The notes beneath the pieces are model-generated. The model was not told where the DNA came from. It did no database searches and saw only the letters and a program-made list of their open reading frames with translations. The position numbers were made by a program, and so were the translations under genes. A stretch of 64,000 nucleotides of DNA from Haloglomus salinum (GTDB lineage Archaea; Halobacteriota; Halobacteria; Halobacteriales; Haloarculaceae). The first letter of the stretch is position 1. Every line of letters begins with the position of its first letter. Of the stretch, positions 1 through 64,000 are shown in pieces. Location of the stretch: NCBI RefSeq assembly GCF_024298825.1, contig NZ_CP101153.1:3472001-3536000 (forward strand). Direction: 5' to 3'.

Positions 1-44
1 AGGGTCTCGCGGTCGAACGTCTTCGCCTCCGATTCGCTTGCCAT
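1..44 (-). CDS. 5' end of a gene running off the left edge (cox cluster)
   Basis: An ATG on the minus strand (complement of 42-44) opens a frame without stops to the edge, beginning MASESEAKTFDRET. Only about 14 residues are visible, so no family can be assigned from sequence. It lies next to the small membrane gene and coxC on the same strand, so it probably belongs to the same cytochrome-oxidase cluster. The acidic N terminus ending in FDRET resembles small cox-cluster membrane proteins of haloarchaea. That resemblance is from memory only. Confidence 0.5.
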   Translation of the reverse strand, partial: MASESEAKTFDRET

Positions 45-119
45 ACTGGTGGGTTCCCGGGGACGAACTACAACCTTTCCTTTCGCCGCGGGGCGGTTCC
101 CCGCACACGCTCGCTGCGC

Positions 120-632
120 TCAGGCCGGGAAGGCCTCGGTGCCGCCGCCGCTCCCCATCGCCGAGACGACGACCGCACCGACCGTGGCGATGAGGCCGGC
201 GCCGACCACCGAGAACCCGCGGAGCACGATTCCGTCGGCCTGTTCGACGGCGGTCAGGATGGGGCCGACCGCCAGCGGGACCTGCGTGGCTACCATCCAG
301 ACCCCGACGGCGACCAGCGCGACCCCGAGCGCGCCGGCCAGCCGCCACGGCCGGTCGGTGTAGCCGGCCTCGTGTGTGATGCCGGCCACGCTGGCGACAA
401 ACAGCACGAGGCCGCCCACGGCGAGCGGGTAGACGCCCATGAAGACCCCGACCTCCGAGACTGTCAGTCCGAGCGCCACGACCAGCGGCCACGCGCTCAC
501 CCGCGTCGGCCCGTCCTCGGTGCCGTCCGGGGTCGGGCGTGGGTCGGGGGCGTCGGTGGACCGTGGCTCGGGCGCGTCGTCGACATCCGTACCGGTGAAG
601 GCCGACGATTCCTGCGACGAACGCTCGTCCAT
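120..632 (-). CDS. small cox-cluster membrane protein, function unknown
   Basis: 170 residues. The start is set at MDERSSQ because the longer open frame upstream reads as low-complexity Ser/Arg sequence that overlaps coxC antiparallel to nothing known. An acidic, Pro-rich N-terminal 50 residues is followed by about four hydrophobic segments (roughly residues 50-70, 75-90, 100-120 and 135-160). It lies 112 bp downstream of coxC on the same strand and upstream of another cox-side gene. Haloarchaeal cox loci commonly carry such unnamed four-helix proteins. An oxidase assembly or accessory role is inference from position. Confidence 0.75.
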   Translation of the reverse strand: MDERSSQESSAFTGTDVDDAPEPRSTDAPDPRPTPDGTEDGPTRVSAWPLVVALGLTVSEVGVFMGVYPLAVGGLVLFVASVAGITHEAGYTDRPWRLAGALGVALVAVGVWMVATQVPLAVGPILTAVEQADGIVLRGFSVVGAGLIATVGAVVVSAMGSGGGTEAFPA

Positions 633-744
633 ACGGTGTCGAGGGACGCGGTGCTCAAATGGCCGTCGGTAGCCGTCGGGAGGAAGTATCGAGGAACAAC
701 GAGCGGTTGGTGACGGTTCAGCCGACGAAGTGATCGGTGACGGT

Positions 745-1614
745 TCAGCCGAGGACGATGGCGCCCGCGTACAGCACCACGACGAGGAAGACCCAGACCA
801 CGTCGACGAAGTGCCAGTACATCGAGACCGTCGAGACCGAGGTGTCGTGTCCGGCGTCGTACTGGCCGTACAGCGCACGGACGAAGACGATGCCCAGCAG
901 GACCGCGCCCAGGCTGACGTGGAGGCCGTGCAGCCCCGTCAGGCCGTAGAACGCGGAGGCGTAGGCGCCCTCGGTGATGGTGAAGCCCTCGTGCACGATG
1001 AACTCGTAGTACTCGTAGACCTGCCCGCCGATGAAGACGACACCCAGCAGGAGCGTCACGCCGAGCAGGCGGATGAACTGCTTGCGCTTGCCCTTGTGGA
1101 GCGCGATGTGGGCGTAGTGGAGCGTGATCGAGGAGATGACCAGGATGATGGTGTTGATGATGACGAGGCTCCCCAGGATGTTCCCGCTCTCGACGAGATG
1201 TGGGAGGTTGTCCCAGGCCGACGTGCGGATGAAGAAGTAGTAGACGAAGCCGGCACCGAAGGTCGCGACCTCGCTCCCGAGGAACAGCACCATCGCGAAC
1301 TTCAGGCCGCGGCTGTGTCCCTCTCCGTCCCAGTAGGCCTTGACGAAGGCGTGGTAGACCCAGCCGTACAGACCGGCCAGGAAGACGAAGGTGCTCGCGA
1401 CGAAGAACGCGGGCCCGACAGCGATACCGAGGAGGTCGGTTCGCGTGGCGATGACGTACAACGATGCGCCGATGTAGAAGCCCGCCGCGCCGAGTGCGGT
1501 GATGAACGGCCACCAGGAGGCCTCGCCGAACCCCTTGGGCCAGTCCTCCACCGCCGGCAGGTGGTGACCGTGGCCCCCATCGTGGCCGTGGTCCTCCGCT
1601 TCTTCGATTGCCAT
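745..1614 (-). CDS. coxC: cytochrome c oxidase subunit III (CoxC)
   Basis: 289 residues with about seven membrane helices, the normal subunit III length for a protein not fused to subunit I. Typical subunit III stretches are visible: a GSEVATFGAGF helix carrying the conserved Glu, a TLHYAHIAL helix and the final YWHFVDVVWVFL helix. Subunit III stabilises the heme-copper oxidase core and influences proton uptake. The N terminus has a His-rich stretch (HGHDGGHGHH, residues 9-18) that could bind copper or another metal, which is an inference. Subunit II is 2 kb away on the same strand. No subunit I gene is seen in the window, so it is probably to the left. Confidence 0.95.
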   Translation of the reverse strand: MAIEEAEDHGHDGGHGHHLPAVEDWPKGFGEASWWPFITALGAAGFYIGASLYVIATRTDLLGIAVGPAFFVASTFVFLAGLYGWVYHAFVKAYWDGEGHSRGLKFAMVLFLGSEVATFGAGFVYYFFIRTSAWDNLPHLVESGNILGSLVIINTIILVISSITLHYAHIALHKGKRKQFIRLLGVTLLLGVVFIGGQVYEYYEFIVHEGFTITEGAYASAFYGLTGLHGLHVSLGAVLLGIVFVRALYGQYDAGHDTSVSTVSMYWHFVDVVWVFLVVVLYAGAIVLG

Positions 1615-1736
1615 ACTGTGTCGTCACCGTTGGACTCACAAAAACGCATCCATCCGCGCGGCGGCGGGCGGCCGTCGCCGGCCACGCCGCGCGTGTGTCG
1701 GAAGGCACAGGTATCGCGTGGCCGTAGGCCGGGCAG

Positions 1737-3131
1737 ATGCGACACGCGCGACTCCGGACGGCCGGCGCATCGCTCCTCCTCGCGAGCCTCACGCTCGCAC
1801 TGGTCGGCCGTGTGGCCGCTCACGGCGGCAGCCTCCGGTCGGAACCCGCCCGCTCGCTGGCCATCCCGCTCTGGCTGTTCCTCTCGACAGGCGGTGGCGC
1901 CGTCGGCGTCAGCTTCCTCCTCACCAGCTTCGTCACGGACCGCGACTTCATCCGGTCGGTCCACGACCGGCGGCGGCCCCTCGGCCTTCCGGCCGGCCTC
2001 CGCAGGGGGCTCACGGTCGCCGCGCGGCTGGTGGGGCTCGTCGGCCTCGGCGCGGTTCTCGTCGTCGGGACGCTCGGTCCCGCGGACCCGCTCCGTAACC
2101 TCGCGGTGCTGGTCGTCTGGGTCGGCTGGTGGGCTGGATACACGATGACGACCTACCTCGTCGGGGACTCCTGGCCGGCGCTGAACCCGTGGCGGGTCGC
2201 GCTCGACCTCCGTGAGCGGCTCCCGGCACCGGCCGTCTCGTATCCCGACCGGCTGGCGTCGTGGCCGGCGGTCCTCGGCCTGCTTGGGTTCGTCTGGCTC
2301 GAGGTGGTGAGCCCGCTCGCCGACGACCCGCGCCTCCTCGCGGGCGTGGTCGGCGCGTACACGCTCGTCACGCTCGTGGGCGCGTACACGGTCGGACCGG
2401 TCTGGTTCGAGCGCGTCGACCCCGTCGCCCGTGTCTTTGCGGCCTACGGTGCCGTCGCGCCGCTCTACCGCGACGAGGACGGCTCGCTTAGCGTCCGAAT
2501 CCCTGGCACGGGGCTGGAGGACGCCGGTCTCGTCCGCGACCGGAGCGACGTGGCGTTCGTCGTTGCACTGCTGTGGGTCACGACGTACGACGGCCTCGTC
2601 GCGACCCCGCCGTGGCGCACGTTCGCGGGGGCCGTCGTCGACCTCGGTGTTCCCGCCGCCCTGCTCTACCCGGCCGCGCTGCTGGCCGGGTTCGGGCTGT
2701 TCCTCGTGCTCTATCGCTATGCCATCGCCCGCGGCCGCCGGAGTGCCGAGTCCTACCGCGACCGCGCGGAGCTGGCTCGGCGGTTCGCCCCGTCCCTGCT
2801 CGCCATCGCCGCCGGTTACCACGTCGCCCACTACCTCGGCTACTTCGTCGAGCTCTCGCCCGCGCTACTGGGGGCGCTCACGGCGCCGCTCGCGCCAGGT
2901 GCGCCCGTGGCGATCGTCCTCCCGACGTGGTTCTCCGCGGTGTCGCTCGGATTCGTCCTTCTGGGGCATCTGGGAGCCATCTGGGTGGCCCACGCCGTCG
3001 CGTACGACCTGTTCCCCTCGCGTATGCAGGCCGTCCGCAGTCAGTACGCGCTCACCGCGGTGATGGTGTTCTACACGATGACCTCGCTGTGGATCGTCAG
3101 CCGACCGTACGCCGCGCCGCCGTTCGTCTGA
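1737..3131 (+). CDS. polytopic membrane protein next to the cox genes, function unknown
   Basis: 464 residues with an N-terminal hydrophobic signal-like segment (residues 10-28, ending at a plausible VAAHGG site) and roughly ten further hydrophobic helices. It has several His and Tyr residues near helix ends (YHVAHYLGYF around residue 365, LGHLGAIWVAHAV around 415) that could be metal or heme ligands, but no family signature that I can name. It is divergent from coxC across 122 bp and is followed after 3 bp by a membrane-anchored zinc-finger gene, so the two are very likely cotranscribed. The location suggests a role in oxidase biogenesis or copper handling. The gene itself is certain from frame and composition. 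Confidence 0.85.
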   Translation: MRHARLRTAGASLLLASLTLALVGRVAAHGGSLRSEPARSLAIPLWLFLSTGGGAVGVSFLLTSFVTDRDFIRSVHDRRRPLGLPAGLRRGLTVAARLVGLVGLGAVLVVGTLGPADPLRNLAVLVVWVGWWAGYTMTTYLVGDSWPALNPWRVALDLRERLPAPAVSYPDRLASWPAVLGLLGFVWLEVVSPLADDPRLLAGVVGAYTLVTLVGAYTVGPVWFERVDPVARVFAAYGAVAPLYRDEDGSLSVRIPGTGLEDAGLVRDRSDVAFVVALLWVTTYDGLVATPPWRTFAGAVVDLGVPAALLYPAALLAGFGLFLVLYRYAIARGRRSAESYRDRAELARRFAPSLLAIAAGYHVAHYLGYFVELSPALLGALTAPLAPGAPVAIVLPTWFSAVSLGFVLLGHLGAIWVAHAVAYDLFPSRMQAVRSQYALTAVMVFYTMTSLWIVSRPYAAPPFV

Positions 3132-3134
3132 ACC

Positions 3135-3401
3135 ATGTCCGGTACCACCCCCACCGACACGACCGACGATGACCCGCCCCACGACTGCCCCTCCTGTGAC
3201 CGACGGTTCCACCGCGAGTCGTACCTCGCGCTCCACCGCGGGCAGGCACACGGGGACGAACTGACTGATGCCGAGCGCGCGGCCTACGAAGCAGCACGCG
3301 AGGAGGAGGAGGAGGAACTCCGGATGTTCCGGCTGCAGGCGCTCGCCGCACTGGTGTTCATCTACTTCGGCTTCCTGCTGGTGTACGCGTTCTCTCTGTG
3401 A
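3135..3401 (+). CDS. membrane-anchored C2H2 zinc-finger small protein
   Basis: 88 residues. A C2H2 finger is clear: CPSCDRRFH with C18 and C21, then H34 and H39 in the LALHRGQAH stretch. A charged Glu-rich linker (residues 45-66) leads to one C-terminal membrane helix (about residues 68-86). The gene starts 3 bp after the preceding membrane-protein gene and the two probably form an operon. Zinc fingers of this size in haloarchaea may bind nucleic acid or protein. The C-terminal anchor would hold the finger at the cytoplasmic face of the membrane. Specific function unknown. Confidence 0.85.
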   Translation: MSGTTPTDTTDDDPPHDCPSCDRRFHRESYLALHRGQAHGDELTDAERAAYEAAREEEEEELRMFRLQALAALVFIYFGFLLVYAFSL

Positions 3402-3605
3402 AGCCGGGTGCGTTCGGTGGGGGGCCGGGCGATTGAACGAACCGGCCGGACCCCCACGCCGGTTCTCGTCCTGCGCCCCGGGACTGCGGGACTCGTGTTG
3501 CTACGTCGGAGCGTTCCCCTCCCACACTGTAATCGTGTGAGCGAGGCGAACGCTGTCGCGAAACGAGGCGACCCGGAACGAACGAGGAGAGTCGCAGCCG
3601 CCGAT

Positions 3606-4487
3606 TCAGGCCGCGCCGCCCGAAACTACAGCGAGGTTCTCGCGGGGATTCGGCTCGACATCGGCCGACGAGTCACCGCTCAGCTGGTCCTGCTTCCACT
3701 GCTCGTACTGCTCCTCGGAGACGACGCGGACCTTGCCGAGCATCCCGGAGTGGCCGGAGCCACAGTACTCCGCACAGTAGAGCTGGTAGGACTGCTCGTC
3801 CTGTCCCTCGGGGAGCGTGACCGCCGTGGCGATGGTGTTGTAGTGGCCGGGGAAGGCGTCCTGTTTCAGTCCCAGCTTCGGGACGTGGACCGCGTGGAGC
3901 CAGTCCGTGGACGTGACGTGCATCACGACGGGCCGGTTCTCGGGGATGACCATCGTCCCGGTCGTGGATACCTGTCCGCCGTCGGTGGTGTAGTTGTACG
4001 TCCAGAAGTACTTCTTCGCGACCACCTCCACCTGGACGGGGTCGCCCTCACCGGGCAGGTCGGATGCGGCAGGCATGTAGGCACCCTTGCCGTCGTAGTG
4101 GGTCACCTCGGCGTTCTGCTGGGCGACCTCCGGGTCGTCGACGGTGGCCGCGGTGACACCGCCGATGGCGACGTTGCCGAGCACCTGATAGGATGCGAAG
4201 CCGACGAACAGGAGGATGATGGCCGTGGCGACGGTCCAGGTGATCTCCAGCCGGCGGTTCTCCTGGGTGGGCTTGGGGTCGTCGTTGTCCTTGTACTTGT
4301 AGACGGTGTAGAAGAGGATGGCCTCTACCAGCACCGTGATGGGGATGGCGACGTACAGGAGCTTCTCGTTTAGGTTGTCTATCAGCTCGATGTTGACGGA
4401 CGGCTGTGCCGCGACGGGCATCGCACCGAGAAGGGCGAGGAGCGCGACCCCGACAGCGGCCCGCAGGACGGCGCGCCTGAGGTTCAT
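3606..4487 (-). CDS. coxB: cytochrome c oxidase subunit II (CoxB), CuA-containing
   Basis: 293 residues. A signal-like N terminus (cleavage plausible near residue 27, after PVAA) and two membrane helices (about 44-64 and 86-108) anchor a C-terminal cupredoxin domain. The binuclear CuA ligands are all present: H198 in the LHAVHVP loop, then C238, E240, C242, H246 and M249 in YCAEYCGSGHSGM. It accepts electrons from a donor such as halocyanin and passes them to subunit I. It is divergent from ctaB with a 104-bp shared promoter region. The complete CuA site makes the call secure. Confidence 0.96.
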   Translation of the reverse strand: MNLRRAVLRAAVGVALLALLGAMPVAAQPSVNIELIDNLNEKLLYVAIPITVLVEAILFYTVYKYKDNDDPKPTQENRRLEITWTVATAIILLFVGFASYQVLGNVAIGGVTAATVDDPEVAQQNAEVTHYDGKGAYMPAASDLPGEGDPVQVEVVAKKYFWTYNYTTDGGQVSTTGTMVIPENRPVVMHVTSTDWLHAVHVPKLGLKQDAFPGHYNTIATAVTLPEGQDEQSYQLYCAEYCGSGHSGMLGKVRVVSEEQYEQWKQDQLSGDSSADVEPNPRENLAVVSGGAA

Positions 4488-4591
4488 ATCCCCGGGTTAG
4501 GAACTGCCGTGTAAGAACCTGCCGACTCGCCGTCACGCGAAAAGCGTGGGTGCTAAGTCCCCGGGCGGCAAGACCTAGAGAAGTGGTATCC

Positions 4592-6031
4592 GTGTCCCTC
4601 TCCAACCCACGCGCCGTTCTCGGGACCGGCGGCGAATCCCGGCTGACGGCCCTGCTGGCCGCATCTGTCCTCGGCGTCTACCTGCTGGTGGTCGTGGGGG
4701 CGACCGCGGCGCTGGCCGAGGCCGCACGGGCCTGCTCCTCGTGGCCCGGCTGTGCCGGGGCCGACCTCTCCGAGCCCGCCGTACTGGTCGCACTCGGGCA
4801 CCGGGCCGTGGCGACGCTCGTGGGCGCCCTCGTCCTCGTGACGGCCGTCGTCGGGGTCCGGGCCGACGCCGACCGGCGGGTGACGGCCGCGCTCCTCGCC
4901 GCGCTCGCGCTGTTCCCTGTGCAGGTGTCGGTGGGGGCCCTCGTCGCCACCCGTGGCGCCGGCCCGCTCGTCTCGAACGGACACCTGCTGGTCGGCATGA
5001 CTATCTTCGGCGCGCTCGTCCTGGCGCTGGCGTGGCACCTCGAGGCCGAGACGGGAACCGACGACACGTCGGCCGTCCGGGACCCGGACGACCTCGAACG
5101 GCCGAAGCCGGTCGACGCGGCGGCCGAGTCGTCCCGGCCGTCACTCTCCGGAGTCGCCCATCTCCGCGCGGTCGTCGGTGCGTACGTCCAGCTGATGAAG
5201 CCGCGGCTGATGTGGCTGCTCTGCCTCGTCGCCTCCGCCGGGATGGCCCTCGCAGCCACGACGACGCCCGGCAGCCTCTCGGTCCCTGTCGTCACGGCGA
5301 CGCTCGGCGGCGGCGTCCTCGCTATCGGCGCCTCGGGGACGTACAACCACGTCCTCGAACGCGACATCGACAAGCGGATGGAGCGCACCGCCGACCGCCC
5401 GGTGGCCACCCACGAGGTCCCGGTCCGGAACGCGCTCGCCTTCGGCGGCCTCCTCACCGTGGCCGCACTGGGCGCCTTCCTGTCGGTGAACCTCCTCGCG
5501 GCGGCGCTCGGCCTCGCAGCCATCGTGTTCTACTCGGTCATCTACACACTCGTCCTCAAGCCCAACACCGTCCAGAACACCGTCATCGGCGGCGCGGCGG
5601 GCGCACTCCCGGCGCTCATCGGCTGGGCCGCCGTCACCGGCGATATCGGGCTCCCGGGGCTCACTCTGGCGGGTGTCATCTTCCTCTGGACGCCCGCGCA
5701 CTTCTACAACCTCGCGCTGGCCTACCGTGACGACTACGAGCGCGGTGGCTTCCCGATGCTGCCGGTCGTCCGCGGGGAGACGGTCACCCACAAGCACATC
5801 CTGCTGTACCTCGCGGCGACGCTGCTCGCCGCGACGGTCCTCGCGGAGCTGACGACCCTGGGCTGGCTCTACGCCGCCACGACGGTCGCGCTCGGGGCCG
5901 TCTTCCTCGTCGCCGTCGTCCGACTCCACTACGAGCGCTCCGAGGGCGCCGCCTTCCGCGCGTTCCACGCGTCCAACGCGTACCTCGGCGCGCTGCTGCT
6001 GGCCATCGTCGTCGACGCGCTGGTCGTGTGA
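4592..6031 (+). CDS. ctaB: heme O synthase (protoheme IX farnesyltransferase) with N-terminal CtaA-like half
   Basis: 479 residues from a GTG at 4592. An upstream in-frame ATG gives a basic, non-acidic extension that crosses the promoter region, so the GTG is preferred. The C-terminal 290 residues form a UbiA-family polyprenyltransferase with the Asp-rich motif NHVLERDIDKRMERT (about residue 251 onward) and the second motif DDYERGGFPMLP. The first 150 residues hold about four helices with His in LGHRAV (about residue 70) and NGHLLVG (about 130), as in one half of heme A synthase CtaA. It makes heme O for the oxidase encoded alongside. Whether the fused part converts heme O to A, or only docks it, is not known from sequence. 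Confidence 0.93.
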   Translation: MSLSNPRAVLGTGGESRLTALLAASVLGVYLLVVVGATAALAEAARACSSWPGCAGADLSEPAVLVALGHRAVATLVGALVLVTAVVGVRADADRRVTAALLAALALFPVQVSVGALVATRGAGPLVSNGHLLVGMTIFGALVLALAWHLEAETGTDDTSAVRDPDDLERPKPVDAAAESSRPSLSGVAHLRAVVGAYVQLMKPRLMWLLCLVASAGMALAATTTPGSLSVPVVTATLGGGVLAIGASGTYNHVLERDIDKRMERTADRPVATHEVPVRNALAFGGLLTVAALGAFLSVNLLAAALGLAAIVFYSVIYTLVLKPNTVQNTVIGGAAGALPALIGWAAVTGDIGLPGLTLAGVIFLWTPAHFYNLALAYRDDYERGGFPMLPVVRGETVTHKHILLYLAATLLAATVLAELTTLGWLYAATTVALGAVFLVAVVRLHYERSEGAAFRAFHASNAYLGALLLAIVVDALVV

Positions 6032-6113
6032 TGACCCCGGTCCGGTTCCGGGCAGGGGTCGCGGCACCGATGACACGTGCCGTTGAAGCCACTCCGGATG
6101 CAACGCGAGGGTG

Positions 6114-6806
6114 ATGAGTACCATCGAGGCACGACTCGCGGCGCTCCGGCCGAGCCGCGAGACAGCCGTCTGGTGGGCGGTCGTGCTCAACACCGAACTG
6201 CTGATTCTGCTGGCGTACCTCCTCGTGGAGACACCGATCATCACCCGACCGGTCTTCTATCTGGTCCCGTTCGTCTGGATCAACGCGGCGCTCTGGGGGG
6301 TCCTCCGGGTCTCCCCCGCGGCCGGTACGATGCGCCAGCGCCTGGGCGCTGGCCTCCTCGCCGGCGGCTACCTCCTCGTCCTGGGCTATTTCGGGGGACT
6401 GTACGGTCCGAGCGCCGGCCCCGCGACGGGGCTTCGCGTGGCCTTCGAGTCCATCCCGCCGGGCTGGGGCCCAGCCGTCATCTACGGGGGGTCGGTAGTC
6501 CAGTTCGCGCTCCTCCCGTTCAAACTGGTCGGCTATCTCTCGCTTGCCTACCTCGTCTACGCGACGGTTCTGGACACGGCGTCCTCGGTCGTGGGCGGCG
6601 TGCTGGGGCTGTTCTCGTGTGTCTCCTGCACGCTCCCGGTCATCGCGGGCATCGTCTCGGGCTTCGTCGGGAGCACGAGCGCGGTGGCGGCAGCGGCCTA
6701 CACCCAGTCATACCTCCTCTCCTCGGTGGTCTTCGTCGTCACCGTCGTCCTGCTGGTCTGGCGGCCGACGATGGCCGACCTGCGAGCACTTCGGCAGTCG
6801 GTGTAA
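6114..6806 (+). CDS. membrane protein with in-membrane CxxC, cox cluster
   Basis: 230 residues from the ATG at 6114; a GTG immediately upstream at 6111 is an alternative. About six hydrophobic helices. The fifth begins with SCVSCTLPVIAG (near residue 165), a Cys-x-x-Cys at a membrane interface. It lies 80 bp after ctaB on the same strand and is probably cotranscribed. The CxxC could bind copper or take part in thiol chemistry during oxidase assembly, but this is inference. I recognise no named family with certainty. Confidence 0.85.
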   Translation: MSTIEARLAALRPSRETAVWWAVVLNTELLILLAYLLVETPIITRPVFYLVPFVWINAALWGVLRVSPAAGTMRQRLGAGLLAGGYLLVLGYFGGLYGPSAGPATGLRVAFESIPPGWGPAVIYGGSVVQFALLPFKLVGYLSLAYLVYATVLDTASSVVGGVLGLFSCVSCTLPVIAGIVSGFVGSTSAVAAAAYTQSYLLSSVVFVVTVVLLVWRPTMADLRALRQSV

Positions 6807-6903
6807 CTCCGTTATCAACGAGATATACTGTAGAGCTCGGCACGAATCTCAAGACGTGTCCGACAAGAATGGAGATGGCGGAATATGAATAGAATTCCGA
6901 AGT

Positions 6904-7140
6904 CTATCTCGCTGTTCTGAACGTGTCGACGCCCAGAATCGAGTTGAGTGGGCAGGTCTGTGTCGCCCCCGTGACGAGCAGGATGGCCCCGACGAGGGCC
7001 GCGACGACGCCGATGGCCGTCGCTGTCGTGCCGCTGGCTATCGAGAGGAAGCCCCCGAGGACCGCCACACCGACGATGAGCAGTATCGGCCCGACGACGA
7101 GCCGCGCGATTCGGTCGTATCCACCGACGTTCTTCTCCAT
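6904..7140 (-). CDS. DUF2892 (YgaP-type) small membrane protein
   Basis: 78 residues from MEKNVGGYDRIAR; an ATG four codons upstream is possible. The opening NVGGYDRIARLVVG and two membrane helices separated by a short loop, followed by GATQTCPLNSILG, are typical of the DUF2892 / YgaP C-terminal transmembrane family. The single conserved Cys in TCPLNSILG fits that family. Function unknown; such proteins often accompany rhodanese or sulfur genes. None is adjacent here. Confidence 0.88.
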   Translation of the reverse strand: MEKNVGGYDRIARLVVGPILLIVGVAVLGGFLSIASGTTATAIGVVAALVGAILLVTGATQTCPLNSILGVDTFRTAR

Positions 7141-7316
7141 GGTATCTTGCACCTGAAGCGCACTTCGGTAGCAGGTGACAAAAAGATACGAGCTAGTTCT
7201 CGGCTATCTGGAGCCATAGCCAGGCCACTTCTCGTTCCCTGCGAGCCCTCGAATGTGGGGTTCGAACAACTCCGTGGGGTCGACACCCACAAACCGCTCG
7301 CGCGACAACCGCGGAT

Positions 7317-7550
7317 ATGACCAGCGTCGAGATCGAGTACTGCGTCCCCTGTGGCCACCTCGAACGAGCGGCCGACCTCCAGCACCTCCTGTTGAGTACC
7401 TTCCGCGAGCAACTGGACCGCGTCGCGCTCGTCACCGGCGACGGCGGCGTGTTCGTCGTTCGCGTCGACGGTGAGCGGGTCTTCGATGTCGCCGACGAGG
7501 ACTACGACCCGGACGAGGTCGTCCGACGGGTGCGCGAGCGGGTCCGATAG
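7317..7550 (+). CDS. SelT/SelW/SelH (Rdx) family thioredoxin-fold protein
   Basis: 77 residues. Begins with a beta strand and the redox motif CVPC (C9, C12) in MTSVEIEYCVPCGH, as in Rdx-family selenoprotein W-like proteins in which both positions are Cys. The rest (helix, then strand GGVFVVRVDGERVF) fits the small thioredoxin-like fold. Presumed thiol redox or repair role in the cytoplasm; substrate unknown. It converges with the 3-hydroxyacyl-CoA dehydrogenase gene (23 bp apart). Confidence 0.88.
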   Translation: MTSVEIEYCVPCGHLERAADLQHLLLSTFREQLDRVALVTGDGGVFVVRVDGERVFDVADEDYDPDEVVRRVRERVR

Positions 7551-7573
7551 GTCCCCGGCACCCACGCCGGGGC

Positions 7574-8455
7574 TCAGTCGTCGTACTCGTAGAACCCGCG
7601 CCCGGTCTTCTTCCCCAGGTCGCCGGCCTCGACCTTCCGCTTGAGCAGGTACGCTGGCGTGTAGCGGTCGCCCAGTTCCTCGTGGAGCGTCTCGGTAGCG
7701 TGCAGGCAGACGTCCAGCCCGATGTGGTCGGCCAGTTCGAGCGGGCCCATCGGCACGTTCGTCCCGAGTTTCATCCCCCGGTCGATGTCCGCCTTCGTGG
7801 CGACCCCCTCGTCGTACGCCCGGACGCCCTCGTTTATCCAGGGCATCAGGATGCGGTTCGAGACGAATCCCGGCTTGTCGTCGGCCTCCCAGGTCTCCTT
7901 GCCGAGCGACTCGGCGAAGTCGTGCGCGAACGTGACGACGGCATCGTCGGTGCGCTCGCCGACGACCAGCTCGACACCCTCCATCAGCGGGACGGGGTTC
8001 ATGAAGTGCAGGCCCAGTACGAGGTTCGCGCGGTCGGTGGCCGCGGCGATGGTCGTCACCGACAGGGTGGAGGTGTTCGTGGCGAGGACAACATCCTCGT
8101 CGGTCACCGCTTCGAGGTCGGCGAACACGTCGCGCTTGAGGTCCATCTCCTCGGGCGCGGCCTCGACGACGAGGTCGGCGGCGGCGAGGTCGGCGAGGTC
8201 GGTGGTCCCGGTGATACGGTCGCGGGCGAGGTTGGCTTCCTCGTCGGTCAGGGCGTCCTTCCCGACGAGACGCGAGAGCGAGTCGTCGATGGCGTCGAGG
8301 CCGCGCTCGACGAACGCCGACTCCACGTCGCGCATGATAACGTCGTAGCCCGCGGTGGCGCTCACCTGTGCGATACCGTTACCCATCGTGCCCGCGCCGA
8401 CGACGCCCACCGTCTCGACGTCGTCGAGGCCGCGGAACTCGGCTTGTTCGCTCAT
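7574..8455 (-). CDS. 3-hydroxyacyl-CoA dehydrogenase
   Basis: 293 residues. An N-terminal Rossmann fold with GAGTMGNGIAQ (from about residue 21) binds NAD. The Asn-Thr-Ser run NTSTLSVT, LHFMNPVP (with the catalytic His) and KPGFVSNRIL are the standard landmarks. The C-terminal domain ends in KTGRGFYEYDD. It oxidises L-3-hydroxyacyl-CoA to 3-ketoacyl-CoA with NAD. Size matches the single-function bacterial/archaeal enzyme with no fused hydratase. The gene is transcribed alone or ahead of nothing obvious, downstream of the liv importer on the same strand. Confidence 0.95.
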   Translation of the reverse strand: MSEQAEFRGLDDVETVGVVGAGTMGNGIAQVSATAGYDVIMRDVESAFVERGLDAIDDSLSRLVGKDALTDEEANLARDRITGTTDLADLAAADLVVEAAPEEMDLKRDVFADLEAVTDEDVVLATNTSTLSVTTIAAATDRANLVLGLHFMNPVPLMEGVELVVGERTDDAVVTFAHDFAESLGKETWEADDKPGFVSNRILMPWINEGVRAYDEGVATKADIDRGMKLGTNVPMGPLELADHIGLDVCLHATETLHEELGDRYTPAYLLKRKVEAGDLGKKTGRGFYEYDD

Positions 8456-8539
8456 GTCCGGGTCCTCGACGGCCGGCGATATAAGCGTGGGTTGCCCGGC
8501 AGGCGACGGGCGGGGAGACCGGGTGAATCACGACCCGGC

Positions 8540-9937
8540 TCAGTCCTCGCCGCGGATGCGGGCCGCCACCTGCTTCGCGATGGGGCCACCGAGCCGTTCC
8601 CGGACGCTCCCCAGGAGGCCGCCGGGAACGAACAGGACGAACGCGACGAACACCAGCCCGATGTAGAGGCTAGCGTGCCCGTTGAGGAACGTCTCGATGG
8701 CGCCCTGCACGGTCAGCCCCGCGATGTCAGTCGTCAGGACGGACTCGGGGAGCGTATCCCGGAGGTAGGGGAGGAGGCCGCCGCCGGCGCCCTCCTTCGA
8801 GAGGAACTCCCGGACGGTCTCGTCCAGCAGGCGCCCGAACAGCGGGCCAGCGAGGGTGCCGAAGCCGCCGATGATGGCCGCCAGTAGCGCGTCGCCGGTG
8901 ACGAGGAAGAAGAAGGCGTTGTCCGGTGAGGCCGAGCGCCGGAAGCCGGCGAACAGGCCGCCGGCCACGGCCGCGAAGAACCCGCTGACGGCGAACGCGG
9001 CCAGCTTGTACCGGAACGTGTCGTAGCCGATGGCGCGGGCGCGCTCCTCGTTCTCGCGGATGGCGACGAGCACCCGTCCGAAGGGTGAGTGGACGAGCCG
9101 CTGGAGCGCGAAGTAACACACCAGCACGACCAGGCCGACCATGTAGAACGACACCTCGGTCGACCCCAGCGAGAGCGGGCCCAGCACCACCGAGTCGCCG
9201 GTGAGGACCCCGATGTCGAGGTTGAGCGGGTCAACGAACGGCACGCCGACGCTGAAGATGGGTGCGGTGGCGCCCTCGGGGCCGACGACGAACGGCCCGT
9301 CTCGCGGGTTGGAGGCGAGGAAGCCCCAGTCACGGACGAGCACGTAGACGACCTGCGAAACGCCCAGCGTGACCATCGCGAAGTAGACGCCGCTGAGGCG
9401 GAAGGAGACGACGCCGATGACCAGCGCCAGCACCGTCGCGAGCAGGCCACCCAGCACCAGCAACAGCAGGAACGGCGTCGTGTGGGGGACGAGCGGGAGC
9501 TTCCCGTTCGCCGCCACGATGACGAAGTACGCGCCGGTGCCGTAGAACACCGCGTGACCGAACGACAGGTAGCCCGTGTAGCCCGATATGAAGTCGAAGC
9601 TCATCGCGAACAGCCCGAAGTACAGCACCGCAGTCATCGTCTCCACGTCCGGCAGGAGCATCACCGCCTCCGCACCGACGGGTGAGGCGACCAGCGCGCT
9701 GTGGAGGAGCGGATAGAGCCCCAGCAGCACGATGACGACGAGATGTGCGACGTGTTCCTCGGCGTACTGCCGCCACCAGGCCCGCTCCGGGCCGAGGTCG
9801 ATGGCTGCGGGCGGGTCCGTCTCCCCCTCGTCGGAGTCGGTCGCGGTCGCCGTGCCGTCGACGGGTTCGCCGCCGTCGCCACGGGTCGCCCCCGGCGCGT
9901 CGCTCGCCTCGTCCGGCGCGCGGTCGGGGTCGCTAAT
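8540..9937 (-). CDS. livM: branched-chain amino-acid-type ABC permease (LivM family)
   Basis: About 465 residues if translation begins at the ATT at 9937. The first conventional start (GTG at 9730) would cut into the first membrane helix and leave a 69-codon stop-free upstream stretch unexplained. That stretch is acidic and haloarchaeal in character, then reads RAWWRQYAEEHVAHLVV into the helix. The core shows the LivM landmarks: FDFISGYTGYLSFGHAVF and an EENEERARAIGYD coupling-loop region, plus about ten helices. It pairs with LivH to form the membrane channel. Its possible start overlaps the TAG stop of livH. Confidence 0.92.
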   Translation of the reverse strand: MSDPDRAPDEASDAPGATRGDGGEPVDGTATATDSDEGETDPPAAIDLGPERAWWRQYAEEHVAHLVVIVLLGLYPLLHSALVASPVGAEAVMLLPDVETMTAVLYFGLFAMSFDFISGYTGYLSFGHAVFYGTGAYFVIVAANGKLPLVPHTTPFLLLLVLGGLLATVLALVIGVVSFRLSGVYFAMVTLGVSQVVYVLVRDWGFLASNPRDGPFVVGPEGATAPIFSVGVPFVDPLNLDIGVLTGDSVVLGPLSLGSTEVSFYMVGLVVLVCYFALQRLVHSPFGRVLVAIRENEERARAIGYDTFRYKLAAFAVSGFFAAVAGGLFAGFRRSASPDNAFFFLVTGDALLAAIIGGFGTLAGPLFGRLLDETVREFLSKEGAGGGLLPYLRDTLPESVLTTDIAGLTVQGAIETFLNGHASLYIGLVFVAFVLFVPGGLLGSVRERLGGPIAKQVAARIRGED

Positions 9938-10994
9938 GGCCCCCCACCTCCGCGACGCCGAACAGGCCCTGTGGCCGGACGACGAGCGTGACCACGAGGA
10001 TGAGGAAGATGAACATCTCCGGAAGGCCGGTGAACTCGATGGCGTTGACGAACCACCAGGTCGTCACGGCGTCGACCATCCCGACGATGAGCGCCGCGAC
10101 GACCGTCCCCCGGAAGGTGCCGAGGCCGCCGACGATGACGACCACGAACGCCGGCAGGAGCGTCTCCGCGGCGAGCGGGACGCTGGCCCCCCAGACGGGG
10201 TCCCACATCAGTAGCGCGCCGGCGATACCGGCGATGCCGGTCCCGAGCGCGAAGACGGTCGTGAACACCCGACGAACGTCGATGCCCAGCGCTTCGGTCA
10301 TCTCACTGTCCTCGCTGCCCGCACGGACGACCAGTCCGTAGCGCGTCCGGGTCAGGAACGCCCACACCGCAGCGACGGTGACGACGCCGAACAGGATTTC
10401 GAACAGCGCGAGACCGCTCACCGTGGTCGACCCGAGCCTGATGGTCGCCGTGAGCGGTTCGGGTTTGGTACCGAGTGCGGCCTGCCACTCCGAGATGGGC
10501 TGGAGGCCGTAGAACAGCGTCACGATGCGCACGAGTTCATCGAGCACCAGCGTCACGCCGAACGTCAGCAGTATCTGGTAGATGGGCGGACGGTCGTACA
10601 GCGGCCGGATGAGCCCGACCTCGATGACGCCACCCAGCGCCGAGAGTGCCCCGAACACGAGCAGTACCGCGACCAGGAAGAACGCGAACCGGGAGACGGT
10701 CCCGCTGGCACCGGTCACCGCGAGCACCATCACCAGGCCGCCGAGATACGCACCGATCATCGTCAGCGAGCCGTGGGCGAAGTTGAGCACGCCCATCAAG
10801 CCGAAGACGAGGGTGAGGCCGCTGGCGATCATCACGTAGATGGCGGACTTCGAGAGGCCCCGGACGAACACGCCGACGAGCGTCGACGGCCGGAGGAACT
10901 GCCCGAGCGTGTCGACATACGACACCAGCGGGAGCGTGGCGAGGTCCGCGACCAGCGCCGGGAGGGCCGACAGCACGGCGAGGAGGGCGCTCAT
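9933..10994 (-). CDS. livH: branched-chain amino-acid-type ABC permease (LivH family)
   Basis: 353 residues, about eight helices. LivH signatures are visible: GLMGVLNFAHGSLTMIGAY (from about residue 66), the coupling sequence GSEDSEMTEALGIDVRRVF and FVVVIVGGLGTFRGTVVAAL. Its first codons overlap the last 4 bp of livF (ATGA), indicating translational coupling. Together with LivM it forms the transport pore of the importer encoded here. Confidence 0.95.
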   Translation of the reverse strand: MSALLAVLSALPALVADLATLPLVSYVDTLGQFLRPSTLVGVFVRGLSKSAIYVMIASGLTLVFGLMGVLNFAHGSLTMIGAYLGGLVMVLAVTGASGTVSRFAFFLVAVLLVFGALSALGGVIEVGLIRPLYDRPPIYQILLTFGVTLVLDELVRIVTLFYGLQPISEWQAALGTKPEPLTATIRLGSTTVSGLALFEILFGVVTVAAVWAFLTRTRYGLVVRAGSEDSEMTEALGIDVRRVFTTVFALGTGIAGIAGALLMWDPVWGASVPLAAETLLPAFVVVIVGGLGTFRGTVVAALIVGMVDAVTTWWFVNAIEFTGLPEMFIFLILVVTLVVRPQGLFGVAEVGGH

Positions 10995-11689
10995 GCGCTG
11001 AGATACCTCCGGATGCGCTCGTCGTCGGTGACACCGCTCACGGCCTCACCGTCCTCGACGACCTGCCCGTTGTCGAGCAGGTAGAAGCGGTCGGCGAGGT
11101 CCATCGCGAGCGGGAGGTTCTGTTCGACCAGTAGCACAGTGGCCTCGCGGGCGGCGCTCTGGACAGCCTCGGCCACGTCGGAGACGATCTGCGGGGCAAG
11201 CCCCTCGCTGGGCTCGTCGATGAGGAGCAGGTCGTTCTCTCCGACGAGGCCGCGGGCGATGGCGAGCATCTGCTGTTGCCCGCCGGAGAGCGCGCCCGCG
11301 TTGGCCTCGCTCCGCTCGGCGAGTGCCGGGAACGTGTCGAACGTCAGCTCCAGTGCCGCCGCCACGTCGCCGCCTTTCGGCACCGCGACGCGGATGTTCT
11401 CCGTGACCGAGAGCTGCGAGAAGACGCGGCGTTCCTCCGGAATCCACCCGACCCCGAGGTCGGCCACCTCGTGGGTCCGCTTGCCGACCAGTTCCTCGCC
11501 GCGGTAGGTGATACTCCCCGAGCGCGGGGCGGTCAGCTGGAGCACCGACCGGAGGGTCGTGGTCTTGCCCACGCCGTTGCGCCCGATGAGTGCCACGACC
11601 TCACCGTCCTTGACCTCCAGCGAGACATCCTCGAGGATGTGACTCTCGCCGTAGTAGGTGTGGATGTCCTCGACCTCGAGCAGACTCAC
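10991..11689 (-). CDS. livF: liv-type ABC importer ATPase (LivF family)
   Basis: 232 residues. Walker A GRNGVGKTT, signature LSGGQQQM, Walker B LLLIDEPSEGLAP and the H-loop region are all present. The short LivF form begins MSLLEVEDIHTYYGESHIL. It hydrolyses ATP to drive the LivH-LivM channel, paired with LivG. It overlaps both neighbours by 4 bp. Confidence 0.95.
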   Translation of the reverse strand: MSLLEVEDIHTYYGESHILEDVSLEVKDGEVVALIGRNGVGKTTTLRSVLQLTAPRSGSITYRGEELVGKRTHEVADLGVGWIPEERRVFSQLSVTENIRVAVPKGGDVAAALELTFDTFPALAERSEANAGALSGGQQQMLAIARGLVGENDLLLIDEPSEGLAPQIVSDVAEAVQSAAREATVLLVEQNLPLAMDLADRFYLLDNGQVVEDGEAVSGVTDDERIRRYLSA

Positions 11690-12540
11690 TCGGACCCACC
11701 TCCGTCGGCTTCCGTGGTGGGGTCCGCCGCCCCATCATCGTCGTCGAGGTCCCCGGGTTCGTAGCCGCCCAGGTAGGCCTCCTGCACGGCAGGGTCGTCG
11801 CGGACCGACTCCGGCGGCCCGTCGGCGATGACCTCGCCGCGGTTGAGCACGACGATACGGTCGGAGACGTTCATCACGATGTCCATGTTGTGCTCGACCA
11901 GCAGGACGGCGTGGTCGGCGGCCACGTCCTCGATCAGTGCGATGATGTCGTCGACGGACTCGCTGGAGACGCCCGCGTTGGGTTCGTCGAGCAGGAGTAC
12001 GTCCGGATCGCCCGCGAGGGCGACGCCGACCTCCAGTTGGCGCTTCTCGCCGTGGCTCAGCGTATCCGCCGGCTCCTCGGCCTTCGCCGCGAGCCCGACA
12101 CGGTCGAGGATAGCGGAGGCCTCCTCGAGGTAGGGCTCGAAGCTGTTGACGTTGCGCCAGCCATGGAAGGAGTCCGTCCCGTGTGCCTGCGCGGCCACGC
12201 GAACGTTCTCGAGCACGGTACTCGTCGGGAAGACGTTGGTCACCTGATACGAGCGGTGGAGGCCGCGCTGGGCGGTCGCGTGGAGCGGGTCGTCGGTCAT
12301 GTCGACCCAGCCGACACTACCGCTCGCCTCGCTCTCGCCGGCGCCGTCGGCCGCGAGTTCGACACGTCCGGCCGTCGGCTCCAGTGCCCCCGTCAGCAGG
12401 TCGAAGAACGTGGTCTTGCCGGCGCCGTTCGGCCCGATGAGCGAGCAAAGTTCGTCCTCGGCCAACTCGAAGTCCACGTCGTCGACCGCCGTGAGGCCGC
12501 CGAATCGTTTGGTGAGGCCCGTTGTCCGCAAGACGCTCAT
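11686..12540 (-). CDS. livG: liv-type ABC importer ATPase (LivG family)
   Basis: 284 residues from MSVLRTTGLTKRFGG. Walker A GPNGAGKTT, signature LSHGEKRQLEVG (the LivG form of the signature), Walker B VLLLDEPNAGVS, and an H-loop in LLVEHNMD. The C terminus has an extra acidic tail of about 25 residues. The start lies one base after the stop of the substrate-binding protein gene, consistent with a single transcript from livK to livM. Confidence 0.95.
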   Translation of the reverse strand: MSVLRTTGLTKRFGGLTAVDDVDFELAEDELCSLIGPNGAGKTTFFDLLTGALEPTAGRVELAADGAGESEASGSVGWVDMTDDPLHATAQRGLHRSYQVTNVFPTSTVLENVRVAAQAHGTDSFHGWRNVNSFEPYLEEASAILDRVGLAAKAEEPADTLSHGEKRQLEVGVALAGDPDVLLLDEPNAGVSSESVDDIIALIEDVAADHAVLLVEHNMDIVMNVSDRIVVLNRGEVIADGPPESVRDDPAVQEAYLGGYEPGDLDDDDGAADPTTEADGGGSE

Positions 12541-12541
12541 A

Positions 12542-13912
12542 CTACAGCGAGCAGCCCATCTCCGGGCTGTCCTTCGGGATGGTGGTCTCGCCCGCGGGGA
12601 TGGTCTGGACCGGGTCACTGGGTTTGATGGCGGCGTCCCAGTTCCCGTTGTCGTTGGGCACCATGCTCGCGATGGTCATCGCCGAGCGGGCCTGGTTGTT
12701 GTACTCCTGGAAGGTGTAGGCGTCCTGCCCCTTCGGCGTGTCCGCAACCGTCATCCCGGTCAGTTGGGCCTGGATATCTGCCCCTTCCGTCGAGCCGCCG
12801 GCTTCGACGGCCTGGACGATGGCCGAGGAGGCGGTGAACGTTCCCGAGGTGAACAGGTCCGGGACGATGCCGTAGGCGCTCGTGTAGCTGTCGACGAACG
12901 CGCTGTTGATCTCGTTGTCGTACTGGTTCCAGTGGTAGCGCGTGGTGAATGGGCCAAGGTTGGCGTTCGCTAGCTTCTCCTTCGTCAGGGGCTTGCCCAG
13001 CTCCTTCTGGAGTGTCTGCCCCACGATGCCGGTCGTGATTTGCGTGGCGAACCCGCCGAACACTTTGTACGAGTAGTCGCCGTTGAGGAAGGAGGTGAAC
13101 AGCGCCGGCAGCGTTTGCACGGTGAACCCGGCGACGATTCCCTCGGCACCCTCGCTCTCGGCGTTATCGAGAGGGCCCTGCCACTCTTTGTACCCCCGCG
13201 GGAAGAACTTCTCGCCCACGATTTCGACACCGTTGGCCTCCAGAACCGTCCGGTAGTTGTTGACGACGGCCTTCCCGAACGAGTAGTCCGCACCGAACAG
13301 GTACACCTTCGAGACGTCGGTGTTGTCGGCGACGTACTTCCCACCCGAGCGGGCGTCCATCGCGGTGTTCTCGCTGGTGCGGAACACGGGCGCGCCGCAG
13401 GTCTCGCTGTTGGCCGTGATGTCCGCCGACGCGGCGGGGCCCAGCAGCGTCGGGACGTTCGCCTGCTTCGAGACCGTCGTCGCCACGCGGCTGGCCGATG
13501 ACGACGAGGTACAGCCGAACAGCAGGTCCACGCTCTCGTTCTTCACGAGGTCCTGGGCTGCGGACTGTGCGGTGTCGGCCTTCAGTTCGGTGTCGCGGAC
13601 GATGAGTTCGTAGTCCACGTCGCCGATGGTGGTCGTCTTCGTCCCGGTCGAGGCCTCGGGGGTGAACTGCTCGTCACCCTTGTAGTTGAGCCCCTGGTAG
13701 AAGCCGTACATGGCCTGCTGGCCGTAGTACTTGAGGCTCCCGGAGAGGGGCTGGAGGACGCCAATCTTGACGGTTCCGCTCACGGACCCGTCCCCGCCAT
13801 CGCCCCCGCCGCCGTCTCCACCGCCGTCGCCGGTGCAGCCGGCGAGGCCGCCGATACCTGCCGCTGCCAGTCCAGCCAGCGCCTTGCGTCGTGTGAGTCG
13901 TTGTCGTTCCAT
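12542..13912 (-). CDS. liv-type periplasmic-binding-protein homologue, Tat lipoprotein
   Basis: 456 residues. The N terminus has the twin-arginine pattern RRKALAG, then a hydrophobic stretch and the lipobox GLAGC (C26), followed by a Gly/Asp-rich linker. The mature part is a type I periplasmic-binding fold (KIGVLQPLSGSLKYYGQQ at its start). It would be exported folded and lipid-anchored outside the membrane, and would feed the permeases encoded just downstream. The natural ligand (branched-chain amino acid, amide or another small acid) cannot be read from sequence. As the first gene of the operon it should lie behind the promoter in 13913-14042. Confidence 0.93.
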   Translation of the reverse strand: MERQRLTRRKALAGLAAAGIGGLAGCTGDGGGDGGGGDGGDGSVSGTVKIGVLQPLSGSLKYYGQQAMYGFYQGLNYKGDEQFTPEASTGTKTTTIGDVDYELIVRDTELKADTAQSAAQDLVKNESVDLLFGCTSSSSASRVATTVSKQANVPTLLGPAASADITANSETCGAPVFRTSENTAMDARSGGKYVADNTDVSKVYLFGADYSFGKAVVNNYRTVLEANGVEIVGEKFFPRGYKEWQGPLDNAESEGAEGIVAGFTVQTLPALFTSFLNGDYSYKVFGGFATQITTGIVGQTLQKELGKPLTKEKLANANLGPFTTRYHWNQYDNEINSAFVDSYTSAYGIVPDLFTSGTFTASSAIVQAVEAGGSTEGADIQAQLTGMTVADTPKGQDAYTFQEYNNQARSAMTIASMVPNDNGNWDAAIKPSDPVQTIPAGETTIPKDSPEMGCSL

Positions 13913-14042
13913 GGCACTACCCGATAGTACGAACGCACGGGCTTCGCTCCCCGGGTTAACATATGAACGTGCCGGCCAGTGACGGCCAGAGGTTCACACG
14001 TGAACCCCGCGATACAGGGTGCCCGGGTCGCTATCCGAAGCC

Positions 14043-14990
14043 ATGCAGCCGACACCGACGACAGTGACGGCAGCCGACGGGACCGACCTGCGGCTGTGGG
14101 AGCAGCCCGCCACCGGTGGTGACGGGGGCGCCGCGGTCCTCCACGTCCACGGCTCCATCACGAACTCGCGGGCGCTGTTCGCACCCCCGGTCGAGGGTGA
14201 CGACTCCTACTCGTGGCTGGCCGCGACCGCCCGCGAGGGCCGCACCGCACTGGCACTGGACGTTCGTGGCTACGGGGACAGCGACCGCCCTCCGGAACTG
14301 GACGACCCCCCCGAGGCCAACGAGCCGCCCGTTCGTGCGCCGACGGCGGCCCGGGATATCGCCGCGGCGGTCGACGCGGCCCGGGCGCGGTTCGAGACCG
14401 TCCACCTGCTCGGCGTCTCGTGGGGCACGATGATCTGTGGCTACTACCTCGCCCACCACGCCGACGCGGCGCCGGTCGACTCGCTGACGCAGGTCGCGCC
14501 CGTCCACCGTCCGCCGTGGACCTTCGAGGAGGTGACGACGGCGCTCGGCGTCGACGCCGGACTGGACGCCTACTACCACCAGCACTACGAGGGCGTTCGC
14601 GAGCGCCAGGGCGTCACCGAGTCCGGCGAGGACCCGCTGTTCGAGGCCGTCTGGCGCGCACAGGTCGAGTCCAACCAGGGTGTCGACGACGAGACGTACA
14701 TCGCCCAGTCGGGGTCGCTGGCCGACACGGCGATGGCCTGTGAGGGCGAGACCGTCTACGACGCGGCCGCGGTCGGGGTGCCGGCGCTCGTCCTCCGCGG
14801 GACGGACGACGCCATCTCCGTCCGCGAGGACGCGCTCGGCCTGTACGACGACCTCGGCACGACGGCCGACCGGAAGGAGTACACCGAGCTGGCGGGCGCC
14901 GACCACTACGCCATGCACGGTCCGCGGCGGCAGGCCCTGTACGCGGCAGTTTCAGCCTACTACGACCGGGTAGAGCGGGAGCTGAACTGA
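14043..14990 (+). CDS. alpha/beta hydrolase
   Basis: 315 residues from the ATG at 14043. The nucleophile elbow GVSWGTM puts the catalytic Ser at residue 126. An oxyanion strand LHVHGSITN, a likely catalytic Asp in LRGTDDAIS and His in GADHYAMHG complete the triad. Divergent from the liv operon. Substrate not identifiable; esterase or lactonase-type chemistry is the family norm. Confidence 0.88.
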   Translation: MQPTPTTVTAADGTDLRLWEQPATGGDGGAAVLHVHGSITNSRALFAPPVEGDDSYSWLAATAREGRTALALDVRGYGDSDRPPELDDPPEANEPPVRAPTAARDIAAAVDAARARFETVHLLGVSWGTMICGYYLAHHADAAPVDSLTQVAPVHRPPWTFEEVTTALGVDAGLDAYYHQHYEGVRERQGVTESGEDPLFEAVWRAQVESNQGVDDETYIAQSGSLADTAMACEGETVYDAAAVGVPALVLRGTDDAISVREDALGLYDDLGTTADRKEYTELAGADHYAMHGPRRQALYAAVSAYYDRVERELN

Positions 14991-15001
14991 GCCGGGGCGA
15001 G

Positions 15002-15709
15002 CTATTCGTCCAGTTCCTCCATCGCCTTGACCATCCGGCTGACGGCCTTCTCCTGCCCGCGGCGGAGGCGCTTCGAGACGGCCGGTTTCGAGACGTCGAA
15101 CTCCTCGGCGAGGTCCCCCAGCGTCGCGCCGCGGGGTGAGCGGAAGTAGCCCCGCTCGACGGCCGCCTCCAGCGTCTCGCGCTCGGTGTCGGTCAGGTCC
15201 TGACAGCCCTGGATGAGTGTCATGGCCGCGCCGACGTTCTCGACGAACCCGGTCACCTCGGCCTCGTTCACCGGGTCGCGCGCGACCACCTCGAACTCGT
15301 TCTCCCGTTCCAGCCCCGCGAGGGCCTGCTCGGCCGTCGAGTCGTGGTCGAAGCCGACGTGCCACAGTTCGCTGCCGGCCTCGATGTGGAACGGGCCAGT
15401 GATGTAGCCGTCGTGGTCACGGATGGTCCGCATCGCCGTCGTCTCGTCGATGACCGTCCGGATGTGGGCCACGTCGTCCTGTTTCGAGATAAGGCCGCAC
15501 TCACGCAGGCCGTCGTGGCCGCGCAGCACGTCCAGCCCGGCCTCGAGGGCGCCGTCGTCGTCGCCCTCGACCAGCATCCGCGTCTCCAGCCGCCCCTCGT
15601 GGCCGCCCTCGAACTCCCAGTTGACCGCCGAGAACGACACCGGCTGCGCTTCGGTGGCAGCGATGAACGGGCAGTCGTACTGCTCCATGTCGAGGGTGAG
15701 GTCTATCAT
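15002..15709 (-). CDS. HTH_10 (bacterio-opsin activator-type) transcription regulator
   Basis: 235 residues. The C-terminal 60 residues carry the archaeal HTH_10 helix-turn-helix: LTDTERETLEAAVERGYF followed by TLGDLAEEFDVSKPAVSKR. The N-terminal 170 residues form an unnamed sensor-like beta-rich domain common in haloarchaeal regulators without PAS/GAF modules. Start at MIDLTLDMEQY (15709). It converges on the hydrolase gene and faces the ABC exporter across 252 bp, so it may control that operon; this is inference. Confidence 0.9.
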   Translation of the reverse strand: MIDLTLDMEQYDCPFIAATEAQPVSFSAVNWEFEGGHEGRLETRMLVEGDDDGALEAGLDVLRGHDGLRECGLISKQDDVAHIRTVIDETTAMRTIRDHDGYITGPFHIEAGSELWHVGFDHDSTAEQALAGLERENEFEVVARDPVNEAEVTGFVENVGAAMTLIQGCQDLTDTERETLEAAVERGYFRSPRGATLGDLAEEFDVSKPAVSKRLRRGQEKAVSRMVKAMEELDE

Positions 15710-15961
15710 GGTTCTTCCCCGGTCCTGCACGAGTTGCGTTGTCGAGGGACAAAACGGTTGCCCCTGTTGGCGTCCCGCACAGTAGCTGCTCGGAACGGCC
15801 GTGAGGCCATCTGGCGACAGGAAGGAGCGGTCTGGGCGGATTCCCCCCGACCCGTGTATCAAGCGGTGTGTGACAGGGCAGGAGACGAGAACGACGAGCG
15901 GGGTGCCGGACGCGACCGGACGGAAACCCCTATCGGTGGACCCGCCGAAGCGCGGTCCAAC

Positions 15962-16936
15962 ATGGTCATCCTCGCGGAAGAGGTACGTCGGCGGTACGGC
16001 GAGACGGTCGCGCTGGACGGGGTCTCGCTGTCGGTCGCCGAGGGCGAGGTGTACGCGCTGGTGGGACCGAACGGCGCCGGCAAGACGACGCTCGTCCGTG
16101 CCCTGACCGGCACCACCGTCGTCGACGGCCGGGTCGAGGTGCTGGGCGAGGCGCCGGCGGACGTGGACCCCGAGCGGGTGGGACTCCTCCCGCAGGAGTT
16201 CGACCCCGCGGAGCGACTCACCGCGCGGGAACTGGTGGCCTACTACGCCGGCCTCTACGACGCGGCTCGCGACCCCGACGACGTGCTCGCGGACGTGGGA
16301 CTCGAGGGCGCCGACGCCCGGAAGCCGTACGAGGACCTCTCGGGCGGGCAGAAGCGCCGGACCTGCGTCGCGACCGCGCTCGTCAACGACCCCGACGTAC
16401 TGTTCCTCGACGAGCCGACGACCGGCATCGACCCGGCCGGCCGGCGCCAGCTCTGGTCGCTGCTGGCCGACCTCGCGGACGGTGGCACGACCATCCTCCT
16501 CACGACACACGACATGGCCGAGGCCGAGGCGCTCGCGGACCGCGTCGGGCTGCTCGCCGACGGCCAGCTCGTCGCTGTGGGTCCGCCAGCGGAGCTCGTC
16601 GCGGCACACGGCGGGGACAGCCGTCTCGAACTCGACGTGCCCGAGGACGCCGAGGGGCGTGCGGCGACCGCGCTCGAGATGGCGGGCTACCAGCTCGTCC
16701 CCGACGAGGTCGCGCTCGCGATCACGGGCATCGACCCCCGCGACATCGGCGACGTGGTCGAGACACTCGAAACCGAGGACGTGCCCTACGAGGCGCTCAC
16801 CTGGAAGCAGCCGGACCTGGAGGACGTCTACCTCTCGCTGACCGGGACCGAGGTGACCGCCGGCGGCGAGCCGGTCCCCCGGCGGCGTGGGCAGGTCCCC
16901 GCCGGAGCGTCGTCCCGCCGCGGAGGTGAGCCCTGA
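15962..16936 (+). CDS. ABC-2 type exporter ATPase
   Basis: 324 residues. Walker A GPNGAGKTT (about residue 38), signature LSGGQKRR, Walker B VLFLDEPTTGID and H-loop TTHDMAEAEAL. The DrrA/CcmA-like C-terminal extension includes VYLSLTGTEVTAG. Start chosen at MVILAEEVRRRYGE. Its last base is shared with the start of the permease gene, so the two are coupled. Substrate unknown; the class includes drug and lipid exporters. Confidence 0.93.
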   Translation: MVILAEEVRRRYGETVALDGVSLSVAEGEVYALVGPNGAGKTTLVRALTGTTVVDGRVEVLGEAPADVDPERVGLLPQEFDPAERLTARELVAYYAGLYDAARDPDDVLADVGLEGADARKPYEDLSGGQKRRTCVATALVNDPDVLFLDEPTTGIDPAGRRQLWSLLADLADGGTTILLTTHDMAEAEALADRVGLLADGQLVAVGPPAELVAAHGGDSRLELDVPEDAEGRAATALEMAGYQLVPDEVALAITGIDPRDIGDVVETLETEDVPYEALTWKQPDLEDVYLSLTGTEVTAGGEPVPRRRGQVPAGASSRRGGEP

Positions 16937-17736
16937 TGGGCGCGCTCGGCCGCGTCGGGAGCGAGGTCACCGCCGCCGCGAAGGCGTTCCTGCGGCGACG
17001 GACGGCGGTGTTCTTCACGTTCTTCTTCCCGGCCATCATCATCCTCATCTTCGGCGCGCTGGTCCAGACCCAGCCGACGGGCGGCGGGCTGTTCACCGAG
17101 CCGGCGGGCTACTACGTCCCCGGCTACCTCGCGGTCGTCGTGCTGTTCACGCCGCTCTCGCGGGTCGGGAGCGAGGTGGCGCGCCACCGCGAGGGGAACC
17201 GCTTCGAGAAGCTGGCGACGACCCCGCTCTCTCGCGCCGAGTGGCTGCTCGCACAGACCATCGTCAACGTCGGCATCATCGGCGCCGCCGCCGTCCTCAT
17301 CCTGGTGCTGGTCGTGCTGGTGACGGGCGCGGCGGGGTCGCTGACGCCGTCGCCGCTCCTGCTGCCGTTCATCGCGCTGGCCGTGGCGCTGTTCTGTGGC
17401 CTGGGTGCCATCCTCGGGCGAATCGCCGACTCGCAGGACGGCGTGGTCGCCGCGTCGAACGGTATCGCGCTTCCGCTGCTGTTCCTCTCCGAGACGTTCG
17501 TCCCGCCGGACCTCTTGCCGGCGTGGTTCGCGCCGTACCGGTACCTCTCGCCGCTCACCTACTTCGCCCGCGGCATCCGCGAGGCGACGTACCGGCCGCC
17601 CGGCCAGCTCGCGTCGTTCACGCCGAACGCGAACGTCTTCGAGGCGAGCGGACCACTGCTGGAACTGGGCGTGCTGTCGGCGCTGGCCGTGGTGTTCTTC
17701 GTCGCCGGCGCGTACGCGATTCCGAACACGGACTGA
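16936..17736 (+). CDS. ABC-2 type exporter permease
   Basis: 266 residues with six helices. It begins with a cytoplasmic segment and a helix FFTFFFPAIIILIFGAL, and has the ABC-2 landmark FLSETFVPPDLLPAW followed by YLSPLTYFARGIREATY. It forms the membrane part of the exporter with the ATPase encoded immediately upstream (1-bp overlap of stop and start). Confidence 0.92.
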   Translation: MGALGRVGSEVTAAAKAFLRRRTAVFFTFFFPAIIILIFGALVQTQPTGGGLFTEPAGYYVPGYLAVVVLFTPLSRVGSEVARHREGNRFEKLATTPLSRAEWLLAQTIVNVGIIGAAAVLILVLVVLVTGAAGSLTPSPLLLPFIALAVALFCGLGAILGRIADSQDGVVAASNGIALPLLFLSETFVPPDLLPAWFAPYRYLSPLTYFARGIREATYRPPGQLASFTPNANVFEASGPLLELGVLSALAVVFFVAGAYAIPNTD

Positions 17737-17783
17737 CGCCCGATTTTTGCCAGAGCGTCCCCCATTCTGCTGGTGTTCCGGTG

Positions 17784-17816
17784 GTTATCAGATAATATCT
17801 CGATTAACTTGATAAC
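17784..17816. promoter_or_regulatory. AT-rich nested inverted repeat, candidate operator
   Basis: Arms GTTATCA (17784-17790) and TGATAAC (17810-17816) are perfect inverted repeats. Inside sits a second palindrome, AGATAATATCT (17790-17800). The stretch is far more AT-rich than its surroundings and lies 25 bp upstream of the TATA-like box of the 122-residue gene. It could be a regulator site for that gene or part of a terminator region for the ABC operon. It lacks the T-run expected of a simple terminator. Confidence 0.45.
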
Positions 17817-17841
17817 GTCTGTCGGTCGCTGTGGGAACGTC

Positions 17842-17848
17842 TTTATCT
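17842..17848 (+). promoter_or_regulatory. TATA box for the 17870 gene
   Basis: TTTATCT is centred about 26 bp before the ATG at 17870, the spacing expected for an archaeal promoter with a leaderless transcript. The box supports that start over the in-frame ATG at 17831. Confidence 0.6.
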
Positions 17849-17869
17849 ACGACCGTCCGACCCGGACGT

Positions 17870-18238
17870 ATGGACCTCGCCTCGCTCCCTGCACGGCCAC
17901 TCAGTCTGTCCGAATGCCGCGACCTCGAGAACAGCGAGCAGTTCCGGACGCTCGTTCCAGCCGGTGTCTACGACCTCTCCGAGAGCGACCGCCGCCTCGT
18001 CCCCGCCGTCGTGTTCGTCACGGAGGCCAAGGTCGTCGCCGCGGGCTACGTCCTGGCGGTCGACGCGGACGGCGACGCCTCGGATGCCGGCGGCTGGACG
18101 GTCGTCACCGAGCGCGAGGCGGCCGAGGGCAAGGCCGAACTCGAAGACCAGGTCCGGGAGGTGGGTGTGGAACTGCGCGAGTGGGCCGAGAGACAGGCCT
18201 GGGCCGACGACCCGAGTGAGTTACTCGATGCGCTCTGA
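17870..18238 (+). CDS. conserved-looking haloarchaeal protein of unknown function
   Basis: 122 residues, acidic, no membrane segment. Predicted mixed alpha/beta: LVPAGVYDLSESDRRLVPAVVF, a strand-rich centre with AKVVAAGYVLAVDADGD, and a long charged C-terminal helix ending WADDPSELLDAL. The leaderless promoter spacing supports the start. I recognise no domain. Confidence 0.75.
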   Translation: MDLASLPARPLSLSECRDLENSEQFRTLVPAGVYDLSESDRRLVPAVVFVTEAKVVAAGYVLAVDADGDASDAGGWTVVTEREAAEGKAELEDQVREVGVELREWAERQAWADDPSELLDAL

Positions 18239-18354
18239 CCGGCGGTAGCGCCCCGGCAGAGACCGTGCGACCAGGTCACCATCGAGCCCGGTCGGACCGA
18301 CGGAGCCGAATATGTCCGGGGTCGGATTCGGTTCGTCGAGGTGGCGGTCGCACC

Positions 18355-18360
18355 TATATA
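18355..18360 (+). promoter_or_regulatory. TATA box for the 18384 gene
   Basis: TATATA is centred 26-27 bp before the ATG at 18384. This favours that ATG over the in-frame ones at 18312 and 18369; the latter would lie upstream of the transcription start. Confidence 0.65.
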
Positions 18361-18383
18361 CCGGGGAGATGGTAGAGTACGTA

Positions 18384-18986
18384 ATGACCACCGATGCAGT
18401 CGGACAGCGGGTGGACGACCCTGGTTCGGGGGACGGGGAGGACCAGTCGGATGTCCCCGCGCCGACACTGCTCATTGGGATGCTGACGGCGGTGGCGGCA
18501 GGCGGGTTCGTGGGGTGGGCCCTGCTGCCGCTCTCGACGCCGGTCGCGGGACTTCCGCTGTACGCGGTGGCGGCCGTCGCCACGACGCTCTGGTCCGGCA
18601 TCTCCTTCCTGCGGCGCAAACTCCCGACGGGTGTGCTGGCCGAGGGGTTCTACCTGATGGGTGTCGCGGTGCTGGCCCGCCCCGTCTCGGTGACCGCCTC
18701 GCTGGACGGGCTGTCGGCGTTCCTCGACGACCCCGGCGCCGTGTTCATGACGGCCGTCGTGGCGGCCGTCGTCGCGTCGCTGCTGGTCGCCGCCGGCTGG
18801 CGGCTCGACACCCACGCCCGGAAGACACGGGTCCGGCGGATGCGCCGACGGGTGACCCGTCGGATGTCGCGCAAGCGAGCTCAGAAGGGACCGATGGCCT
18901 CCGGGATGTCGGAGTCGGACGGACCCGCCACCCGTGGTACGAGTGGGTCGAAGAACGGGTCGGTCAGAACGGAGCGGGAACCCTGA
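18384..18986 (+). CDS. membrane protein with basic C-terminal tail, function unknown
   Basis: 200 residues. An acidic 25-residue N terminus, four hydrophobic segments (about 30-50, 55-75, 90-110 and 120-140), then a strikingly basic stretch RRMRRRVTRRMSRKRAQK, unusual for a halophile and suggestive of nucleic-acid or lipid-head-group contact at the inner face. Its last 23 bp overlap the convergent DUF420 gene. Confidence 0.75.
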   Translation: MTTDAVGQRVDDPGSGDGEDQSDVPAPTLLIGMLTAVAAGGFVGWALLPLSTPVAGLPLYAVAAVATTLWSGISFLRRKLPTGVLAEGFYLMGVAVLARPVSVTASLDGLSAFLDDPGAVFMTAVVAAVVASLLVAAGWRLDTHARKTRVRRMRRRVTRRMSRKRAQKGPMASGMSESDGPATRGTSGSKNGSVRTEREP

Positions 18987-19584
18987 CCAGCAACCGGACG
19001 AACTCGAACGTGTAGATGTGGTTGAGGAGGACGTACGCGGCGACGCCCAGGGTGAGCGAGACCGACCAGACCGCGACTGCCCACCGACCGACCCGGGCGT
19101 GGGCCGTCTCGCGGATCTCCGGAGTCGTGTGGGTCAGTCCGACGATGATGTTGTACAGTACGAGCGGCACCGCCAGCACGGAGAGCAGGATGTGGATGGC
19201 GAGCATCAGGAGGTAGGCGATGGTCGGGCCGTCCGGGGCGATTATCTCCTTCTGCCCGCCGCCACCGGTCTTCAGCAGGTAGAGGACGAGGAAGACGAGG
19301 ATGAGCGTGAACGCGCCGACCATCGCGGCACGGTGCTTGCGCACGTCGCCGTCACGGATGAACTTCCAGCCCGCGAGCAGCAGGACGACCGTGGTCGTGT
19401 TGATGACGGCGATGGCGTGCGAGAGGAGGTTGACCGTCTCGAGGCTGATGGTGGGGTAGATGGGGAGTCCCACGTACAGGGTCCCGATGACCAGCGCGTA
19501 CCCGACGACGGTGAGGACCGCGGTGAGCGCTCGTGGGTACTCCTTCGCTGTCCGTGAGAGGGGCCCGGCGTCGGCTGTCGCCAT
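18964..19584 (-). CDS. DUF420 family membrane protein (CtaM-like)
   Basis: 206 residues from MATADAGPLSRTAK. Five to six helices with the DUF420 landmarks NLLSHAIAVINTTTVVLLLAG and KHRAAMVGAF, plus His in LLMLAIHILLSVLAVPLV. Bacterial relatives (YozB/CtaM) are needed for cytochrome oxidase maturation, so a role with the cox genes 13 kb away is plausible but inferred. The start is 60 bp from the divergent MATE gene. Confidence 0.88.
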   Translation of the reverse strand: MATADAGPLSRTAKEYPRALTAVLTVVGYALVIGTLYVGLPIYPTISLETVNLLSHAIAVINTTTVVLLLAGWKFIRDGDVRKHRAAMVGAFTLILVFLVLYLLKTGGGGQKEIIAPDGPTIAYLLMLAIHILLSVLAVPLVLYNIIVGLTHTTPEIRETAHARVGRWAVAVWSVSLTLGVAAYVLLNHIYTFEFVRLLVRVPAPF

Positions 19585-19643
19585 GGACGACGTTTCGTCC
19601 GCCCCCCGCATGTCGGTGTCGCTTCAGGCTGTGCTCACAGGGC

Positions 19644-21101
19644 GTGACCACGACGACTATCCGCCCGCCGGCCACAGGCCCCGGTGTGCGGTCACCGTTC
19701 CGCTCGCGCGACGAACTGGAGTTCACCAGCGGCTCCGTGGGCTGGCCACTCTACCACCTCGCGCTCCCCGTGGTCGCGACAACGCTCCTGCAGACGGTCT
19801 ACAATCTGACCGACACGTTCTGGGTCGGGCGCTACGGCAGCGCGGAACTGGCGGCGCTCACGTTCTCGTTCCCACTGGTCTTCCTGTTCGTCGCGCTCGG
19901 CTCCGGTGTCTCGGCCGCCGGCCGCATCCTCGTCGCCCAGCACGAGGGCGCGGGCGAGCGCCGGCAGGCGTCCTTCGTCGCCGGGCAGACGCTGGCGTTC
20001 AGCACCCTCGCAGCGCTCGTCGTGGCCGCCATCGGCGCCGTCGGCATCGGCCCGCTGTTCCGGGCCATGGGTGCGGCCCCGCTCACTCGCGGCCTCGCGC
20101 TCTCGTACATGGGGTACATCCTCGCCGGCCTCCCGCTGCTGTTCCTCGCGTACACGTTCTCCGCACTCCTCCAGGGGTACGGCGACGCGCTGACGCCGCT
20201 GCTGGTGGTGCTGGCGTCGGTGCTGCTGAACCTGGTGCTGGACCCGGTGCTCATCTTCGGGCTGGGACCGGTCCCGACGCTCGGGCTGGAGGGCGCCGCC
20301 ATCGCGACGCTCTTCGCGCGAGGCCTGGCTGCGGTGGCTGGAGTCGCGCTCCTGCTGTCGGGGCGGGTCGAGCCGACCGTCGCGCTCGCGGACCTCCGCC
20401 CCGACCGCGCCTTCCTCGGCCGCGTCGCGCGGGTCGGGGTCCCCGCGTCCCTCGAAACTGGCGCCATCGCGGTCTCCGTGACGGCATCGCTGTTCCTCGT
20501 CGGTCGGTTCGACGCCGCGGTCGTGGCCGGCTTCGGTATCGGCGAGCGGGTCACGTCCCTGATGTTCCTCCCGGCCATCGGCGTCTCGGCGGCGACCATC
20601 ACCATGGTCGGGCAGAACCTCGGCGCGGGGGAGGCGGCGCGGGCCCGGCGTGCGGCCCGACTCGCCGTTGTCGTCCCGCTCGCTGGGCTGACGGGCGTGG
20701 GACTGCTCGTCGTCGTGGCGGCCGAACCAGTCGCCAGCGTCTTCTCCACCGACACGGCCGTCGTCGGCCACGCCGCGGACTTCCTGCGGGTCGTCGGACC
20801 GGCGTACGGGTTCGAGGCCGCCGCCCGCATCTACAGCGGCGTGTTCCGCGGCGCCGGTCGAACGGGTGTGGCGCTGGTGGTCTCCGGGACCACCTTCATC
20901 CCGGTCCGGCTGGGTGTGGCACTGGTCCTCCTCGGGCCGCTGGGATACGGCCCGCTCGGTGTCTGGCTTGGCTACGCCGTTTCGGGTGTCTTCGGCGCCG
21001 CACTCGGGTTCGTGACGGCACGCGTCGTCGGCTGGGACGAAGCCCTCGTCGACGACACGATGGGCCACGGGGAGCAATCACCGGGTCGGAACAGCCGCTG
21101 A
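19644..21101 (+). CDS. MATE family multidrug/sodium antiporter
   Basis: About 485 residues from the GTG at 19644; the GTG at 19686 is equally plausible, and frames further upstream overlap the divergent gene. Twelve helices in two repeated halves: YHLALPVVATTLLQTVYNLTD marks the first, and RVARVGVPASLETGAIAVSV the second. It exports cationic drugs or metabolites using Na+ or H+. No adjacent regulator. Confidence 0.92.
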   Translation: MTTTTIRPPATGPGVRSPFRSRDELEFTSGSVGWPLYHLALPVVATTLLQTVYNLTDTFWVGRYGSAELAALTFSFPLVFLFVALGSGVSAAGRILVAQHEGAGERRQASFVAGQTLAFSTLAALVVAAIGAVGIGPLFRAMGAAPLTRGLALSYMGYILAGLPLLFLAYTFSALLQGYGDALTPLLVVLASVLLNLVLDPVLIFGLGPVPTLGLEGAAIATLFARGLAAVAGVALLLSGRVEPTVALADLRPDRAFLGRVARVGVPASLETGAIAVSVTASLFLVGRFDAAVVAGFGIGERVTSLMFLPAIGVSAATITMVGQNLGAGEAARARRAARLAVVVPLAGLTGVGLLVVVAAEPVASVFSTDTAVVGHAADFLRVVGPAYGFEAAARIYSGVFRGAGRTGVALVVSGTTFIPVRLGVALVLLGPLGYGPLGVWLGYAVSGVFGAALGFVTARVVGWDEALVDDTMGHGEQSPGRNSR

Positions 21102-21161
21102 CCGGTGGGTACCCCCACCGCGCTCGCAACCCTCAAGTGAGCGCCATCCTACCTCGGAGGT

Positions 21162-22304
21162 ATGGACCTCTCGCTGACGCCGGAGCAGAAACAGATCAAG
21201 GAGATGGTTGCCGACTTCGTGGACGAGGAGGTCGTCCCGCGGGCGTCGGAGATCGACCACGAGGACGAGTTCCCCTGGGACCTCGTCGATGAGATGGGTG
21301 ACCTGGGCCTGATGGGCGCGCCGTTCCCCGAGGAGTACGGCGGCGCCGGCCTCGACTACCACGCCTACCCCATCGCACTGGAGGAGATCGCCCGCGGTTC
21401 CGGCGGACTGGGCACAATCATGGCCGCGCACGTCTCGCTCGCGGGCAACATGGTCTACGAGTTCGGTGACGACGAGCAGAAGGAGCGCTTCCTCACACCG
21501 CTGGCCGAGGGAACCGACATCGGCGCGTTCGCACTCTCCGAGGCGGGCGCCGGCAGCGACGTGCCCTCGATGGAGACCACCGCCGAGCGCAACGGCGACG
21601 GCTACTACATCAACGGCGGCAAGCTCTGGATCTCGAACGGCTCCGTCGCCGACACGGTGACCGTCTTCGCGAAGACCGACCCGGACGCGGGCAGCAAGGG
21701 CATCTCCTCGTTCGTCGTCCGCCCGGAGGACGACGACGGGTTCATCGTCGAGGGGACCGAGGACAAGCTCGGCGACAAGGGCTGCCCGACCGCGGAACTC
21801 CGCTTCGACGACTGCTACGTGCCCGAGGAGCGGATGCTCGGCGAGGAGGGCGAGGGCTTCATCCAGGCGCTCAAGACGCTCAACGGTGGCCGAATCACCA
21901 TCGCCGCGCGCTCGGTCGGCATCGCGCAGGCCGCCCTCGACGCCGCCGTGGAGTACGCCGGCGACCGCGAGCAGTTCGACCAGCCCATCGGCGACTTCCA
22001 GGCCATCCAGCACAAGATCGCCGATATGGACACCAAGACCCGCGCCGCGCGTCTGCTGATGCACGACGCCGCGGACAAGAAGATGCGCGGCGAGCGCTTC
22101 CGCAAGGAGGCGGCCCAGGCCAAACTGTACGCCTCCGAGGTCTCCCGCGAGGTCGCCAACGAGGGCATCCAGATTCACGGCGGCTACGGCTACACGAAGG
22201 ACTTCCCCGCCGAGCGCTTCTACCGCGACGCGAAGCTCAACGAGATCTACGAGGGGACCAGCGAGGTCCTGCGGAACACCATCGGGCAGGACCTGCTGGG
22301 CTGA
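21162..22304 (+). CDS. acyl-CoA dehydrogenase
   Basis: 380 residues, the usual length. FAD-binding and substrate motifs are seen: ALSEAGAGSD, WISNGSVADT and QFDQPIGDFQAIQHKIADM. The C terminus carries the catalytic base Glu in YEGTSEVLRNTIGQ. It introduces the alpha-beta double bond into acyl-CoA and passes electrons to ETF. A strong Shine-Dalgarno-like GGAGGT sits directly before the ATG, with no spacer. Chain-length preference is not readable. Confidence 0.95.
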   Translation: MDLSLTPEQKQIKEMVADFVDEEVVPRASEIDHEDEFPWDLVDEMGDLGLMGAPFPEEYGGAGLDYHAYPIALEEIARGSGGLGTIMAAHVSLAGNMVYEFGDDEQKERFLTPLAEGTDIGAFALSEAGAGSDVPSMETTAERNGDGYYINGGKLWISNGSVADTVTVFAKTDPDAGSKGISSFVVRPEDDDGFIVEGTEDKLGDKGCPTAELRFDDCYVPEERMLGEEGEGFIQALKTLNGGRITIAARSVGIAQAALDAAVEYAGDREQFDQPIGDFQAIQHKIADMDTKTRAARLLMHDAADKKMRGERFRKEAAQAKLYASEVSREVANEGIQIHGGYGYTKDFPAERFYRDAKLNEIYEGTSEVLRNTIGQDLLG

Positions 22305-22385
22305 CGACCGGCCTCCCCACACCGGATAAATAGTCCCGAACCATTCGGCGGTACTGCATGGCAATCCCGGCCGCCATCTCTTCCT

Positions 22386-22649
22386 GTGAGCGCAGAACCG
22401 ACGACCACGACGTGTGCGATGTGCGCGAACGAGGCCGTGGCCCGGTTCCGGTACCGGTCGCTGAACGGGGCCTCCCCCGTCGAGGAACCGCTCTGCGGTG
22501 TGTGTGCGAAGCTGCTCGACCAGGTCGGGACCGTCAAATCCCTCCAGCTCGCGGCCGAAGCTGACGACGAGCCGGAGACGCTGTCACTGCTGACACTGTT
22601 CGACGCCTCGCGGTCCGCAGAGGCGGACGACTCGGTGGAGGCCGACTGA
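22386..22649 (+). CDS. small zinc-ribbon protein
   Basis: 87 residues from a GTG. Two Cys pairs, C10-x2-C13 and C37-x2-C40, form a probable treble-clef or ribbon zinc site, followed by an acidic C-terminal half. An AT-rich TATA-like box at 22326-22331 precedes an ATG (22358) in another frame, but the paired cysteines support the GTG frame. Function unknown. Confidence 0.75.
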   Translation: MSAEPTTTTCAMCANEAVARFRYRSLNGASPVEEPLCGVCAKLLDQVGTVKSLQLAAEADDEPETLSLLTLFDASRSAEADDSVEAD

Positions 22650-22757
22650 CGGGCCCAGCATCTCACCCGGGCTGTCCCTGCGACGGCGGGAGGTCCTCTG
22701 GACTCGCCGCTCGCCGCGACCGATGGGTTCCTACCGCCGACAGCCATACACCGACCC

Positions 22758-23030
22758 ATGACGGAGACGGTCACCGAGGGGGATGTGTCGGCCCGCTACG
22801 ACGAGACCGAGGGCGAGCGGCGGCTCACGTTCGAACGCGACGGTCGCGTCGCCACCGTCGCACAGAACGCCGACGGGTACGCGATGCTGAAGGTGCGCGA
22901 CGGGCCGGACGGGGACGAACTGGAGCGGTACTACGGCTTCGACATGGCGCTCGACCACGCCGCCGAGTTGCTGGGCGTCTCGCCGCACGACCTGCCGGTC
23001 CCCGAGGCGGCCGAAGATATGGGGATGTAG
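22758..23030 (+). CDS. small acidic haloarchaeal protein, function unknown
   Basis: 90 residues, soluble, strongly acidic. Two or three strands (RLTFERDGRVATVAQ and YAMLKVRDG), a central ELERYYGFDMALDHAAELLG helix, and the ending PVPEAAEDMGM. The well-ordered strand and helix pattern makes it a convincing gene, but I recognise no named domain. Confidence 0.8.
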   Translation: MTETVTEGDVSARYDETEGERRLTFERDGRVATVAQNADGYAMLKVRDGPDGDELERYYGFDMALDHAAELLGVSPHDLPVPEAAEDMGM

Positions 23031-23055
23031 ACCGGGTGGCTACCGGGTCAGCCCG

Positions 23056-24312
23056 TCACTCCTCGCCGACGGCGACGACGGACTCGCCGCCGGGGTAGAG
23101 TGTGTCGCCGGCGACGGCGGTGTTCTCGTGCTCGCCCTCGACGGACCACGCGATGGAGCCGTCCTCGACCGCCAGCGCGTCGCGCCCGGCGTAGAGGTAC
23201 TGGTCCCCGCGGATGGGCGCCTCCGTGACGGCGACGTCCGTCTGGAACCACTGTTCGGAGCCGTCTTCGGTCGAGAGTGCGTAGGTCCCCTCGGGCGGGT
23301 CGTCGATGGCGGTCACGGAGACGTATACCGTCTCCGAGGTGATGGCCGCGGAACTGAACTGCTCGGACCCGGACTCGAAGGTCCACTCCGTGCTCCCGTC
23401 CTTGGCCGAGAGCGCGTACAGCGTCCCACCGTAGCCGCCAGTTCCGATGTAGACGGTGCCGTCGCGGACGGCCGGGGCGTTGTCGCTGTGGCTCTTGAGC
23501 GAGTCGATATCGCCACGTTCCCAGACGACCGAGCCGGTCTCGGCGTCCAGCGCCGCCATTCCCATCGCCGCCACGTACACGATGCCGTCGTCGACGGCCA
23601 CCGGAGGCGCGGTGTAACTGGAGCTGCCGTAGGGGCCGGTGTTGTAGCGCCACTGCTCCTCGCCGGTCTCGGCGTCGAAGGCGACGAGTGTGCCGTCGCC
23701 CTGGGTCTGCCCCGGGACGACGACGTAGACGCTCCCGTCCGCGACGGTCGGGGTGTCGGCGAACCAGCCCGCCACGACCCGGCGGTAGACCTCCTCGCCG
23801 GTCTCTGCGTCGAGTGCCAGCAGGACGCCGACGTTGTCGGTCGACGTGTCGCACTCGCTCGCGTCCGAGGACTGCCCGGCGACGAAGACGAGGCCGTCGC
23901 CCACGGCCGTGTCCGACAGCAGCTCCGTGTCCGGCTCCGTCTCGAACGCCCAGCGCCGCTGCCCGTCGGTCGTGAGCGCCACGACGCCGCTGGCCGTATC
24001 GCCCGGGTCGTCGCTGGCGTAGGACACGTAGAGGCTGTCGCCGCGCACCGCGGGCTGGTGGTACTCTCGTCCGTCCGCGCCGTGCTCCCAGCGGACGGTC
24101 GCCGAGGCGGGGCCACCCCCGGCGACGCCCGTCTTCGCGGCGTTGCCCTGGAGCTGGGGCCAGTCAGTCGTCGTGGCGAGGTCGGTACCGTCGCTGGTCG
24201 TCTCGTCGCTCTCGGGGAGGCTGGCCGCACCGCTCCCGAGGACCGCGATTCCGGCCGCCGCACAGCTCGTCTGGAGGACCGTTCGTCGCGTCAGCGGAGC
24301 GTCATCTGGCAT
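23056..24312 (-). CDS. secreted PQQ-like beta-propeller protein with Tat signal
   Basis: 418 residues. Twin-arginine signal TRRTVLQ at residues 8-14 with a hydrophobic stretch to about residue 32. The rest is six to seven repeats of the propeller type, each with a GxLYALSxxDGxxxW-like pattern (for example VLLALDAETGEEVYR, TLVAFDAETGEEQWR and MAALDAETGSVVWE). Relatives include BamB-like scaffolds and quinoprotein dehydrogenases. I see no evidence for catalytic PQQ ligands, so a binding or scaffold role outside the cell is more likely. Confidence 0.9.
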   Translation of the reverse strand: MPDDAPLTRRTVLQTSCAAAGIAVLGSGAASLPESDETTSDGTDLATTTDWPQLQGNAAKTGVAGGGPASATVRWEHGADGREYHQPAVRGDSLYVSYASDDPGDTASGVVALTTDGQRRWAFETEPDTELLSDTAVGDGLVFVAGQSSDASECDTSTDNVGVLLALDAETGEEVYRRVVAGWFADTPTVADGSVYVVVPGQTQGDGTLVAFDAETGEEQWRYNTGPYGSSSYTAPPVAVDDGIVYVAAMGMAALDAETGSVVWERGDIDSLKSHSDNAPAVRDGTVYIGTGGYGGTLYALSAKDGSTEWTFESGSEQFSSAAITSETVYVSVTAIDDPPEGTYALSTEDGSEQWFQTDVAVTEAPIRGDQYLYAGRDALAVEDGSIAWSVEGEHENTAVAGDTLYPGGESVVAVGEE

Positions 24313-24450
24313 GACATCACTCCGGTTCCGGGCGATACGGTGTCGTTATCCGGTGAATAAGCTCCGACGAGGCGGAACGAAGGGGGAGGGCCCACTGTGG
24401 GCCGGGGGCCACCCAGTGGACTGAAGCGGACGGGTCGTCTTCGGTCGCCC

Positions 24451-24618
24451 ATGACCGACGAGGACCTCCGGGCCGCGGTCGAGTCGTTCGTCGATGACGT
24501 GGACCTCGCGCTCCACGAGTACGAGGAGGGGTACGCCGACGCCGACGCGACCCTGACGGTGGTGCAGTCCCACCTCGCGGACCTGCGCGAGGTCGTCGAA
24601 GAGGACGGCAGCGAGTAG
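24451..24618 (+). CDS. small acidic helical protein
   Basis: 55 residues, MTDEDLRAAVESF then helical to the end. Almost wholly alpha-helical and acidic, with an amphipathic heptad-like pattern (LRAAVESFVDDVDLALHEY). It ends directly against the convergent cupin gene. Small helical proteins of this kind are common in haloarchaea. Function unknown. Confidence 0.65.
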   Translation: MTDEDLRAAVESFVDDVDLALHEYEEGYADADATLTVVQSHLADLREVVEEDGSE

Positions 24619-25002
24619 CTACTGGTCGTCGCCGGTCGGGTCGTACGGCTTCGCGATGTCGAACTTCGGCGCCCCCATCCCGACAACGCGAACCTCCTCG
24701 GCGGCGGCATCCGGGTTGTACGCACGATGGGGGCTCTCCGGCTCGGCCACGAACACCTCGCCCGTCTCGACGCTGTGCTTACCCTCGGGCGTCTCGACGG
24801 CCAGGGTCCCGGCCGCGACGTAGAACGCCTCCTCGCGCTGTTCGTGGTAGTGGTAGGTCGTCGGGAGCTGTTCGCCCGGGGCCATCGTGTAGACGGCCAG
24901 CGCGAGCTGCGCGAGTTCCGCGGCCTCCGAGATGGAGCGGCGGTCGCACGGGTGTTCCGGCGAGGCGGGGAGGTCGTCGGGGTCGAGGACGTGGTAGCCC
25001 AT
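24619..25002 (-). CDS. cupin domain protein
   Basis: 127 residues. Cupin motif 1 is visible as HYHEQREEAFYVAAGTLAVE, with the metal-binding His, His and Glu, and motif 2 as PESPHRAYN. It is a single small beta-barrel. Likely a metal-dependent small-molecule-binding or enzyme domain; substrate unknown. Confidence 0.88.
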   Translation of the reverse strand: MGYHVLDPDDLPASPEHPCDRRSISEAAELAQLALAVYTMAPGEQLPTTYHYHEQREEAFYVAAGTLAVETPEGKHSVETGEVFVAEPESPHRAYNPDAAAEEVRVVGMGAPKFDIAKPYDPTGDDQ

Positions 25003-25113
25003 GCCCGTCCCCTCGACCGCGTGCAGCGAAAGCGTGGCGACCGCCGGAGAGGTGCCCCGCCGTCACCTGCCGATGACGGAGGGGCTTTGAGGCTGCCCCA
25101 CGTACTTCACGGT

Positions 25114-26568
25114 ATGCATGTTGCCGTACTCGGTGCGGGATACGCCGGCCTGACCGTCGCCCGTCGGCTGGAGCGGCGTCTCCCCGACGACGTCGACATC
25201 ACCGTCGTCGACGAGTCGGACACTCATCTCGTCCAGCACGAACTCCACCGCGTCATCCGACGCCCGGACCTCCGCGAGGTCATCACGGTCCCGCTGGACG
25301 AGGTACTCGCCCGGGCCGAGATTCGGCAGGCCAGCGTCACCGATATCGACACCGACGACGGCATCGCCACGCTCGCCACCGACGACGGCACCGACGACGG
25401 CGCCGAGGAACTCGACTACGACTACGCCGCGGTCTGTCTCGGCGCCGAGACTGCCTTCTACGGGCTCCCCGGGGTCGAGGAGCACGCCCTTCCCCTGAAA
25501 CGGCTCGAACACGCCGCGGCCATCCGCGAGTCGGTCCTCGCTGCGCCCGGCGGCGAGGCTATCGTCGGCGGCGGCGGGCTCTCGGGCATCCAGGTGGCCG
25601 GCGAACTGACCGCCCTCTCCGACGCGGAGGACCTCGACCTCGACGTGACGGTCGTCGAGATGGCCGACCGCATCGCCCCGGGGTTCGACGCCCCGTTCGC
25701 CGACGCCGTCCGGTCGGAACTGGAGGCACGGGGCGTTCGTATCGAGACGGGCGCGACCGTCGAGTCCGCTGACGAGGACGCCATCCACCTCGCAGACGAC
25801 CGCGAACTGGGCTACGACACCTTCGTCTGGGCGGGCGGCATCCAGGGGCCGGCCGCCACTGCAGGTGAGCGCGCCGAGGCCCGGGCGAACCTCCGTGTGA
25901 CCGACTCGACGTTCGTCGTCGGTGACGCCGGACGCGTCGTCGACGAGACGGGCGAGGCGGTCCCCGCCGCGGCACAGACCGCGCTCCGCGAGGCGAAGGT
26001 GGCCGCGGCGAACATCCGCCGGCTCGTCCGCGGGGGCGAGGACGGCGGCTTCGAGCCCCGGCTCGACACCTTCCGCTACGACTCGCCAGGCTGGGTCGTC
26101 AGCGTCGGCGATGGGGCGGTCGCGCAGGTCGGGCCCGTCGTGATGAGCGGCGAGCCCGCGAAGGCGGCGAAGGCGGTCATCGGCGCCGGACACCTCGGCT
26201 CCGTCGGTGCCATCGGCCGTGCGTCCGACCTCGTGCGGACAGAACTTGGGTGGCCCTCAGGCGACGACATCGACCTGCCCACGCAGCTCCTGGCGATGAG
26301 CCACGCCGGGCGGCTGGCGACGCTCTCGGACCCGGCCTCGCCCGGCGACGTCCAGTACCCACTCGCACGGACGGCGTTCGCGTTCTCTGACGCGTTCGCG
26401 CCCGAGAGCGTCGACCTGACGCCGCTCACGCAACTCGCCGACCGGAACTACCCGGACAGCCCGGCCAGCCACGCGGCCGAGACGCTCTCGGCGGGGCTGG
26501 GGCTGTTCGGTTCGATGGCGAGCGGGTCGGGCACGCGGCCGGAGTCGGACGACGGTGAGGAAGAGTAG
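25114..26568 (+). CDS. NDH-2-like FAD/NAD(P)-dependent oxidoreductase
   Basis: 484 residues from the ATG at 25114. FAD-binding GAGYAGLTVARRLE at the N terminus, a second Rossmann motif GGGGLSGIQVAGEL near residue 150, and the FAD ribityl/Asp motif TFVVGDAGRVVDETGEAVPAAAQTA split across about residue 270. The architecture matches type II NADH:quinone oxidoreductase or sulfide:quinone reductase. No Cys pair of SQR type is visible, so NDH-2 is preferred. The long C-terminal tail is acidic and not membrane-spanning. Confidence 0.88.
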   Translation: MHVAVLGAGYAGLTVARRLERRLPDDVDITVVDESDTHLVQHELHRVIRRPDLREVITVPLDEVLARAEIRQASVTDIDTDDGIATLATDDGTDDGAEELDYDYAAVCLGAETAFYGLPGVEEHALPLKRLEHAAAIRESVLAAPGGEAIVGGGGLSGIQVAGELTALSDAEDLDLDVTVVEMADRIAPGFDAPFADAVRSELEARGVRIETGATVESADEDAIHLADDRELGYDTFVWAGGIQGPAATAGERAEARANLRVTDSTFVVGDAGRVVDETGEAVPAAAQTALREAKVAAANIRRLVRGGEDGGFEPRLDTFRYDSPGWVVSVGDGAVAQVGPVVMSGEPAKAAKAVIGAGHLGSVGAIGRASDLVRTELGWPSGDDIDLPTQLLAMSHAGRLATLSDPASPGDVQYPLARTAFAFSDAFAPESVDLTPLTQLADRNYPDSPASHAAETLSAGLGLFGSMASGSGTRPESDDGEEE

Positions 26569-26577
26569 CCGCGCCGG

Positions 26578-26943
26578 TCAGACGCCCGGGATACCGGGGA
26601 TGTCGGTCCCGAGGCCAGCACCGACGTTCGAGAGGATGGCCAGCACCACCAGCACGGTGACGTAGGCGACCAGCGTGATGCCGGCGGCGGTGATCCAGCC
26701 GGTCCGGTAGCGCCACTTGATGACCGCGAGGTACGCCAGGAAGACGAGTACCGGCCCCAGCACCGGGACCCCACCGATGAGGTAGGCGACGATCGCCCAC
26801 ACCAGCGACCCGAGCGCCGCCGTCACGACGGCGTGGCTGTAGTTCCGACTCCCGGCCAGCAGGCTCGCACCGACGAAGACGCCGAGGCCCCCGATGAGGA
26901 GGCTCACGACGAACACGACCAGCGAGTTCTGGATCGGTGGCAT
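26578..26943 (-). CDS. small membrane protein, four helices
   Basis: 121 residues from MPPIQNSLVVFVV. Four hydrophobic helices with polar turns. The last is followed by a short Gly/Pro-rich tail NVGAGLGTDIPGIPGV. Converges on the NDH-2-like gene. Family unknown. Confidence 0.75.
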   Translation of the reverse strand: MPPIQNSLVVFVVSLLIGGLGVFVGASLLAGSRNYSHAVVTAALGSLVWAIVAYLIGGVPVLGPVLVFLAYLAVIKWRYRTGWITAAGITLVAYVTVLVVLAILSNVGAGLGTDIPGIPGV

Positions 26944-27020
26944 CACGCGGCACCTCACTCGTCCGGTGTGTCAACGTTGTGGCCCGTGGGTGACGCCCCA
27001 CGTCCGTGGACGGCCCGGTT

Positions 27021-27821
27021 TCACTCCCCACGAGCGGCCGCGACCAGCCGCTCGACGCGCGCCCGGTCGACGGGTGCCGTCACCTCTCCACCCCTCTTCA
27101 GCGCGGTTCCCACGATGGCGGCGTCGGCGGTGTCGAGGAGTGGTCCAACCGTCTCCGGTGTGGCGCCGCTCCCGACGACGAGCGGGACGCCGGTCTCGTC
27201 GGTGACCGCCGCGACCCGTTCGAGTCGGTCCCGGTCGACCGCCGCGCCCGTCGCGTTCCCCGAGACAACGAGGCCGTCGGCACCACCCCGCTCGACGGTC
27301 TCGCGGGCCACCTCGGCGAGCGAGCGGTCGGCCAGCGGTGCCGAGTGCTTCACATCCACGTCAGCGAGCACGCGCACGTTGGTCGCATCCAGCCGGTCAC
27401 GGAGGCGGAGCGTCTCGTGGGCACGCCCCTCGACGATGCCCTGGTCGGTCACGCGAGCGCCGGTGTGGACGTTGATGCGGACGAAGCGCCCGCCCGTCGC
27501 AGCCGCGACGGCGACGGAACCGGGACCATCCGAGCGGAGCACATTCACGCCGACCGGCACGTCGACGGCCCGGCGGACGGCCCCGACGAGGGCGGTCATC
27601 GAGGCCACGACGTGGCGTGGCACCTCGACTGGGTGGAAGGGGCTGTCCCCGAAGTTCTCGACCAGTACCGCGTCCATCCCGCCCGCCACGAGCGCCTCGG
27701 CGTCGGCCACGGCCCGCTCACGCAGCGTCGCCCGGTCGCCGTCGAACCCGGGCGTGCCCGGCAGCGCCGGCAGATGGACCATCCCCACGAGTTCGGGGAA
27801 GTCGGACGACAGGTCTGTCAT
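27021..27821 (-). CDS. BtpA/SgcQ family TIM-barrel protein
   Basis: 266 residues from MTDLSSDFPELVGMVHLPALPGTPGF. The opening GMVHLPALPGTP and the internal AVLVENFGDSPF, NVLRSDGPGSVAVA and LADVDVKHSAPLADRS blocks match the BtpA family, known in cyanobacteria for photosystem I stability and elsewhere as presumed TIM-barrel enzymes. Enzymatic activity is not established. The gene stands alone. Confidence 0.87.
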   Translation of the reverse strand: MTDLSSDFPELVGMVHLPALPGTPGFDGDRATLRERAVADAEALVAGGMDAVLVENFGDSPFHPVEVPRHVVASMTALVGAVRRAVDVPVGVNVLRSDGPGSVAVAAATGGRFVRINVHTGARVTDQGIVEGRAHETLRLRDRLDATNVRVLADVDVKHSAPLADRSLAEVARETVERGGADGLVVSGNATGAAVDRDRLERVAAVTDETGVPLVVGSGATPETVGPLLDTADAAIVGTALKRGGEVTAPVDRARVERLVAAARGE

Positions 27822-27948
27822 GCGCTCACGCTCGAACGGGTACGGCTTGAAACCCCGCGTGGGCGCCGTCGGAGTCGCTGGAGCGCGGTCCCTCGGTGAC
27901 GCCTCGTCGAGGCGGCCGACTTGCTGGTACACGGTACCTATCCACAGG

Positions 27949-27955
27949 ATTTTAC
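27949..27955 (+). promoter_or_regulatory. TATA box for the 27979 lipoprotein gene
   Basis: ATTTTAC is centred about 27 bp before the ATG at 27979, a leaderless arrangement. Confidence 0.55.
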
Positions 27956-27978
27956 CCGGGACCCGTGGACTACCGCCC

Positions 27979-28788
27979 ATGCGACGACAGGTTGCGGTGG
28001 TGGCCGTGGCGGTGCTGGTCGTGCTCTCGGGCTGTTCGCTGTTCGGGGGCGGAACACCGACGGGGAGCGACGAGCCGACGGGAACGCCGACACCGACCAC
28101 GACGGCGACGCCCACACCGGCCCCGTATCCGACCGGGTACTCCGCCGACGGTGTCACGAACGCGACGGCGGCGCGTACCGCCCACGTGAATGGACTGCTG
28201 GCCACGGGCAACTTCACACTCGGCTACAACGCGACCGTCCGTGGGGAGAACGGGACCTCGCGTATCACACTCGTCCAGGCCGTCTCCCCGGGTGAACCCC
28301 GGGCGCTGACGGATACGGTCATCTCGGCGACGGGGGACCGGGGGTCGGGGGGTCTGCGGCGGACGCGGTTCTACGCGAACGGAACCCAGTACGTCCGGGT
28401 TCAGCAGGGTGGTAACACCTCGTACGGGACCATCGACGGAACGGTTCCGCCGGAGGCGTTCGTCGGGCGGCAGTACGCCGACGCCGCCATCACGAACGTC
28501 AGCTACGACGTGGCCGAACGGTTCGAGCAGGGGGGCGAGACGTTCTTCCGCTTCACCGCGTCCGATATCGGCGACCCCGGGGCACTGTTCACCTCCCGCA
28601 TCGACGCGGACGACGTGACCGGTGGGAACGTCACGCTGGTCGTCGGGACGGACGGCGTCGTCCAGTCGGTCCGCTATCGCGCGACCGTCCAGCAGGACGG
28701 GCGGACCGTCCGGTACGGTGTCACGTTCGCCATCGCCGGGGTCGACCGGACCCCCGTGCAGCGTCCCTCGTGGGCGCAACGGAACTGA
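27979..28788 (+). CDS. secreted lipoprotein, paralogue 1 of a tandem pair
   Basis: 269 residues. Sec-type lipoprotein signal with lipobox LVVLSGCS (Cys about residue 19), then a Thr/Pro-rich linker (about residues 28-50), then a beta-rich domain of about 200 residues starting GYSADGVTNATAARTAH. Many NxT/NxS sequons (for example NFTLGYNATVRGENGTS) suggest glycosylation. The same layout recurs in the next gene, so this is a family of surface lipoproteins, reminiscent of LolA/LppX-like folds but not assigned. Confidence 0.82.
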   Translation: MRRQVAVVAVAVLVVLSGCSLFGGGTPTGSDEPTGTPTPTTTATPTPAPYPTGYSADGVTNATAARTAHVNGLLATGNFTLGYNATVRGENGTSRITLVQAVSPGEPRALTDTVISATGDRGSGGLRRTRFYANGTQYVRVQQGGNTSYGTIDGTVPPEAFVGRQYADAAITNVSYDVAERFEQGGETFFRFTASDIGDPGALFTSRIDADDVTGGNVTLVVGTDGVVQSVRYRATVQQDGRTVRYGVTFAIAGVDRTPVQRPSWAQRN

Positions 28789-28881
28789 ACCGGGCGCACA
28801 TCACGGGTCCACACCCCCGCTGGTCGCCGTGTTGCTTGGGGCCGAAACGCATACGACCCCCCCGTCCATGGACGGCGACGT

Positions 28882-29730
28882 ATGAGACGCTCGCTGCTCA
28901 CGGCAGCCCTCGCCGTCCTCGTGCTGACATCCGGTTGCTCGTTCCTCGGTGGTGGTGGGGCGACACCGACCGATACCGATTCAACGTCGACGTCGACACC
29001 GACCGCGACCACGACGCCGACCACGACGCCGACCGCGACACCCGACCCGTCGGAGTCGTTCCCGGACGGCTACGGTGAGACTGGTGTCGACGATTCCCGG
29101 GCAGCGCTGTCGAGTCACGTCGATTCGCTCACGAACCACCAGTCGTTCATCGTCGATATCAACGGCAGCGTGGCCACGCCGAACGGGACGCAGGCGCTCC
29201 GGCAGTTCCAGTCCGTCGATATCGACGACGACCGGGCGCTCATCGCCGTCAACGGAACCAGCGGGGTCGAGCGGACCAGCTACTTCGGCGACGGCGAGCG
29301 CTACCTCCAGGTCGACCCGCCGGGAGCGGACAACACCCGCTACAACGTCACGAACGCCACGCTCGAACCGCGTGGCTTCACCGGCAGCGGCTTCATCGCA
29401 CCCGTCCTGACGAACGTCACCTTCGGCGGGCCGAACGCGACGACGACGGAGAACGGGACGTTCTACGCGTACAGCGCCACCTCCGTCGACCGGTCGGTCC
29501 TCCGGTCGCTCCTGGGGCCGTCCGTCGACCCGGAGAACGTGACCCGCTTCGACGCGGGACTCGTCGTCGACGAGGAGGGCATCGTCCGCCGGCTGAGCTA
29601 TCAGGCGGTCGTGGACCGCGGTGACGACCAGCTGGTCGTCCGCGTCGGCCTTCGGACGTACTCCATCGACGAGGTCGATATCTCCGAGCCGTCGTGGCTC
29701 GACGAGGCCCGGCAGGCTGATTCGCCGTAG
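28882..29730 (+). CDS. secreted lipoprotein, paralogue 2 of a tandem pair
   Basis: 282 residues. Lipobox LVLTSGCS (Cys about residue 19), a Thr/Pro-rich linker of about 35 residues, then a domain aligned with that of the preceding gene: FPDGYGETGVDDSRAALSSH against YPTGYSADGVTNATAARTAH. Both end in a strand followed by PSW near the C terminus. It follows paralogue 1 by 93 bp with its own likely promoter. Function unknown. Confidence 0.82.
   Translation: MRRSLLTAALAVLVLTSGCSFLGGGGATPTDTDSTSTSTPTATTTPTTTPTATPDPSESFPDGYGETGVDDSRAALSSHVDSLTNHQSFIVDINGSVATPNGTQALRQFQSVDIDDDRALIAVNGTSGVERTSYFGDGERYLQVDPPGADNTRYNVTNATLEPRGFTGSGFIAPVLTNVTFGGPNATTTENGTFYAYSATSVDRSVLRSLLGPSVDPENVTRFDAGLVVDEEGIVRRLSYQAVVDRGDDQLVVRVGLRTYSIDEVDISEPSWLDEARQADSP
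29007..29030 (+). repeat. 12-bp tandem repeat inside the Thr/Pro linker
   Basis: GACCACGACGCC occurs twice back to back, within a longer run of degenerate ACxCCGAC triplets that encodes the linker of the second lipoprotein. Such runs can change length by slippage. Confidence 0.6.
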
Positions 29731-29750
29731 CGCGCGGCCTCGTTCTCGCT

Positions 29751-31511
29751 TCAGTTCTCCTCGACCAGCCTGTTGAATCGATTGACATCCTCGTCCGTTC
29801 CGGCGACGATGAGGCTGTCGCCCGGTTCGACGACGAACTCCGGGCCGATATCCGAGAGGAAGGTCGAGTCCCGCTCGACGGCGACGACCGTCACACCCGT
29901 CCGGGCGCGAACGTCGGCCTCACCCAGTGACCGCCCCGCCAGGTCGCCACAGTCGATGCGGACGAGCTCGACCTGCTGGTCGAAGGAGATGATGTCCTCC
30001 TCGAGGATGGTCGAGGCGAGCATCCGTCCGGCAACGGTCGCGACCGCGAGGACGTAATCGGCCCCGGCCTGGTACAGCTTCCGGACGGATTCGGTGGCGT
30101 CCGCCCGGGCGATTACCTCCATGTCGGGGTACAGCTCACGGACGACGAGCGTCGCGAAGACGGCGGTCACGTCGCTGGACACCGTCAGGATGACCGTGCC
30201 GGCTGTCTCGGTATCGGCCTCACGGAGCGTCTCCGGCTTCGTCACGTCGCCGACCACGTCGACGCCGTCCTTGTCGCGCAGGTCGACGACCGTCGTCGGG
30301 ACGTTCCCGTCGAGGTCCTCGAGGACGGTCGTCCCGACCTCGTCGAACCCGGCGAGGACGACCCGAGACCCTCTCGTGCCGAGTCCTCGCGCCTGCGAGA
30401 GGGTGAGCCCCTTCAGCCGTTCGAGGCTTCCCTCCGGCCCCGAGGCCACGAGGATGGTCTGGCCGTCGATGCGGGCGTCCGGCGGTGGCGGGGAGACGAA
30501 CTCGCCGCGGAACCACGCCCCGATGATGTTGGCGCCGGTGCGCTCGCGGATGCCGCTCTCCGCGACGGTCACGCCCGCGAGTTCCGAGCCGCTCTGCACC
30601 GGGAGTTCGACGATATCGAAGTCCTCGTCCCCGCCGAGCTTCACCGAGCCGTCCAGCTCCGGTCGGACGCCGGCGGACACCTTCCGTGCGATGGATTCCC
30701 CGATGAGGTGACGCGGCGAGAACACGTCGTCGGCGCCCGCGTAGCGGTGGTAGGCCGCGAGGTCGTAGTCCTCGACGAACGTGACGACCTGGGGGCTGTC
30801 GGCGCTGTCCTCGCCGGTGTCGCTGGCGTCGCCGTCGGCGCTGGTGGGGGCGCCGCCGGCGAGGTCGCGGGCCGAGAGCGCGATGGACGCGTTGGCCTCG
30901 TCGCCGACGTCCGCGACGACGGCGTGCGCCTCGCCCGCGTTGGCGGCCCGCAGGGTCTCGGATAGCTTCGGGTCCCCGTGGATGACGGGGACCCCCGTCT
31001 CGGTGTACAGTTCGTTGGCGGCAGCGCGGTCCGGTTCCACGACGACGTACGAGCGGTCGCGCGTCTCAAGTTCGTCGATGAGGGCCTCCCCGCGCGAGGA
31101 GAAGCCCGCCAGCACGACGTGGTCGGAGATGTCCTCCACGGCGGTCGGGGCGGTCTGCGAGAGACGCTCCTCGACCCAGGGTGCGAGGAACACCGGGAGG
31201 GCGAGGAAGATGAGCGTGACGCCGGTCAGCTGCATCGAGACGAGCAGCATCTGGACCGGTGTCGTCGTCCAGAGCCCGGAGTCCTCGCCGTAACCGGTCG
31301 TCGTGAACGACTCGACAACCGTCAGGGCGGCCTTGGCGAACGAGATCCGGACCCCCTCGAAGTAGAACAGGGCCGCCTGATACGCCAGCGCGTAGAGGAC
31401 GGCGATGCCCACCAGCCCCACCAGGTAGAGCGCGATGCGCCGGCGCTGGCGTGCGGCGTTCGACGACCCCCGGTCGCCGTAGGCGAACGTGGCGAGGTCC
31501 CGCGGATCCAT
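29751..31511 (-). CDS. potassium channel with two RCK (TrkA-N/C) modules
   Basis: 586 residues from MDPRDLATFAYGDRG. Two helices (about 27-50 and 85-110) flank a pore loop with a K+ filter TTGYG (71-75). An RCK domain follows (VVLAGFSSRGEALIDEL, about 132-150) with a TrkA-C part near residue 300. A second Rossmann fold (VVLAGFDEVGTTVLEDL) and a second TrkA-C (VELVRIDCGDLAGRSLGEA) lie near the C terminus. It probably forms a gated K+ channel with the regulator domains in tandem. Confidence 0.92.
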   Translation of the reverse strand: MDPRDLATFAYGDRGSSNAARQRRRIALYLVGLVGIAVLYALAYQAALFYFEGVRISFAKAALTVVESFTTTGYGEDSGLWTTTPVQMLLVSMQLTGVTLIFLALPVFLAPWVEERLSQTAPTAVEDISDHVVLAGFSSRGEALIDELETRDRSYVVVEPDRAAANELYTETGVPVIHGDPKLSETLRAANAGEAHAVVADVGDEANASIALSARDLAGGAPTSADGDASDTGEDSADSPQVVTFVEDYDLAAYHRYAGADDVFSPRHLIGESIARKVSAGVRPELDGSVKLGGDEDFDIVELPVQSGSELAGVTVAESGIRERTGANIIGAWFRGEFVSPPPPDARIDGQTILVASGPEGSLERLKGLTLSQARGLGTRGSRVVLAGFDEVGTTVLEDLDGNVPTTVVDLRDKDGVDVVGDVTKPETLREADTETAGTVILTVSSDVTAVFATLVVRELYPDMEVIARADATESVRKLYQAGADYVLAVATVAGRMLASTILEEDIISFDQQVELVRIDCGDLAGRSLGEADVRARTGVTVVAVERDSTFLSDIGPEFVVEPGDSLIVAGTDEDVNRFNRLVEEN

Positions 31512-31620
31512 ATCCGTTCGAAGTTCCGGGGGGTGGATAACGATGTTCGTTACCGTCGCTCGGCTTCCCGAGGGGGACCGTGGCACTGGGTTGATGCCGC
31601 CGCGGTCCCTCTGCCCCACC

Positions 31621-32049
31621 GTGTCCCGCCGCACCGGAACCCGCATCGAACGCACTCCCGACGGTCGCCGCCTCGTCGTCGCGCGCCCGATGGAGGCGCC
31701 CCGGAGCGCTGTCTGGCGGGCGTTCCGTGACACACGACACTGGCCCGAGTGGGGGCCCTCGGTCCGGGCGGTCGACTGCCCGGACCGCCTCGTCCGTCCG
31801 GGCTCTACCGGGCACGTCACGACCGTCGGCGGCCTCCGTCTCCCGTTCGAGGTGACCACCTGCACGGACGGGCGCTGGACCTGGGACGTGGCCGGACTGC
31901 CGGCGACCGGCCACCGTGTCGCGGGGTCGGCGCCGGCCGTCGCGGCGTTCGAGGTCCCGCTCGTCGCCGCGCCGTACACGGCGGTCTGTCGGCGCGCACT
32001 CCCCCGACTGGACCGGGTCGCACTGGCCGACGAGGAGACGGATAGATGA
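31621..32049 (+). CDS. SRPBCC (START-like) family protein
   Basis: About 142 residues from the GTG at 31621; an in-frame ATG at 31594 is an alternative. RTGTRIERTPDGRRLVVARP opens a strand, then APRSAVWRAFRDTRHWPEWGPSV is the typical helix-grip opening of polyketide-cyclase/SRPBCC proteins. It binds a hydrophobic ligand or lipid; substrate unknown. It is divergent from the K+ channel gene. Confidence 0.8.
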   Translation: MSRRTGTRIERTPDGRRLVVARPMEAPRSAVWRAFRDTRHWPEWGPSVRAVDCPDRLVRPGSTGHVTTVGGLRLPFEVTTCTDGRWTWDVAGLPATGHRVAGSAPAVAAFEVPLVAAPYTAVCRRALPRLDRVALADEETDR

Positions 32050-32223
32050 CCGCGAGATACGAGGAACTGTAGAATAATCGTTGTAATTCACAGATGCAAA
32101 CTTCTCAGCATCTGCGTCCGATTCTGGATAGGAGATTATGGATTTCGGGGAATATATCCTGCGACGCGTCGTGAAGGATGGCCTGCAGGGGCCGCGGCGG
32201 ACCGGTCGCTGGTGGGTCGTTGG

Positions 32224-32475
32224 TTATCGCGTCGAGGAAGCGGGCGTGACGGAGAAATCGTCGGCACGGAAGAGGTCTTCACCGAGACCGGAACCGGAAC
32301 AGTCGTCGTTCGGGCAGCGATAGTGCCAGCCATCGCGTGTGGCCTTCCGCTCGGATACCTTCTCACCACACTCCTGGCAGACGAGGAGGGCGGCCGCATC
32401 GCAGGTGTCCTTGTGGAGTTCGAGTTCGAGTTCCGTGCCAAATGTCCGCTTGCAGTCCCTGCAGACGTGCGTCAT
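32224..32475 (-). CDS. small protein with two zinc sites
   Basis: 83 residues from MTHVCRDCKRTF. The first site is CRDC (C5, C8) with H21 and C25 (C2HC). The second is CQEC (C33, C36) with C54 and C59. A basic-poor haloarchaeal DNA- or RNA-binding role is likely but unproved. A longer in-frame ATG 15 codons upstream is disfavoured because the finger begins at once after this start. Confidence 0.82.
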   Translation of the reverse strand: MTHVCRDCKRTFGTELELELHKDTCDAAALLVCQECGEKVSERKATRDGWHYRCPNDDCSGSGLGEDLFRADDFSVTPASSTR

Positions 32476-32680
32476 ACTAGAGGCGTCAGATGCCTCCGTA
32501 ATATGTGTGGTGCTTTCCATGTCCGGGATTCAAGTACGACGCTCGTCCGACGTCAGTGGGAGTTACCCTGCGTTACGGCGTAACGTACTGTCCTGTAGCT
32601 AGCTGAGGTAACTCGTGATACAGTGCAGTTGCACGCCCTGACGCGATTCTGTCGCGGTCTGTTCGGATAACTGGTAGGTT

Positions 32681-33259
32681 TCAGTCGGGGCGAGACAGGG
32701 TGAACCGGTCGCGCGTGGTGCAGTACCCGTCGGCGGCCAGGCGCCCGAGTGCGTCGAACTGCTCCGTGTCCATCTTCCCGTCGGGGGTGAGGACCGACTC
32801 GTCGGCGTGGAAGTGGACCACCCGGCCGAAGGTGGCGGTGTTCGACCCGAGTTCGAGCGTGTCGTGGAGGCGGCACTCGAACGAGATCGGCGCCTCGACC
32901 ACGCGCGGCGCGTCCACCTCGGTCGCGGGGGCAGCCGTCACGTCGGCGAGGTCGAACTCGTCGCCGTCGCCCGTCGCGGCGGTGGCGACCATCGCCTCCG
33001 CGAGGTCGACGGTGACGAGGTTGACGACGAACGACCCCGTCTCTTGCGCGTTCCGGAGCGTGTCCTTCTGCCCGCCGTCTGGGGTCTGCCCGGGCGCGAA
33101 CGCGAGGACGGGCGGGGCGACGCACAGCACGTTGAAGAAGGAGTACGGCGCGAGGTTCCGGCCGGCAGGACCGTCACTCGACACCCACGCGACCGGACGC
33201 GGGACGACGGCCCCGCTCAGCCAGCGGTACATCGACTCCGACTCGGGGTCGAACTCCAT
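32681..33259 (-). CDS. flavin reductase-like (FMN-binding split barrel) protein
   Basis: 192 residues. PRPVAWVSSDGPAGRNLAPYSFFN with NLAPYS is the FMN-binding opening of the flavin-reductase/NADH:FMN oxidoreductase family, followed by KDTLRNAQETGSFVVNLV. The protein is a full-length single domain. It may supply reduced flavin to an oxygenase; no such partner is adjacent. Confidence 0.9.
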   Translation of the reverse strand: MEFDPESESMYRWLSGAVVPRPVAWVSSDGPAGRNLAPYSFFNVLCVAPPVLAFAPGQTPDGGQKDTLRNAQETGSFVVNLVTVDLAEAMVATAATGDGDEFDLADVTAAPATEVDAPRVVEAPISFECRLHDTLELGSNTATFGRVVHFHADESVLTPDGKMDTEQFDALGRLAADGYCTTRDRFTLSRPD

Positions 33260-33334
33260 GCGCTCGGGAGGAGTGACGGGCGGAAAACGCTGCGGGTCGC
33301 CGGTTCGAGTCGGTTGTCGCGCGCGGTCCCGTGC

Positions 33335-33787
33335 TCAGACGAGACCCAGGTCGAGCGCGTAGGGCCACGGGGTGGACGCGAGTGCGAGGAAGGCCAGGGC
33401 GGCACCCGCCATCACGACGTTCTTCAGGAACTGCGTCATCTCGGTCTGCTGTTGCTGCGGGTCCTCGACCGTCCAGAAGTCGTGCATGACGACGGCAGAG
33501 ACGAGCAGGAACAGCGCGAGCGCCCCCGCCCCGACAACGACGTACGCCCCGGTGATGACCGCGAGGCCGCCGAGAATCAGCATCGCGCCGGTCGCAGCGA
33601 CCGAGAACGCGGGCGCCGGGAGTCCCTTCATTTCGGCGTACCCCGCCATGTCTCCGCCGTTCATGAAGTGGTTGAGTCCCATGAACGCGAGAACCCCGCC
33701 GAAGAGGAGTCGCGCGAGCAGGAACACCTCGCCTGCGCCCGCCGAGTCGAACACCGCGGGTCCCGCCTGGAGGACGAGGTCGCTCAT
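33335..33787 (-). CDS. DoxX family membrane protein
   Basis: 150 residues, four helices. The DoxX landmarks LLARLLFGGVLAFMGLNHFMN and GMLILGGLAVITGAYV-like stretches are visible. The family includes thiosulfate:quinone oxidoreductase subunits and proteins of unclear role. The intergenic region 33788-33995 holds no gene; it divides this gene from tyrS. Confidence 0.9.
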   Translation of the reverse strand: MSDLVLQAGPAVFDSAGAGEVFLLARLLFGGVLAFMGLNHFMNGGDMAGYAEMKGLPAPAFSVAATGAMLILGGLAVITGAYVVVGAGALALFLLVSAVVMHDFWTVEDPQQQQTEMTQFLKNVVMAGAALAFLALASTPWPYALDLGLV

Positions 33788-33995
33788 CGGTCGTCCCCCG
33801 TGCCAGCTAGTTCCGAGCCGATACCGGGTTCGGTAATGCGTACTGCTTTCATCGCGTTACCACATTGTCGGGACGGGTACTTATCTCCTCGCTGACAGTG
33901 GGGTGACCGGGTTACGGGCGCTGCTCCCGGGTGACAGACGTGTTACCGGATCGGTGGCTGACAGGAAGAGAGTCGGTCGCGGGGCGTACGACAGT

Positions 33996-35054
33996 TCAGC
34001 CCCAGTAGTCGGGGTAGGCCTGGGCCAGCACCTCGGGGCGGTCGAGCAGGCGCTCGCGGACGGGCGCGATGACCTCGTCGAGGTAGTGGGCGACTGCGGG
34101 TTTCAGGTCGGCCGGGTGGAGTTCGCCGGAGACGAAGTCGGCCTCCAGTTCGTCGTACACCTCGTAGGAGAGGTCGCCACCGTACTCCTCGGGGCGCTCG
34201 ACGACGAGTGCCTCCTCACGGACGTCCAGTACGGGGAACACCAGCCGGTGGAGGTACTCGAGCACGCCGTTGTCCTCGACCTCGCCGGCCGGGCAGTAGG
34301 CCGCCTGGACCTTCTCCTCGATGGCCTCGCGGTCGTCGGTGAGGAAGATGCCCGAGGAGCGGTCGCTGCTGGATATCTTGTCGGCCAGGTCGGCGTCCTC
34401 GGACCGGGTCAGCCCGGAGAGGAGCGGGGCGAACACACAGAGCGGCTTCCCGAACCCGTGGTCGGGAAGCACCTCGCGCGACAGCATGTAGATGCCGCGC
34501 TGGTCGATACCGCCGTAGGCGATGTCGGCGTCGAGGGCGGCGACGTCGAGGCTCTGCATCAGCGTGTACACCAGCCCACCCAGCTTCGGGTTGTCGGACT
34601 GGCGGACCACCTCGCTCCCGGCGCGCTGTGCGCGAGAGATGGTCGTGTCGGCGAGCATCCGGTAGAGTTCGAGCGTGTACGGCTCCTCCAGCTGGTAGTC
34701 GGTCCCGCGCTTGAACGTGATGGCGTCGGGGTCGGCGCCGGCCGACTCGACCATCCCCTCGATGGCGATGCGGTAGTACGTCGAGCGGGGGTCGAGCAGC
34801 TCGAACGGGGATTTCTCGTCGTCGAGGTGGGCGTGGAGGTCAGCGATGAGGACCGTCACGTCCAGCCCGGCCTCGATGAAGTCGGCGAGCTTGCGCATCG
34901 TCGTGAAGTGGCCGATGTGCATCTCACCGGTCGGCGCGTAGCCGATGTACGCCGTCGGTTCGTCCTTCTCGTCGAAGAGGTCGTGGAGCTCCTCCTCCGT
35001 GACCACCTCCTCGGTGTGGCGGGCCACCAGCGCGGCGCGTTCGGCCGTGTCCAT
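33996..35054 (-). CDS. tyrS: tyrosyl-tRNA synthetase
   Basis: 352 residues, archaeal/eukaryotic type. HIGH motif as HIGH at 46-49 (GEMHIGHF) and the second class I motif as KISSS at 226-230, where KMSSS is usual. Charges tRNA-Tyr. The length and the VVRQSDNPKLGGLVY region fit archaeal TyrRS. Single gene. Confidence 0.96.
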   Translation of the reverse strand: MDTAERAALVARHTEEVVTEEELHDLFDEKDEPTAYIGYAPTGEMHIGHFTTMRKLADFIEAGLDVTVLIADLHAHLDDEKSPFELLDPRSTYYRIAIEGMVESAGADPDAITFKRGTDYQLEEPYTLELYRMLADTTISRAQRAGSEVVRQSDNPKLGGLVYTLMQSLDVAALDADIAYGGIDQRGIYMLSREVLPDHGFGKPLCVFAPLLSGLTRSEDADLADKISSSDRSSGIFLTDDREAIEEKVQAAYCPAGEVEDNGVLEYLHRLVFPVLDVREEALVVERPEEYGGDLSYEVYDELEADFVSGELHPADLKPAVAHYLDEVIAPVRERLLDRPEVLAQAYPDYWG

Positions 35055-35187
35055 ACAGTGCGGTCCGGGGGGCGGCGATTAAATCGTTCGAAGGGCCGGC
35101 AGCGTCTCACACCCCGCCGGCCAAGGTGCCGCCTGCCCGGCGGACCGGTTCCAGTAACCGTAAGACCGAGCGTCTGCTCGCTTCGGT

Positions 35188-35652
35188 ATGGACGACGGGA
35201 CCGTAGATGATGCCCCGGTCGCCCCCGCGGACCCGCCCGCGAGGAGCGCCGCTGGAACCGTCCGCGCGTACTACGAGACGCTCCGGAACGGCGAGCCGCT
35301 CTCCCCGTACTTCGCCGAGGCCCCGACGACGGTCAAGTTCGGCGTCGGCGAGCAGCTGACGGGCTACGAGTCCGTCGCGGCCGGACTCCGCGAGCAGACC
35401 CGGACGACGGACGGCTGGCAGGTCGACTCCCGCCGCCTCGTCGTCGAGGAACGGGACTGTCACGCCTGGTTCTCCGACGACGTGTTCATGGCGTGGACGG
35501 ACACCGAGAAGCGCGTCCGCTACGAGTTCGACACGCGCTGGTCCGGGACACTGGAGCGCAAGGATAGCGATGCGGCGGACGATACGACCGACGACGGCCC
35601 CGCGTGGCTGTTCACCGGGATGCACGTCAGCACGGCCGTGGAGGGTCGATAG
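35188..35652 (+). CDS. SnoaL-like/NTF2-fold protein
   Basis: 154 residues. AAGTVRAYYETLRNGEPLSPYF is the first helix of an NTF2-like cone, followed by strands such as DCHAWFSDDVFMAWTD and ending with LFTGMHVSTAVEGR. No catalytic residues assigned. Its stop codon (TAG, 35650-35652) overlaps the GTG start of the next gene. Confidence 0.8.
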   Translation: MDDGTVDDAPVAPADPPARSAAGTVRAYYETLRNGEPLSPYFAEAPTTVKFGVGEQLTGYESVAAGLREQTRTTDGWQVDSRRLVVEERDCHAWFSDDVFMAWTDTEKRVRYEFDTRWSGTLERKDSDAADDTTDDGPAWLFTGMHVSTAVEGR

Positions 35653-35882
35653 TGGTCGACCCGGTCTCGGACGAGGAGCGGTCGGGCGCGGCCTTCAGGA
35701 TAAAGGTCGGCATCATCCTGTTCGTCGGCCTCTCCGCGGGGCTCATCACGCTCAACGGCGACGGCCCGCTCTGGTTGAGCGGCGCTGCGGTGCTCGCCGG
35801 GTTCCTCACCGGCGCCCTGCTCGTCTACATCGTCTTCCCGGGCGACGGGTCCGTGCGGTCGAGCCGGGACCGCCGCCGATAG
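35652..35882 (+). CDS. two-helix membrane protein coupled to the NTF2-like gene
   Basis: 76 residues from a GTG that shares its G with the preceding TAG. Two hydrophobic helices (about residues 17-34 and 40-60) and a basic C-terminal tail. The overlap implies translational coupling, so the two proteins probably work together. Function unknown. Confidence 0.72.
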   Translation: MVDPVSDEERSGAAFRIKVGIILFVGLSAGLITLNGDGPLWLSGAAVLAGFLTGALLVYIVFPGDGSVRSSRDRRR

Positions 35883-35968
35883 TAGCTGCCGCGGTGGGGT
35901 CTTCGGTACTACCCGGTGACACCGGTGTCAGCGCGTACTCAAGTCGGCTGCCCACGTACCGGGTGGTA

Positions 35969-36958
35969 ATGACCGACCAGACTCCGACACCGGGCATCCA
36001 CCACGTGACCTGTATCGCGGGCGACCCCCAGGCGAACCTCGACTTCTGGGTCGAGACGCTCGGCCTGCGCCTGGTCAAGCGCTCCATCAACCAGGACGAC
36101 CCCGGGACGTACCACTTCTTCTTCGCCGACGCCGAGGGGACGCCCGGCACGAGCATGACGTTCTTCCCGTGGGAGGACATGCCGAGCGGGACGGTCGGCT
36201 CCGGGCAGGTCTCCCGGACCGCGTTCCGGGTTCCCGAAGGGAGCCTCGACTACTGGGAGGACCGCTTCGACGAGTACGGCGTCGCGTACGAGGACCGTGT
36301 CGAGCGGTTCGGCGAGACCGTGCTCCCCTTCGCTGACCCCGACGGTCTCCCGGTCGAACTCGTCGCGGTCGAGGTCCCCGACGACGACCCGACGGTCCCG
36401 TGGACCGAGTGGGTTCCCGAGGCACACGCCATCCGCGGGTTCCACTCCGTGACGCTCTGGTTGGCCGACCCCCAGCCGACCACCGACATCCTCCGCACGA
36501 TGGGGTTCGAGATGGTCGGGCGCGAGCAGTCCGAGGGTGACACCCCGGACGACGAACGGGTTCGCTTCGCCGCGGACGGCCCCGTCGGGAAGTACGTCGA
36601 CGTGCTCCCGACCATCCGGAGTGGCCGGCAGGGGCACGGGACGGTCCACCACGTCGCCTTCCAGACCCCGACCGACGCCGACCAGGGGGCGATGCGCAAG
36701 GCTGTCCGGACCATGGGTGTGAGTCCGACCCGCCCCATCGACCGCCACTGGTTCCGCTCGGTCTACTTCCGCGAACCGGGTGGGGTCCTGTTCGAACTCG
36801 CGACGAAGGAGCCGGGCTACACCAGCGACGAGCCGCTGTCAGACCTCGGCGGTCGGCTCGTCCTGCCCGGGCAGTTCGAGGAGCGCCGCGAGGAGATCGA
36901 GGCCGGACTGACCGACGTCCGGATTCCCCGGGCCGAGACGGCCGAACTCGACGACTGA
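35969..36958 (+). CDS. VOC-family ring-cleaving dioxygenase-like protein
   Basis: 329 residues with two vicinal-oxygen-chelate modules. The first has IHHVTCIAGDPQANLDFWVETLGL and the second RGFHSVTLWLADPQPTTDILRTMGF and GTVHHVAFQTPTDADQ. Metal ligands expected from the family: H in HHVT, H in VHHV and E in GVLFELAT. Related to extradiol dioxygenases or glyoxalase-type enzymes, often annotated LinE/hydroquinone-dioxygenase-like. Substrate unknown. Confidence 0.88.
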   Translation: MTDQTPTPGIHHVTCIAGDPQANLDFWVETLGLRLVKRSINQDDPGTYHFFFADAEGTPGTSMTFFPWEDMPSGTVGSGQVSRTAFRVPEGSLDYWEDRFDEYGVAYEDRVERFGETVLPFADPDGLPVELVAVEVPDDDPTVPWTEWVPEAHAIRGFHSVTLWLADPQPTTDILRTMGFEMVGREQSEGDTPDDERVRFAADGPVGKYVDVLPTIRSGRQGHGTVHHVAFQTPTDADQGAMRKAVRTMGVSPTRPIDRHWFRSVYFREPGGVLFELATKEPGYTSDEPLSDLGGRLVLPGQFEERREEIEAGLTDVRIPRAETAELDD

Positions 36959-37046
36959 GGTCGGCCGGCGGCTCTCTACGGTGCACCGGTCAGGTCGCGA
37001 ACGGAACGAGGCACTCATTAGCCGTGGCACCGATGGACATGGATAG

Positions 37047-38213
37047 ATGGCACGAGCAAGCGTAGTCGGCGCCGGCATGACCAAGTTCGGCGTCCACGAC
37101 ACGCCGTTACAGGAACTGTTCGGCGACGCGGCCTTCGAGGCGTTCGACGACGCCGGTGTCGGACCGGACGAGGTCGAGGCACTCTACTTCGGGAACGCGA
37201 TGGGCGGCCAGACGGAGAACGTCACTCATCTGGGCCCGCAGTGTGCGACCCACGTCGGGATGGCCGGCAAACCGGTCCAGCGGTACGAGGACGCGTGCGC
37301 GACCTCCGCGAACGCGTTCAAGAACGCGGTGGAGGCGGTCGAATCCGGCCGCCACGACGTGGTCCTCGTCGGTGGCGTCGAGCGGTGTACCCCCGAGACC
37401 GGAAAGGACACCGACGAGATGACGCGCATCTTCGCGTCGGCGTCGCACCGCCAGTACGAGCAGCCGACCGGGCTCACCTTCCCCGGCGTCTTCGCCCTGC
37501 TGACGAAGCGGCACATGCACGAGCACGGCACGACCGAGGAGCAACTCGCCGAGGTCGCCGTGAAGAACCACGGCCACGGCTCGCTCAACCCGAAGGCCCA
37601 CTTCGGCAAGGAGACCACCGTCGAGGAGGCCCTCGACGGCCCCGTCGTGGCGGACCCGTTCCGGCTGATGGACTGCTGTCCGTTCTCGGACGGCGCCGCC
37701 GCCGTAGTCCTCGTGAGCGACGACCTCGCGGACTCGTTCGACGCCCCGGTCGACGTGACCGGCGTCGGGCACGCCACCGACATCGTCCCGCTCGCGGACA
37801 AGGAGACGCCACACGTTACGAAGGCCGCCCGCGACGCCGCTCGCCAGGCCTACGAGCAGGCCGGCGTTTCGGCCGACGATGTCGACTTCGCGGAGGTCCA
37901 CGACTGCTTCACGGGTGCGGAGGTCCTCGCCAGCGAGGCGCTCGGCCTCGTCGAGGACGGCCAGGGCGGCGTCGCCGCGGCCGAGGGGCGGACCAGCCGT
38001 GATGGTGACATCCCCATCAACGCCTCCGGGGGGCTGAAGGCGAAGGGCCACCCCATCGGCGCGACGGGCGCGGCACAGATCGTCGAGCTGACCGAACAGG
38101 TCCGCGGTGAGGCCGGCGAGCACCAGCTCGACGGCGTCTCGCGCGGCGTGGCGCACAACCTCGGCGGCGACGCCGCCACCACAGTCGTCTCGGTCATGGA
38201 GGCACGAGCATGA
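37047..38213 (+). CDS. thiolase (SCP2/acetyl-CoA acetyltransferase type)
   Basis: 388 residues. The nucleophilic Cys sits in DACATSANAF (about residue 86), followed by a His in DCFTGAE and the loop GLKAKGHPIGATGAAQ; HNLGG is near the end. The type is the thiolase that pairs with a DUF35 protein, encoded next with a 4-bp overlap (ATGA). Such pairs act in acetoacetyl-CoA formation or in degradation of beta-keto-acyl-CoA. Direction is not readable. Confidence 0.93.
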   Translation: MARASVVGAGMTKFGVHDTPLQELFGDAAFEAFDDAGVGPDEVEALYFGNAMGGQTENVTHLGPQCATHVGMAGKPVQRYEDACATSANAFKNAVEAVESGRHDVVLVGGVERCTPETGKDTDEMTRIFASASHRQYEQPTGLTFPGVFALLTKRHMHEHGTTEEQLAEVAVKNHGHGSLNPKAHFGKETTVEEALDGPVVADPFRLMDCCPFSDGAAAVVLVSDDLADSFDAPVDVTGVGHATDIVPLADKETPHVTKAARDAARQAYEQAGVSADDVDFAEVHDCFTGAEVLASEALGLVEDGQGGVAAAEGRTSRDGDIPINASGGLKAKGHPIGATGAAQIVELTEQVRGEAGEHQLDGVSRGVAHNLGGDAATTVVSVMEARA

Positions 38214-38611
38214 GCACGCAGGACACCGAGGACATCGAGCTACCGGAGTCGCTCTCCTACCACGACTGGGCCGCCGCCGTCCGCGAGGACCGGCTCCTCG
38301 GCCAGGAGTGCGGCGACTGCGGCCACGTCAGCGGCGTCCCGAGCGGCGCCTGCCAGGAGTGTGGCGGCCGCGACCTGACGACCGTCGAACTGCCGACGAC
38401 GGGTGAGGTCTACTCCGAGACCACCATCAACGTCCCGCCCGAGCAGTTCGAGGAACGCGGCTACCAGGTCGCCGTCGTCGACCTCGGGGACGCTCGGGTG
38501 ATGGTCCGCATCGAGGGCGACCACGTCGACATCGGCGGCGACGTGGTGCTGTCGGGCCACATCGACACGGACGACGACCACCCGGCGCCGACCTTCGAGC
38601 CGGCCGAGTAG
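38210..38611 (+). CDS. DUF35 (zinc-ribbon/OB-fold) partner of thiolase
   Basis: 133 residues. A zinc ribbon with CGDC (C34, C37) and CQEC (C48, C51), then an OB-fold domain (from about residue 60, VYSETTINVPPEQF). In archaea, DUF35 proteins bridge thiolase and HMG-CoA synthase in a channelling complex; this is known from a methanogen/crenarchaeal complex. HMG-CoA synthase is not next to it here. Overlaps the thiolase gene by 4 bp. Confidence 0.93.
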   Translation: MSTQDTEDIELPESLSYHDWAAAVREDRLLGQECGDCGHVSGVPSGACQECGGRDLTTVELPTTGEVYSETTINVPPEQFEERGYQVAVVDLGDARVMVRIEGDHVDIGGDVVLSGHIDTDDDHPAPTFEPAE

Positions 38612-38645
38612 CCCGGCGTCGGCCCCCCGCCCCGTTCTCCTTTCC

Positions 38646-39515
38646 TCAGTCCGCTCGTTCGACGGTGACCTCCCCCGACAGCTCCCGCCCGGCGGCGGGC
38701 GCCAGCGTCAGCCCCTCCTCGTCGAAGCGCCGCTTCACCTCCCGTCGGAAGTCCGAGCGCACGTCGGCCACGTCTCCCCGTGCAGGGTCGTCGACCCACA
38801 GCTCCGCGCGGATGGTGATGCTGTCGCCCCCGAACTCGACGATGCGAGCGGTGGGGGCCGGCTCCTCGAGCACACGGTCGAAGTTGGCCGCGATTTGCTG
38901 CAGTTCCATGAGCGCGTGCTCGGTGTCTTCCGCGTAGGAGACGTACGCGCGTTCGGTGATGCGGTAGCGGGCCCGACCGAACGGACGGGTGAGTGCGTTC
39001 GTCGTCAGTTCCGTGTTCGGGACGACGACGGTCTCGTTGTCGGGGGTCCGGATGCGAGTGACGCGGAAGTCGACGGCCTCGACGACGCCCTCGCCGCCCG
39101 ACCACGAGATGAAGTCGCCGACGTTGAAGTCCGGGTCCGCGACGAGGAAGACCCCGCTGATGAGCGAGCCGAACACCTCCTGGCCGGCCACGCTGAACGC
39201 GAACGCGAGCGCGGCGATGATGATGGCCGAGTCGGTTCCGAGGAGGAACCGCAACTGGCCGGCGGCGAGGAGCCCAACGAGGAGTGCGACGGCGAGCAGT
39301 AGCACCTGGGCGTAGGTCTCGGTGGCGGTCACCAGCGTCGGGTTGTTCTGGTTCCGCCTCCGGACGACCTGCAGGAGGGATGGGACGACCAGCAGCCGCC
39401 CGATGGCGATGACGATGGCGACCGCGACGACGAATGCGAGCAGTTCGGAGAGGAACTGCTCGTACGAAGCCAGGGGGTCGGGGAAACCCCTCGGCGGCCG
39501 CAACTGGATGAACAT
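38646..39515 (-). CDS. MscS family mechanosensitive channel
   Basis: 289 residues. Three helices near the N terminus, the pore-lining stretch AALAFAFSVAGQEVFGSLISG (about residues 95-115), then the beta domain with DFNVGDFISWSGGEGVVEAVDFRVTRIRT and the typical C-terminal alpha/beta part. It relieves turgor in hypo-osmotic shock. Divergent from the CDGSH gene across 87 bp. Confidence 0.93.
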   Translation of the reverse strand: MFIQLRPPRGFPDPLASYEQFLSELLAFVVAVAIVIAIGRLLVVPSLLQVVRRRNQNNPTLVTATETYAQVLLLAVALLVGLLAAGQLRFLLGTDSAIIIAALAFAFSVAGQEVFGSLISGVFLVADPDFNVGDFISWSGGEGVVEAVDFRVTRIRTPDNETVVVPNTELTTNALTRPFGRARYRITERAYVSYAEDTEHALMELQQIAANFDRVLEEPAPTARIVEFGGDSITIRAELWVDDPARGDVADVRSDFRREVKRRFDEEGLTLAPAAGRELSGEVTVERAD

Positions 39516-39602
39516 GGCCGCCCGGACTCCCGGAGTCGTGAAAAGTCCGGTCAGTCCCGTCGTGCCGACCGGGTTTTGTCACGGGGGACCGTGGACACGG
39601 GT

Positions 39603-40004
39603 ATGCCGAGGGAAGTTCGCCACGACGCGGCGGGTCCGTACGTCCTCACTGCCGAGGATATCGACCCCGAGCACGACGACATCGCGGTCTGTCGATGCGG
39701 GCTCTCGCCGTCGTTCCCGTTCTGTGACGGCTCGCACCGCGCGACGCGGAACGAAGAGCAGGATACCCTTTACCAGTATCCCGACGGCTCCCGCGGTGAG
39801 CGTCAGGTCGTCGACATCGGGGGTCGCGAACGGGGTGCTGGAGCCGACGGGAGCGGGTCCGAGGAGGGGGTCGTCGCCGTCCACGAGGCCCGTGGCCCCC
39901 GCATCGTCGACCCGGAGGAACTCACGGCCGCGGGCGGTCGTCTCGAACTCGCGCTGTCGGATCTGGCGGTAGAGGTACTCGAGGACCCGGACGAAGACGG
40001 GTGA
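39603..40004 (+). CDS. CDGSH iron-sulfur protein
   Basis: 133 residues. The 2Fe-2S binding motif CRCGLSPSFPFCDGSH gives C30, C32, C41 and H45, the 3-Cys/1-His pattern of mitoNEET-type clusters. The C-terminal 80 residues are acidic and unassigned. Likely redox or cluster-transfer role in the cytoplasm; no membrane anchor. It converges with the small FAD protein across 6 bp. Confidence 0.93.
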   Translation: MPREVRHDAAGPYVLTAEDIDPEHDDIAVCRCGLSPSFPFCDGSHRATRNEEQDTLYQYPDGSRGERQVVDIGGRERGAGADGSGSEEGVVAVHEARGPRIVDPEELTAAGGRLELALSDLAVEVLEDPDEDG

Positions 40005-40010
40005 CGGGCG

Positions 40011-40565
40011 CTACTCTGCGTCCGCGGGCGTGTCGAAGTCGTGGAAGTGCTCGCCCTTCTCCTTCGAGAGGATGTTGAGCGCGGCGGCGGCGCCGTCACC
40101 GGCCGAGATGACCGCCTGCCACTCCTCGGCTCGGACCATCGCGCCCGTCGCGTACACGTCGTCGTGACTGGTCTCCATCGTCACGTCCACGTCGACCACG
40201 TCGTCGTCGAAGTCGACGCCCAGTCCCTCGGCGAGGTCGCGGTCGGCACCGGTCGCCAGCACCACGTAGTCGAACTCGTGGTCGTCGTCCTCGGTGACGA
40301 CGGTGAACCCGTCGTCGGTCGCCTCGACGGCCGTCACCTCGGCGCCCTGGTGGCGTTCCACGCCGAACTCGTCGACCTGGTCGCGGGCCGTCTCCATGAA
40401 GGCACTCCCGTCCTCGGACTCGATGCCGAGGTAGTTGAACAGGTGGGCCTTGTGCATCCACGTCCCGTCCGTGTCGAAGACGTGTGTCTCGAGGCCGTTC
40501 TTCGCCGTGAACAGTGCCGCACTCAGGCCGGCGGGACCACCGCCGACGACGCCTACAGTCGTCAT
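40011..40565 (-). CDS. half-size thioredoxin-reductase-like FAD protein
   Basis: 184 residues. An N-terminal FAD-binding GGGPAGLSAALFTAKNG, a FAD-associated ATGADRDLAEG near residue 108, and a C-terminal YATGAMVRAEEWQAVISAGDGAA stretch that holds the third FAD contact. The NADPH-binding domain and the CxxC pair of TrxB (about 130 residues in the middle) are absent. It therefore cannot act as a classical thioredoxin reductase on its own. Confidence 0.88.
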   Translation of the reverse strand: MTTVGVVGGGPAGLSAALFTAKNGLETHVFDTDGTWMHKAHLFNYLGIESEDGSAFMETARDQVDEFGVERHQGAEVTAVEATDDGFTVVTEDDDHEFDYVVLATGADRDLAEGLGVDFDDDVVDVDVTMETSHDDVYATGAMVRAEEWQAVISAGDGAAAALNILSKEKGEHFHDFDTPADAE

Positions 40566-40671
40566 GTGCGGCGTCTACACGAGTGAGGCTGATAAATCCA
40601 GGCCGCTGTTGCTCGAGCGGTTATCCGAAGAAATCCCGGGATTCGTGGCGAGCGGACTCGCCGGACGCCCC

Positions 40672-40935
40672 TCAGGCCGTGCCACGGGCGTGGGCGTCGG
40701 CGATGAGCTTGTAGAGCAGCCCGATGGTCCCGCCGTACACCAGCACGGTGCCGACGACGAGGAACAGGGTCCGAAGGACATCGGCGAGCAGGAACAGGTT
40801 GCTCCCCCGCCCCAGCCGGAACGCCTCGACGCCGAGGCCGAGACAGAGCGTGCCGACGATGACGACGGCGTAGAGGAGGGCCATCTCGCGACTGACGACG
40901 TAGCGGAGCGCCTCTCTTGCGGTGACGACTGCCAT
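40672..40935 (-). CDS. small membrane protein, two helices
   Basis: 87 residues from MAVVTAREALRYVV. Two hydrophobic helices (about 18-36 and 48-70), with an Arg-Leu-Gly linker. Lies between the FAD protein and the divergent acylase gene. No family assigned. Confidence 0.72.
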   Translation of the reverse strand: MAVVTAREALRYVVSREMALLYAVVIVGTLCLGLGVEAFRLGRGSNLFLLADVLRTLFLVVGTVLVYGGTIGLLYKLIADAHARGTA

Positions 40936-41033
40936 ACGACGGCTGCCGCGCCCGGCGTGATAAACCCACGCACGCCGACCATGGGTACCGGACACACGAA
41001 CACTTATTCGGGAGCCGACCGCCGTCCGGCAGT

Positions 41034-43544
41034 ATGGTATCCGATCTCGGGGGAGCGGTCGCCTCGATTCTCGCGCTCGCCCTCCTGGTCTCGGCGGCGG
41101 TCGGTGGCGGGTCGTTCGTCACACTGTCGGCGCCGGCCTCGGGGGAGGCGTGGGGGCCCTCCTACGACGCCAACGACGGCTCGGTAGCGTCGGCGGCGGC
41201 CGACCTGGGTGGCCCGCGGCAGGTCGAGAACCCGTACGGCGAGGCGACGGTGCGGGTCGACGAGGACGGCGTCCCGCACATCACCGCTTCCAACGAGGAG
41301 GCGCTCGCGTTCGCGGTCGGCTACGTACAGGCGCGCGACCGCCTGTTCCAGATGGACCTCCAGCGCCGGCTGATGGAGGGGAACCTCTCGGCCGCGTTCG
41401 GCGCCCGGGCGCTGGAGTCCGACCGCTTCCACCGCCGGATGGGGTTCGACGCCGCCGCCAACGCCTCCTGGCGGCGCATCCAGGACACCGAGACCGGCGA
41501 GGGGGTCCGGGCCTACACCGCCGGCGTCAACCGCTACATGGACACCCGGCCGACACCGTTCGAGTTCCGCGCGAACGACTACGAGCCGACGCGCTGGACG
41601 CCACAGGACACACTCATCGTCGGCAAGCTCATCGCCTGGGACCTGACGGGAGACTTCCGTGACCTGAAGGGGCGCAGCATCCGGCGGGCGTTCCCGGACC
41701 GGCGCGAGGCGGTCGCGGAGCTGTACCCGGACCGGCTCGACCACGACGACGCCATCGTCGATAATGGAGAGGGTGGCCAGCGCAACGCTCTCGGTGAGCC
41801 ACGACCGGGTCTCGTCGACGGAACCGACTCGAACGACCTCCAGGGGCTGTACGAGGCGCTCCAGCCGTACCAGTCCGCACCGGGAATCGGGTCGAACTCC
41901 TGGGTCGTCGGGGGGCAGTTCACGCAAGACGGGAGCCCCATCGTCGCGAACGACCCACACCTATCGCTGAACGTTCCGCCCGTCTGGTACGAACAGCACC
42001 TCCGTGTCCGTGGTGCGGGCAGCGAGGATACGATGGACGTACGCGGGGTTGCCTTCCCCGGCGTCCCGACGGTCGTCATCGGGGCTAACGACGACATCGC
42101 GTGGGGGTTCACCAACGTCGGCGCCGACCAGGTCGACCTCTACCGCTACGAGCGCCCCACGGAGAACACCTACCGATACAAAGGTGAGGTGCGGGAGTTC
42201 GAGACGCACAACGAGACCATCCCCGTCAAGGACGGGCGTGACCGGACGGTCCGCATCCGCCGGACGGTCCACGGGCCCTTCCTCTCGCGTGAGACGCCAC
42301 AGGGTCGGGTCGGGGTCGGGGTCTCCTGGGTCGGTCTCGGCGACACCCGCGAGTCGCAGGCCATCCTCCAACTGAACAAGGCCGACGACCTCGACGAGGT
42401 CCGGGACATCATGCGCCGGTTCGACTCGCCGACGCAGAACTTCGTCGCGGCCGATATCAGGGATGGCGGGACCTACTTCCGCATCACCGGGCGCTACCCC
42501 ATTCGGACCATCGGCAACCGCACGGTCGCGGGCGACCGGGTATTCAACGGCAGTGCCGGGCGGATGGAATGGCCCGGCTTCGAGCCGTACGGCCGGACGA
42601 ACTGGTCCGCGTTCCACGACTACGACGAGGTCCCCGAGGTACGGAATCCCGGCTATCTCGCGACCGCGAACCAGCGGACCATGGACGACCCGCCGTTCTA
42701 CATCGCACACAGTCCGCGCTACGCGGACCCGTACCGGGGCGAGCGTATCTACGAACTGCTCGACCAGCGTGCGTCGTCCGACCGGCCCATCACCCCGGCG
42801 TTCGTCAAGCGCATCCAGCGCGACGTCCACAGCGAGGCCGCCGAGGACTTCGTCCCCGTCATCCAGAACGCGACGGGGAAGATGCAGCCGAGCACCCGCG
42901 AGGCTGCCGACGACCTGGCCGAGTGGGACCACAACATGACACGTGACTCGCGGTCGGCGCTGCTGTTCGCGCTCTGGCTGGACCACTACCGGAACGCCAC
43001 CTTCGGCGACGAGTTCCGCTCGCGCGGCCTCGACGAGTCCTACTTCCCCAAGGACTACACGCTGGGCCAGCTCCCGCCCAACGCGCGCTGGTTCGACGAC
43101 ATCCGTACCGACAGACGAGAGCGCCGCGCCGACATCGCCGCGCGGGCACTCCGGAAGGCCATCGCGGAGGCCGACCGCGAGGGCTGGGACACCTATGGCG
43201 ATTACAACCGGCTGGACCAGAACCACCCGTTCCCGCTCGACTTCCTCGACTACCCGGAGCGGCCGATGGACGGCTCGCCGTACACCGTCTCGAACTTCCG
43301 CTCCCAGCGGTCGACGCAGGCGGGCTCCTCGTGGCGGATGGTCGTCACCGAGGGGTCGTCGTTCGGCGTCATCCCCGGCGGGCAGTCGGGCAACCCGTTC
43401 TCGCCACACTACCACAGCCAGCTGGACGAGTGGGCGGCGGGCGAGTACAAGCCGATGGCGCGTGAGCCGGCCGGGGAGCGCGAACTCGTCTTCGTCCCTG
43501 CGGACGGTGGCGACGACGGCGGCGACGGGGGTGACGGCTCGTGA
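41034..43544 (+). CDS. penicillin acylase family (Ntn-hydrolase) secreted enzyme
   Basis: 836 residues. An N-terminal hydrophobic export segment (about residues 10-30) leads to an alpha segment with the family opening GVPHITASNEEALAFAVGYVQARDRLFQMD. The autoprocessing site GSNSW sets the nucleophile as S287 (IG/SNSW), so alpha ends near 286 and beta covers the rest. These enzymes hydrolyse amide bonds of penicillins, cephalosporins or acyl-homoserine lactones. The substrate here is unknown. A 4-bp overlap (GTGA) joins it to the next gene. Confidence 0.94.
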   Translation: MVSDLGGAVASILALALLVSAAVGGGSFVTLSAPASGEAWGPSYDANDGSVASAAADLGGPRQVENPYGEATVRVDEDGVPHITASNEEALAFAVGYVQARDRLFQMDLQRRLMEGNLSAAFGARALESDRFHRRMGFDAAANASWRRIQDTETGEGVRAYTAGVNRYMDTRPTPFEFRANDYEPTRWTPQDTLIVGKLIAWDLTGDFRDLKGRSIRRAFPDRREAVAELYPDRLDHDDAIVDNGEGGQRNALGEPRPGLVDGTDSNDLQGLYEALQPYQSAPGIGSNSWVVGGQFTQDGSPIVANDPHLSLNVPPVWYEQHLRVRGAGSEDTMDVRGVAFPGVPTVVIGANDDIAWGFTNVGADQVDLYRYERPTENTYRYKGEVREFETHNETIPVKDGRDRTVRIRRTVHGPFLSRETPQGRVGVGVSWVGLGDTRESQAILQLNKADDLDEVRDIMRRFDSPTQNFVAADIRDGGTYFRITGRYPIRTIGNRTVAGDRVFNGSAGRMEWPGFEPYGRTNWSAFHDYDEVPEVRNPGYLATANQRTMDDPPFYIAHSPRYADPYRGERIYELLDQRASSDRPITPAFVKRIQRDVHSEAAEDFVPVIQNATGKMQPSTREAADDLAEWDHNMTRDSRSALLFALWLDHYRNATFGDEFRSRGLDESYFPKDYTLGQLPPNARWFDDIRTDRRERRADIAARALRKAIAEADREGWDTYGDYNRLDQNHPFPLDFLDYPERPMDGSPYTVSNFRSQRSTQAGSSWRMVVTEGSSFGVIPGGQSGNPFSPHYHSQLDEWAAGEYKPMAREPAGERELVFVPADGGDDGGDGGDGS

Positions 43545-43906
43545 GCTACCTGACGCCCGAGGCGCTCGCTGCGGTCCGGCGGCGACGCGAGGACGAACTG
43601 ACCCTCGGGGCGTTCGTGCTCGGCCTCGTCGCCGTGCTCGTGACGACGCTCGTCCCCGCGATACCGCCCGGGACCGGGCTCGTCGTGGGCGGACTCCTCG
43701 TCGGCGTGGTGGCCGGGTCGCTCGGGCGTGCGGCCCAGCTCGGCTGCTACTTCGGCGGGCTCGTCCTCGTCATCTGGGGGGCTGCGCTGGTCCTGTTCGG
43801 CGTGTTCGGCACCGTGGCGACGGCGACGCCGCTGTCGTTGCTGGCGCTCGTGCTCGGGTTCGCCCTGCCGGCACTGGCGGCGGTGACGGTCCGGGGACTG
43901 GTCTGA
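43541..43906 (+). CDS. membrane protein coupled to the acylase gene
   Basis: 121 residues from a GTG that overlaps the acylase stop codon by 4 bp. A charged N-terminal helix (PEALAAVRRRREDELTLG) precedes four helices. The overlap suggests translational coupling; a role in the export or anchoring of the acylase is inference. Confidence 0.8.
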   Translation: MSYLTPEALAAVRRRREDELTLGAFVLGLVAVLVTTLVPAIPPGTGLVVGGLLVGVVAGSLGRAAQLGCYFGGLVLVIWGAALVLFGVFGTVATATPLSLLALVLGFALPALAAVTVRGLV

Positions 43907-43980
43907 GCACGGGCCCCTGACTCTCGCTTCGAGCGACCGAACGGGACGTGATGCGGGCATCGAGTCCGCTCGCGAGGCCG

Positions 43981-44007
43981 TAGTTTAGATATCTGTCAAC
44001 TGAACTC
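43981..44007 (+). repeat. 27-bp imperfect direct repeat, copy 1, upstream of arsR
   Basis: Aligned with copy 2 (44090-44116), 20 of 27 positions match, including a perfect TCAACTGAACTC (43996-44007). This copy contains a TATA-like TTTAGA and AGATATCT. It may be a second promoter/operator. Confidence 0.7.
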
Positions 44008-44026
44008 CCTGCATCCCTCTTCCCTG

Positions 44027-44092
44027 ATGGGTCTCGGTGCGATTACGGCGGACCATGCAGCCGGCTGTCTGCTACCGTTCCGAAACCACTAA
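44027..44092 (+). CDS. possible 21-residue leader ORF between the arsR repeats
   Basis: ATG to TAA, encoding a Gly/Ala/His-containing peptide ending LLPFRNH. It lies downstream of the copy 1 TATA-like box and ends inside the copy 2 promoter. Chance ORFs of this size are common in such GC content, so it is only a candidate. Confidence 0.2.
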   Translation: MGLGAITADHAAGCLLPFRNH

Positions 44093-44094
44093 TT
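44089..44094 (+). promoter_or_regulatory. TATA box of arsR
   Basis: CTAATT is centred about 27 bp before the arsR ATG at 44119. Leaderless start expected. Confidence 0.6.
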
Positions 44095-44116
44095 GAGCGT
44101 GCTCTCAACTGAACTC
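44090..44116 (+). repeat. 27-bp imperfect direct repeat, copy 2, arsR promoter
   Basis: Matches copy 1 at 20 of 27 positions and ends 2 bp before the arsR ATG. It includes the TATA-like box and a palindrome. Confidence 0.7.
44093..44108. promoter_or_regulatory. candidate ArsR operator, TTGAG-N6-CTCAA
   Basis: A perfect 5-6-5 inverted repeat between the TATA box and the presumed transcription start of arsR. Bacterial ArsR/SmtB operators have the same half-site spacing with TTGAT-type arms (family knowledge). A repressor bound here would block transcription initiation. The identity of the repressor is inferred. Confidence 0.6.
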
Positions 44117-44118
44117 TC

Positions 44119-44517
44119 ATGGCACAAACTACGGAACGACTTCGGCGCTATCTCGACGACGAGCTCGGGGAGTGTCGCGACGAGGACGTCGAGCGTCGGC
44201 TCGACGAGCTGGGGACGCTCGAAGCGGCGCTCGGGAGCGCGCAGGTGGACGCCGAGCTCGACGTGGTCTCGGCACTGTCCAACGAGACGCGGTACACCCT
44301 GGTCCGTGTGCTCGTCGCCGCTCGCGAGGAGCTCTGTGTCTGTGAACTGAACGCGGTCGTCGACGTGACCGAGAGCGGGCTCAGTCACGCGCTGTCGAAG
44401 CTCGTCGATGCGGGGCTGGTCGACGGCCGGAAGGACGGCCGGTGGAAGAAGTACCGTGCGACCAACCGGGCCGTGGCGCTCGTCACCGTCCTCGAGGGGA
44501 GCGTGAGCGATGAGTAA
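44119..44517 (+). CDS. arsR: ArsR-family arsenite-responsive repressor
   Basis: 132 residues. A winged helix with the canonical metalloid site ELCVCEL (C73, C75) in the alpha3 helix region, then the recognition helix VTESGLSHALSKLVDAGLV and the wing GRKDGRWKKYRA. An N-terminal extension of about 45 acidic residues is longer than in most ArsR proteins. It overlaps the ACR3 gene by 8 bp, so one transcript is certain. Release from DNA on arsenite/antimonite binding is expected from the family. Confidence 0.94.
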   Translation: MAQTTERLRRYLDDELGECRDEDVERRLDELGTLEAALGSAQVDAELDVVSALSNETRYTLVRVLVAAREELCVCELNAVVDVTESGLSHALSKLVDAGLVDGRKDGRWKKYRATNRAVALVTVLEGSVSDE

Positions 44518-45676
44518 CGCCGACGCGCACGACCACGGGCCCGACTGCGGCTGTGAGAGCTGTGGGGACCCGCGGTCGATGGACTTCCTCGACAAGTACC
44601 TCACCGTCTGGATCTTCGGTGCGATGGCGGTCGGTGTCGGGCTCGGGTTCGTCGCCCCGTCGGTGACCCAGCCGATACAGGACCTCCATCTCGTCGAGGT
44701 CGGCCTCATCCTGATGATGTACCCGCCGCTGGCGAAGGCCGATTACTCGCAGCTTCGGGCTGTGTTCAGCAACTGGCGCGTGCTCGGGCTGAGCCTCGTC
44801 CAGAACTGGCTCATCGGCCCGACGCTGATGTTCGGACTCGCGGTCGTCTTCTTCAGCGGCCTCGTCCCCGGGCTGCCACCCCGTCCCGAGTACTTCCTCG
44901 GCCTGGTGTTCATCGGGATGGCCCGATGTATCGCGATGGTGCTGGTCTGGAACGAGCTCGCCGAGGGCTCGACCGAGTACGTCACCGGGCTGGTGGCGTT
45001 CAACAGTCTCTTCCAGATCATCACCTACGGCGTCTACGTCTGGTTCTTCGCCCTGTTCCTCCCGCCGCTGCTCGGGATGGAGTCGCTCGCCGCCGGCATC
45101 ACGACCTTCGATATCACGCCGATGCAGGTGGTCGAGGCCATCGTCATCTTCCTCGGACTCCCGTTCGCGGCCGGCTTCCTGACACGCTACGTCGGAACCC
45201 GCGTGAAGAGCGAGACGTGGTACGACGACGAGTTCATCCCGACAATCGACCCGCTGACCCTCGTTGCGCTCCTGTTCACCGTCATCGTGATGTTCGCCAC
45301 GCAGGGGGGCACCATCGTCGCCGCACCGGGCGATGTCCTGCTCATCGCGGTGCCGCTGACCATCTACTTCGTCGTGATGTTCCTCGTGAGCTTCGGGATG
45401 GGCAAGGGTATCGGCGCGGACTACTCGACGACGACGGCCATCGGGTTCACGGCCGCGTCGAACAACTTCGAGCTGGCCATCGCCGTCGCCGTGGCGGTGT
45501 TCGGCGTCGGCTCCGGCGTCGCGTTCGCGACCGTCGTCGGCCCGCTCATCGAGGTGCCCGTCCTGCTGGCGCTGGTCAACGTCGCGCTCTACTTCCAGCG
45601 GAAGTTCGACTGGGGCGGTGCCACGGCGGGTGGGCTCCCCCCGACCGCCTCGGAACCGGCGCCCGAGGACGACTGA
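44510..45676 (+). CDS. ACR3 family arsenite efflux permease
   Basis: 388 residues, ten helices. The essential Cys of TM4 is in GMARCIAMVLVWNEL (C140), the usual ACR3 pattern. A His/Cys-rich N-terminal tail (D-H-D-H-G-P-D-C-G-C-E-S-C-G, residues 5-19) could pre-bind metalloid, which is unusual for ACR3. It exports As(III) in antiport with protons. Directly downstream of arsR. Confidence 0.95.
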   Translation: MSNADAHDHGPDCGCESCGDPRSMDFLDKYLTVWIFGAMAVGVGLGFVAPSVTQPIQDLHLVEVGLILMMYPPLAKADYSQLRAVFSNWRVLGLSLVQNWLIGPTLMFGLAVVFFSGLVPGLPPRPEYFLGLVFIGMARCIAMVLVWNELAEGSTEYVTGLVAFNSLFQIITYGVYVWFFALFLPPLLGMESLAAGITTFDITPMQVVEAIVIFLGLPFAAGFLTRYVGTRVKSETWYDDEFIPTIDPLTLVALLFTVIVMFATQGGTIVAAPGDVLLIAVPLTIYFVVMFLVSFGMGKGIGADYSTTTAIGFTAASNNFELAIAVAVAVFGVGSGVAFATVVGPLIEVPVLLALVNVALYFQRKFDWGGATAGGLPPTASEPAPEDD

Positions 45677-45785
45677 GCGCGCCGCGGTCCGAATCCGCGG
45701 GCCGGATACCCGACCGACGGACCCGCCGACTCTCCCGTCTCGCCGCGACCCACAGACTCCTCACCCGGCCCGTCGTACGCCGACC

Positions 45786-46565
45786 ATGCACTTCGAGGGT
45801 GTCGTCCTCGACCTCGACGGGACGGTCTACCGCGGCGGCGAGCCGATTCCGGGGGCACCGGAGACCATCGGTCGGCTGCGCGAGCGGGGCTGCTCGCTTC
45901 TGTTCTGCTCGAACAATCCGACGAAGGGCCGCGAGGCGTACGTCGACCGGCTCGCAGGGATGGGTATCGAGGCGACGGCCGACGAGGTGCTCTCGGCGGG
46001 GTCCGTCACGACGCGGTACCTCCGTGACCGACACGCCGACGACCTGCTGTACGTCGTCGGCTCGTCGGGCCTCCGCGACCAGCTCGCCGCGGCCGACCTC
46101 CGGACGACCGACGACCCCGAGGCGTGCGAGGCTCTCGTCGTCTCGTTCTACCGCGGGTTCGACTACGACACCCTGACCGACGCCTACCTGGCGGGCAAGG
46201 ACGGCTGTCCGTTCGTCGGGAGCGACCCGGACGTGGTCATCCCCACCGAGACCGGGATGGTCCCGGGGTCGGGCGCCATCGTCGGCGCCGTCGCGAGCAT
46301 CCTCGAACGCGACCCGGACCACGTGCTCGGCAAGCCCTCTCCGGAGGCCATCGCGATGGCCACCGACGCGCTCGGGGTCCCGCCCGCGCGGTGTCTGATG
46401 GTCGGCGACCGCCTCGACACGGATATCGCGTTCGGCGAGCGGGCCGGCATGACGACTGCCCTCGTCCGGACGGGCGTCAACGACGACGCCGACGTGGCCG
46501 AGAGCGACGTGACCCCGGACCACATGCTCGACTCCATCGCCGACGTGGAACGGCTGTTCGACTGA
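45786..46565 (+). CDS. HAD hydrolase, NagD-like
   Basis: 259 residues. HAD motif I LDLDGTVYRGG (nucleophile D9, D11), motif II LFCSNNPTKGR, motif III at the KPSPEAIAMATDALG Lys and motif IV GDRLDTDIAFGERAGM. A cap of the NagD/p-nitrophenylphosphatase type (C2). Likely sugar or nucleotide phosphatase; substrate unknown. Confidence 0.93.
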   Translation: MHFEGVVLDLDGTVYRGGEPIPGAPETIGRLRERGCSLLFCSNNPTKGREAYVDRLAGMGIEATADEVLSAGSVTTRYLRDRHADDLLYVVGSSGLRDQLAAADLRTTDDPEACEALVVSFYRGFDYDTLTDAYLAGKDGCPFVGSDPDVVIPTETGMVPGSGAIVGAVASILERDPDHVLGKPSPEAIAMATDALGVPPARCLMVGDRLDTDIAFGERAGMTTALVRTGVNDDADVAESDVTPDHMLDSIADVERLFD

Positions 46566-46609
46566 CCGCGGGAACAGTTATGTTCGGGGGCGGTCCAGGG
46601 CCGCCTGTC

Positions 46610-46753
46610 ATGACCGAGGAGACACGAGCCGCCGACCCTGGTGGAGCGGGCGACGAGGAACACGTCCGGCGGAACCGGTGCATCCGGGATTGCGGGTCCG
46701 GCCTCCGCGAGGGCTACGCGACGGCGTGGACCGAGGCGGCCCGCCCCGACTGA
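46610..46753 (+). CDS. 47-residue small protein with Cys motif
   Basis: From ATG at 46610, ending ARPD. Acidic N-terminal half, then NRCIRDCGSG (a Cys-x3-Cys). Short enough that a chance frame cannot be excluded, but the pattern fits small haloarchaeal zinc-binding proteins. No family. Confidence 0.45.
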   Translation: MTEETRAADPGGAGDEEHVRRNRCIRDCGSGLREGYATAWTEAARPD

Positions 46754-46894
46754 GTCAGCGGCGAGCTATCGGTGGAAGTTCCGTTCAAACAACGAATATG
46801 GCAGGTTTGTCGAATAGTCCCTTCGTAATTCAGGAATACTGCGTTGAAGTGAACTAGGTCCCCGCGGGCCGCTCCCGTCCGGACCGCATCACCG

Positions 46895-46899
46895 TTATT
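46895..46899 (+). promoter_or_regulatory. TATA-like box for the 46924 gene
   Basis: TTATT is centred about 27 bp before the GTG at 46924, supporting that leaderless start. Confidence 0.5.
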
Positions 46900-46923
46900 G
46901 GGCTCGGGTCCGTCGTTCGGACC

Positions 46924-47139
46924 GTGTCCGACCGCCCAGCCACGGATGCGCTGTCGTTCGCGCTCGCGGACCGGTGGCGCAATCTATCGGCAGTCGTCCT
47001 CGTGGTCGCGGCCATCGGATTCGCCGTCTCCTTCGATTCCAGGGTCGCGTACTACGGCGCCGGGCTGACCGTGTTCACCGTCTGGATGGCCTGGTTCGTG
47101 CTGGTGGCCATCGACTGGCTCCGTGCGGCCGACTTCTGA
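46924..47139 (+). CDS. two-helix membrane protein in the metal-response block
   Basis: 71 residues from GTG. Two helices (about 21-36 and 44-63) and a charged C terminus. It converges on the HxlR-type regulator gene with only 7 bp between. Family unknown. Confidence 0.75.
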   Translation: MSDRPATDALSFALADRWRNLSAVVLVVAAIGFAVSFDSRVAYYGAGLTVFTVWMAWFVLVAIDWLRAADF

Positions 47140-47146
47140 GGGGCTC

Positions 47147-47509
47147 TCAGGCTTCCCCGTCGCGTTCCTGTGCCCACTCGAGGAGCGGGTCGAGGAGCGT
47201 CCGGAGCTCCGCGCCCTCGTCGGTGAGCCGGTACTCGACGCGGGGCGGGATCTCGTCGTACTGCTCGCGCTCGAGGAGTCCGGCCTCGGTCAGGTCGTCG
47301 AGTCGGGTCGACAGCGTGGAACTGCTGACCTCCTCGAACGCCTGCTCGATCTCTCCGTACCGGACCGGTTCGAGCGCCCCGACCACGCAGACCACCTGCA
47401 TGGCGAACTTCCGGCTGAGCAGGTCCATCACGCCACCGAGGGGGCAGTAACAGCGGGTGTCGTCGGGCAGTTCGGTCGTCTCGTCGGCGCTGGCGGTATC
47501 CCGGGACAT
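47147..47509 (-). CDS. HxlR-type winged-helix regulator
   Basis: 120 residues from MSRDTASADETTELPDD. The HxlR fold is clear: CYCPLGGVMDLLSRKFAMQVVCVVG with the conserved Cys, then YGEIEQAFEEVSSSTLSTRLDDL and VEYRLTDEGAELRTLL. Its two near-adjacent N-terminal Cys (CYC) could sense redox or metal. Divergent from the MerB-like gene, which it may control. Confidence 0.9.
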   Translation of the reverse strand: MSRDTASADETTELPDDTRCYCPLGGVMDLLSRKFAMQVVCVVGALEPVRYGEIEQAFEEVSSSTLSTRLDDLTEAGLLEREQYDEIPPRVEYRLTDEGAELRTLLDPLLEWAQERDGEA

Positions 47510-47536
47510 GGGTTCGACGCGTCGAAGCTGATTCAA

Positions 47537-47578
47537 TACTTCGGACTCGATAGTACAAGTGCTTTGGTATCCGAAGTA
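47537..47578. promoter_or_regulatory. 9-bp perfect inverted repeat in the hxlR/merB-like intergenic
   Basis: TACTTCGGA (47537-47545) and TCCGAAGTA (47570-47578) with a 24-bp spacer. It fills the 76-bp divergent promoter region, so a dimeric regulator bound at both arms could control both genes. Confidence 0.6.
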
Positions 47579-47585
47579 AGGTCGC

Positions 47586-48245
47586 ATGTCGAGTCAGACG
47601 ACCGACTGCTGCGACCAGTGTGGTACCGAGACGACGAACGAGACTGCCGGCGGACGTGCGGGTCCGGCTCCGGACTCGCGGTGGCTCACGGAGCGGCCGG
47701 TCCTCGATGCCGGACTCCCGGCCGACCTCACGACGGCGGCGACCGAGTTCTACGGCGTCGGCCCCGTCGAGACGCTGCGTGACTTCGCGGAGGCGTCGCG
47801 TGCGGTCGCTGGCGGGTCCGTCGAGGTGACGGACCTCTGCCACGTCGAGGGAGACTCCCCCCACCGCGCGATCGCGGGCGAGGAGACGTACTCGTTCAGG
47901 TGTTTCTACGACGGGGTCGCGCTGGCGCGGCTCCAGTCCGAACCGGTCGAACTGCGCACTGAGAGCCCGGGCGGCGCTGTCGTGGAGCTGGAGGTCGCCG
48001 CCGACGGGTCGGTTGCGGTCACGCCCGAGGACGCGGCGATGTCGTTCGGTATCGCGCCGGCCGCCGGCACGCTCGACGACGACCCATCACCAGAGGCCGT
48101 CTTCGAGGCCGTCTGCCCCTGGGTGAAGGCGTTCCCGTCGCGCGAGGCGTACGAGGGCTGGGCCGCGGCCACGGCGGCGCCGACGGTCGGGCTCCCGTTG
48201 GCCGAGGGGACGCCCGTGGCGGCGGAACTCGTCGCAGAGGAGTGA
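47586..48245 (+). CDS. MerB-like (organomercurial lyase family) protein
   Basis: 219 residues. The organomercurial-lyase catalytic set can be aligned: C106 and D109 in FRCFYDGVALA fit MerB C96/D99, and C177 in EAVCPWVKAFPSREAYEGW fits C159. The stretch between (VELRTESPGGAVVELEV) fits the MerB core. The N terminus carries CCDQC (C8, C9, C12), a possible metal-binding finger not seen in classic MerB. No MerA, MerR or MerT is next to it. It could cleave C-Hg bonds or be a related metal-handling protein. Confidence 0.85.
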   Translation: MSSQTTDCCDQCGTETTNETAGGRAGPAPDSRWLTERPVLDAGLPADLTTAATEFYGVGPVETLRDFAEASRAVAGGSVEVTDLCHVEGDSPHRAIAGEETYSFRCFYDGVALARLQSEPVELRTESPGGAVVELEVAADGSVAVTPEDAAMSFGIAPAAGTLDDDPSPEAVFEAVCPWVKAFPSREAYEGWAAATAAPTVGLPLAEGTPVAAELVAEE

Positions 48246-48274
48246 CGGCGCGATACTGCCAGGACGGCAACCCC

Positions 48275-48279
48275 TAAAT
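48275..48279 (+). promoter_or_regulatory. TATA-like box of hisH
   Basis: TAAAT is centred about 26 bp before the GTG of hisH. Leaderless start. Confidence 0.5.
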
Positions 48280-48302
48280 CCGGCCGGCCCACAGAGTCGT
48301 TC

Positions 48303-48947
48303 GTGCAGGTCACCATCATCGACTACGGGGTCGGGAACCTGCGGAGCCTCCAGCGCGGCCTGGAGCGGGCCGACGCCACGGTGACGATATCGAACGACCC
48401 GGACGAGATTGCCGCGAGCGACGCCCTCGTGCTCCCGGGCGTCGGCGCCTTCGGCGAGTGCGTCCGCAACCTCGAACCGTTCTCGGACGTGGTCGTCGAC
48501 GCCGCCGAGGACACACCCATCCTCGGCATCTGCGTCGGTTTCCAGCTCATGTTCACGGAGTCCACCGAGGGCGCGCCCGAGGGCGAGACCATCGACGGGC
48601 TCGACCTGATTCCGGGCCGCGTCGAACGGCTCCCCAGCGACGAGGTGAAGGTCCCCCACATGGGGTGGAACGAACTCACCGTCGACCGCGACCACCCGCT
48701 CGTCGACGGAATCGACGACGGCGACTACGCCTACTTCGTCCACTCGTACGGCTCCGAGGTCGCCGACCACACCGTCGCCTCCTGCGACTACGGCTTCGAC
48801 TTCGCGGCCATCGCCGCGACCGAGGCGGGCAACGTCATGGGCACGCAGTTCCACCCCGAGAAGTCCGGCGACACCGGGCTGCGGATTCTGGAGAACTTCG
48901 TCGCCTTCGCCGAGGACTGGAACGACGCGCAGGCCCCCGCCGACTGA
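48303..48947 (+). CDS. hisH: imidazole glycerol phosphate synthase glutaminase subunit HisH
   Basis: 214 residues from GTG. Class I glutaminase triad: C77 in GICVGFQLMF, H184 and E186 in QFHPEKSG. It supplies ammonia to HisF for histidine and AICAR formation. hisF is not in the window; haloarchaeal his genes are often scattered. Confidence 0.95.
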   Translation: MQVTIIDYGVGNLRSLQRGLERADATVTISNDPDEIAASDALVLPGVGAFGECVRNLEPFSDVVVDAAEDTPILGICVGFQLMFTESTEGAPEGETIDGLDLIPGRVERLPSDEVKVPHMGWNELTVDRDHPLVDGIDDGDYAYFVHSYGSEVADHTVASCDYGFDFAAIAATEAGNVMGTQFHPEKSGDTGLRILENFVAFAEDWNDAQAPAD

Positions 48948-49016
48948 GCTACGGTCCCTCGACCCGTCCGCCAGGCGACCTGAACACTCAAGCCCCGGGC
49001 GACGGCAGACGGGGGC

Positions 49017-49847
49017 ATGGGAGAGCAGGCGGCCCTTGAACGCGTCACGGACCCCGTCACCGTCGACACGCTCGCCAGTGACCTCCGGGCTCTCGGTGTC
49101 GAAGCGGGCGAGACGTTGCTGGTCCACTCCTCGCTGAGCGCGCTCGGGTGGGTCGCCGGCGACGCACAGGCCGTCGTCGACGCGCTCCGCGAGGCCGTCA
49201 CCGCGGACGGAACCCTCGTGATGCCGACACACACGCCACAGTACACCGACCCCGAGGACTGGTCGAACCCGCCGGTGCCCGCCGACTGGGTCGACACCAT
49301 CCGCGACGAACGCCCGCCGTTCCGGCCGGAGGTCACGCCGACCCGGGGGATGGGTGCCATCCCCGAGTGCTTCCGTGGCTACCCGGATGTCCGGCGGAGC
49401 GCACACCCGCTCTACTCGTTCGCCGCCTGGGGCTCCGAGGCCGAGGCCGTGGTCGAGGACCACGAGCTCACCTACGCGATGGGGGAGGGCTCGCCGCTCG
49501 CCCGGGTCTACGAGCGTGACGGCCGGGTACTCCTGCTCGGGGTCGGCCACGACGTCAACACGTCGCTCCACCTCGGCGAGTACCGCGCCGATATCGATGC
49601 CGACCCCGTGACGAGGGAGGCGCCGGTCCGCCGGGACGGCGAGCGAACGACGGTCACGTTCGAGGATGTCGAGACCTCGACCGACGATTTCGCGACTCTC
49701 GGCGGGGCCTTCGAGGACCGGCAGGAGGACGCGGTTGCCCGCGACACCGTGGGTGCGGCCGGGGCACGGCTGGTCGACCAGCCGGCCCTCGTCGATTTCG
49801 CGGTTGACTGGTTCGAGGACTACCGTGCCGGTGACGCCGGAGGGTGA
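49017..49847 (+). CDS. AAC(3) family aminoglycoside N-acetyltransferase-like protein
   Basis: 276 residues. LLVHSSLSALGWVAGDAQAVVDALREAV, then DGTLVMPTHTPQYTDPEDWS and RSAHPLYSFAAWG are the hallmarks of the AAC(3) family. The catalytic His/Glu region is preserved. Chromosomal archaeal homologues probably acetylate other amines, since archaeal ribosomes resist most aminoglycosides. Confidence 0.9.
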   Translation: MGEQAALERVTDPVTVDTLASDLRALGVEAGETLLVHSSLSALGWVAGDAQAVVDALREAVTADGTLVMPTHTPQYTDPEDWSNPPVPADWVDTIRDERPPFRPEVTPTRGMGAIPECFRGYPDVRRSAHPLYSFAAWGSEAEAVVEDHELTYAMGEGSPLARVYERDGRVLLLGVGHDVNTSLHLGEYRADIDADPVTREAPVRRDGERTTVTFEDVETSTDDFATLGGAFEDRQEDAVARDTVGAAGARLVDQPALVDFAVDWFEDYRAGDAGG

Positions 49848-49871
49848 CACGGTCGGCGGGCACCGCGACTG

Positions 49872-50981
49872 TCAGCGGAAGTGGTCGAGCTCCAGCTGGT
49901 CGCGGTGGATGCCACCCTCCTCCTCGTCGGGAGTGGCGCCCAGCAACCGGGGGAGCGCCGTGTCGGCGAACGTGAGCGCGACGACCAGAACGATAGGCGC
50001 GAAGAACAGCCCGTAGAACCCGAGCACCACCGGGCCGAGCGTGTACGCCAGCATCAGGAGCCCGACGTGGGTCGTCTCGCCGCTCAGTAGCGGCCGGAGG
50101 ATGATGTCGGGGATGGTGTCGACGACCACCACGGTGAGCACGAGGAAGACGACGATGTAGATGAGGAAGGCGTTGTTCGTTCCGAGGACGATTCCGGCGG
50201 CGGCGATGGCCGTCAGCGGGAGGTAGACGACCTTCATGCCGACGACGGGGATGAGGCTCGCGATGCCGGTGAGCGCGCCCGCGAGCGCCGGGTACGGGAT
50301 GGTCGCGGGGGCCGGCGCCCAGGCGTTGTAGCCATGATAGACGGCGATGGCGATGAGCGAGGTCGCGATGACGTTCAGGAGGTTGCCGAACAGGACCGCC
50401 TCAAGTTCCTCGTCGACGGCCTCCAGGTACTCCCGGATGATGGCGTCGTCGTCGAACCGGAGCAGCCACTCGCGGATGCGGTGGCCGTCGACCAGCAGGT
50501 AGTAGAGGACGATGACGACGATGAACAGGTTGAGGAAGAAGCCAGAGACGAGTTCGGTGAGGAAGGTAGCGTTGTTCTCCGCGAAGGTGAGGAACCCGTC
50601 GAGCTGCCCGGACTGATAGGCGCGGTAGAGTCCCTGGATGGTGAGCTCCGGGAGCTGGTCGACACCGCCGAACCAGTCGAAGCGCTTCGAGACCACGTCG
50701 ATGACACCGTACTGTTCGATGAACCGCCGCGCCTCCACGATGAGCAGGACGACGGTGTAGCTGATGAGGAGAATCAGCGGGACGGCCAGCGACGCCAGTA
50801 CGACGACGGCCCGCATCCGTGCCGGAAGGCGGAGCCGACCCAGGAACTTGTAGTAGCGCCGGGTGGCGTAGTAGAGGAACACTGCGACCGTCAGCGCCGC
50901 GACGAACCGGACTGCGAGGTAGCCGACGATGAGGGCGACGGCGAGACCGAAGAGGGCGACGGCGAACCGCTTCTCGTCCAT
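49872..50981 (-). CDS. AI-2E/PerM family permease
   Basis: 369 residues from MDEKRFAVALFGLAV. Eight helices; typical central LSGFF-like and LIPVVGMKVVYLPLTAIA stretches (ASLIPVVGM). This family exports small molecules or acts as Na+/H+ antiporter; substrate unknown. The upstream start at 51029 would add a basic-poor extension and is disfavoured. Confidence 0.9.
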   Translation of the reverse strand: MDEKRFAVALFGLAVALIVGYLAVRFVAALTVAVFLYYATRRYYKFLGRLRLPARMRAVVVLASLAVPLILLISYTVVLLIVEARRFIEQYGVIDVVSKRFDWFGGVDQLPELTIQGLYRAYQSGQLDGFLTFAENNATFLTELVSGFFLNLFIVVIVLYYLLVDGHRIREWLLRFDDDAIIREYLEAVDEELEAVLFGNLLNVIATSLIAIAVYHGYNAWAPAPATIPYPALAGALTGIASLIPVVGMKVVYLPLTAIAAAGIVLGTNNAFLIYIVVFLVLTVVVVDTIPDIILRPLLSGETTHVGLLMLAYTLGPVVLGFYGLFFAPIVLVVALTFADTALPRLLGATPDEEEGGIHRDQLELDHFR

Positions 50982-51134
50982 GGCTTCCAATGGACGGTAG
51001 TGGTGAATAAACGGTATGGTCATCGCCACGGCGGCCGAGGGCCCTGTCGAGCCCCGTCCCAGTCGAGTCGCCCCCGGCCCGGGGAGTGCCCGCCGAATCG
51101 TGGGTTATTCATGCGGTCCCATATCGGGTCGTAC

Positions 51135-51809
51135 ATGAACACGCTGGCCAGGCTCCTCCGGGGGAACGCAGACCACGCCGAGGACTTCCAGAGCCGCTTC
51201 GACGAGGTTCAGGAGGGCCAGCGACCCGAGGCGGTGACCGTCTGCTGTTCGGACTCGCGGGTCCTGCAGGACCGCATGTGGAACAACGACGACCCCGGTC
51301 ACCTGTTCACCGTCGGCAATATCGGTAACCGGGTCGTGCAGCGTCCGGCTGCCCCCATCGTCTCGGGGGACGTACTCTACCCCCTCGCCCACACGGGGAC
51401 GGAGACGGCGGTCGTGGTCGGTCACACCGGGTGCGGCGCGGTCACGGCGACCTACGACGCCCTGACGGGAGGCGTGTCGGACGAACCCGGCATCGAGCAC
51501 TGCCTGGACCTGCTACGGCCACACCTCGAACCCGGCGTCGGGAGTCTCCCCGGGGACCTGAACCGGGCCGACGCCATCAACCACCTCGTCGAGTACAACG
51601 TCGACCGGCAGGTCGAGCTCCTCCTGGAGAGCGATTCGGTGCCCGACGGGACGGACGTGGCCGGCGTCGTCTACGACTTCCAGGACGTCTACGGCGGCAA
51701 GCGTGGCGAGGTCCACGTCGTCAACGTGGACGGAGAGACGAACATCGCACGCCTGCGGGACGCGCATCCGGAGTTCTCTGACCGAATCCGGCGGCTGTGG
51801 GAGTATTGA
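51135..51809 (+). CDS. beta-carbonic anhydrase
   Basis: 224 residues from the ATG at 51135; an in-frame ATG at 51111 is possible. Zinc ligands: C38 and D40-R42 dyad in CCSDSRV, H97 and C100 in GHTGCGA. Converts CO2 and bicarbonate. Such archaeal beta-CAs usually have the Asp-Arg dyad as seen here. Confidence 0.94.
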   Translation: MNTLARLLRGNADHAEDFQSRFDEVQEGQRPEAVTVCCSDSRVLQDRMWNNDDPGHLFTVGNIGNRVVQRPAAPIVSGDVLYPLAHTGTETAVVVGHTGCGAVTATYDALTGGVSDEPGIEHCLDLLRPHLEPGVGSLPGDLNRADAINHLVEYNVDRQVELLLESDSVPDGTDVAGVVYDFQDVYGGKRGEVHVVNVDGETNIARLRDAHPEFSDRIRRLWEY

Positions 51810-51909
51810 GGCCGATCGAAATCGCGGCCAGTATCTCGCAAATAACGTGGGGATACTCTGGATGAATTGAACGTGAGTTCTGTGCTTCCGCGATATCGTC
51901 CAGAGAGGA

Positions 51910-52317
51910 TCACTCGTCGTCGGTGTACCAGTACGCCCACAGCACCAGCACGGCCTGGAGCGGGAGGCGCGCGTACAGGAGGGCGTCGGAGTTCGCCCAG
52001 TCGGGGGCGGCCGGGAGTTCGAGGTCGCCGACCGCCATGTAGATGTTCGCGGGGAAGACGGCGGCGAGCAGGAGCATGATGCCGACGGCGGCACGGTGGC
52101 GCGTGCGCTCGAACAGGACGCCGACACCGAGGGCGATCTCGGCCGCGCCCGAGAGGTAGACCAGCGCCTTCGGCGCGGGCAGCTGTGGTGGCACGATGTA
52201 CTCGAACGGTTCCGGCGACAGGAAGTGCAACACCCCCACGAAGGTGTACGTCAGTCCCATCACGTACCGCAACGGCCGCTTGTACTGTGCGAGTCCGCCC
52301 TCGGCAGCGTCACTCAT
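51910..52317 (-). CDS. DoxX family membrane protein
   Basis: 135 residues with four helices. Landmarks: YVMGLTYTFVGVLHFLSPEPF and the YLSGAAEIALGVGVLF helix. It belongs to the same broad family as the DoxX protein at 33.3 kb but the two are not close. Function unknown. Confidence 0.87.
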   Translation of the reverse strand: MSDAAEGGLAQYKRPLRYVMGLTYTFVGVLHFLSPEPFEYIVPPQLPAPKALVYLSGAAEIALGVGVLFERTRHRAAVGIMLLLAAVFPANIYMAVGDLELPAAPDWANSDALLYARLPLQAVLVLWAYWYTDDE

Positions 52318-52403
52318 CGACTCGGCTGTCGGAACGCCGGGACAAGAGGGTTGTCACACTGGGTGCGAGCGGGCCCCATCCCCGTGGCTGGACCTTTCCC
52401 GCT

Positions 52404-52802
52404 CTACCCCGTCGGCTTCGTCCCCGATGTCTCGCTCCCGGGGTCCGCCGCGGTCCGGGTCTGCCAGTAGAGGTAGACGAGCAGTGCGACGAGGACGACC
52501 TGCACCAGCTTGTCCACGTAGCCGAGCGTGGTGTACTCCCCCGCCTTGACCACGTACCAGAGTGGAATCTGCACTACCGTGTAGACGATACCGACCAGGT
52601 AGAGCAGCGGTCGCCGATAATCCACGAGGTAGAGGGCGATTGCACCGAGGAACCCGACCCCCGCGAGTGCGACCGGGATGCGCCCCTCGACGACGCCGGC
52701 GTAGATGTGCAAGACCCCGGTGACGACCACCAGTCCGAGCGCGACCCACGCGAGCGTGGGGATGGACCCTGTTTCCAGGCTGCTCTGCGTATCTTGTGAC
52801 AT
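52404..52802 (-). CDS. four-helix membrane protein
   Basis: 132 residues from MSQDTQSSLETGSIP. Four helices: ALGLVVVTGVLHIYAGVV, VGFLGAIALYLVD, LLYLVGIVYTVVQIPLWYVV and KLVQVVLVALLVYLYW. A haloarchaeal membrane protein of the kind found near DoxX-type genes. Function unknown. Confidence 0.78.
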   Translation of the reverse strand: MSQDTQSSLETGSIPTLAWVALGLVVVTGVLHIYAGVVEGRIPVALAGVGFLGAIALYLVDYRRPLLYLVGIVYTVVQIPLWYVVKAGEYTTLGYVDKLVQVVLVALLVYLYWQTRTAADPGSETSGTKPTG

Positions 52803-53217
52803 ATCCGCAATTTCGGCACCGGGGGGTAAGTACTCGTCTCCCGTTCCCATCGGCTGAGAAGCGAGGCGTGCGTGTTTCTGCCGGTCGGTGGTCCGCCTCC
52901 GAAGTTCTCTCGGAGACGAACACAGACCGACAACTGCTACCGGGACTCTCCGTTTTGCCGTGTTCAGGTAGCGGACAAGGGCCACACTTTGCCCATCGCC
53001 CGCCGCTCTTCTCGTCGTGAACTCCTCTCTCCTCGGGTACACCACCGTCAGGTAACCGACGTTACAACGGTAACCTCGTCGAATCGTGGGGAGCGTACAC
53101 AGAAGCGCGGGCGCTGGGACGGAAATTCCACCATAGAAATATAGGAATGCTTATGTTTACTCTGCTCCTCTAGAATTTAATCATGAGTTCACGACGACCC
53201 ACCGGACCCCCCACGGT
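52803..53217. other. 415-bp AT-richer intergenic region before the orphan Tat lipoprotein
   Basis: No gene with coding character. It contains a pair of GGTAACC direct repeats (53051-53057 and 53069-53075, 18 bp apart) with a GTTAC between them, an AT-rich stretch near 53130-53180 with TATA-like boxes, and a 12-codon ORF from 53183 whose stop overlaps the next ATG. Confidence 0.6.
53051..53075 (+). repeat. GGTAACC direct repeat pair
   Basis: GGTAACC at 53051-53057 and again at 53069-53075, with the complement GTTAC between. The 18-bp spacing is close to two helical turns, so it may be a regulator site. Confidence 0.45.
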
Positions 53218-55125
53218 ATGACACACGCTAGCATCAGTCGCCGTCGACTCCTCGCAGCAGGCGGTGCTGTGGCGGCTGGGTCCCTTGCCGGGTGTCTTGA
53301 CCAGGTCACGTCGTCGGTGACGAACACCGGGGCGTCGCCCGCGGCGGTGTTCGCGGGTGCGGACTGGAATGACGATGACACGGAAGTCACGTTCGAGCTG
53401 GCTCCGGAGGGCTCGCACGTGGCTCGGCTGACTCCGACGCTATCGGGTGGGTCCGGGCCGCTGTCCAGCGAGGCCGAACTGGAGGGATGGGTGACCTCGG
53501 TGCCACTCCGTGCTGCGAACTACAACAACACCCGGAGCAACAAGGGGGGCATCCGGGCTTCCGAAGGGGATGCAGATTCGGATGGCGATGGCGTCGGTGA
53601 CGACGTCCGCGGTGAGGACTACAACGTCCCACGGAGCAATCGGAGTATCGCGCGACCCCGCGATATCGTCGACGACGATATCGACGGAGACGACGAGACG
53701 TTCCGGCGAGTCTCGCGGCTCGACGCGCAGCTTCGGGAAGCGACGACCGCGGCTGCCACGGCGATTTCGAAGCGGAGTGCACGGACGGGGCGGAACCCCC
53801 AGACCGAGACAGAGATCACTGCCGCAGTAGGCGACATGGAGGCGGTACTGGCCGAGATGCGGGCAGTGCTGGAGCGGTGTTCAGACGACTCCTGTGTCGC
53901 GGCCCTGGAGAACGTCGGCCATCGTGAGGCCGACGTGCAGCGGGCCAGCGAACACATCGAGAACGGCGAGTGGCAATCGTTCGGGATGGCTGGCGGGGAC
54001 GACGACGATATTCTCGTGGGTGACTACCTCCTCCCTTCAGCTGCGTTCGACCCGTCGGGGTTGTTCAGTCCGACAGAGCAGGCGGCACTGTTCAGGTATC
54101 TCGAAGAGAAGCCCGTCATCGCGGAGCGGTTCTCGGTGTGCCTGCCCGACGCCGAGGTTCCGGGTGGGAACGGGAGTATCCGTGAGGCGGTGACGCCGGA
54201 GCGGCTGTTCGCGTATCTGGCCGGTCAGGCGGGCGATGGCAAGGTGTATGCGTGGGGTGATTCGAAGGTGGCGGCAGATAGTTCAGGCGACTGTGATGAC
54301 ACCGATGCCGACCGGCTGCCGGGGGTGGTGTGTGGGTCTTCGCCACACTTCGTCGCCGACGTGTCAGAACCTGTCGCGACGGGTGGCGGGCTCGTGGCCG
54401 AGCAGGGGTCCGACGGTCGCATAACCGTACTGAATACGCCGCCCTCTACTGAGCGTGGCGCACCCGTGGTGGTGTGTCCGGCTGAAGGAGAGCCGTTCGC
54501 ACCAGCGGGGCTGGACGCGTGGGGGAAGAAGACGAGGGACGTTCCGGCGACAATGGAAGCTCAGGGTCGGCTCCTCGACCTGACAGTCGCGCAGGTACAG
54601 GTTCAGCCGCCGGGCTGTCCACAGCCGGTCCCGGCACTCATGTATGTGGGTCGCGGGCTGAGCAACGGGCAGCTCGTCTACTCCGGGGGGTGGCTCATTG
54701 ACGATGCGGCGTTGTACACCGGTTCGGCGACGGCGCTGACAATGGAACGCTCGGCGCAAGTAGTTGGTATCGAGTGTTGCTTCGACTACTCGACTGACGC
54801 TGATGGTGATGGGCTCGGTGACGTGGTGGCGCGGGCGGGACTGAGTGAGCGGGAGCGGCGGGGTGCGCGGATCGATTCGGGAACGGTCAGCGCGCTCGTT
54901 GCCTCCGGGACGCTATCGGAAGACGGTGGCGGGAAAGTGTACTGTTGGGGAAGCAGTGATTACTCGAAGGCAAACTCTGATTCCTGCGGTGGTGGAGCTA
55001 GCGGCGAACTGCTGGTGACGCACTGTCCGTTGGACGCACCGGTACTGCATCTGGTGAACGCGGGAAGTGCGTCGAACGAGGTGAAGTTCAAAGCGGGCGC
55101 GGAGCTCTCGAAAAGTGTGAACTGA
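53218..55125 (+). CDS. large orphan Tat lipoprotein with TSP3-like Ca-binding loops
   Basis: 635 residues. Twin-arginine-type signal SRRRLLAAGG and lipobox SLAGC (C26). Two Asp-rich loops of the thrombospondin-3/EF type, DADSDGDGVGDDV (118-130) and DADGDGLGDVV (about 526-536), suggest calcium binding. Many Cys in the C-terminal half. Codons differ from neighbours (more GTG, TAT and GGG; fewer GTC and CTC), so it may be acquired. No enzyme motif was seen. Its N-terminal region between loops is alpha-helical, with AVLAEMRAVLERC-like stretches. Confidence 0.8.
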   Translation: MTHASISRRRLLAAGGAVAAGSLAGCLDQVTSSVTNTGASPAAVFAGADWNDDDTEVTFELAPEGSHVARLTPTLSGGSGPLSSEAELEGWVTSVPLRAANYNNTRSNKGGIRASEGDADSDGDGVGDDVRGEDYNVPRSNRSIARPRDIVDDDIDGDDETFRRVSRLDAQLREATTAAATAISKRSARTGRNPQTETEITAAVGDMEAVLAEMRAVLERCSDDSCVAALENVGHREADVQRASEHIENGEWQSFGMAGGDDDDILVGDYLLPSAAFDPSGLFSPTEQAALFRYLEEKPVIAERFSVCLPDAEVPGGNGSIREAVTPERLFAYLAGQAGDGKVYAWGDSKVAADSSGDCDDTDADRLPGVVCGSSPHFVADVSEPVATGGGLVAEQGSDGRITVLNTPPSTERGAPVVVCPAEGEPFAPAGLDAWGKKTRDVPATMEAQGRLLDLTVAQVQVQPPGCPQPVPALMYVGRGLSNGQLVYSGGWLIDDAALYTGSATALTMERSAQVVGIECCFDYSTDADGDGLGDVVARAGLSERERRGARIDSGTVSALVASGTLSEDGGGKVYCWGSSDYSKANSDSCGGGASGELLVTHCPLDAPVLHLVNAGSASNEVKFKAGAELSKSVN

Positions 55126-55131
55126 CCTCGT

Positions 55132-55455
55132 TCAGCGGCTCTCCCGTTGCTCCACCTTGTTCAACTCGATGAGCAGCCGGAACACGGCTTTCACCAGGTT
55201 CGAGTCCACGTCGAAGCGCTCGGCATTCTCGCCGGCGCGGTCCATCACGGCCTGTTCCTGGTCCTCGTCGGTTGTCGGGCGCCCCTCGTCGCGCTTGACC
55301 GCGGCGATGGATTCGGCCACGTAGGTCCGCTGGGCGATGAGTTCGACGATCTCGCGGTCGATATCCTGAATCTCCCGCCGAAGCGCGTCCAGGTCCATCT
55401 CTTCGACCGCGATCTCCTCGTCCTGTGCCTCGTCGTCGGTGTCAGCGTCACTCAT
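55132..55455 (-). CDS. chorismate mutase (AroQ type)
   Basis: 107 residues, all alpha. The AroQ core LDALRREIQDIDREIVELIAQR with the active Arg/Lys set and KRDEGRPTTDEDQEQAVMDR is visible. Converts chorismate to prephenate for Phe/Tyr synthesis. It starts 21 bp after the shikimate kinase stop and is probably cotranscribed. Confidence 0.94.
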   Translation of the reverse strand: MSDADTDDEAQDEEIAVEEMDLDALRREIQDIDREIVELIAQRTYVAESIAAVKRDEGRPTTDEDQEQAVMDRAGENAERFDVDSNLVKAVFRLLIELNKVEQRESR

Positions 55456-55476
55456 AGTTGGTGTTCTCCTCGGGAG

Positions 55477-56382
55477 TTATCGTGCTACCATCCCGCCAGC
55501 CGTGTCCAGCGCCAGCCGCCGTGTCCGCCCCTCGCGTTCCTGCCACCGTGCCGCGACCGGGTCCAGCGCGCCGTCAGTCCCGACCGCGACGAACGAGGGG
55601 CCGGTCCCCGAGAGCGAGGCGCCCGCCGCGTCGGGGAGCGCCTCGACCGCAGGGTCCGCGGGGAAGCCCAGCGCGGCGCAGAACGCGAAGCCGTTGACCG
55701 TCATCGCACGGGCGTAGTCGCCATCGAGCGCGAGGTCGCGCACGAGGTCTGCGACCGGCGCGATACGCTCACAGCGTGCCACGTCCGCGTCGGCCGAGAA
55801 CGCCCGCTCCTCGGGAGTCCAGACGAGCGCCCGCCACGCCGTCGGGAGCGTCTCGTGGGTCAGGAGCGTGTCCTTGGTGTTGTCCGTCACCGTCACGCCG
55901 CCCAGCATCGAGGCCGAGGCATCGTCGAATGCGCCTGTCACCGTCACGCCGGCGTCGCGCGCGGCCTCGACACCGAGTCGGCAGGCAGCGGCGCGCGTCG
56001 GCGCGTCGGCGTGCGCGCGCTCCGCATCCGGGAGCGCGTCCGCCGGCGCGCGGTCGAGTGCGTCCAGCGTCGCCAGTACGGTCGCGTTCGCCGCCGCAGA
56101 GGAGGACTTGAGCCCGGCTGCCATCGGGACCGCGCTCTCGGTCCGGACGTGCCCGCCGTCCGCGACGCCGTCGCCGTGGCGCGCACAGACCAGCTCCACG
56201 CACCGCTCGATGAGTCGCGTGTCCGCGTCCGGCGCGCCCGCGATTTCGCCGGTGACGCTCCCGGAGTCGTCGAGTTCGACGGTCGCCGTCGTCCGGGCGT
56301 CGATTGCGAAGGCACTGCCCGAGCCGTTGGCGAGCGCGTTCAGGACCGTCCCGGCACCGGGTGCGGCTGCGCGACCCTCCAT
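55477..56382 (-). CDS. archaeal shikimate kinase (GHMP fold)
   Basis: 301 residues from MEGRAAAPGAGTVLNAL. The GHMP ATP-binding motif VPMAAGLKSSSAAANA is clear; the N-terminal GAGTVLNALANGSGSAFAID and C-terminal SLSGTGPSFVAVG fit archaeal AroK. It phosphorylates shikimate and is unrelated to the bacterial kinase. With chorismate mutase downstream it forms a small aromatic amino-acid operon. Confidence 0.95.
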   Translation of the reverse strand: MEGRAAAPGAGTVLNALANGSGSAFAIDARTTATVELDDSGSVTGEIAGAPDADTRLIERCVELVCARHGDGVADGGHVRTESAVPMAAGLKSSSAAANATVLATLDALDRAPADALPDAERAHADAPTRAAACRLGVEAARDAGVTVTGAFDDASASMLGGVTVTDNTKDTLLTHETLPTAWRALVWTPEERAFSADADVARCERIAPVADLVRDLALDGDYARAMTVNGFAFCAALGFPADPAVEALPDAAGASLSGTGPSFVAVGTDGALDPVAARWQEREGRTRRLALDTAGGMVAR

Positions 56383-56595
56383 CGGCCGTCGGTCGGCGGG
56401 GGGCACACTAAGCGATGGCGGTCGGGGCGTATCTCGCTGCGCGCGATTCGCGGCGGCGCGCACCGGGGTGTCACGTCGCCAGGTGTGTGATTGCTGGTCA
56501 CACGTCCACTCCTGTACACGGAAGTGGATGAACGTCCCCCGGTACCCGTCTCTCGACCGAGAACGTTCGTGCCCTGAGGGCGAGTCTCACACAAC

Positions 56596-56601
56596 GTTTA
56601 G
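56596..56601 (+). promoter_or_regulatory. TATA box of the 56627 gene
   Basis: GTTTAG is centred about 28 bp before the ATG at 56627. Confidence 0.55.
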
Positions 56602-56626
56602 TACCCCGCAAGTATTGCCCTACAGT

Positions 56627-56860
56627 ATGGACTTCGCCAGTCCCGTCGCACCGAGCATCGCCGGGGAGCAGACCGACTCCTTCAGCACCGGCAAGACATT
56701 CGCGACGTGGACATTTAATACGGCGAAGAACCCCTCTTTCGCGACCAAGCGGCAGTCTATCGACTCCAGCGCCGTCCCGATGTGGGACGACGTGGAGACT
56801 GCCGTGAGGTATCGCGAGGAACATCACCCATCGGCCTCGGGTGAGGGCCTCGCGTCGTGA
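56627..56860 (+). CDS. 77-residue orphan protein
   Basis: From ATG with a leaderless promoter. Not membrane-bound; Ser/Thr-rich centre (SFSTGKTFATWTFNTAKNPS) and a final helix (VETAVRYREEHHP). Less acidic than neighbours. Its stop is followed at once by the ATG of the DUF5794-like gene, so the two are probably cotranscribed. Confidence 0.65.
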   Translation: MDFASPVAPSIAGEQTDSFSTGKTFATWTFNTAKNPSFATKRQSIDSSAVPMWDDVETAVRYREEHHPSASGEGLAS

Positions 56861-56861
56861 G

Positions 56862-57824
56862 ATGAGTGTCTCTCGTCATCCGGTCGCCCTCCGGCTCGAG
56901 CAGCGCGTCGGTCGCGGCACGCGGCTGCTCGCGACGGTCATGCTGCTCCCGCTCATCGACGGCATCTTCCCCGCACTCGTCCTTGCGGGCGGCGTCGACG
57001 ACCTGACCGGCATCCTCGAGGTCGGCCTCCTCGTGTTCGGTGGCTCGGCCACCGTCGCGGTCGTCCTCGCGGAGATGGACGGCACGCGTCGCGAGCAGGT
57101 CTCGTCGGTCCTCCTCGTCGGGGTCGGCGTCATCTCGCTTGCGGCCGTCGAGGCCGCGCTCGCGCCCACCATCGAGACGCTGCTGAACCTGACCACCTTC
57201 AGTCGCTTCGCCGCACTCGTCATCCTCGCGGTCGCCGCGAAGACGGCCTCCGCGACGGTCGGCGAGTACCTCCCCAGCCCGGCGGTCATCATCGGGCTCG
57301 GACTCGTCGCCAGTTTCGAGCCCTCGGGCGCCAGCCTCCAACTCGTCACGGACCCGTGGCTCGTCGCCCGGGGCGCCGCGGCCGGCGGCGTCGGCGTCAC
57401 GTTCGCACTGGGTGTCGCCCTGTTCGGCCCGTGGCTCCGCGGTGTCGTCGACCTCGACCGCTTCCGCTTCGGGAGCGCCGTCGCGCTCGGCGTCCTGCCG
57501 CTCTCGATCCTCGAGCTGATTCCCGCCAATGCGCCGCTCGCGCTCGCCGTGCTGGGCATCACGTCCCTGCTGGCGTTCGACCCCGACGGCCAGGGCGACC
57601 CGCTCCCGGCCGACGAGGCCGAGGGTCCAGTCGCGGACGACGACCCGCTCGGCCCCATCGTGGCCGCCGACGGGGAGGGCCAGACCGGTGACGGTGAGGT
57701 CGCCATCGAGAACGTCGACCCCGACGCCACGCCCGGCGTCGACGCGGTCGCACCCGACGAGTCCGACGACGATGTCGACCACACGCCGGGTATCTCCGAC
57801 GGCGACCGCGCGCCCTGGCTGTAG
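56862..57824 (+). CDS. DUF5794-like haloarchaeal membrane protein
   Basis: 320 residues, six to seven helices (VMLLPLIDGIFPALVLAGGV is the first) and an 85-residue acidic C-terminal tail. The long Asp/Glu-rich tail with DDDVDHTPGISDGDRAPWL fits the DUF5794 family of haloarchaea, as I recall. Function unknown. Confidence 0.8.
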   Translation: MSVSRHPVALRLEQRVGRGTRLLATVMLLPLIDGIFPALVLAGGVDDLTGILEVGLLVFGGSATVAVVLAEMDGTRREQVSSVLLVGVGVISLAAVEAALAPTIETLLNLTTFSRFAALVILAVAAKTASATVGEYLPSPAVIIGLGLVASFEPSGASLQLVTDPWLVARGAAAGGVGVTFALGVALFGPWLRGVVDLDRFRFGSAVALGVLPLSILELIPANAPLALAVLGITSLLAFDPDGQGDPLPADEAEGPVADDDPLGPIVAADGEGQTGDGEVAIENVDPDATPGVDAVAPDESDDDVDHTPGISDGDRAPWL

Positions 57825-57842
57825 GCACCGTCCGCTGTCCCG

Positions 57843-58472
57843 TCACCCGACGGTCGTCGCGACGCCCTTCGTCTGCCGGTAGTCACGGCCGAGAATGGTC
57901 TCCAGCCGTTCGCGGAGCGACCGCTCCTCCACCGGCGTCCAGTCCGCCGGTTCCGTCACCGGCACCAGCAGGAACCCCCTCCCGGTGACCTCCTCGGCAT
58001 GCAACGCGGCCGCGTCGACGGGGAGTCGGTCGGCCAGCGCCGTATGTTCCCGGAGGCCGTATCCGAGTGCCCGGTCCCCCACGAGCACGAGGATATGCGC
58101 GTTGACCGCCCGGAGTTCGGCGTCGAGGTAGCGCTCGGCGTCGGCGTATGAGGCCTCGTCCGGGTCGAGCGTGGCCCGGGAGCCTTCGGCGGGGGTCCAC
58201 ACCTCGGGGTGCGCGTACGAGCAGAAGCAGTTCGTCGCGTCGGGGCGGTCCGCGTACGGCTCGGCCAACAGCCCGACCGCGTGCAGGACCCGCTGGAGTC
58301 GGACACCGGCCACGCGCCCCGTGAACGGAACGCCCGTGCCGGCGCCGCCGTGCCGCCCGGGATGGTCGCCGACGACGTGGATGTCGGCGTTGGCATCCCC
58401 GTATCCGGGGACCGCAGGCCCGGGATAGCGGATGCCGAACGGGTTGGACACCTCCGACGTGACGTTCTCCAC
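57843..58472 (-). CDS. uracil-DNA glycosylase superfamily protein
   Basis: 209 residues from GTG at 58472. The opening SNPFGIRYPGPAVPGYGDANADI and motif VVGDHPGRHGGAGTGVPFTGR are of the UDG superfamily (family 4-like variation of GEAPGxxE), then RVLHAVGL. The C-terminal VGDRALGY and a catalytic-type His motif resemble other UDG members. Excises uracil or another base from DNA, or acts as a homologue. Confidence 0.85.
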   Translation of the reverse strand: MENVTSEVSNPFGIRYPGPAVPGYGDANADIHVVGDHPGRHGGAGTGVPFTGRVAGVRLQRVLHAVGLLAEPYADRPDATNCFCSYAHPEVWTPAEGSRATLDPDEASYADAERYLDAELRAVNAHILVLVGDRALGYGLREHTALADRLPVDAAALHAEEVTGRGFLLVPVTEPADWTPVEERSLRERLETILGRDYRQTKGVATTVG

Positions 58473-58576
58473 GAGCCCCGTAGTCGCGCCGGGGACATGA
58501 GTTTCGCGGGGGGTCGGCGGGCACCGGCCACTACGCGGGCGCAAGCGGGAAGCCCCCGGCCCGTGACGGGAGACCC

Positions 58577-59407
58577 ATGACGCCGGACTCCGACCCGACC
58601 GCGGCCGACCGCGCACCCGACAGCAACGTACTCGATGTGGAGTACACGCACGAACACGTCGCGCGGATTCTGCTGGCTCGCCCCGACTCGCTGAACGCCT
58701 ACAACGAGGCACTGCTCCGCGACCTCGTCCCGACGCTCGAATCGCTCGACGAGGCCCTGGAGGTTCGAGCAATCATCCTCACGGGTGAGGGGAAGGGGTT
58801 CTGCGCGGGCGTCGACCTCGACGACATGCCCCTCTCGGCCGACCAGGACCTCGCCGAGTACGAGCGCGGTCTCGGGCTCTTCCAGGACGTGGTCGCGACG
58901 CTCCGCGGGATGGGCACGCCGGTCGTCGCAGCGGTCAACGGCTACGCGATGGGTGCGGGCTGTGACACGGCACTCGCCTGTGACTTCCGTATCGCCGGCG
59001 AGTCCGCAACCATGGCCGAGACGTTCGTCGACGTGGGGTTCGTCCCTGGCGACGGCGGCGCCTACCTGCTGCCGCGCATCGTCGGCGAGGCGAAGGCGAA
59101 GGAACTCATCATGACGGGCAAGCACGTCTCCGGCGAGGCCCTCGTCGAGTGGGGCCTCGCCCGGGAGTGCGTGCCGGACGGTGACCTGCAGGAGACCGCC
59201 GTCGAGTTCGCGGCGGAGCTGGCCGAGGGGCCGCCGGTGGCCATCGCTCACTCGAAGGAACTGGTCAACGAGGCGTTCGATGTCGACCTGGAGACCGCCC
59301 ACGAACACGCCACTCGCGCACAGCGCATCTGCTCGCAGACCGAGGACCACGAGGAGGCGGTGCAGGCGTTCGCCGAGGACCGCGAGCCGGAGTTCACGGG
59401 CAACTGA
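58577..59407 (+). CDS. enoyl-CoA hydratase/isomerase (crotonase) family protein
   Basis: 276 residues. Oxyanion-hole regions CAGVDLDDM and GYAMGAGCDTALACD are in place. The two Glu residues of true enoyl-CoA hydratases (one after GAGC, one in the next strand) are replaced by Asp and a hydrophobic residue. The following VGFVPGDGGAYLLPR resembles PaaG-type isomerases. So a hydratase function is doubtful and an isomerase or other crotonase activity is more likely. Confidence 0.88.
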   Translation: MTPDSDPTAADRAPDSNVLDVEYTHEHVARILLARPDSLNAYNEALLRDLVPTLESLDEALEVRAIILTGEGKGFCAGVDLDDMPLSADQDLAEYERGLGLFQDVVATLRGMGTPVVAAVNGYAMGAGCDTALACDFRIAGESATMAETFVDVGFVPGDGGAYLLPRIVGEAKAKELIMTGKHVSGEALVEWGLARECVPDGDLQETAVEFAAELAEGPPVAIAHSKELVNEAFDVDLETAHEHATRAQRICSQTEDHEEAVQAFAEDREPEFTGN

Positions 59408-59452
59408 CGAGGATATCGCGAAGGGTGCGGTCGAGACGGGCGGTGCCCGTAC

Positions 59453-59647
59453 TCAGTCGCTCCGCGGCCGGCCGCGCGAGGCGACCAGCACCGCGGCGAC
59501 CGCGACCATGACCACCGAGACGGCGGGATAGGCCGCGACTGCGACGGCGACCACCGGGACGGCCGCGAGTACGGCCGCATACCGGGTGGGCGGTGCGCGT
59601 CGGGGCTGGTGTGCGTGCGATGCGTGTCGTGCGTCGTCTGCGTTCAT
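59453..59647 (-). CDS. 64-residue small membrane protein
   Basis: From MNADDARHASHAHQP. Two hydrophobic stretches (about 24-38 and 42-56), a His-rich N terminus and a basic end. It converges on the crotonase gene. Composition is biased to Ala/Val, so a chance frame is possible. Confidence 0.45.
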   Translation of the reverse strand: MNADDARHASHAHQPRRAPPTRYAAVLAAVPVVAVAVAAYPAVSVVMVAVAAVLVASRGRPRSD

Positions 59648-59714
59648 GATTGGAGGGGTGTCAGCGGGAACCGGCTATCGGGCCGGTCCTCGACTGCCCC
59701 GGGGTCCGGGGTAG

Positions 59715-60107
59715 TCAACCGTGGTCGTGGGGCGGGTCGATGCCTTCGTCCGCACCGCGCGGCGCGTACTCGATGGCGACGGCGTGGACCGTCTCGACGC
59801 CGAAGGCGTCCGCGACGTGGGCCGCCAGCGCGTCGGCGTCGCGGTCGCCGAAGTCGCCCTCGATGCGGGCGGTCACGTCGACGTAGATGTCGAGTGACGC
59901 GGGCTGGACGAGGTCGATCTCGCCGACGTCGACGACCGTCGCGCCGCCGACGTTGGCGAGCACGTCGGTGACACCAGCCGGGAGGTCCCCCATCTCGCCG
60001 CGGGGGACCCGGACCTCGGCGTCGACCTCGATGGCGACCGCTTCGGTGTCGCCGTCCGGGTGTTCGTGCGCCGATTCGTGCTCGGGGTGGGTACCGTACA
60101 GTGCCAT
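59715..60107 (-). CDS. small acidic protein of unknown function
   Basis: 130 residues from ATG at 60107. A His-rich start (THPEHESAHEHPDGD), then alternating strands such as AVAIEVDAEVRVP and DIYVDVTARIEGDF with a helix ADALAAHVADAFGVE. The start follows a tRNA-like 3' end by 1 nt. No family recognised. Confidence 0.75.
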   Translation of the reverse strand: MALYGTHPEHESAHEHPDGDTEAVAIEVDAEVRVPRGEMGDLPAGVTDVLANVGGATVVDVGEIDLVQPASLDIYVDVTARIEGDFGDRDADALAAHVADAFGVETVHAVAIEYAPRGADEGIDPPHDHG

Positions 60108-60108
60108 A

Positions 60109-60160
60109 CGGACCGTGCGGGAGTCGAACCCGCGGCGCGTGTGCGCTCCACCTGGCGGTC
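60109..60160 (-). other. tRNA-like 3' half
   Basis: The minus strand of 60117-60133 is a perfect T-arm (GCGGG-TTCGACT-CCCGC), followed by acceptor strand ACGGTCC (60116-60110) and a G at 60109. No D-arm, no anticodon arm pairing and no full 5' acceptor strand were found within about 300 bp; only GACCG near 60157 pairs with five of the seven. Possible explanations: tRNA fragment left by integration, a tRNA with distant exon, or a tRNA-like processing signal. Confidence 0.5.
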
Positions 60161-60321
60161 TCGGACGGGGCCGACAGTGACGCCTCTCGGCGACTGGCGG
60201 ACCGGCGGCTGTTCGACCCGACGACGGACGGCAGCCGTCGGTCGGGCGAGTTCGATGCGGTTCCCGTTGCGGACCTGCGGCCGGCTGGGGAGTGAGAAGC
60301 GCGAAGGAGAGCGTCGCACGC

Positions 60322-60353
60322 GGACCCTCGCGCCCCTCGGGCGCGCCGGGTCC
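60322..60353. other. strong GC-rich hairpin
   Basis: GGACCC pairs with GGGTCC outside and CGCGCCC with GGGCGCG inside, loop CTC, 13 base pairs in all with one small bulge. No T-run follows it. It may be an RNA structure or a barrier to transcription. Confidence 0.5.
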
Positions 60354-60368
60354 GAAAGTCCCGGCGGC

Positions 60369-60533
60369 CTAGGTCTGCTGGGCCGCGAGGTCGGTGCGAC
60401 GGGTGGTCACTGCGGACCACACGCCCTCGCTCGGCCACCCTGCTGGGGTCCCGACAGCGTCGCGTTCACCTGCGATGGCGAACGCGGCGCTGCCGGCATA
60501 CGCGGGCAGCGTGGGGCGATTGCGCGTGGTCAT
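60369..60533 (-). CDS. possible 54-residue small protein
   Basis: From MTTRNRPTLPAYAG, ending TDLAAQQT. Not acidic and not hydrophobic; could be chance. No family. The 5' side (60534-60711) has an AT-rich section near 60590-60660 and no other gene. Confidence 0.25.
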   Translation of the reverse strand: MTTRNRPTLPAYAGSAAFAIAGERDAVGTPAGWPSEGVWSAVTTRRTDLAAQQT

Positions 60534-60711
60534 GATGTGCCTCCGAACGTCCGGGGACCGGACGAACGTATCCCTGTCTGTGAACGCAGCTGTATTAATG
60601 TTTTCTCCGGGTTGAGGAGCCCTAACAAACTTCTCCAAACCCGAATCAGTCGAGATGAGGTCGAATGTGCGGAATAATGTACGAAAGTGCGAGGTTGCCG
60701 GCGAACGGTAC

Positions 60712-61917
60712 TCAGCGGTAGGTGGTGGGATCGCGGAACAGCTGGTGTTCGTCGACGACGAGCGAGCGGTCGATGTCGGCCGCGCGCGTCCGCCCGGTCA
60801 GGCCCATCGTCAGGTCCATATCCGCTACGAAGTTCTCGCAGACTGCCTCGACGCCGTTCGCCCCGTCGATGGCGAGCCCGTAGATGTACGGTCGGCCGAG
60901 ACAGACCGCGTCGGCACCGAGCGCGAGCGCCTTCAGCGCCTCCGCCCCACGGCGGATGCCCGAGTCGAACAGGATGTCCGCGTCGGTGTCCGCGAGCTCC
61001 GCGGCGATGCGCGGGAGCGCCTCCAGCGCGCCGATGGCGCCGTCGACCTGCCGGCCGCCGTGGTTCGAGACGATGATGCCGTCCGCCCCGTGCTCGACCG
61101 CCCGTCGCGCGTCGGCCGGGTGGAGCAGTCCCTTGACGACGACGGGGAGGTCGGTCTGCTCACGGAGCCAGTCGAGGTCCTCCCACGTCAGCGTCGGGTC
61201 GCCGAAGGCGTCGAGGAAGGTCTGAATCGCACCGAACTCGTCGTCCTCGGGAGGGTGGTCGAGCAGGTCGAGGAACGTCTCGTCGGCGACGTAGTTCGCC
61301 ATCCCCTCACCCTCCAGTTGCGGGACGTACCCGCGCGAGAGGTCACGCTCCTTCCAGCCCGGCACGGGCGTGTCCACCGTCACGACGATGGCGTCGTAGC
61401 CGGCGTCCTCGGCCCGGTCGACGAAGCTCTCGGCCAGTTCGCGCTCGGAGGACCAGTAGAGCTGGAACCACTTCGGCGTCTCGCCCAGCTCCGCGGCCAC
61501 GTCCTCCAGCGTCTCCGAGGCGACCGACGAGAGGATGACCGGCATCCCGGCCTCGCGGGCCCCCTCGGCCATCGCGAGCTCCCCGTCGTCGTGCGCGATG
61601 GACTGGATACCGATGGGCGCGAGCAGCACGGGGAACGGGAGCTCCTGTCCGCAGACCTCGACCGAGAGGTCGCGCTCGCCCACGTCCCGCAGGAAGCGCG
61701 GGACGATGCGCCATCGGTCGAAGACCCGTCGGTTGCGCCCGACCGTGTTCTCCCCGCCCGCGCCGCCGGCCACGTAGCCGGCCGCCTCCTCGTCCATCAC
61801 CTCGAGCGCGGCCGCCTCCAGCTCCTCGAAGCTGATGGGCACGTCGGGCTCGATGCCGGCGTGGCCGCTGACGAAGATCTCGCGCTGGCGCTGCTCACCG
61901 ATGTTGCCGTCGGACAT
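60712..61917 (-). CDS. FMN-dependent alpha-hydroxy-acid oxidase/dehydrogenase
   Basis: 401 residues from MSDGNIGEQRQREIF. TIM barrel with active-site His in SNHGGRQVDGA, FMN contacts in LLAPIGIQ, DTPVPGWKERD and DSGIRRGAEALKALALGADAVCLGRPY. Best fit: lactate 2-monooxygenase or L-lactate/glycolate-type enzyme. It oxidises an alpha-hydroxy acid; exact substrate not determined. No partner genes adjoin it. Confidence 0.93.
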   Translation of the reverse strand: MSDGNIGEQRQREIFVSGHAGIEPDVPISFEELEAAALEVMDEEAAGYVAGGAGGENTVGRNRRVFDRWRIVPRFLRDVGERDLSVEVCGQELPFPVLLAPIGIQSIAHDDGELAMAEGAREAGMPVILSSVASETLEDVAAELGETPKWFQLYWSSERELAESFVDRAEDAGYDAIVVTVDTPVPGWKERDLSRGYVPQLEGEGMANYVADETFLDLLDHPPEDDEFGAIQTFLDAFGDPTLTWEDLDWLREQTDLPVVVKGLLHPADARRAVEHGADGIIVSNHGGRQVDGAIGALEALPRIAAELADTDADILFDSGIRRGAEALKALALGADAVCLGRPYIYGLAIDGANGVEAVCENFVADMDLTMGLTGRTRAADIDRSLVVDEHQLFRDPTTYR

Positions 61918-61977
61918 GCGCGAACTTGCGGGTGGCTGGCACATAACTGTGGGCGGGCGGCCCCTACTAGCTCGTCC

Positions 61978-62940
61978 TCAGAACAGCGGGTCGTCCACGA
62001 TGCGCGCGGGCCCGCCGACCTCCCACACCCGCGTCGGGACCCCGAGGTCCTCGATAGCCGCCTGCACCTGGTCGACGTCCTCTGCCGTCGTGTTGACGTA
62101 GACGGAGGCCCCCGTATCCGTCGAGTAGTAGGCGTCGACGCCCTCCTCGCGGAGGTCATGGACCGTCTCGAAGATCTCCAGCGTCTCGGGCTGCCAGTAG
62201 ACCCAGCCCGCGGGCCCGGTCATCGTCGTGGCGGCGAGCGAGAGCGAGTCGTGTTCGGCGAGTTCGAAAGCACGCTCGAAGTCGGCCTCGCGGAGCGCGT
62301 CGCGCATCGTCTGGAGTTGCTCGTGGACGTGCGCCATGCGGGCCTGGAACATGTGGCTCTCCTCGGCCTCGTCGTGGGCCGCCTGGGTGTGCTTGAACGC
62401 CGGCACCTCGCAGCCGACGATACGCAGCTCGTCTTCCAGCTCCGTCTCGAGTCGGTGGGAACGGCAGTCCGCGTCGTTGTGGCCGGCCGAGAGGTCCGAG
62501 AACGCCCCCGTCACGGCGCGGGCCGCCGAGGCCGACCCGCGGCGGGCGATGGCCGACATCGACGGGTGGTCGAGGTCGAGGCCGGCGGCCTCACAGGCCG
62601 CGACCGCGAGTGCCGCGAACCCGGACGCCGAGGAGCCAAAGCCGATGTTGGTGGGGAAGTTCGACTCGCTCTCCATGCGGACGCGCCGGTCCTCGTCGGC
62701 CAGTTCGCGGACCCGGTCGAGCACCGACCGGATGCGGTCGGCTCCCTGCCCCTCGACCGCCTCGCCGTCAACGACGTAGTGGTCGGCGTCGCGCTCCTCG
62801 AACTGCACTGACGTCCGCGTGCGCGTGGGAGCGGTGCAGACGCTGATGGAGTCGTGGTACGGCAGTCGGAGGTCGTGGTCGCTCATCCCGTGGTACTTGA
62901 CCAGCCCCTCGATGGGGTGGGCGACGGCGGTGGCCTTCAT
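61978..62940 (-). CDS. phosphomevalonate decarboxylase (archaeal mevalonate pathway)
   Basis: 320 residues from MKATAVAHPIEGLVKYHGM. GHMP motif NIGFGSSASGFAALA and the decarboxylase elements AFSDLSAGHND and the terminal GVDAYYSTDTGASVYV are preserved. In Haloferax this protein type acts on mevalonate-5-phosphate, giving isopentenyl phosphate (known experimentally). It feeds archaeal lipid synthesis. Confidence 0.93.
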   Translation of the reverse strand: MKATAVAHPIEGLVKYHGMSDHDLRLPYHDSISVCTAPTRTRTSVQFEERDADHYVVDGEAVEGQGADRIRSVLDRVRELADEDRRVRMESESNFPTNIGFGSSASGFAALAVAACEAAGLDLDHPSMSAIARRGSASAARAVTGAFSDLSAGHNDADCRSHRLETELEDELRIVGCEVPAFKHTQAAHDEAEESHMFQARMAHVHEQLQTMRDALREADFERAFELAEHDSLSLAATTMTGPAGWVYWQPETLEIFETVHDLREEGVDAYYSTDTGASVYVNTTAEDVDQVQAAIEDLGVPTRVWEVGGPARIVDDPLF

Positions 62941-63136
62941 ATCCCTCTCCCGGTGTGGGGCTCGCTTCAGGCTTCGGGTTCGACGCCGTGCTTCCGGTCT
63001 GGCGCGGGCGTTTCTCACTGAGGCGCCGCATTATCCGTCGAAATCCACGCTCCATGCCAAGAACGCCCCATTCGACTCGAAACTCTCCGATTGTGTGGTT
63101 ATCGAGGGAGGGGCTCACGCTACTGGTGCCGGTGAT

Positions 63137-63817
63137 TTACAGGTCGTCCCGACGGTAGAGACAGAGCGCGTACTCCTCTGTGACGCCGTCGAGCGCGTCG
63201 CCGAGCGCGTCGACCGTCGCGTCGGCCGCCGTCGGGCTCGGTTCCGCGAAGCAGGCGATGCCGGGGTACGAGAGCGGCCGCGGGTCGGCCTGGCCTGTCG
63301 GCTCGCCGAGGAAGTCGAAGTCGCTGGTGAGTCGGGTCCCGTAGACGTAGGCGCCGCCGGCCGCCTCGACGGGTTCGCGGACGGCGTCGAAATCCCCCTC
63401 GTCGACGCGGCCGGTCGGCGGCTCGAAGTGGGCCGCGAGGAGGTACTCGTGGCGGCCCAGCGGCTCGTCCGTCACGGGCGTGGTGAATCCGGCCTCGAAG
63501 TGCGAGACGCCGCGCTCGCGGAGCCGGTTGATGAGCGCGTAGTACGGGTTGCCGATCATCAGAAGGAACCGGCGATGCGAGGGGTACTCGACGAGGCCGA
63601 ACTCCTCGCACTGGCGCTCGCCGTGGTAGGTCCGCTCGTGGCGGCCGAACCAGCGTGCCGACCCGCCGACCGCTCGGATGAGTGGGTAGACCGCGGCGCC
63701 GTAGCGTCGGTACCACGCCCGGTTCGAGAAGCTCAGCAGGTTCGGGACATGGACCGGCTCGGGAAGGTCCCGCTCGTACGCGGCCTGCAGGGGCCCAGGG
63801 AGGAGACGTTCGAGCAT
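63137..63817 (-). CDS. conserved-looking haloarchaeal protein, function unknown
   Basis: 226 residues. Soluble, with about 15 Tyr/Phe in a first half (PNLLSFSNRAWYRRYGAAVYPL) and a ferredoxin-like alpha/beta pattern later (HFEPPTGRVDEGDFDAVREPVEA). No catalytic motif was recognised. It lies between the isoprenoid gene and glutamate dehydrogenase. Confidence 0.75.
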   Translation of the reverse strand: MLERLLPGPLQAAYERDLPEPVHVPNLLSFSNRAWYRRYGAAVYPLIRAVGGSARWFGRHERTYHGERQCEEFGLVEYPSHRRFLLMIGNPYYALINRLRERGVSHFEAGFTTPVTDEPLGRHEYLLAAHFEPPTGRVDEGDFDAVREPVEAAGGAYVYGTRLTSDFDFLGEPTGQADPRPLSYPGIACFAEPSPTAADATVDALGDALDGVTEEYALCLYRRDDL

Positions 63818-63874
63818 GGTTGCGGCGACGATGGGGGGAGATAAAACGCTACGGGCTTGCGATGGGCCGCCGAT

Positions 63875-64000
63875 TCAGGGCCAGCTCCCGCCCTCCTGGT
63901 AGGATTTGAGAACCCGCTGGAGGCCGACCACGTAGGCCGCGGTCCGGAAGTTCGGAATCTCGTAGCTCTCGTAGGCATCGATGAGCCCCTCGAAGGCGTC
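63875..64000 (-). CDS. glutamate dehydrogenase, C-terminal 41 residues (partial)
   Basis: A minus-strand frame from the right edge to a TGA at 63875 ends in TAAYVVGLQRVL then GGSWP, which is the typical C terminus of haloarchaeal Glu/Leu-type dehydrogenases. The rest lies outside the window. Confidence 0.8.
   Translation of the reverse strand, partial: DAFEGLIDAYESYEIPNFRTAAYVVGLQRVLKSYQEGGSWP

Follow-up and report, generated by a model that had tools for sequence, protein, structure and literature searches.

An HxlR-family regulator and an operator common to merB and merA genes of haloarchaea, traced from a divergent merB-like locus in Haloglomus salinum

Introduction

The mer regulators named in reviews belong to the MerR or ArsR families; only merR, arsR and merD are counted as such, and ArsR-like regulators are present at some euryarchaeal mer loci (PMC3466566). 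Archaeal homologs of the organomercurial lyase MerB have been listed with a Halobacterium sp. DL1 sequence as query, and according to the same study methylmercury demethylation is still undescribed in Archaea (Christakis et al., 2021; PMC8261052). The relevant parts of that study describe no regulator or operator for these homologs. The HxlR proteins YodB and HypR of Bacillus are thiol/oxidant (electrophile) sensors. Proteins of the HxlR type are not known to control mercury genes, and no relevant report linking HxlR with mercury was found in the open-access literature searched.

Here we describe a merB-like gene of Haloglomus salinum that is transcribed divergently from an HxlR-family regulator gene. 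Both lie in a window of 64,000 nucleotides (contig NZ_CP101153.1, positions 3,472,001 to 3,536,000), to which coordinates below refer unless a locus is named. The MerB family is already known; it is the wiring through HxlR and an operator that looks new, and it points to an overlooked haloarchaeal mercury-response system. The regulon of HxlR, operator, merA and merB offers one system in which two questions can be tested: do Archaea cleave organomercury, and is mercury sensed by a third regulator family? This regulon also shows how a merB without merA can still belong to a mercury response.

Results and Discussion

A divergent MerB-fold protein retains the catalytic residues

The MerB-like organomercurial lyase gene (47586..48245, + strand; 219 aa) was assigned by its PF03243 match, predicted fold and conserved triad. 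Residues 90-216 match PF03243 (MerB) at 41.7 bits against a Pfam gathering cut-off of 27, and in a profile alignment C106, D109 and C177 correspond to C96, D99 and C159 of MerB from plasmid R831b. All three residues are invariant in 50/50 haloarchaeal relatives. An AlphaFold (AF2) model, computed from an alignment of 47 haloarchaeal sequences, has a mean pLDDT of 89.3 and matches 11 PDB chains at E<=0.001, every one of them MerB or MerB2 (structural Z 11.2-15.2). The top match is R831b MerB (PDB 3f0o; also 1s6l), with a VIA Z of 15.2 over 146 residues and an rmsd of 2.8; the next fold is NosL (Z 4.8), itself a fold cousin of MerB. The family profile retrieves MerB from the PDB at E 8e-8, and a phmmer search of the PDB with the single sequence gave no match, so that only the profile and the model reached MerB in the PDB. 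We conclude that the protein belongs to the MerB fold family, the fold being predicted by a model, and that it keeps the catalytic residues. A sequence-only reading of the locus had aligned the same Cys, Asp and Cys and pointed out an N-terminal CCDQC, both of which held; it would have been refuted by another predicted fold or by loss of the Cys/Asp residues in close homologues, and neither was seen.

The protein shares only about 16% identity with R831b MerB, from which it further differs by a Cys-rich N-terminal extension and by the absence of a surrounding mer operon. Canonical C117 is replaced by S127, and Ser or Thr occupies this position in 43/50 relatives, which places the protein in the '117alt' class of the screen by Christakis et al. 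(PMC8261052). The NCBI MerB models NF009710 and NF033555 score 24.8 and 21.2 bits against cut-offs of 193 and 200, and neither is met. The protein is thus a divergent '117alt' member far under the NCBI MerB cut-offs. It does not represent an unknown branch, and the sequence-only reading is corrected on this point: haloarchaeal RefSeq proteins named 'merB: organomercurial lyase' and the archaeal homologs of Christakis et al. lie on the same, already annotated branch, MerB of Haloglomus halophilum is 99% identical, and plasmid-borne relatives are 38-46% identical.

The N-terminal cysteines form the cluster C8-C9-x-x-C12. At least two Cys are present within the first 25 residues of 28/29 members containing a CF[YF]D motif, and within the last 25 residues of 5/21 members without it; that such Cys-rich terminal arms hold Hg(II) is conceivable but only a guess. 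H93 is invariant (50/50) and C85 nearly so (49/50) among the haloarchaeal relatives, and H93 aligns to a non-His residue in R831b MerB. Organomercurial protonolysis by the Haloglomus protein is inferred, and no activity data are known for any member.

Genomic surroundings

No MerA, MerR or MerT is adjacent to the merB-like gene, and the criterion for a classical mer operon is not met. The absence of these genes had been noted before and held, but a missing MerA is not exceptional: about half of the genomes with MerB lack it, so an orphan MerB is not new (PMC8261052). No canonical MerA scores over the cut-off anywhere in the Haloglomus genome. The best candidates, at 347 and 311 bits against a cut-off of 454, were rejected; they are without the C-terminal vicinal Cys pair, and the second is matched better by dihydrolipoyl dehydrogenase and mycothione reductase models than by MerA. 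A flavoprotein at 250-2850 of locus L063 (genome position about 3293540) falls between the dihydrolipoyl dehydrogenase, mycothione reductase and MerA models and lies downstream of a membrane protein that matches no family and has a Cys-Cys motif. An aminoglycoside 3-N-acetyltransferase family gene (49017-49847; PF02522, 295 bits), placed two genes downstream of merB, is kept in Haloglomus relatives.

An ArsR-family regulator gene (44119..44517, + strand; HTH_metalloreg NF033788 over cut-off) and an ACR3 arsenite efflux transporter gene (44510..45676, + strand; TIGR00832 acr3, 376 bits, over cut-off) lie 1.9-3.5 kb upstream of the merB-like gene and are given as context only. A general link between MerB and arsenic genes was considered and rejected; among the named loci a close ArsR-ACR3 pair occurs only in Haloglomus and at L076.

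These features bear on an alternative in which the substrate of the MerB-fold protein is a different soft metal or organometalloid (arsenic, tin, copper), or in which the protein merely binds metal and passes it on. In its favor are the missing C117, the conserved C85 and H93, the latter opposite a non-His residue in R831b MerB, and the ars genes nearby, with ACR3 also present at L076; MerB variants with Ser99 have been reported to bind copper (PMC8261052). Against it, the triad including the Asp is invariant in all 50 relatives, and the close ars linkage is confined to Haloglomus and L076 whereas linkage of the HxlR regulator and operator to merA, described below, is broad. We regard this alternative as very unlikely.

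The divergent HxlR-family regulator carries three conserved cysteines

The regulator gene (47147..47509, - strand) encodes a 120-aa winged-helix protein that matches PF01638 at 67 bits against a gathering cut-off of 20.8. Its start is likely at 47509 rather than 47587, because the longer reading frame would cross the promoter and because alignments with close relatives begin at residue 1 of the protein made from the inner start; 76 nt then separate the two genes. C20, C22 and C41 are kept in 41/41 non-identical MerB-linked HxlR proteins. C22 is invariant and corresponds to the usual N-terminal Cys of the family, which together with the fold family is shared with YodB and HypR (PDB 5hs7; YybR entries 4a5m, 4a5n). 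In contrast to those proteins, the Haloglomus regulator is linked to mer genes as targets, and C20 and C41 are restricted to the mer-linked clade. The remaining HxlR proteins encoded in the Haloglomus genome carry no more than the usual N-terminal Cys; neither C20 nor C41 occurs in any of them.

As with the MerR- and ArsR-type mer regulators (PMC3466566), the regulator gene stands beside a mer gene, often divergently, and sensing is probably cysteine-based; unlike them, the protein is an HxlR winged helix (PF01638) with a CxC and a third Cys. Some of the ArsR-like regulators of PMC3466566 could be the same HxlR proteins under another name, a possibility that would lower the novelty. DNA binding by this HxlR protein, repression as opposed to activation, and mercury as the inducer are all inferred, and mercury binding with mercury-dependent release rests only on linkage and Cys conservation.

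A dyad operator brackets the merB TATA-like element

Between the two genes is a perfect inverted repeat with 9-bp arms, TACTTCGGA (left, 47537..47545) and TCCGAAGTA (right, 47570..47578), and a 24-nt spacer. The divergent Cys-bearing HxlR gene and the perfect repeat had both been recognized from sequence alone, and both held. The pattern TACTTYGGA-N18..28-TCCRAAGTA occurs once in the 4.19-Mb genome, in the HxlR/merB gap only. The repeat is part of a conserved 50-nt promoter/operator element (47528..47577, + strand; consensus TTGnTTCnATACTTTGGACTTGACAGTATAAnnACTTCGGTTTTCAAAGT, core TACTTnGGACTtgACAGtaTAAnnaCTTcGnnntncaAAGtA) that begins 58 bp 5' of the merB-like ATG and is common to the promoters of about 25 haloarchaeal MerB loci. 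The position-weight score of the Haloglomus site is 63 bits (leave-one-out 58.9) against a background mean of -82 (sd 15); the calibrated operator model finds this single match in the genome, at E 2.3e-11. Since the surrounding 50 nt are conserved in about 25 loci and the dyad symmetry of the element was equalled by only 1/2000 column shuffles, the inverted repeat exceeds chance.

A TATA-like element, TAGTACAA (47551..47558, + strand), was located from conserved alignment columns; it sits inside the operator at -35 to -28 from the merB-like ATG and reads AGTATAA in relatives. That it is a true TATA box is inferred from the general layout of haloarchaeal promoters. The dyad brackets this element and, on the other side, extends into the stretch 28-36 nt before the HxlR start.

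Canonical merA genes have this regulator clade and operator as well

A profile of the HxlR clade was searched in 382 Halobacteria genomes, and the positions of its matches were compared with those of MerB and MerA genes in the same class. One genome per species was sampled (382-391 genomes drawn per search), and MerA loci were counted only when over the curated cut-off. A clade HxlR gene is divergent to 51/54 such MerA genes, with 102-129 nt between matched ends in 50 of the 51 pairs, and the MerA genes inspected are canonical (GTCVNVGC and C-terminal SCC). Among MerB genes, 30/66 have a divergent clade HxlR and seven more have one nearby.

The 50-nt operator model was trained on MerB promoters alone. 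Its weight matrix placed the top match in the HxlR-merA gap at 5/5 MerA loci tested, with scores of 35-55 bits where the background of the window is -82 (sd 15). Across the 382 genomes the model gave 117 matches at E<=0.01: 53 directly upstream of MerA, 36 upstream of MerB, 12 at other clade HxlR genes, eight second operators at the same loci and eight isolated. The three MerA loci without a clade HxlR are the three without the operator. Within the 28 named loci, the operator is present at every HxlR-linked MerB, the four with a non-divergent HxlR (L072, L074-L076) among them, and is absent from all MerB loci that lack HxlR (L079-L085, L087, L089-L096). These computations show that one operator is shared by merB and canonical merA and that one regulator clade is linked to both. 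The description of the unit as not of the classical mer type is thereby supported and sharpened.

The data also address an alternative in which the neighboring genes are functionally unrelated and the palindrome is merely a conserved promoter. The existence of some MerB loci (type B) without HxlR and operator speaks for it. Against it, HxlR and the operator are found together consistently, at merA as well as at loci with a non-divergent HxlR, and chance rarely reproduces the dyad in the shuffles above. This alternative is all but excluded.

A tree sets the mer-linked HxlR proteins apart from other HxlR proteins with support of 99/97. By computation the MerB-linked ones are one clade, and the MerA-linked proteins form a single group (99/95) nested among them; the tree has few columns and its inner forks are weak. 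The counts above tally loci rather than independent events: several MerA cassettes appear nearly identical, and transfer may have spread them. As the MerA-linked regulators form one group, their linkage to merA may go back to a single event followed by spread. These regulators have C20 and C22 in 25/25 and Ser in place of C41 in 25/25, and the rows shown contain an extra Cys six residues ahead of C20; because of S41, the MerB- and MerA-type regulators may sense different ligands.

At the level of genomes, no link between MerA and MerB was shown. The two occur together in only four genomes (50 and 58 carriers), which is fewer than chance, and the difference is not significant (Fisher p 0.14). 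One isolated operator in genome G384 (L189) is flanked by a clade HxlR gene and a gene for a MerA-like flavoprotein, and two others (L187 in G384 and L188 in G240) are without a clear target.

A small Cys-Cys protein under the same operator

Four other clade HxlR genes inspected are divergent to a gene for a 112-141 aa protein with an invariant Cys-Cys (QCC), and an isolated operator (G393, L186) is directly upstream of a homolog. Genes for QCC proteins are at L118 1940-2353, L122 1940-2278, L127 1080-1418, L131 1988-2413, L075 11503-11841 and L186 1742-2080; none was found in the Haloglomus genome. The one member tested has no match in Pfam or NCBIfam. Distant homologs on bacterial plasmids of Peribacillus asahii, Paenibacillus and Rhodococcus adjoin, or sit inside, MerR-family regulators, and the one in Peribacillus asahii is also close to merA. 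The QCC protein is possibly a new mercury-linked family. Bacterial QCC homologs also have SBF and DoxX genes nearby.

The range of genes under the operator bears on a third alternative, in which HxlR is a general thiol/oxidant (electrophile) sensor and merA, merB and the small Cys-Cys protein belong to a thiol-stress regulon. Membership in the HxlR family supports this idea, as do matches to the NCBI redox-regulator models RrpA/RrpB, which remain under cut-off, and the Rdx/SelW, glutaredoxin-like and DoxX genes at some loci. Against it, nearly all operator sites lie at merA, merB, the Cys-Cys protein or the HxlR gene, and the Haloglomus genome has just one; no ordinary redox gene is under the operator among the loci inspected; and the clade has two extra invariant Cys not shared by the remaining HxlR proteins of that genome. 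The sequence-only reading had left the choice between organomercurial and thiol-stress sensing undecided. Since the HxlR clade and operator also stand at canonical merA, mercury is favored, and we consider general thiol sensing unlikely.

A model for HxlR control of organomercurial detoxification

The reading we prefer, and consider likely, is that the locus serves organomercurial detoxification and that its repressor, an HxlR-type protein that probably responds to mercury, stands in for MerR or ArsR; the sensing of mercury and the repression are inferred, as is the lyase activity. Without mercury, HxlR dimers would occupy the dyad around the merB TATA element and reach the HxlR promoter, keeping both genes off. 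Organic or inorganic mercury would be bound by C20, C22 and C41, and HxlR would be released. The MerB-like protein would then split the C-Hg bond with C106/D109/C177, as MerB does with C96/D99/C159. In other haloarchaea merA would be controlled by the same HxlR clade and operator, HxlR doing the job of MerR or ArsR. The fate of Hg(II) after cleavage is likewise inferred: as canonical MerA is absent from the Haloglomus genome, Hg(II) would need another exit there. In Halorussus halophilus a heavy-metal P-type ATPase follows HxlR, merB and the QCC protein, in that order, an arrangement which suggests that Hg(II) could be exported where MerA is missing.

Several points weigh against this reading. 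They are the replacement of C117 by S127, the missed NCBI MerB cut-offs, the lack of known activity or induction data, the absence of a canonical MerA from the genome, the small number of genomes with both MerA and MerB, S41 in the MerA-linked regulators, and the grouping of these regulators together, by which their tie to merA may be a single event.

A bolder reading would make the HxlR clade with CxC and a third Cys a haloarchaeal class of mercury sensors, with merA, merB and the small Cys-Cys protein as a dispersed regulon that it controls by way of a single conserved dyad around the TATA element. The third Cys is placed differently in the two types, as C41 in the merB type and as the upstream Cys, with S41, in the merA type, and the types would thereby tell organic from inorganic mercury. 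The balance tips slightly against this version.

Other neighborhoods of haloarchaeal merB genes

The type B neighborhood of MerB, without HxlR and operator, is represented by L080-L082, L084, L085, L090, L092 and L096, where a regulator of the HTH_10 (bacterio-opsin-activator-like) type adjoins MerB. A class I SAM methyltransferase is directly beside MerB in several type B loci; a link of MerB to one methyltransferase was rejected for the HxlR-MerB unit, as it is seen only in this neighborhood. A rhodanese/metallo-beta-lactamase fusion adjoining an MFS-like transporter is present in L089 (7418-9826) and downstream of MerB in L096. Near HxlR-MerB pairs, genes for SBF (bile acid:sodium symporter family), DoxX, Rdx/SelW and glutaredoxin-like proteins recur, as in L074 (10657-13823), L075 and L097.
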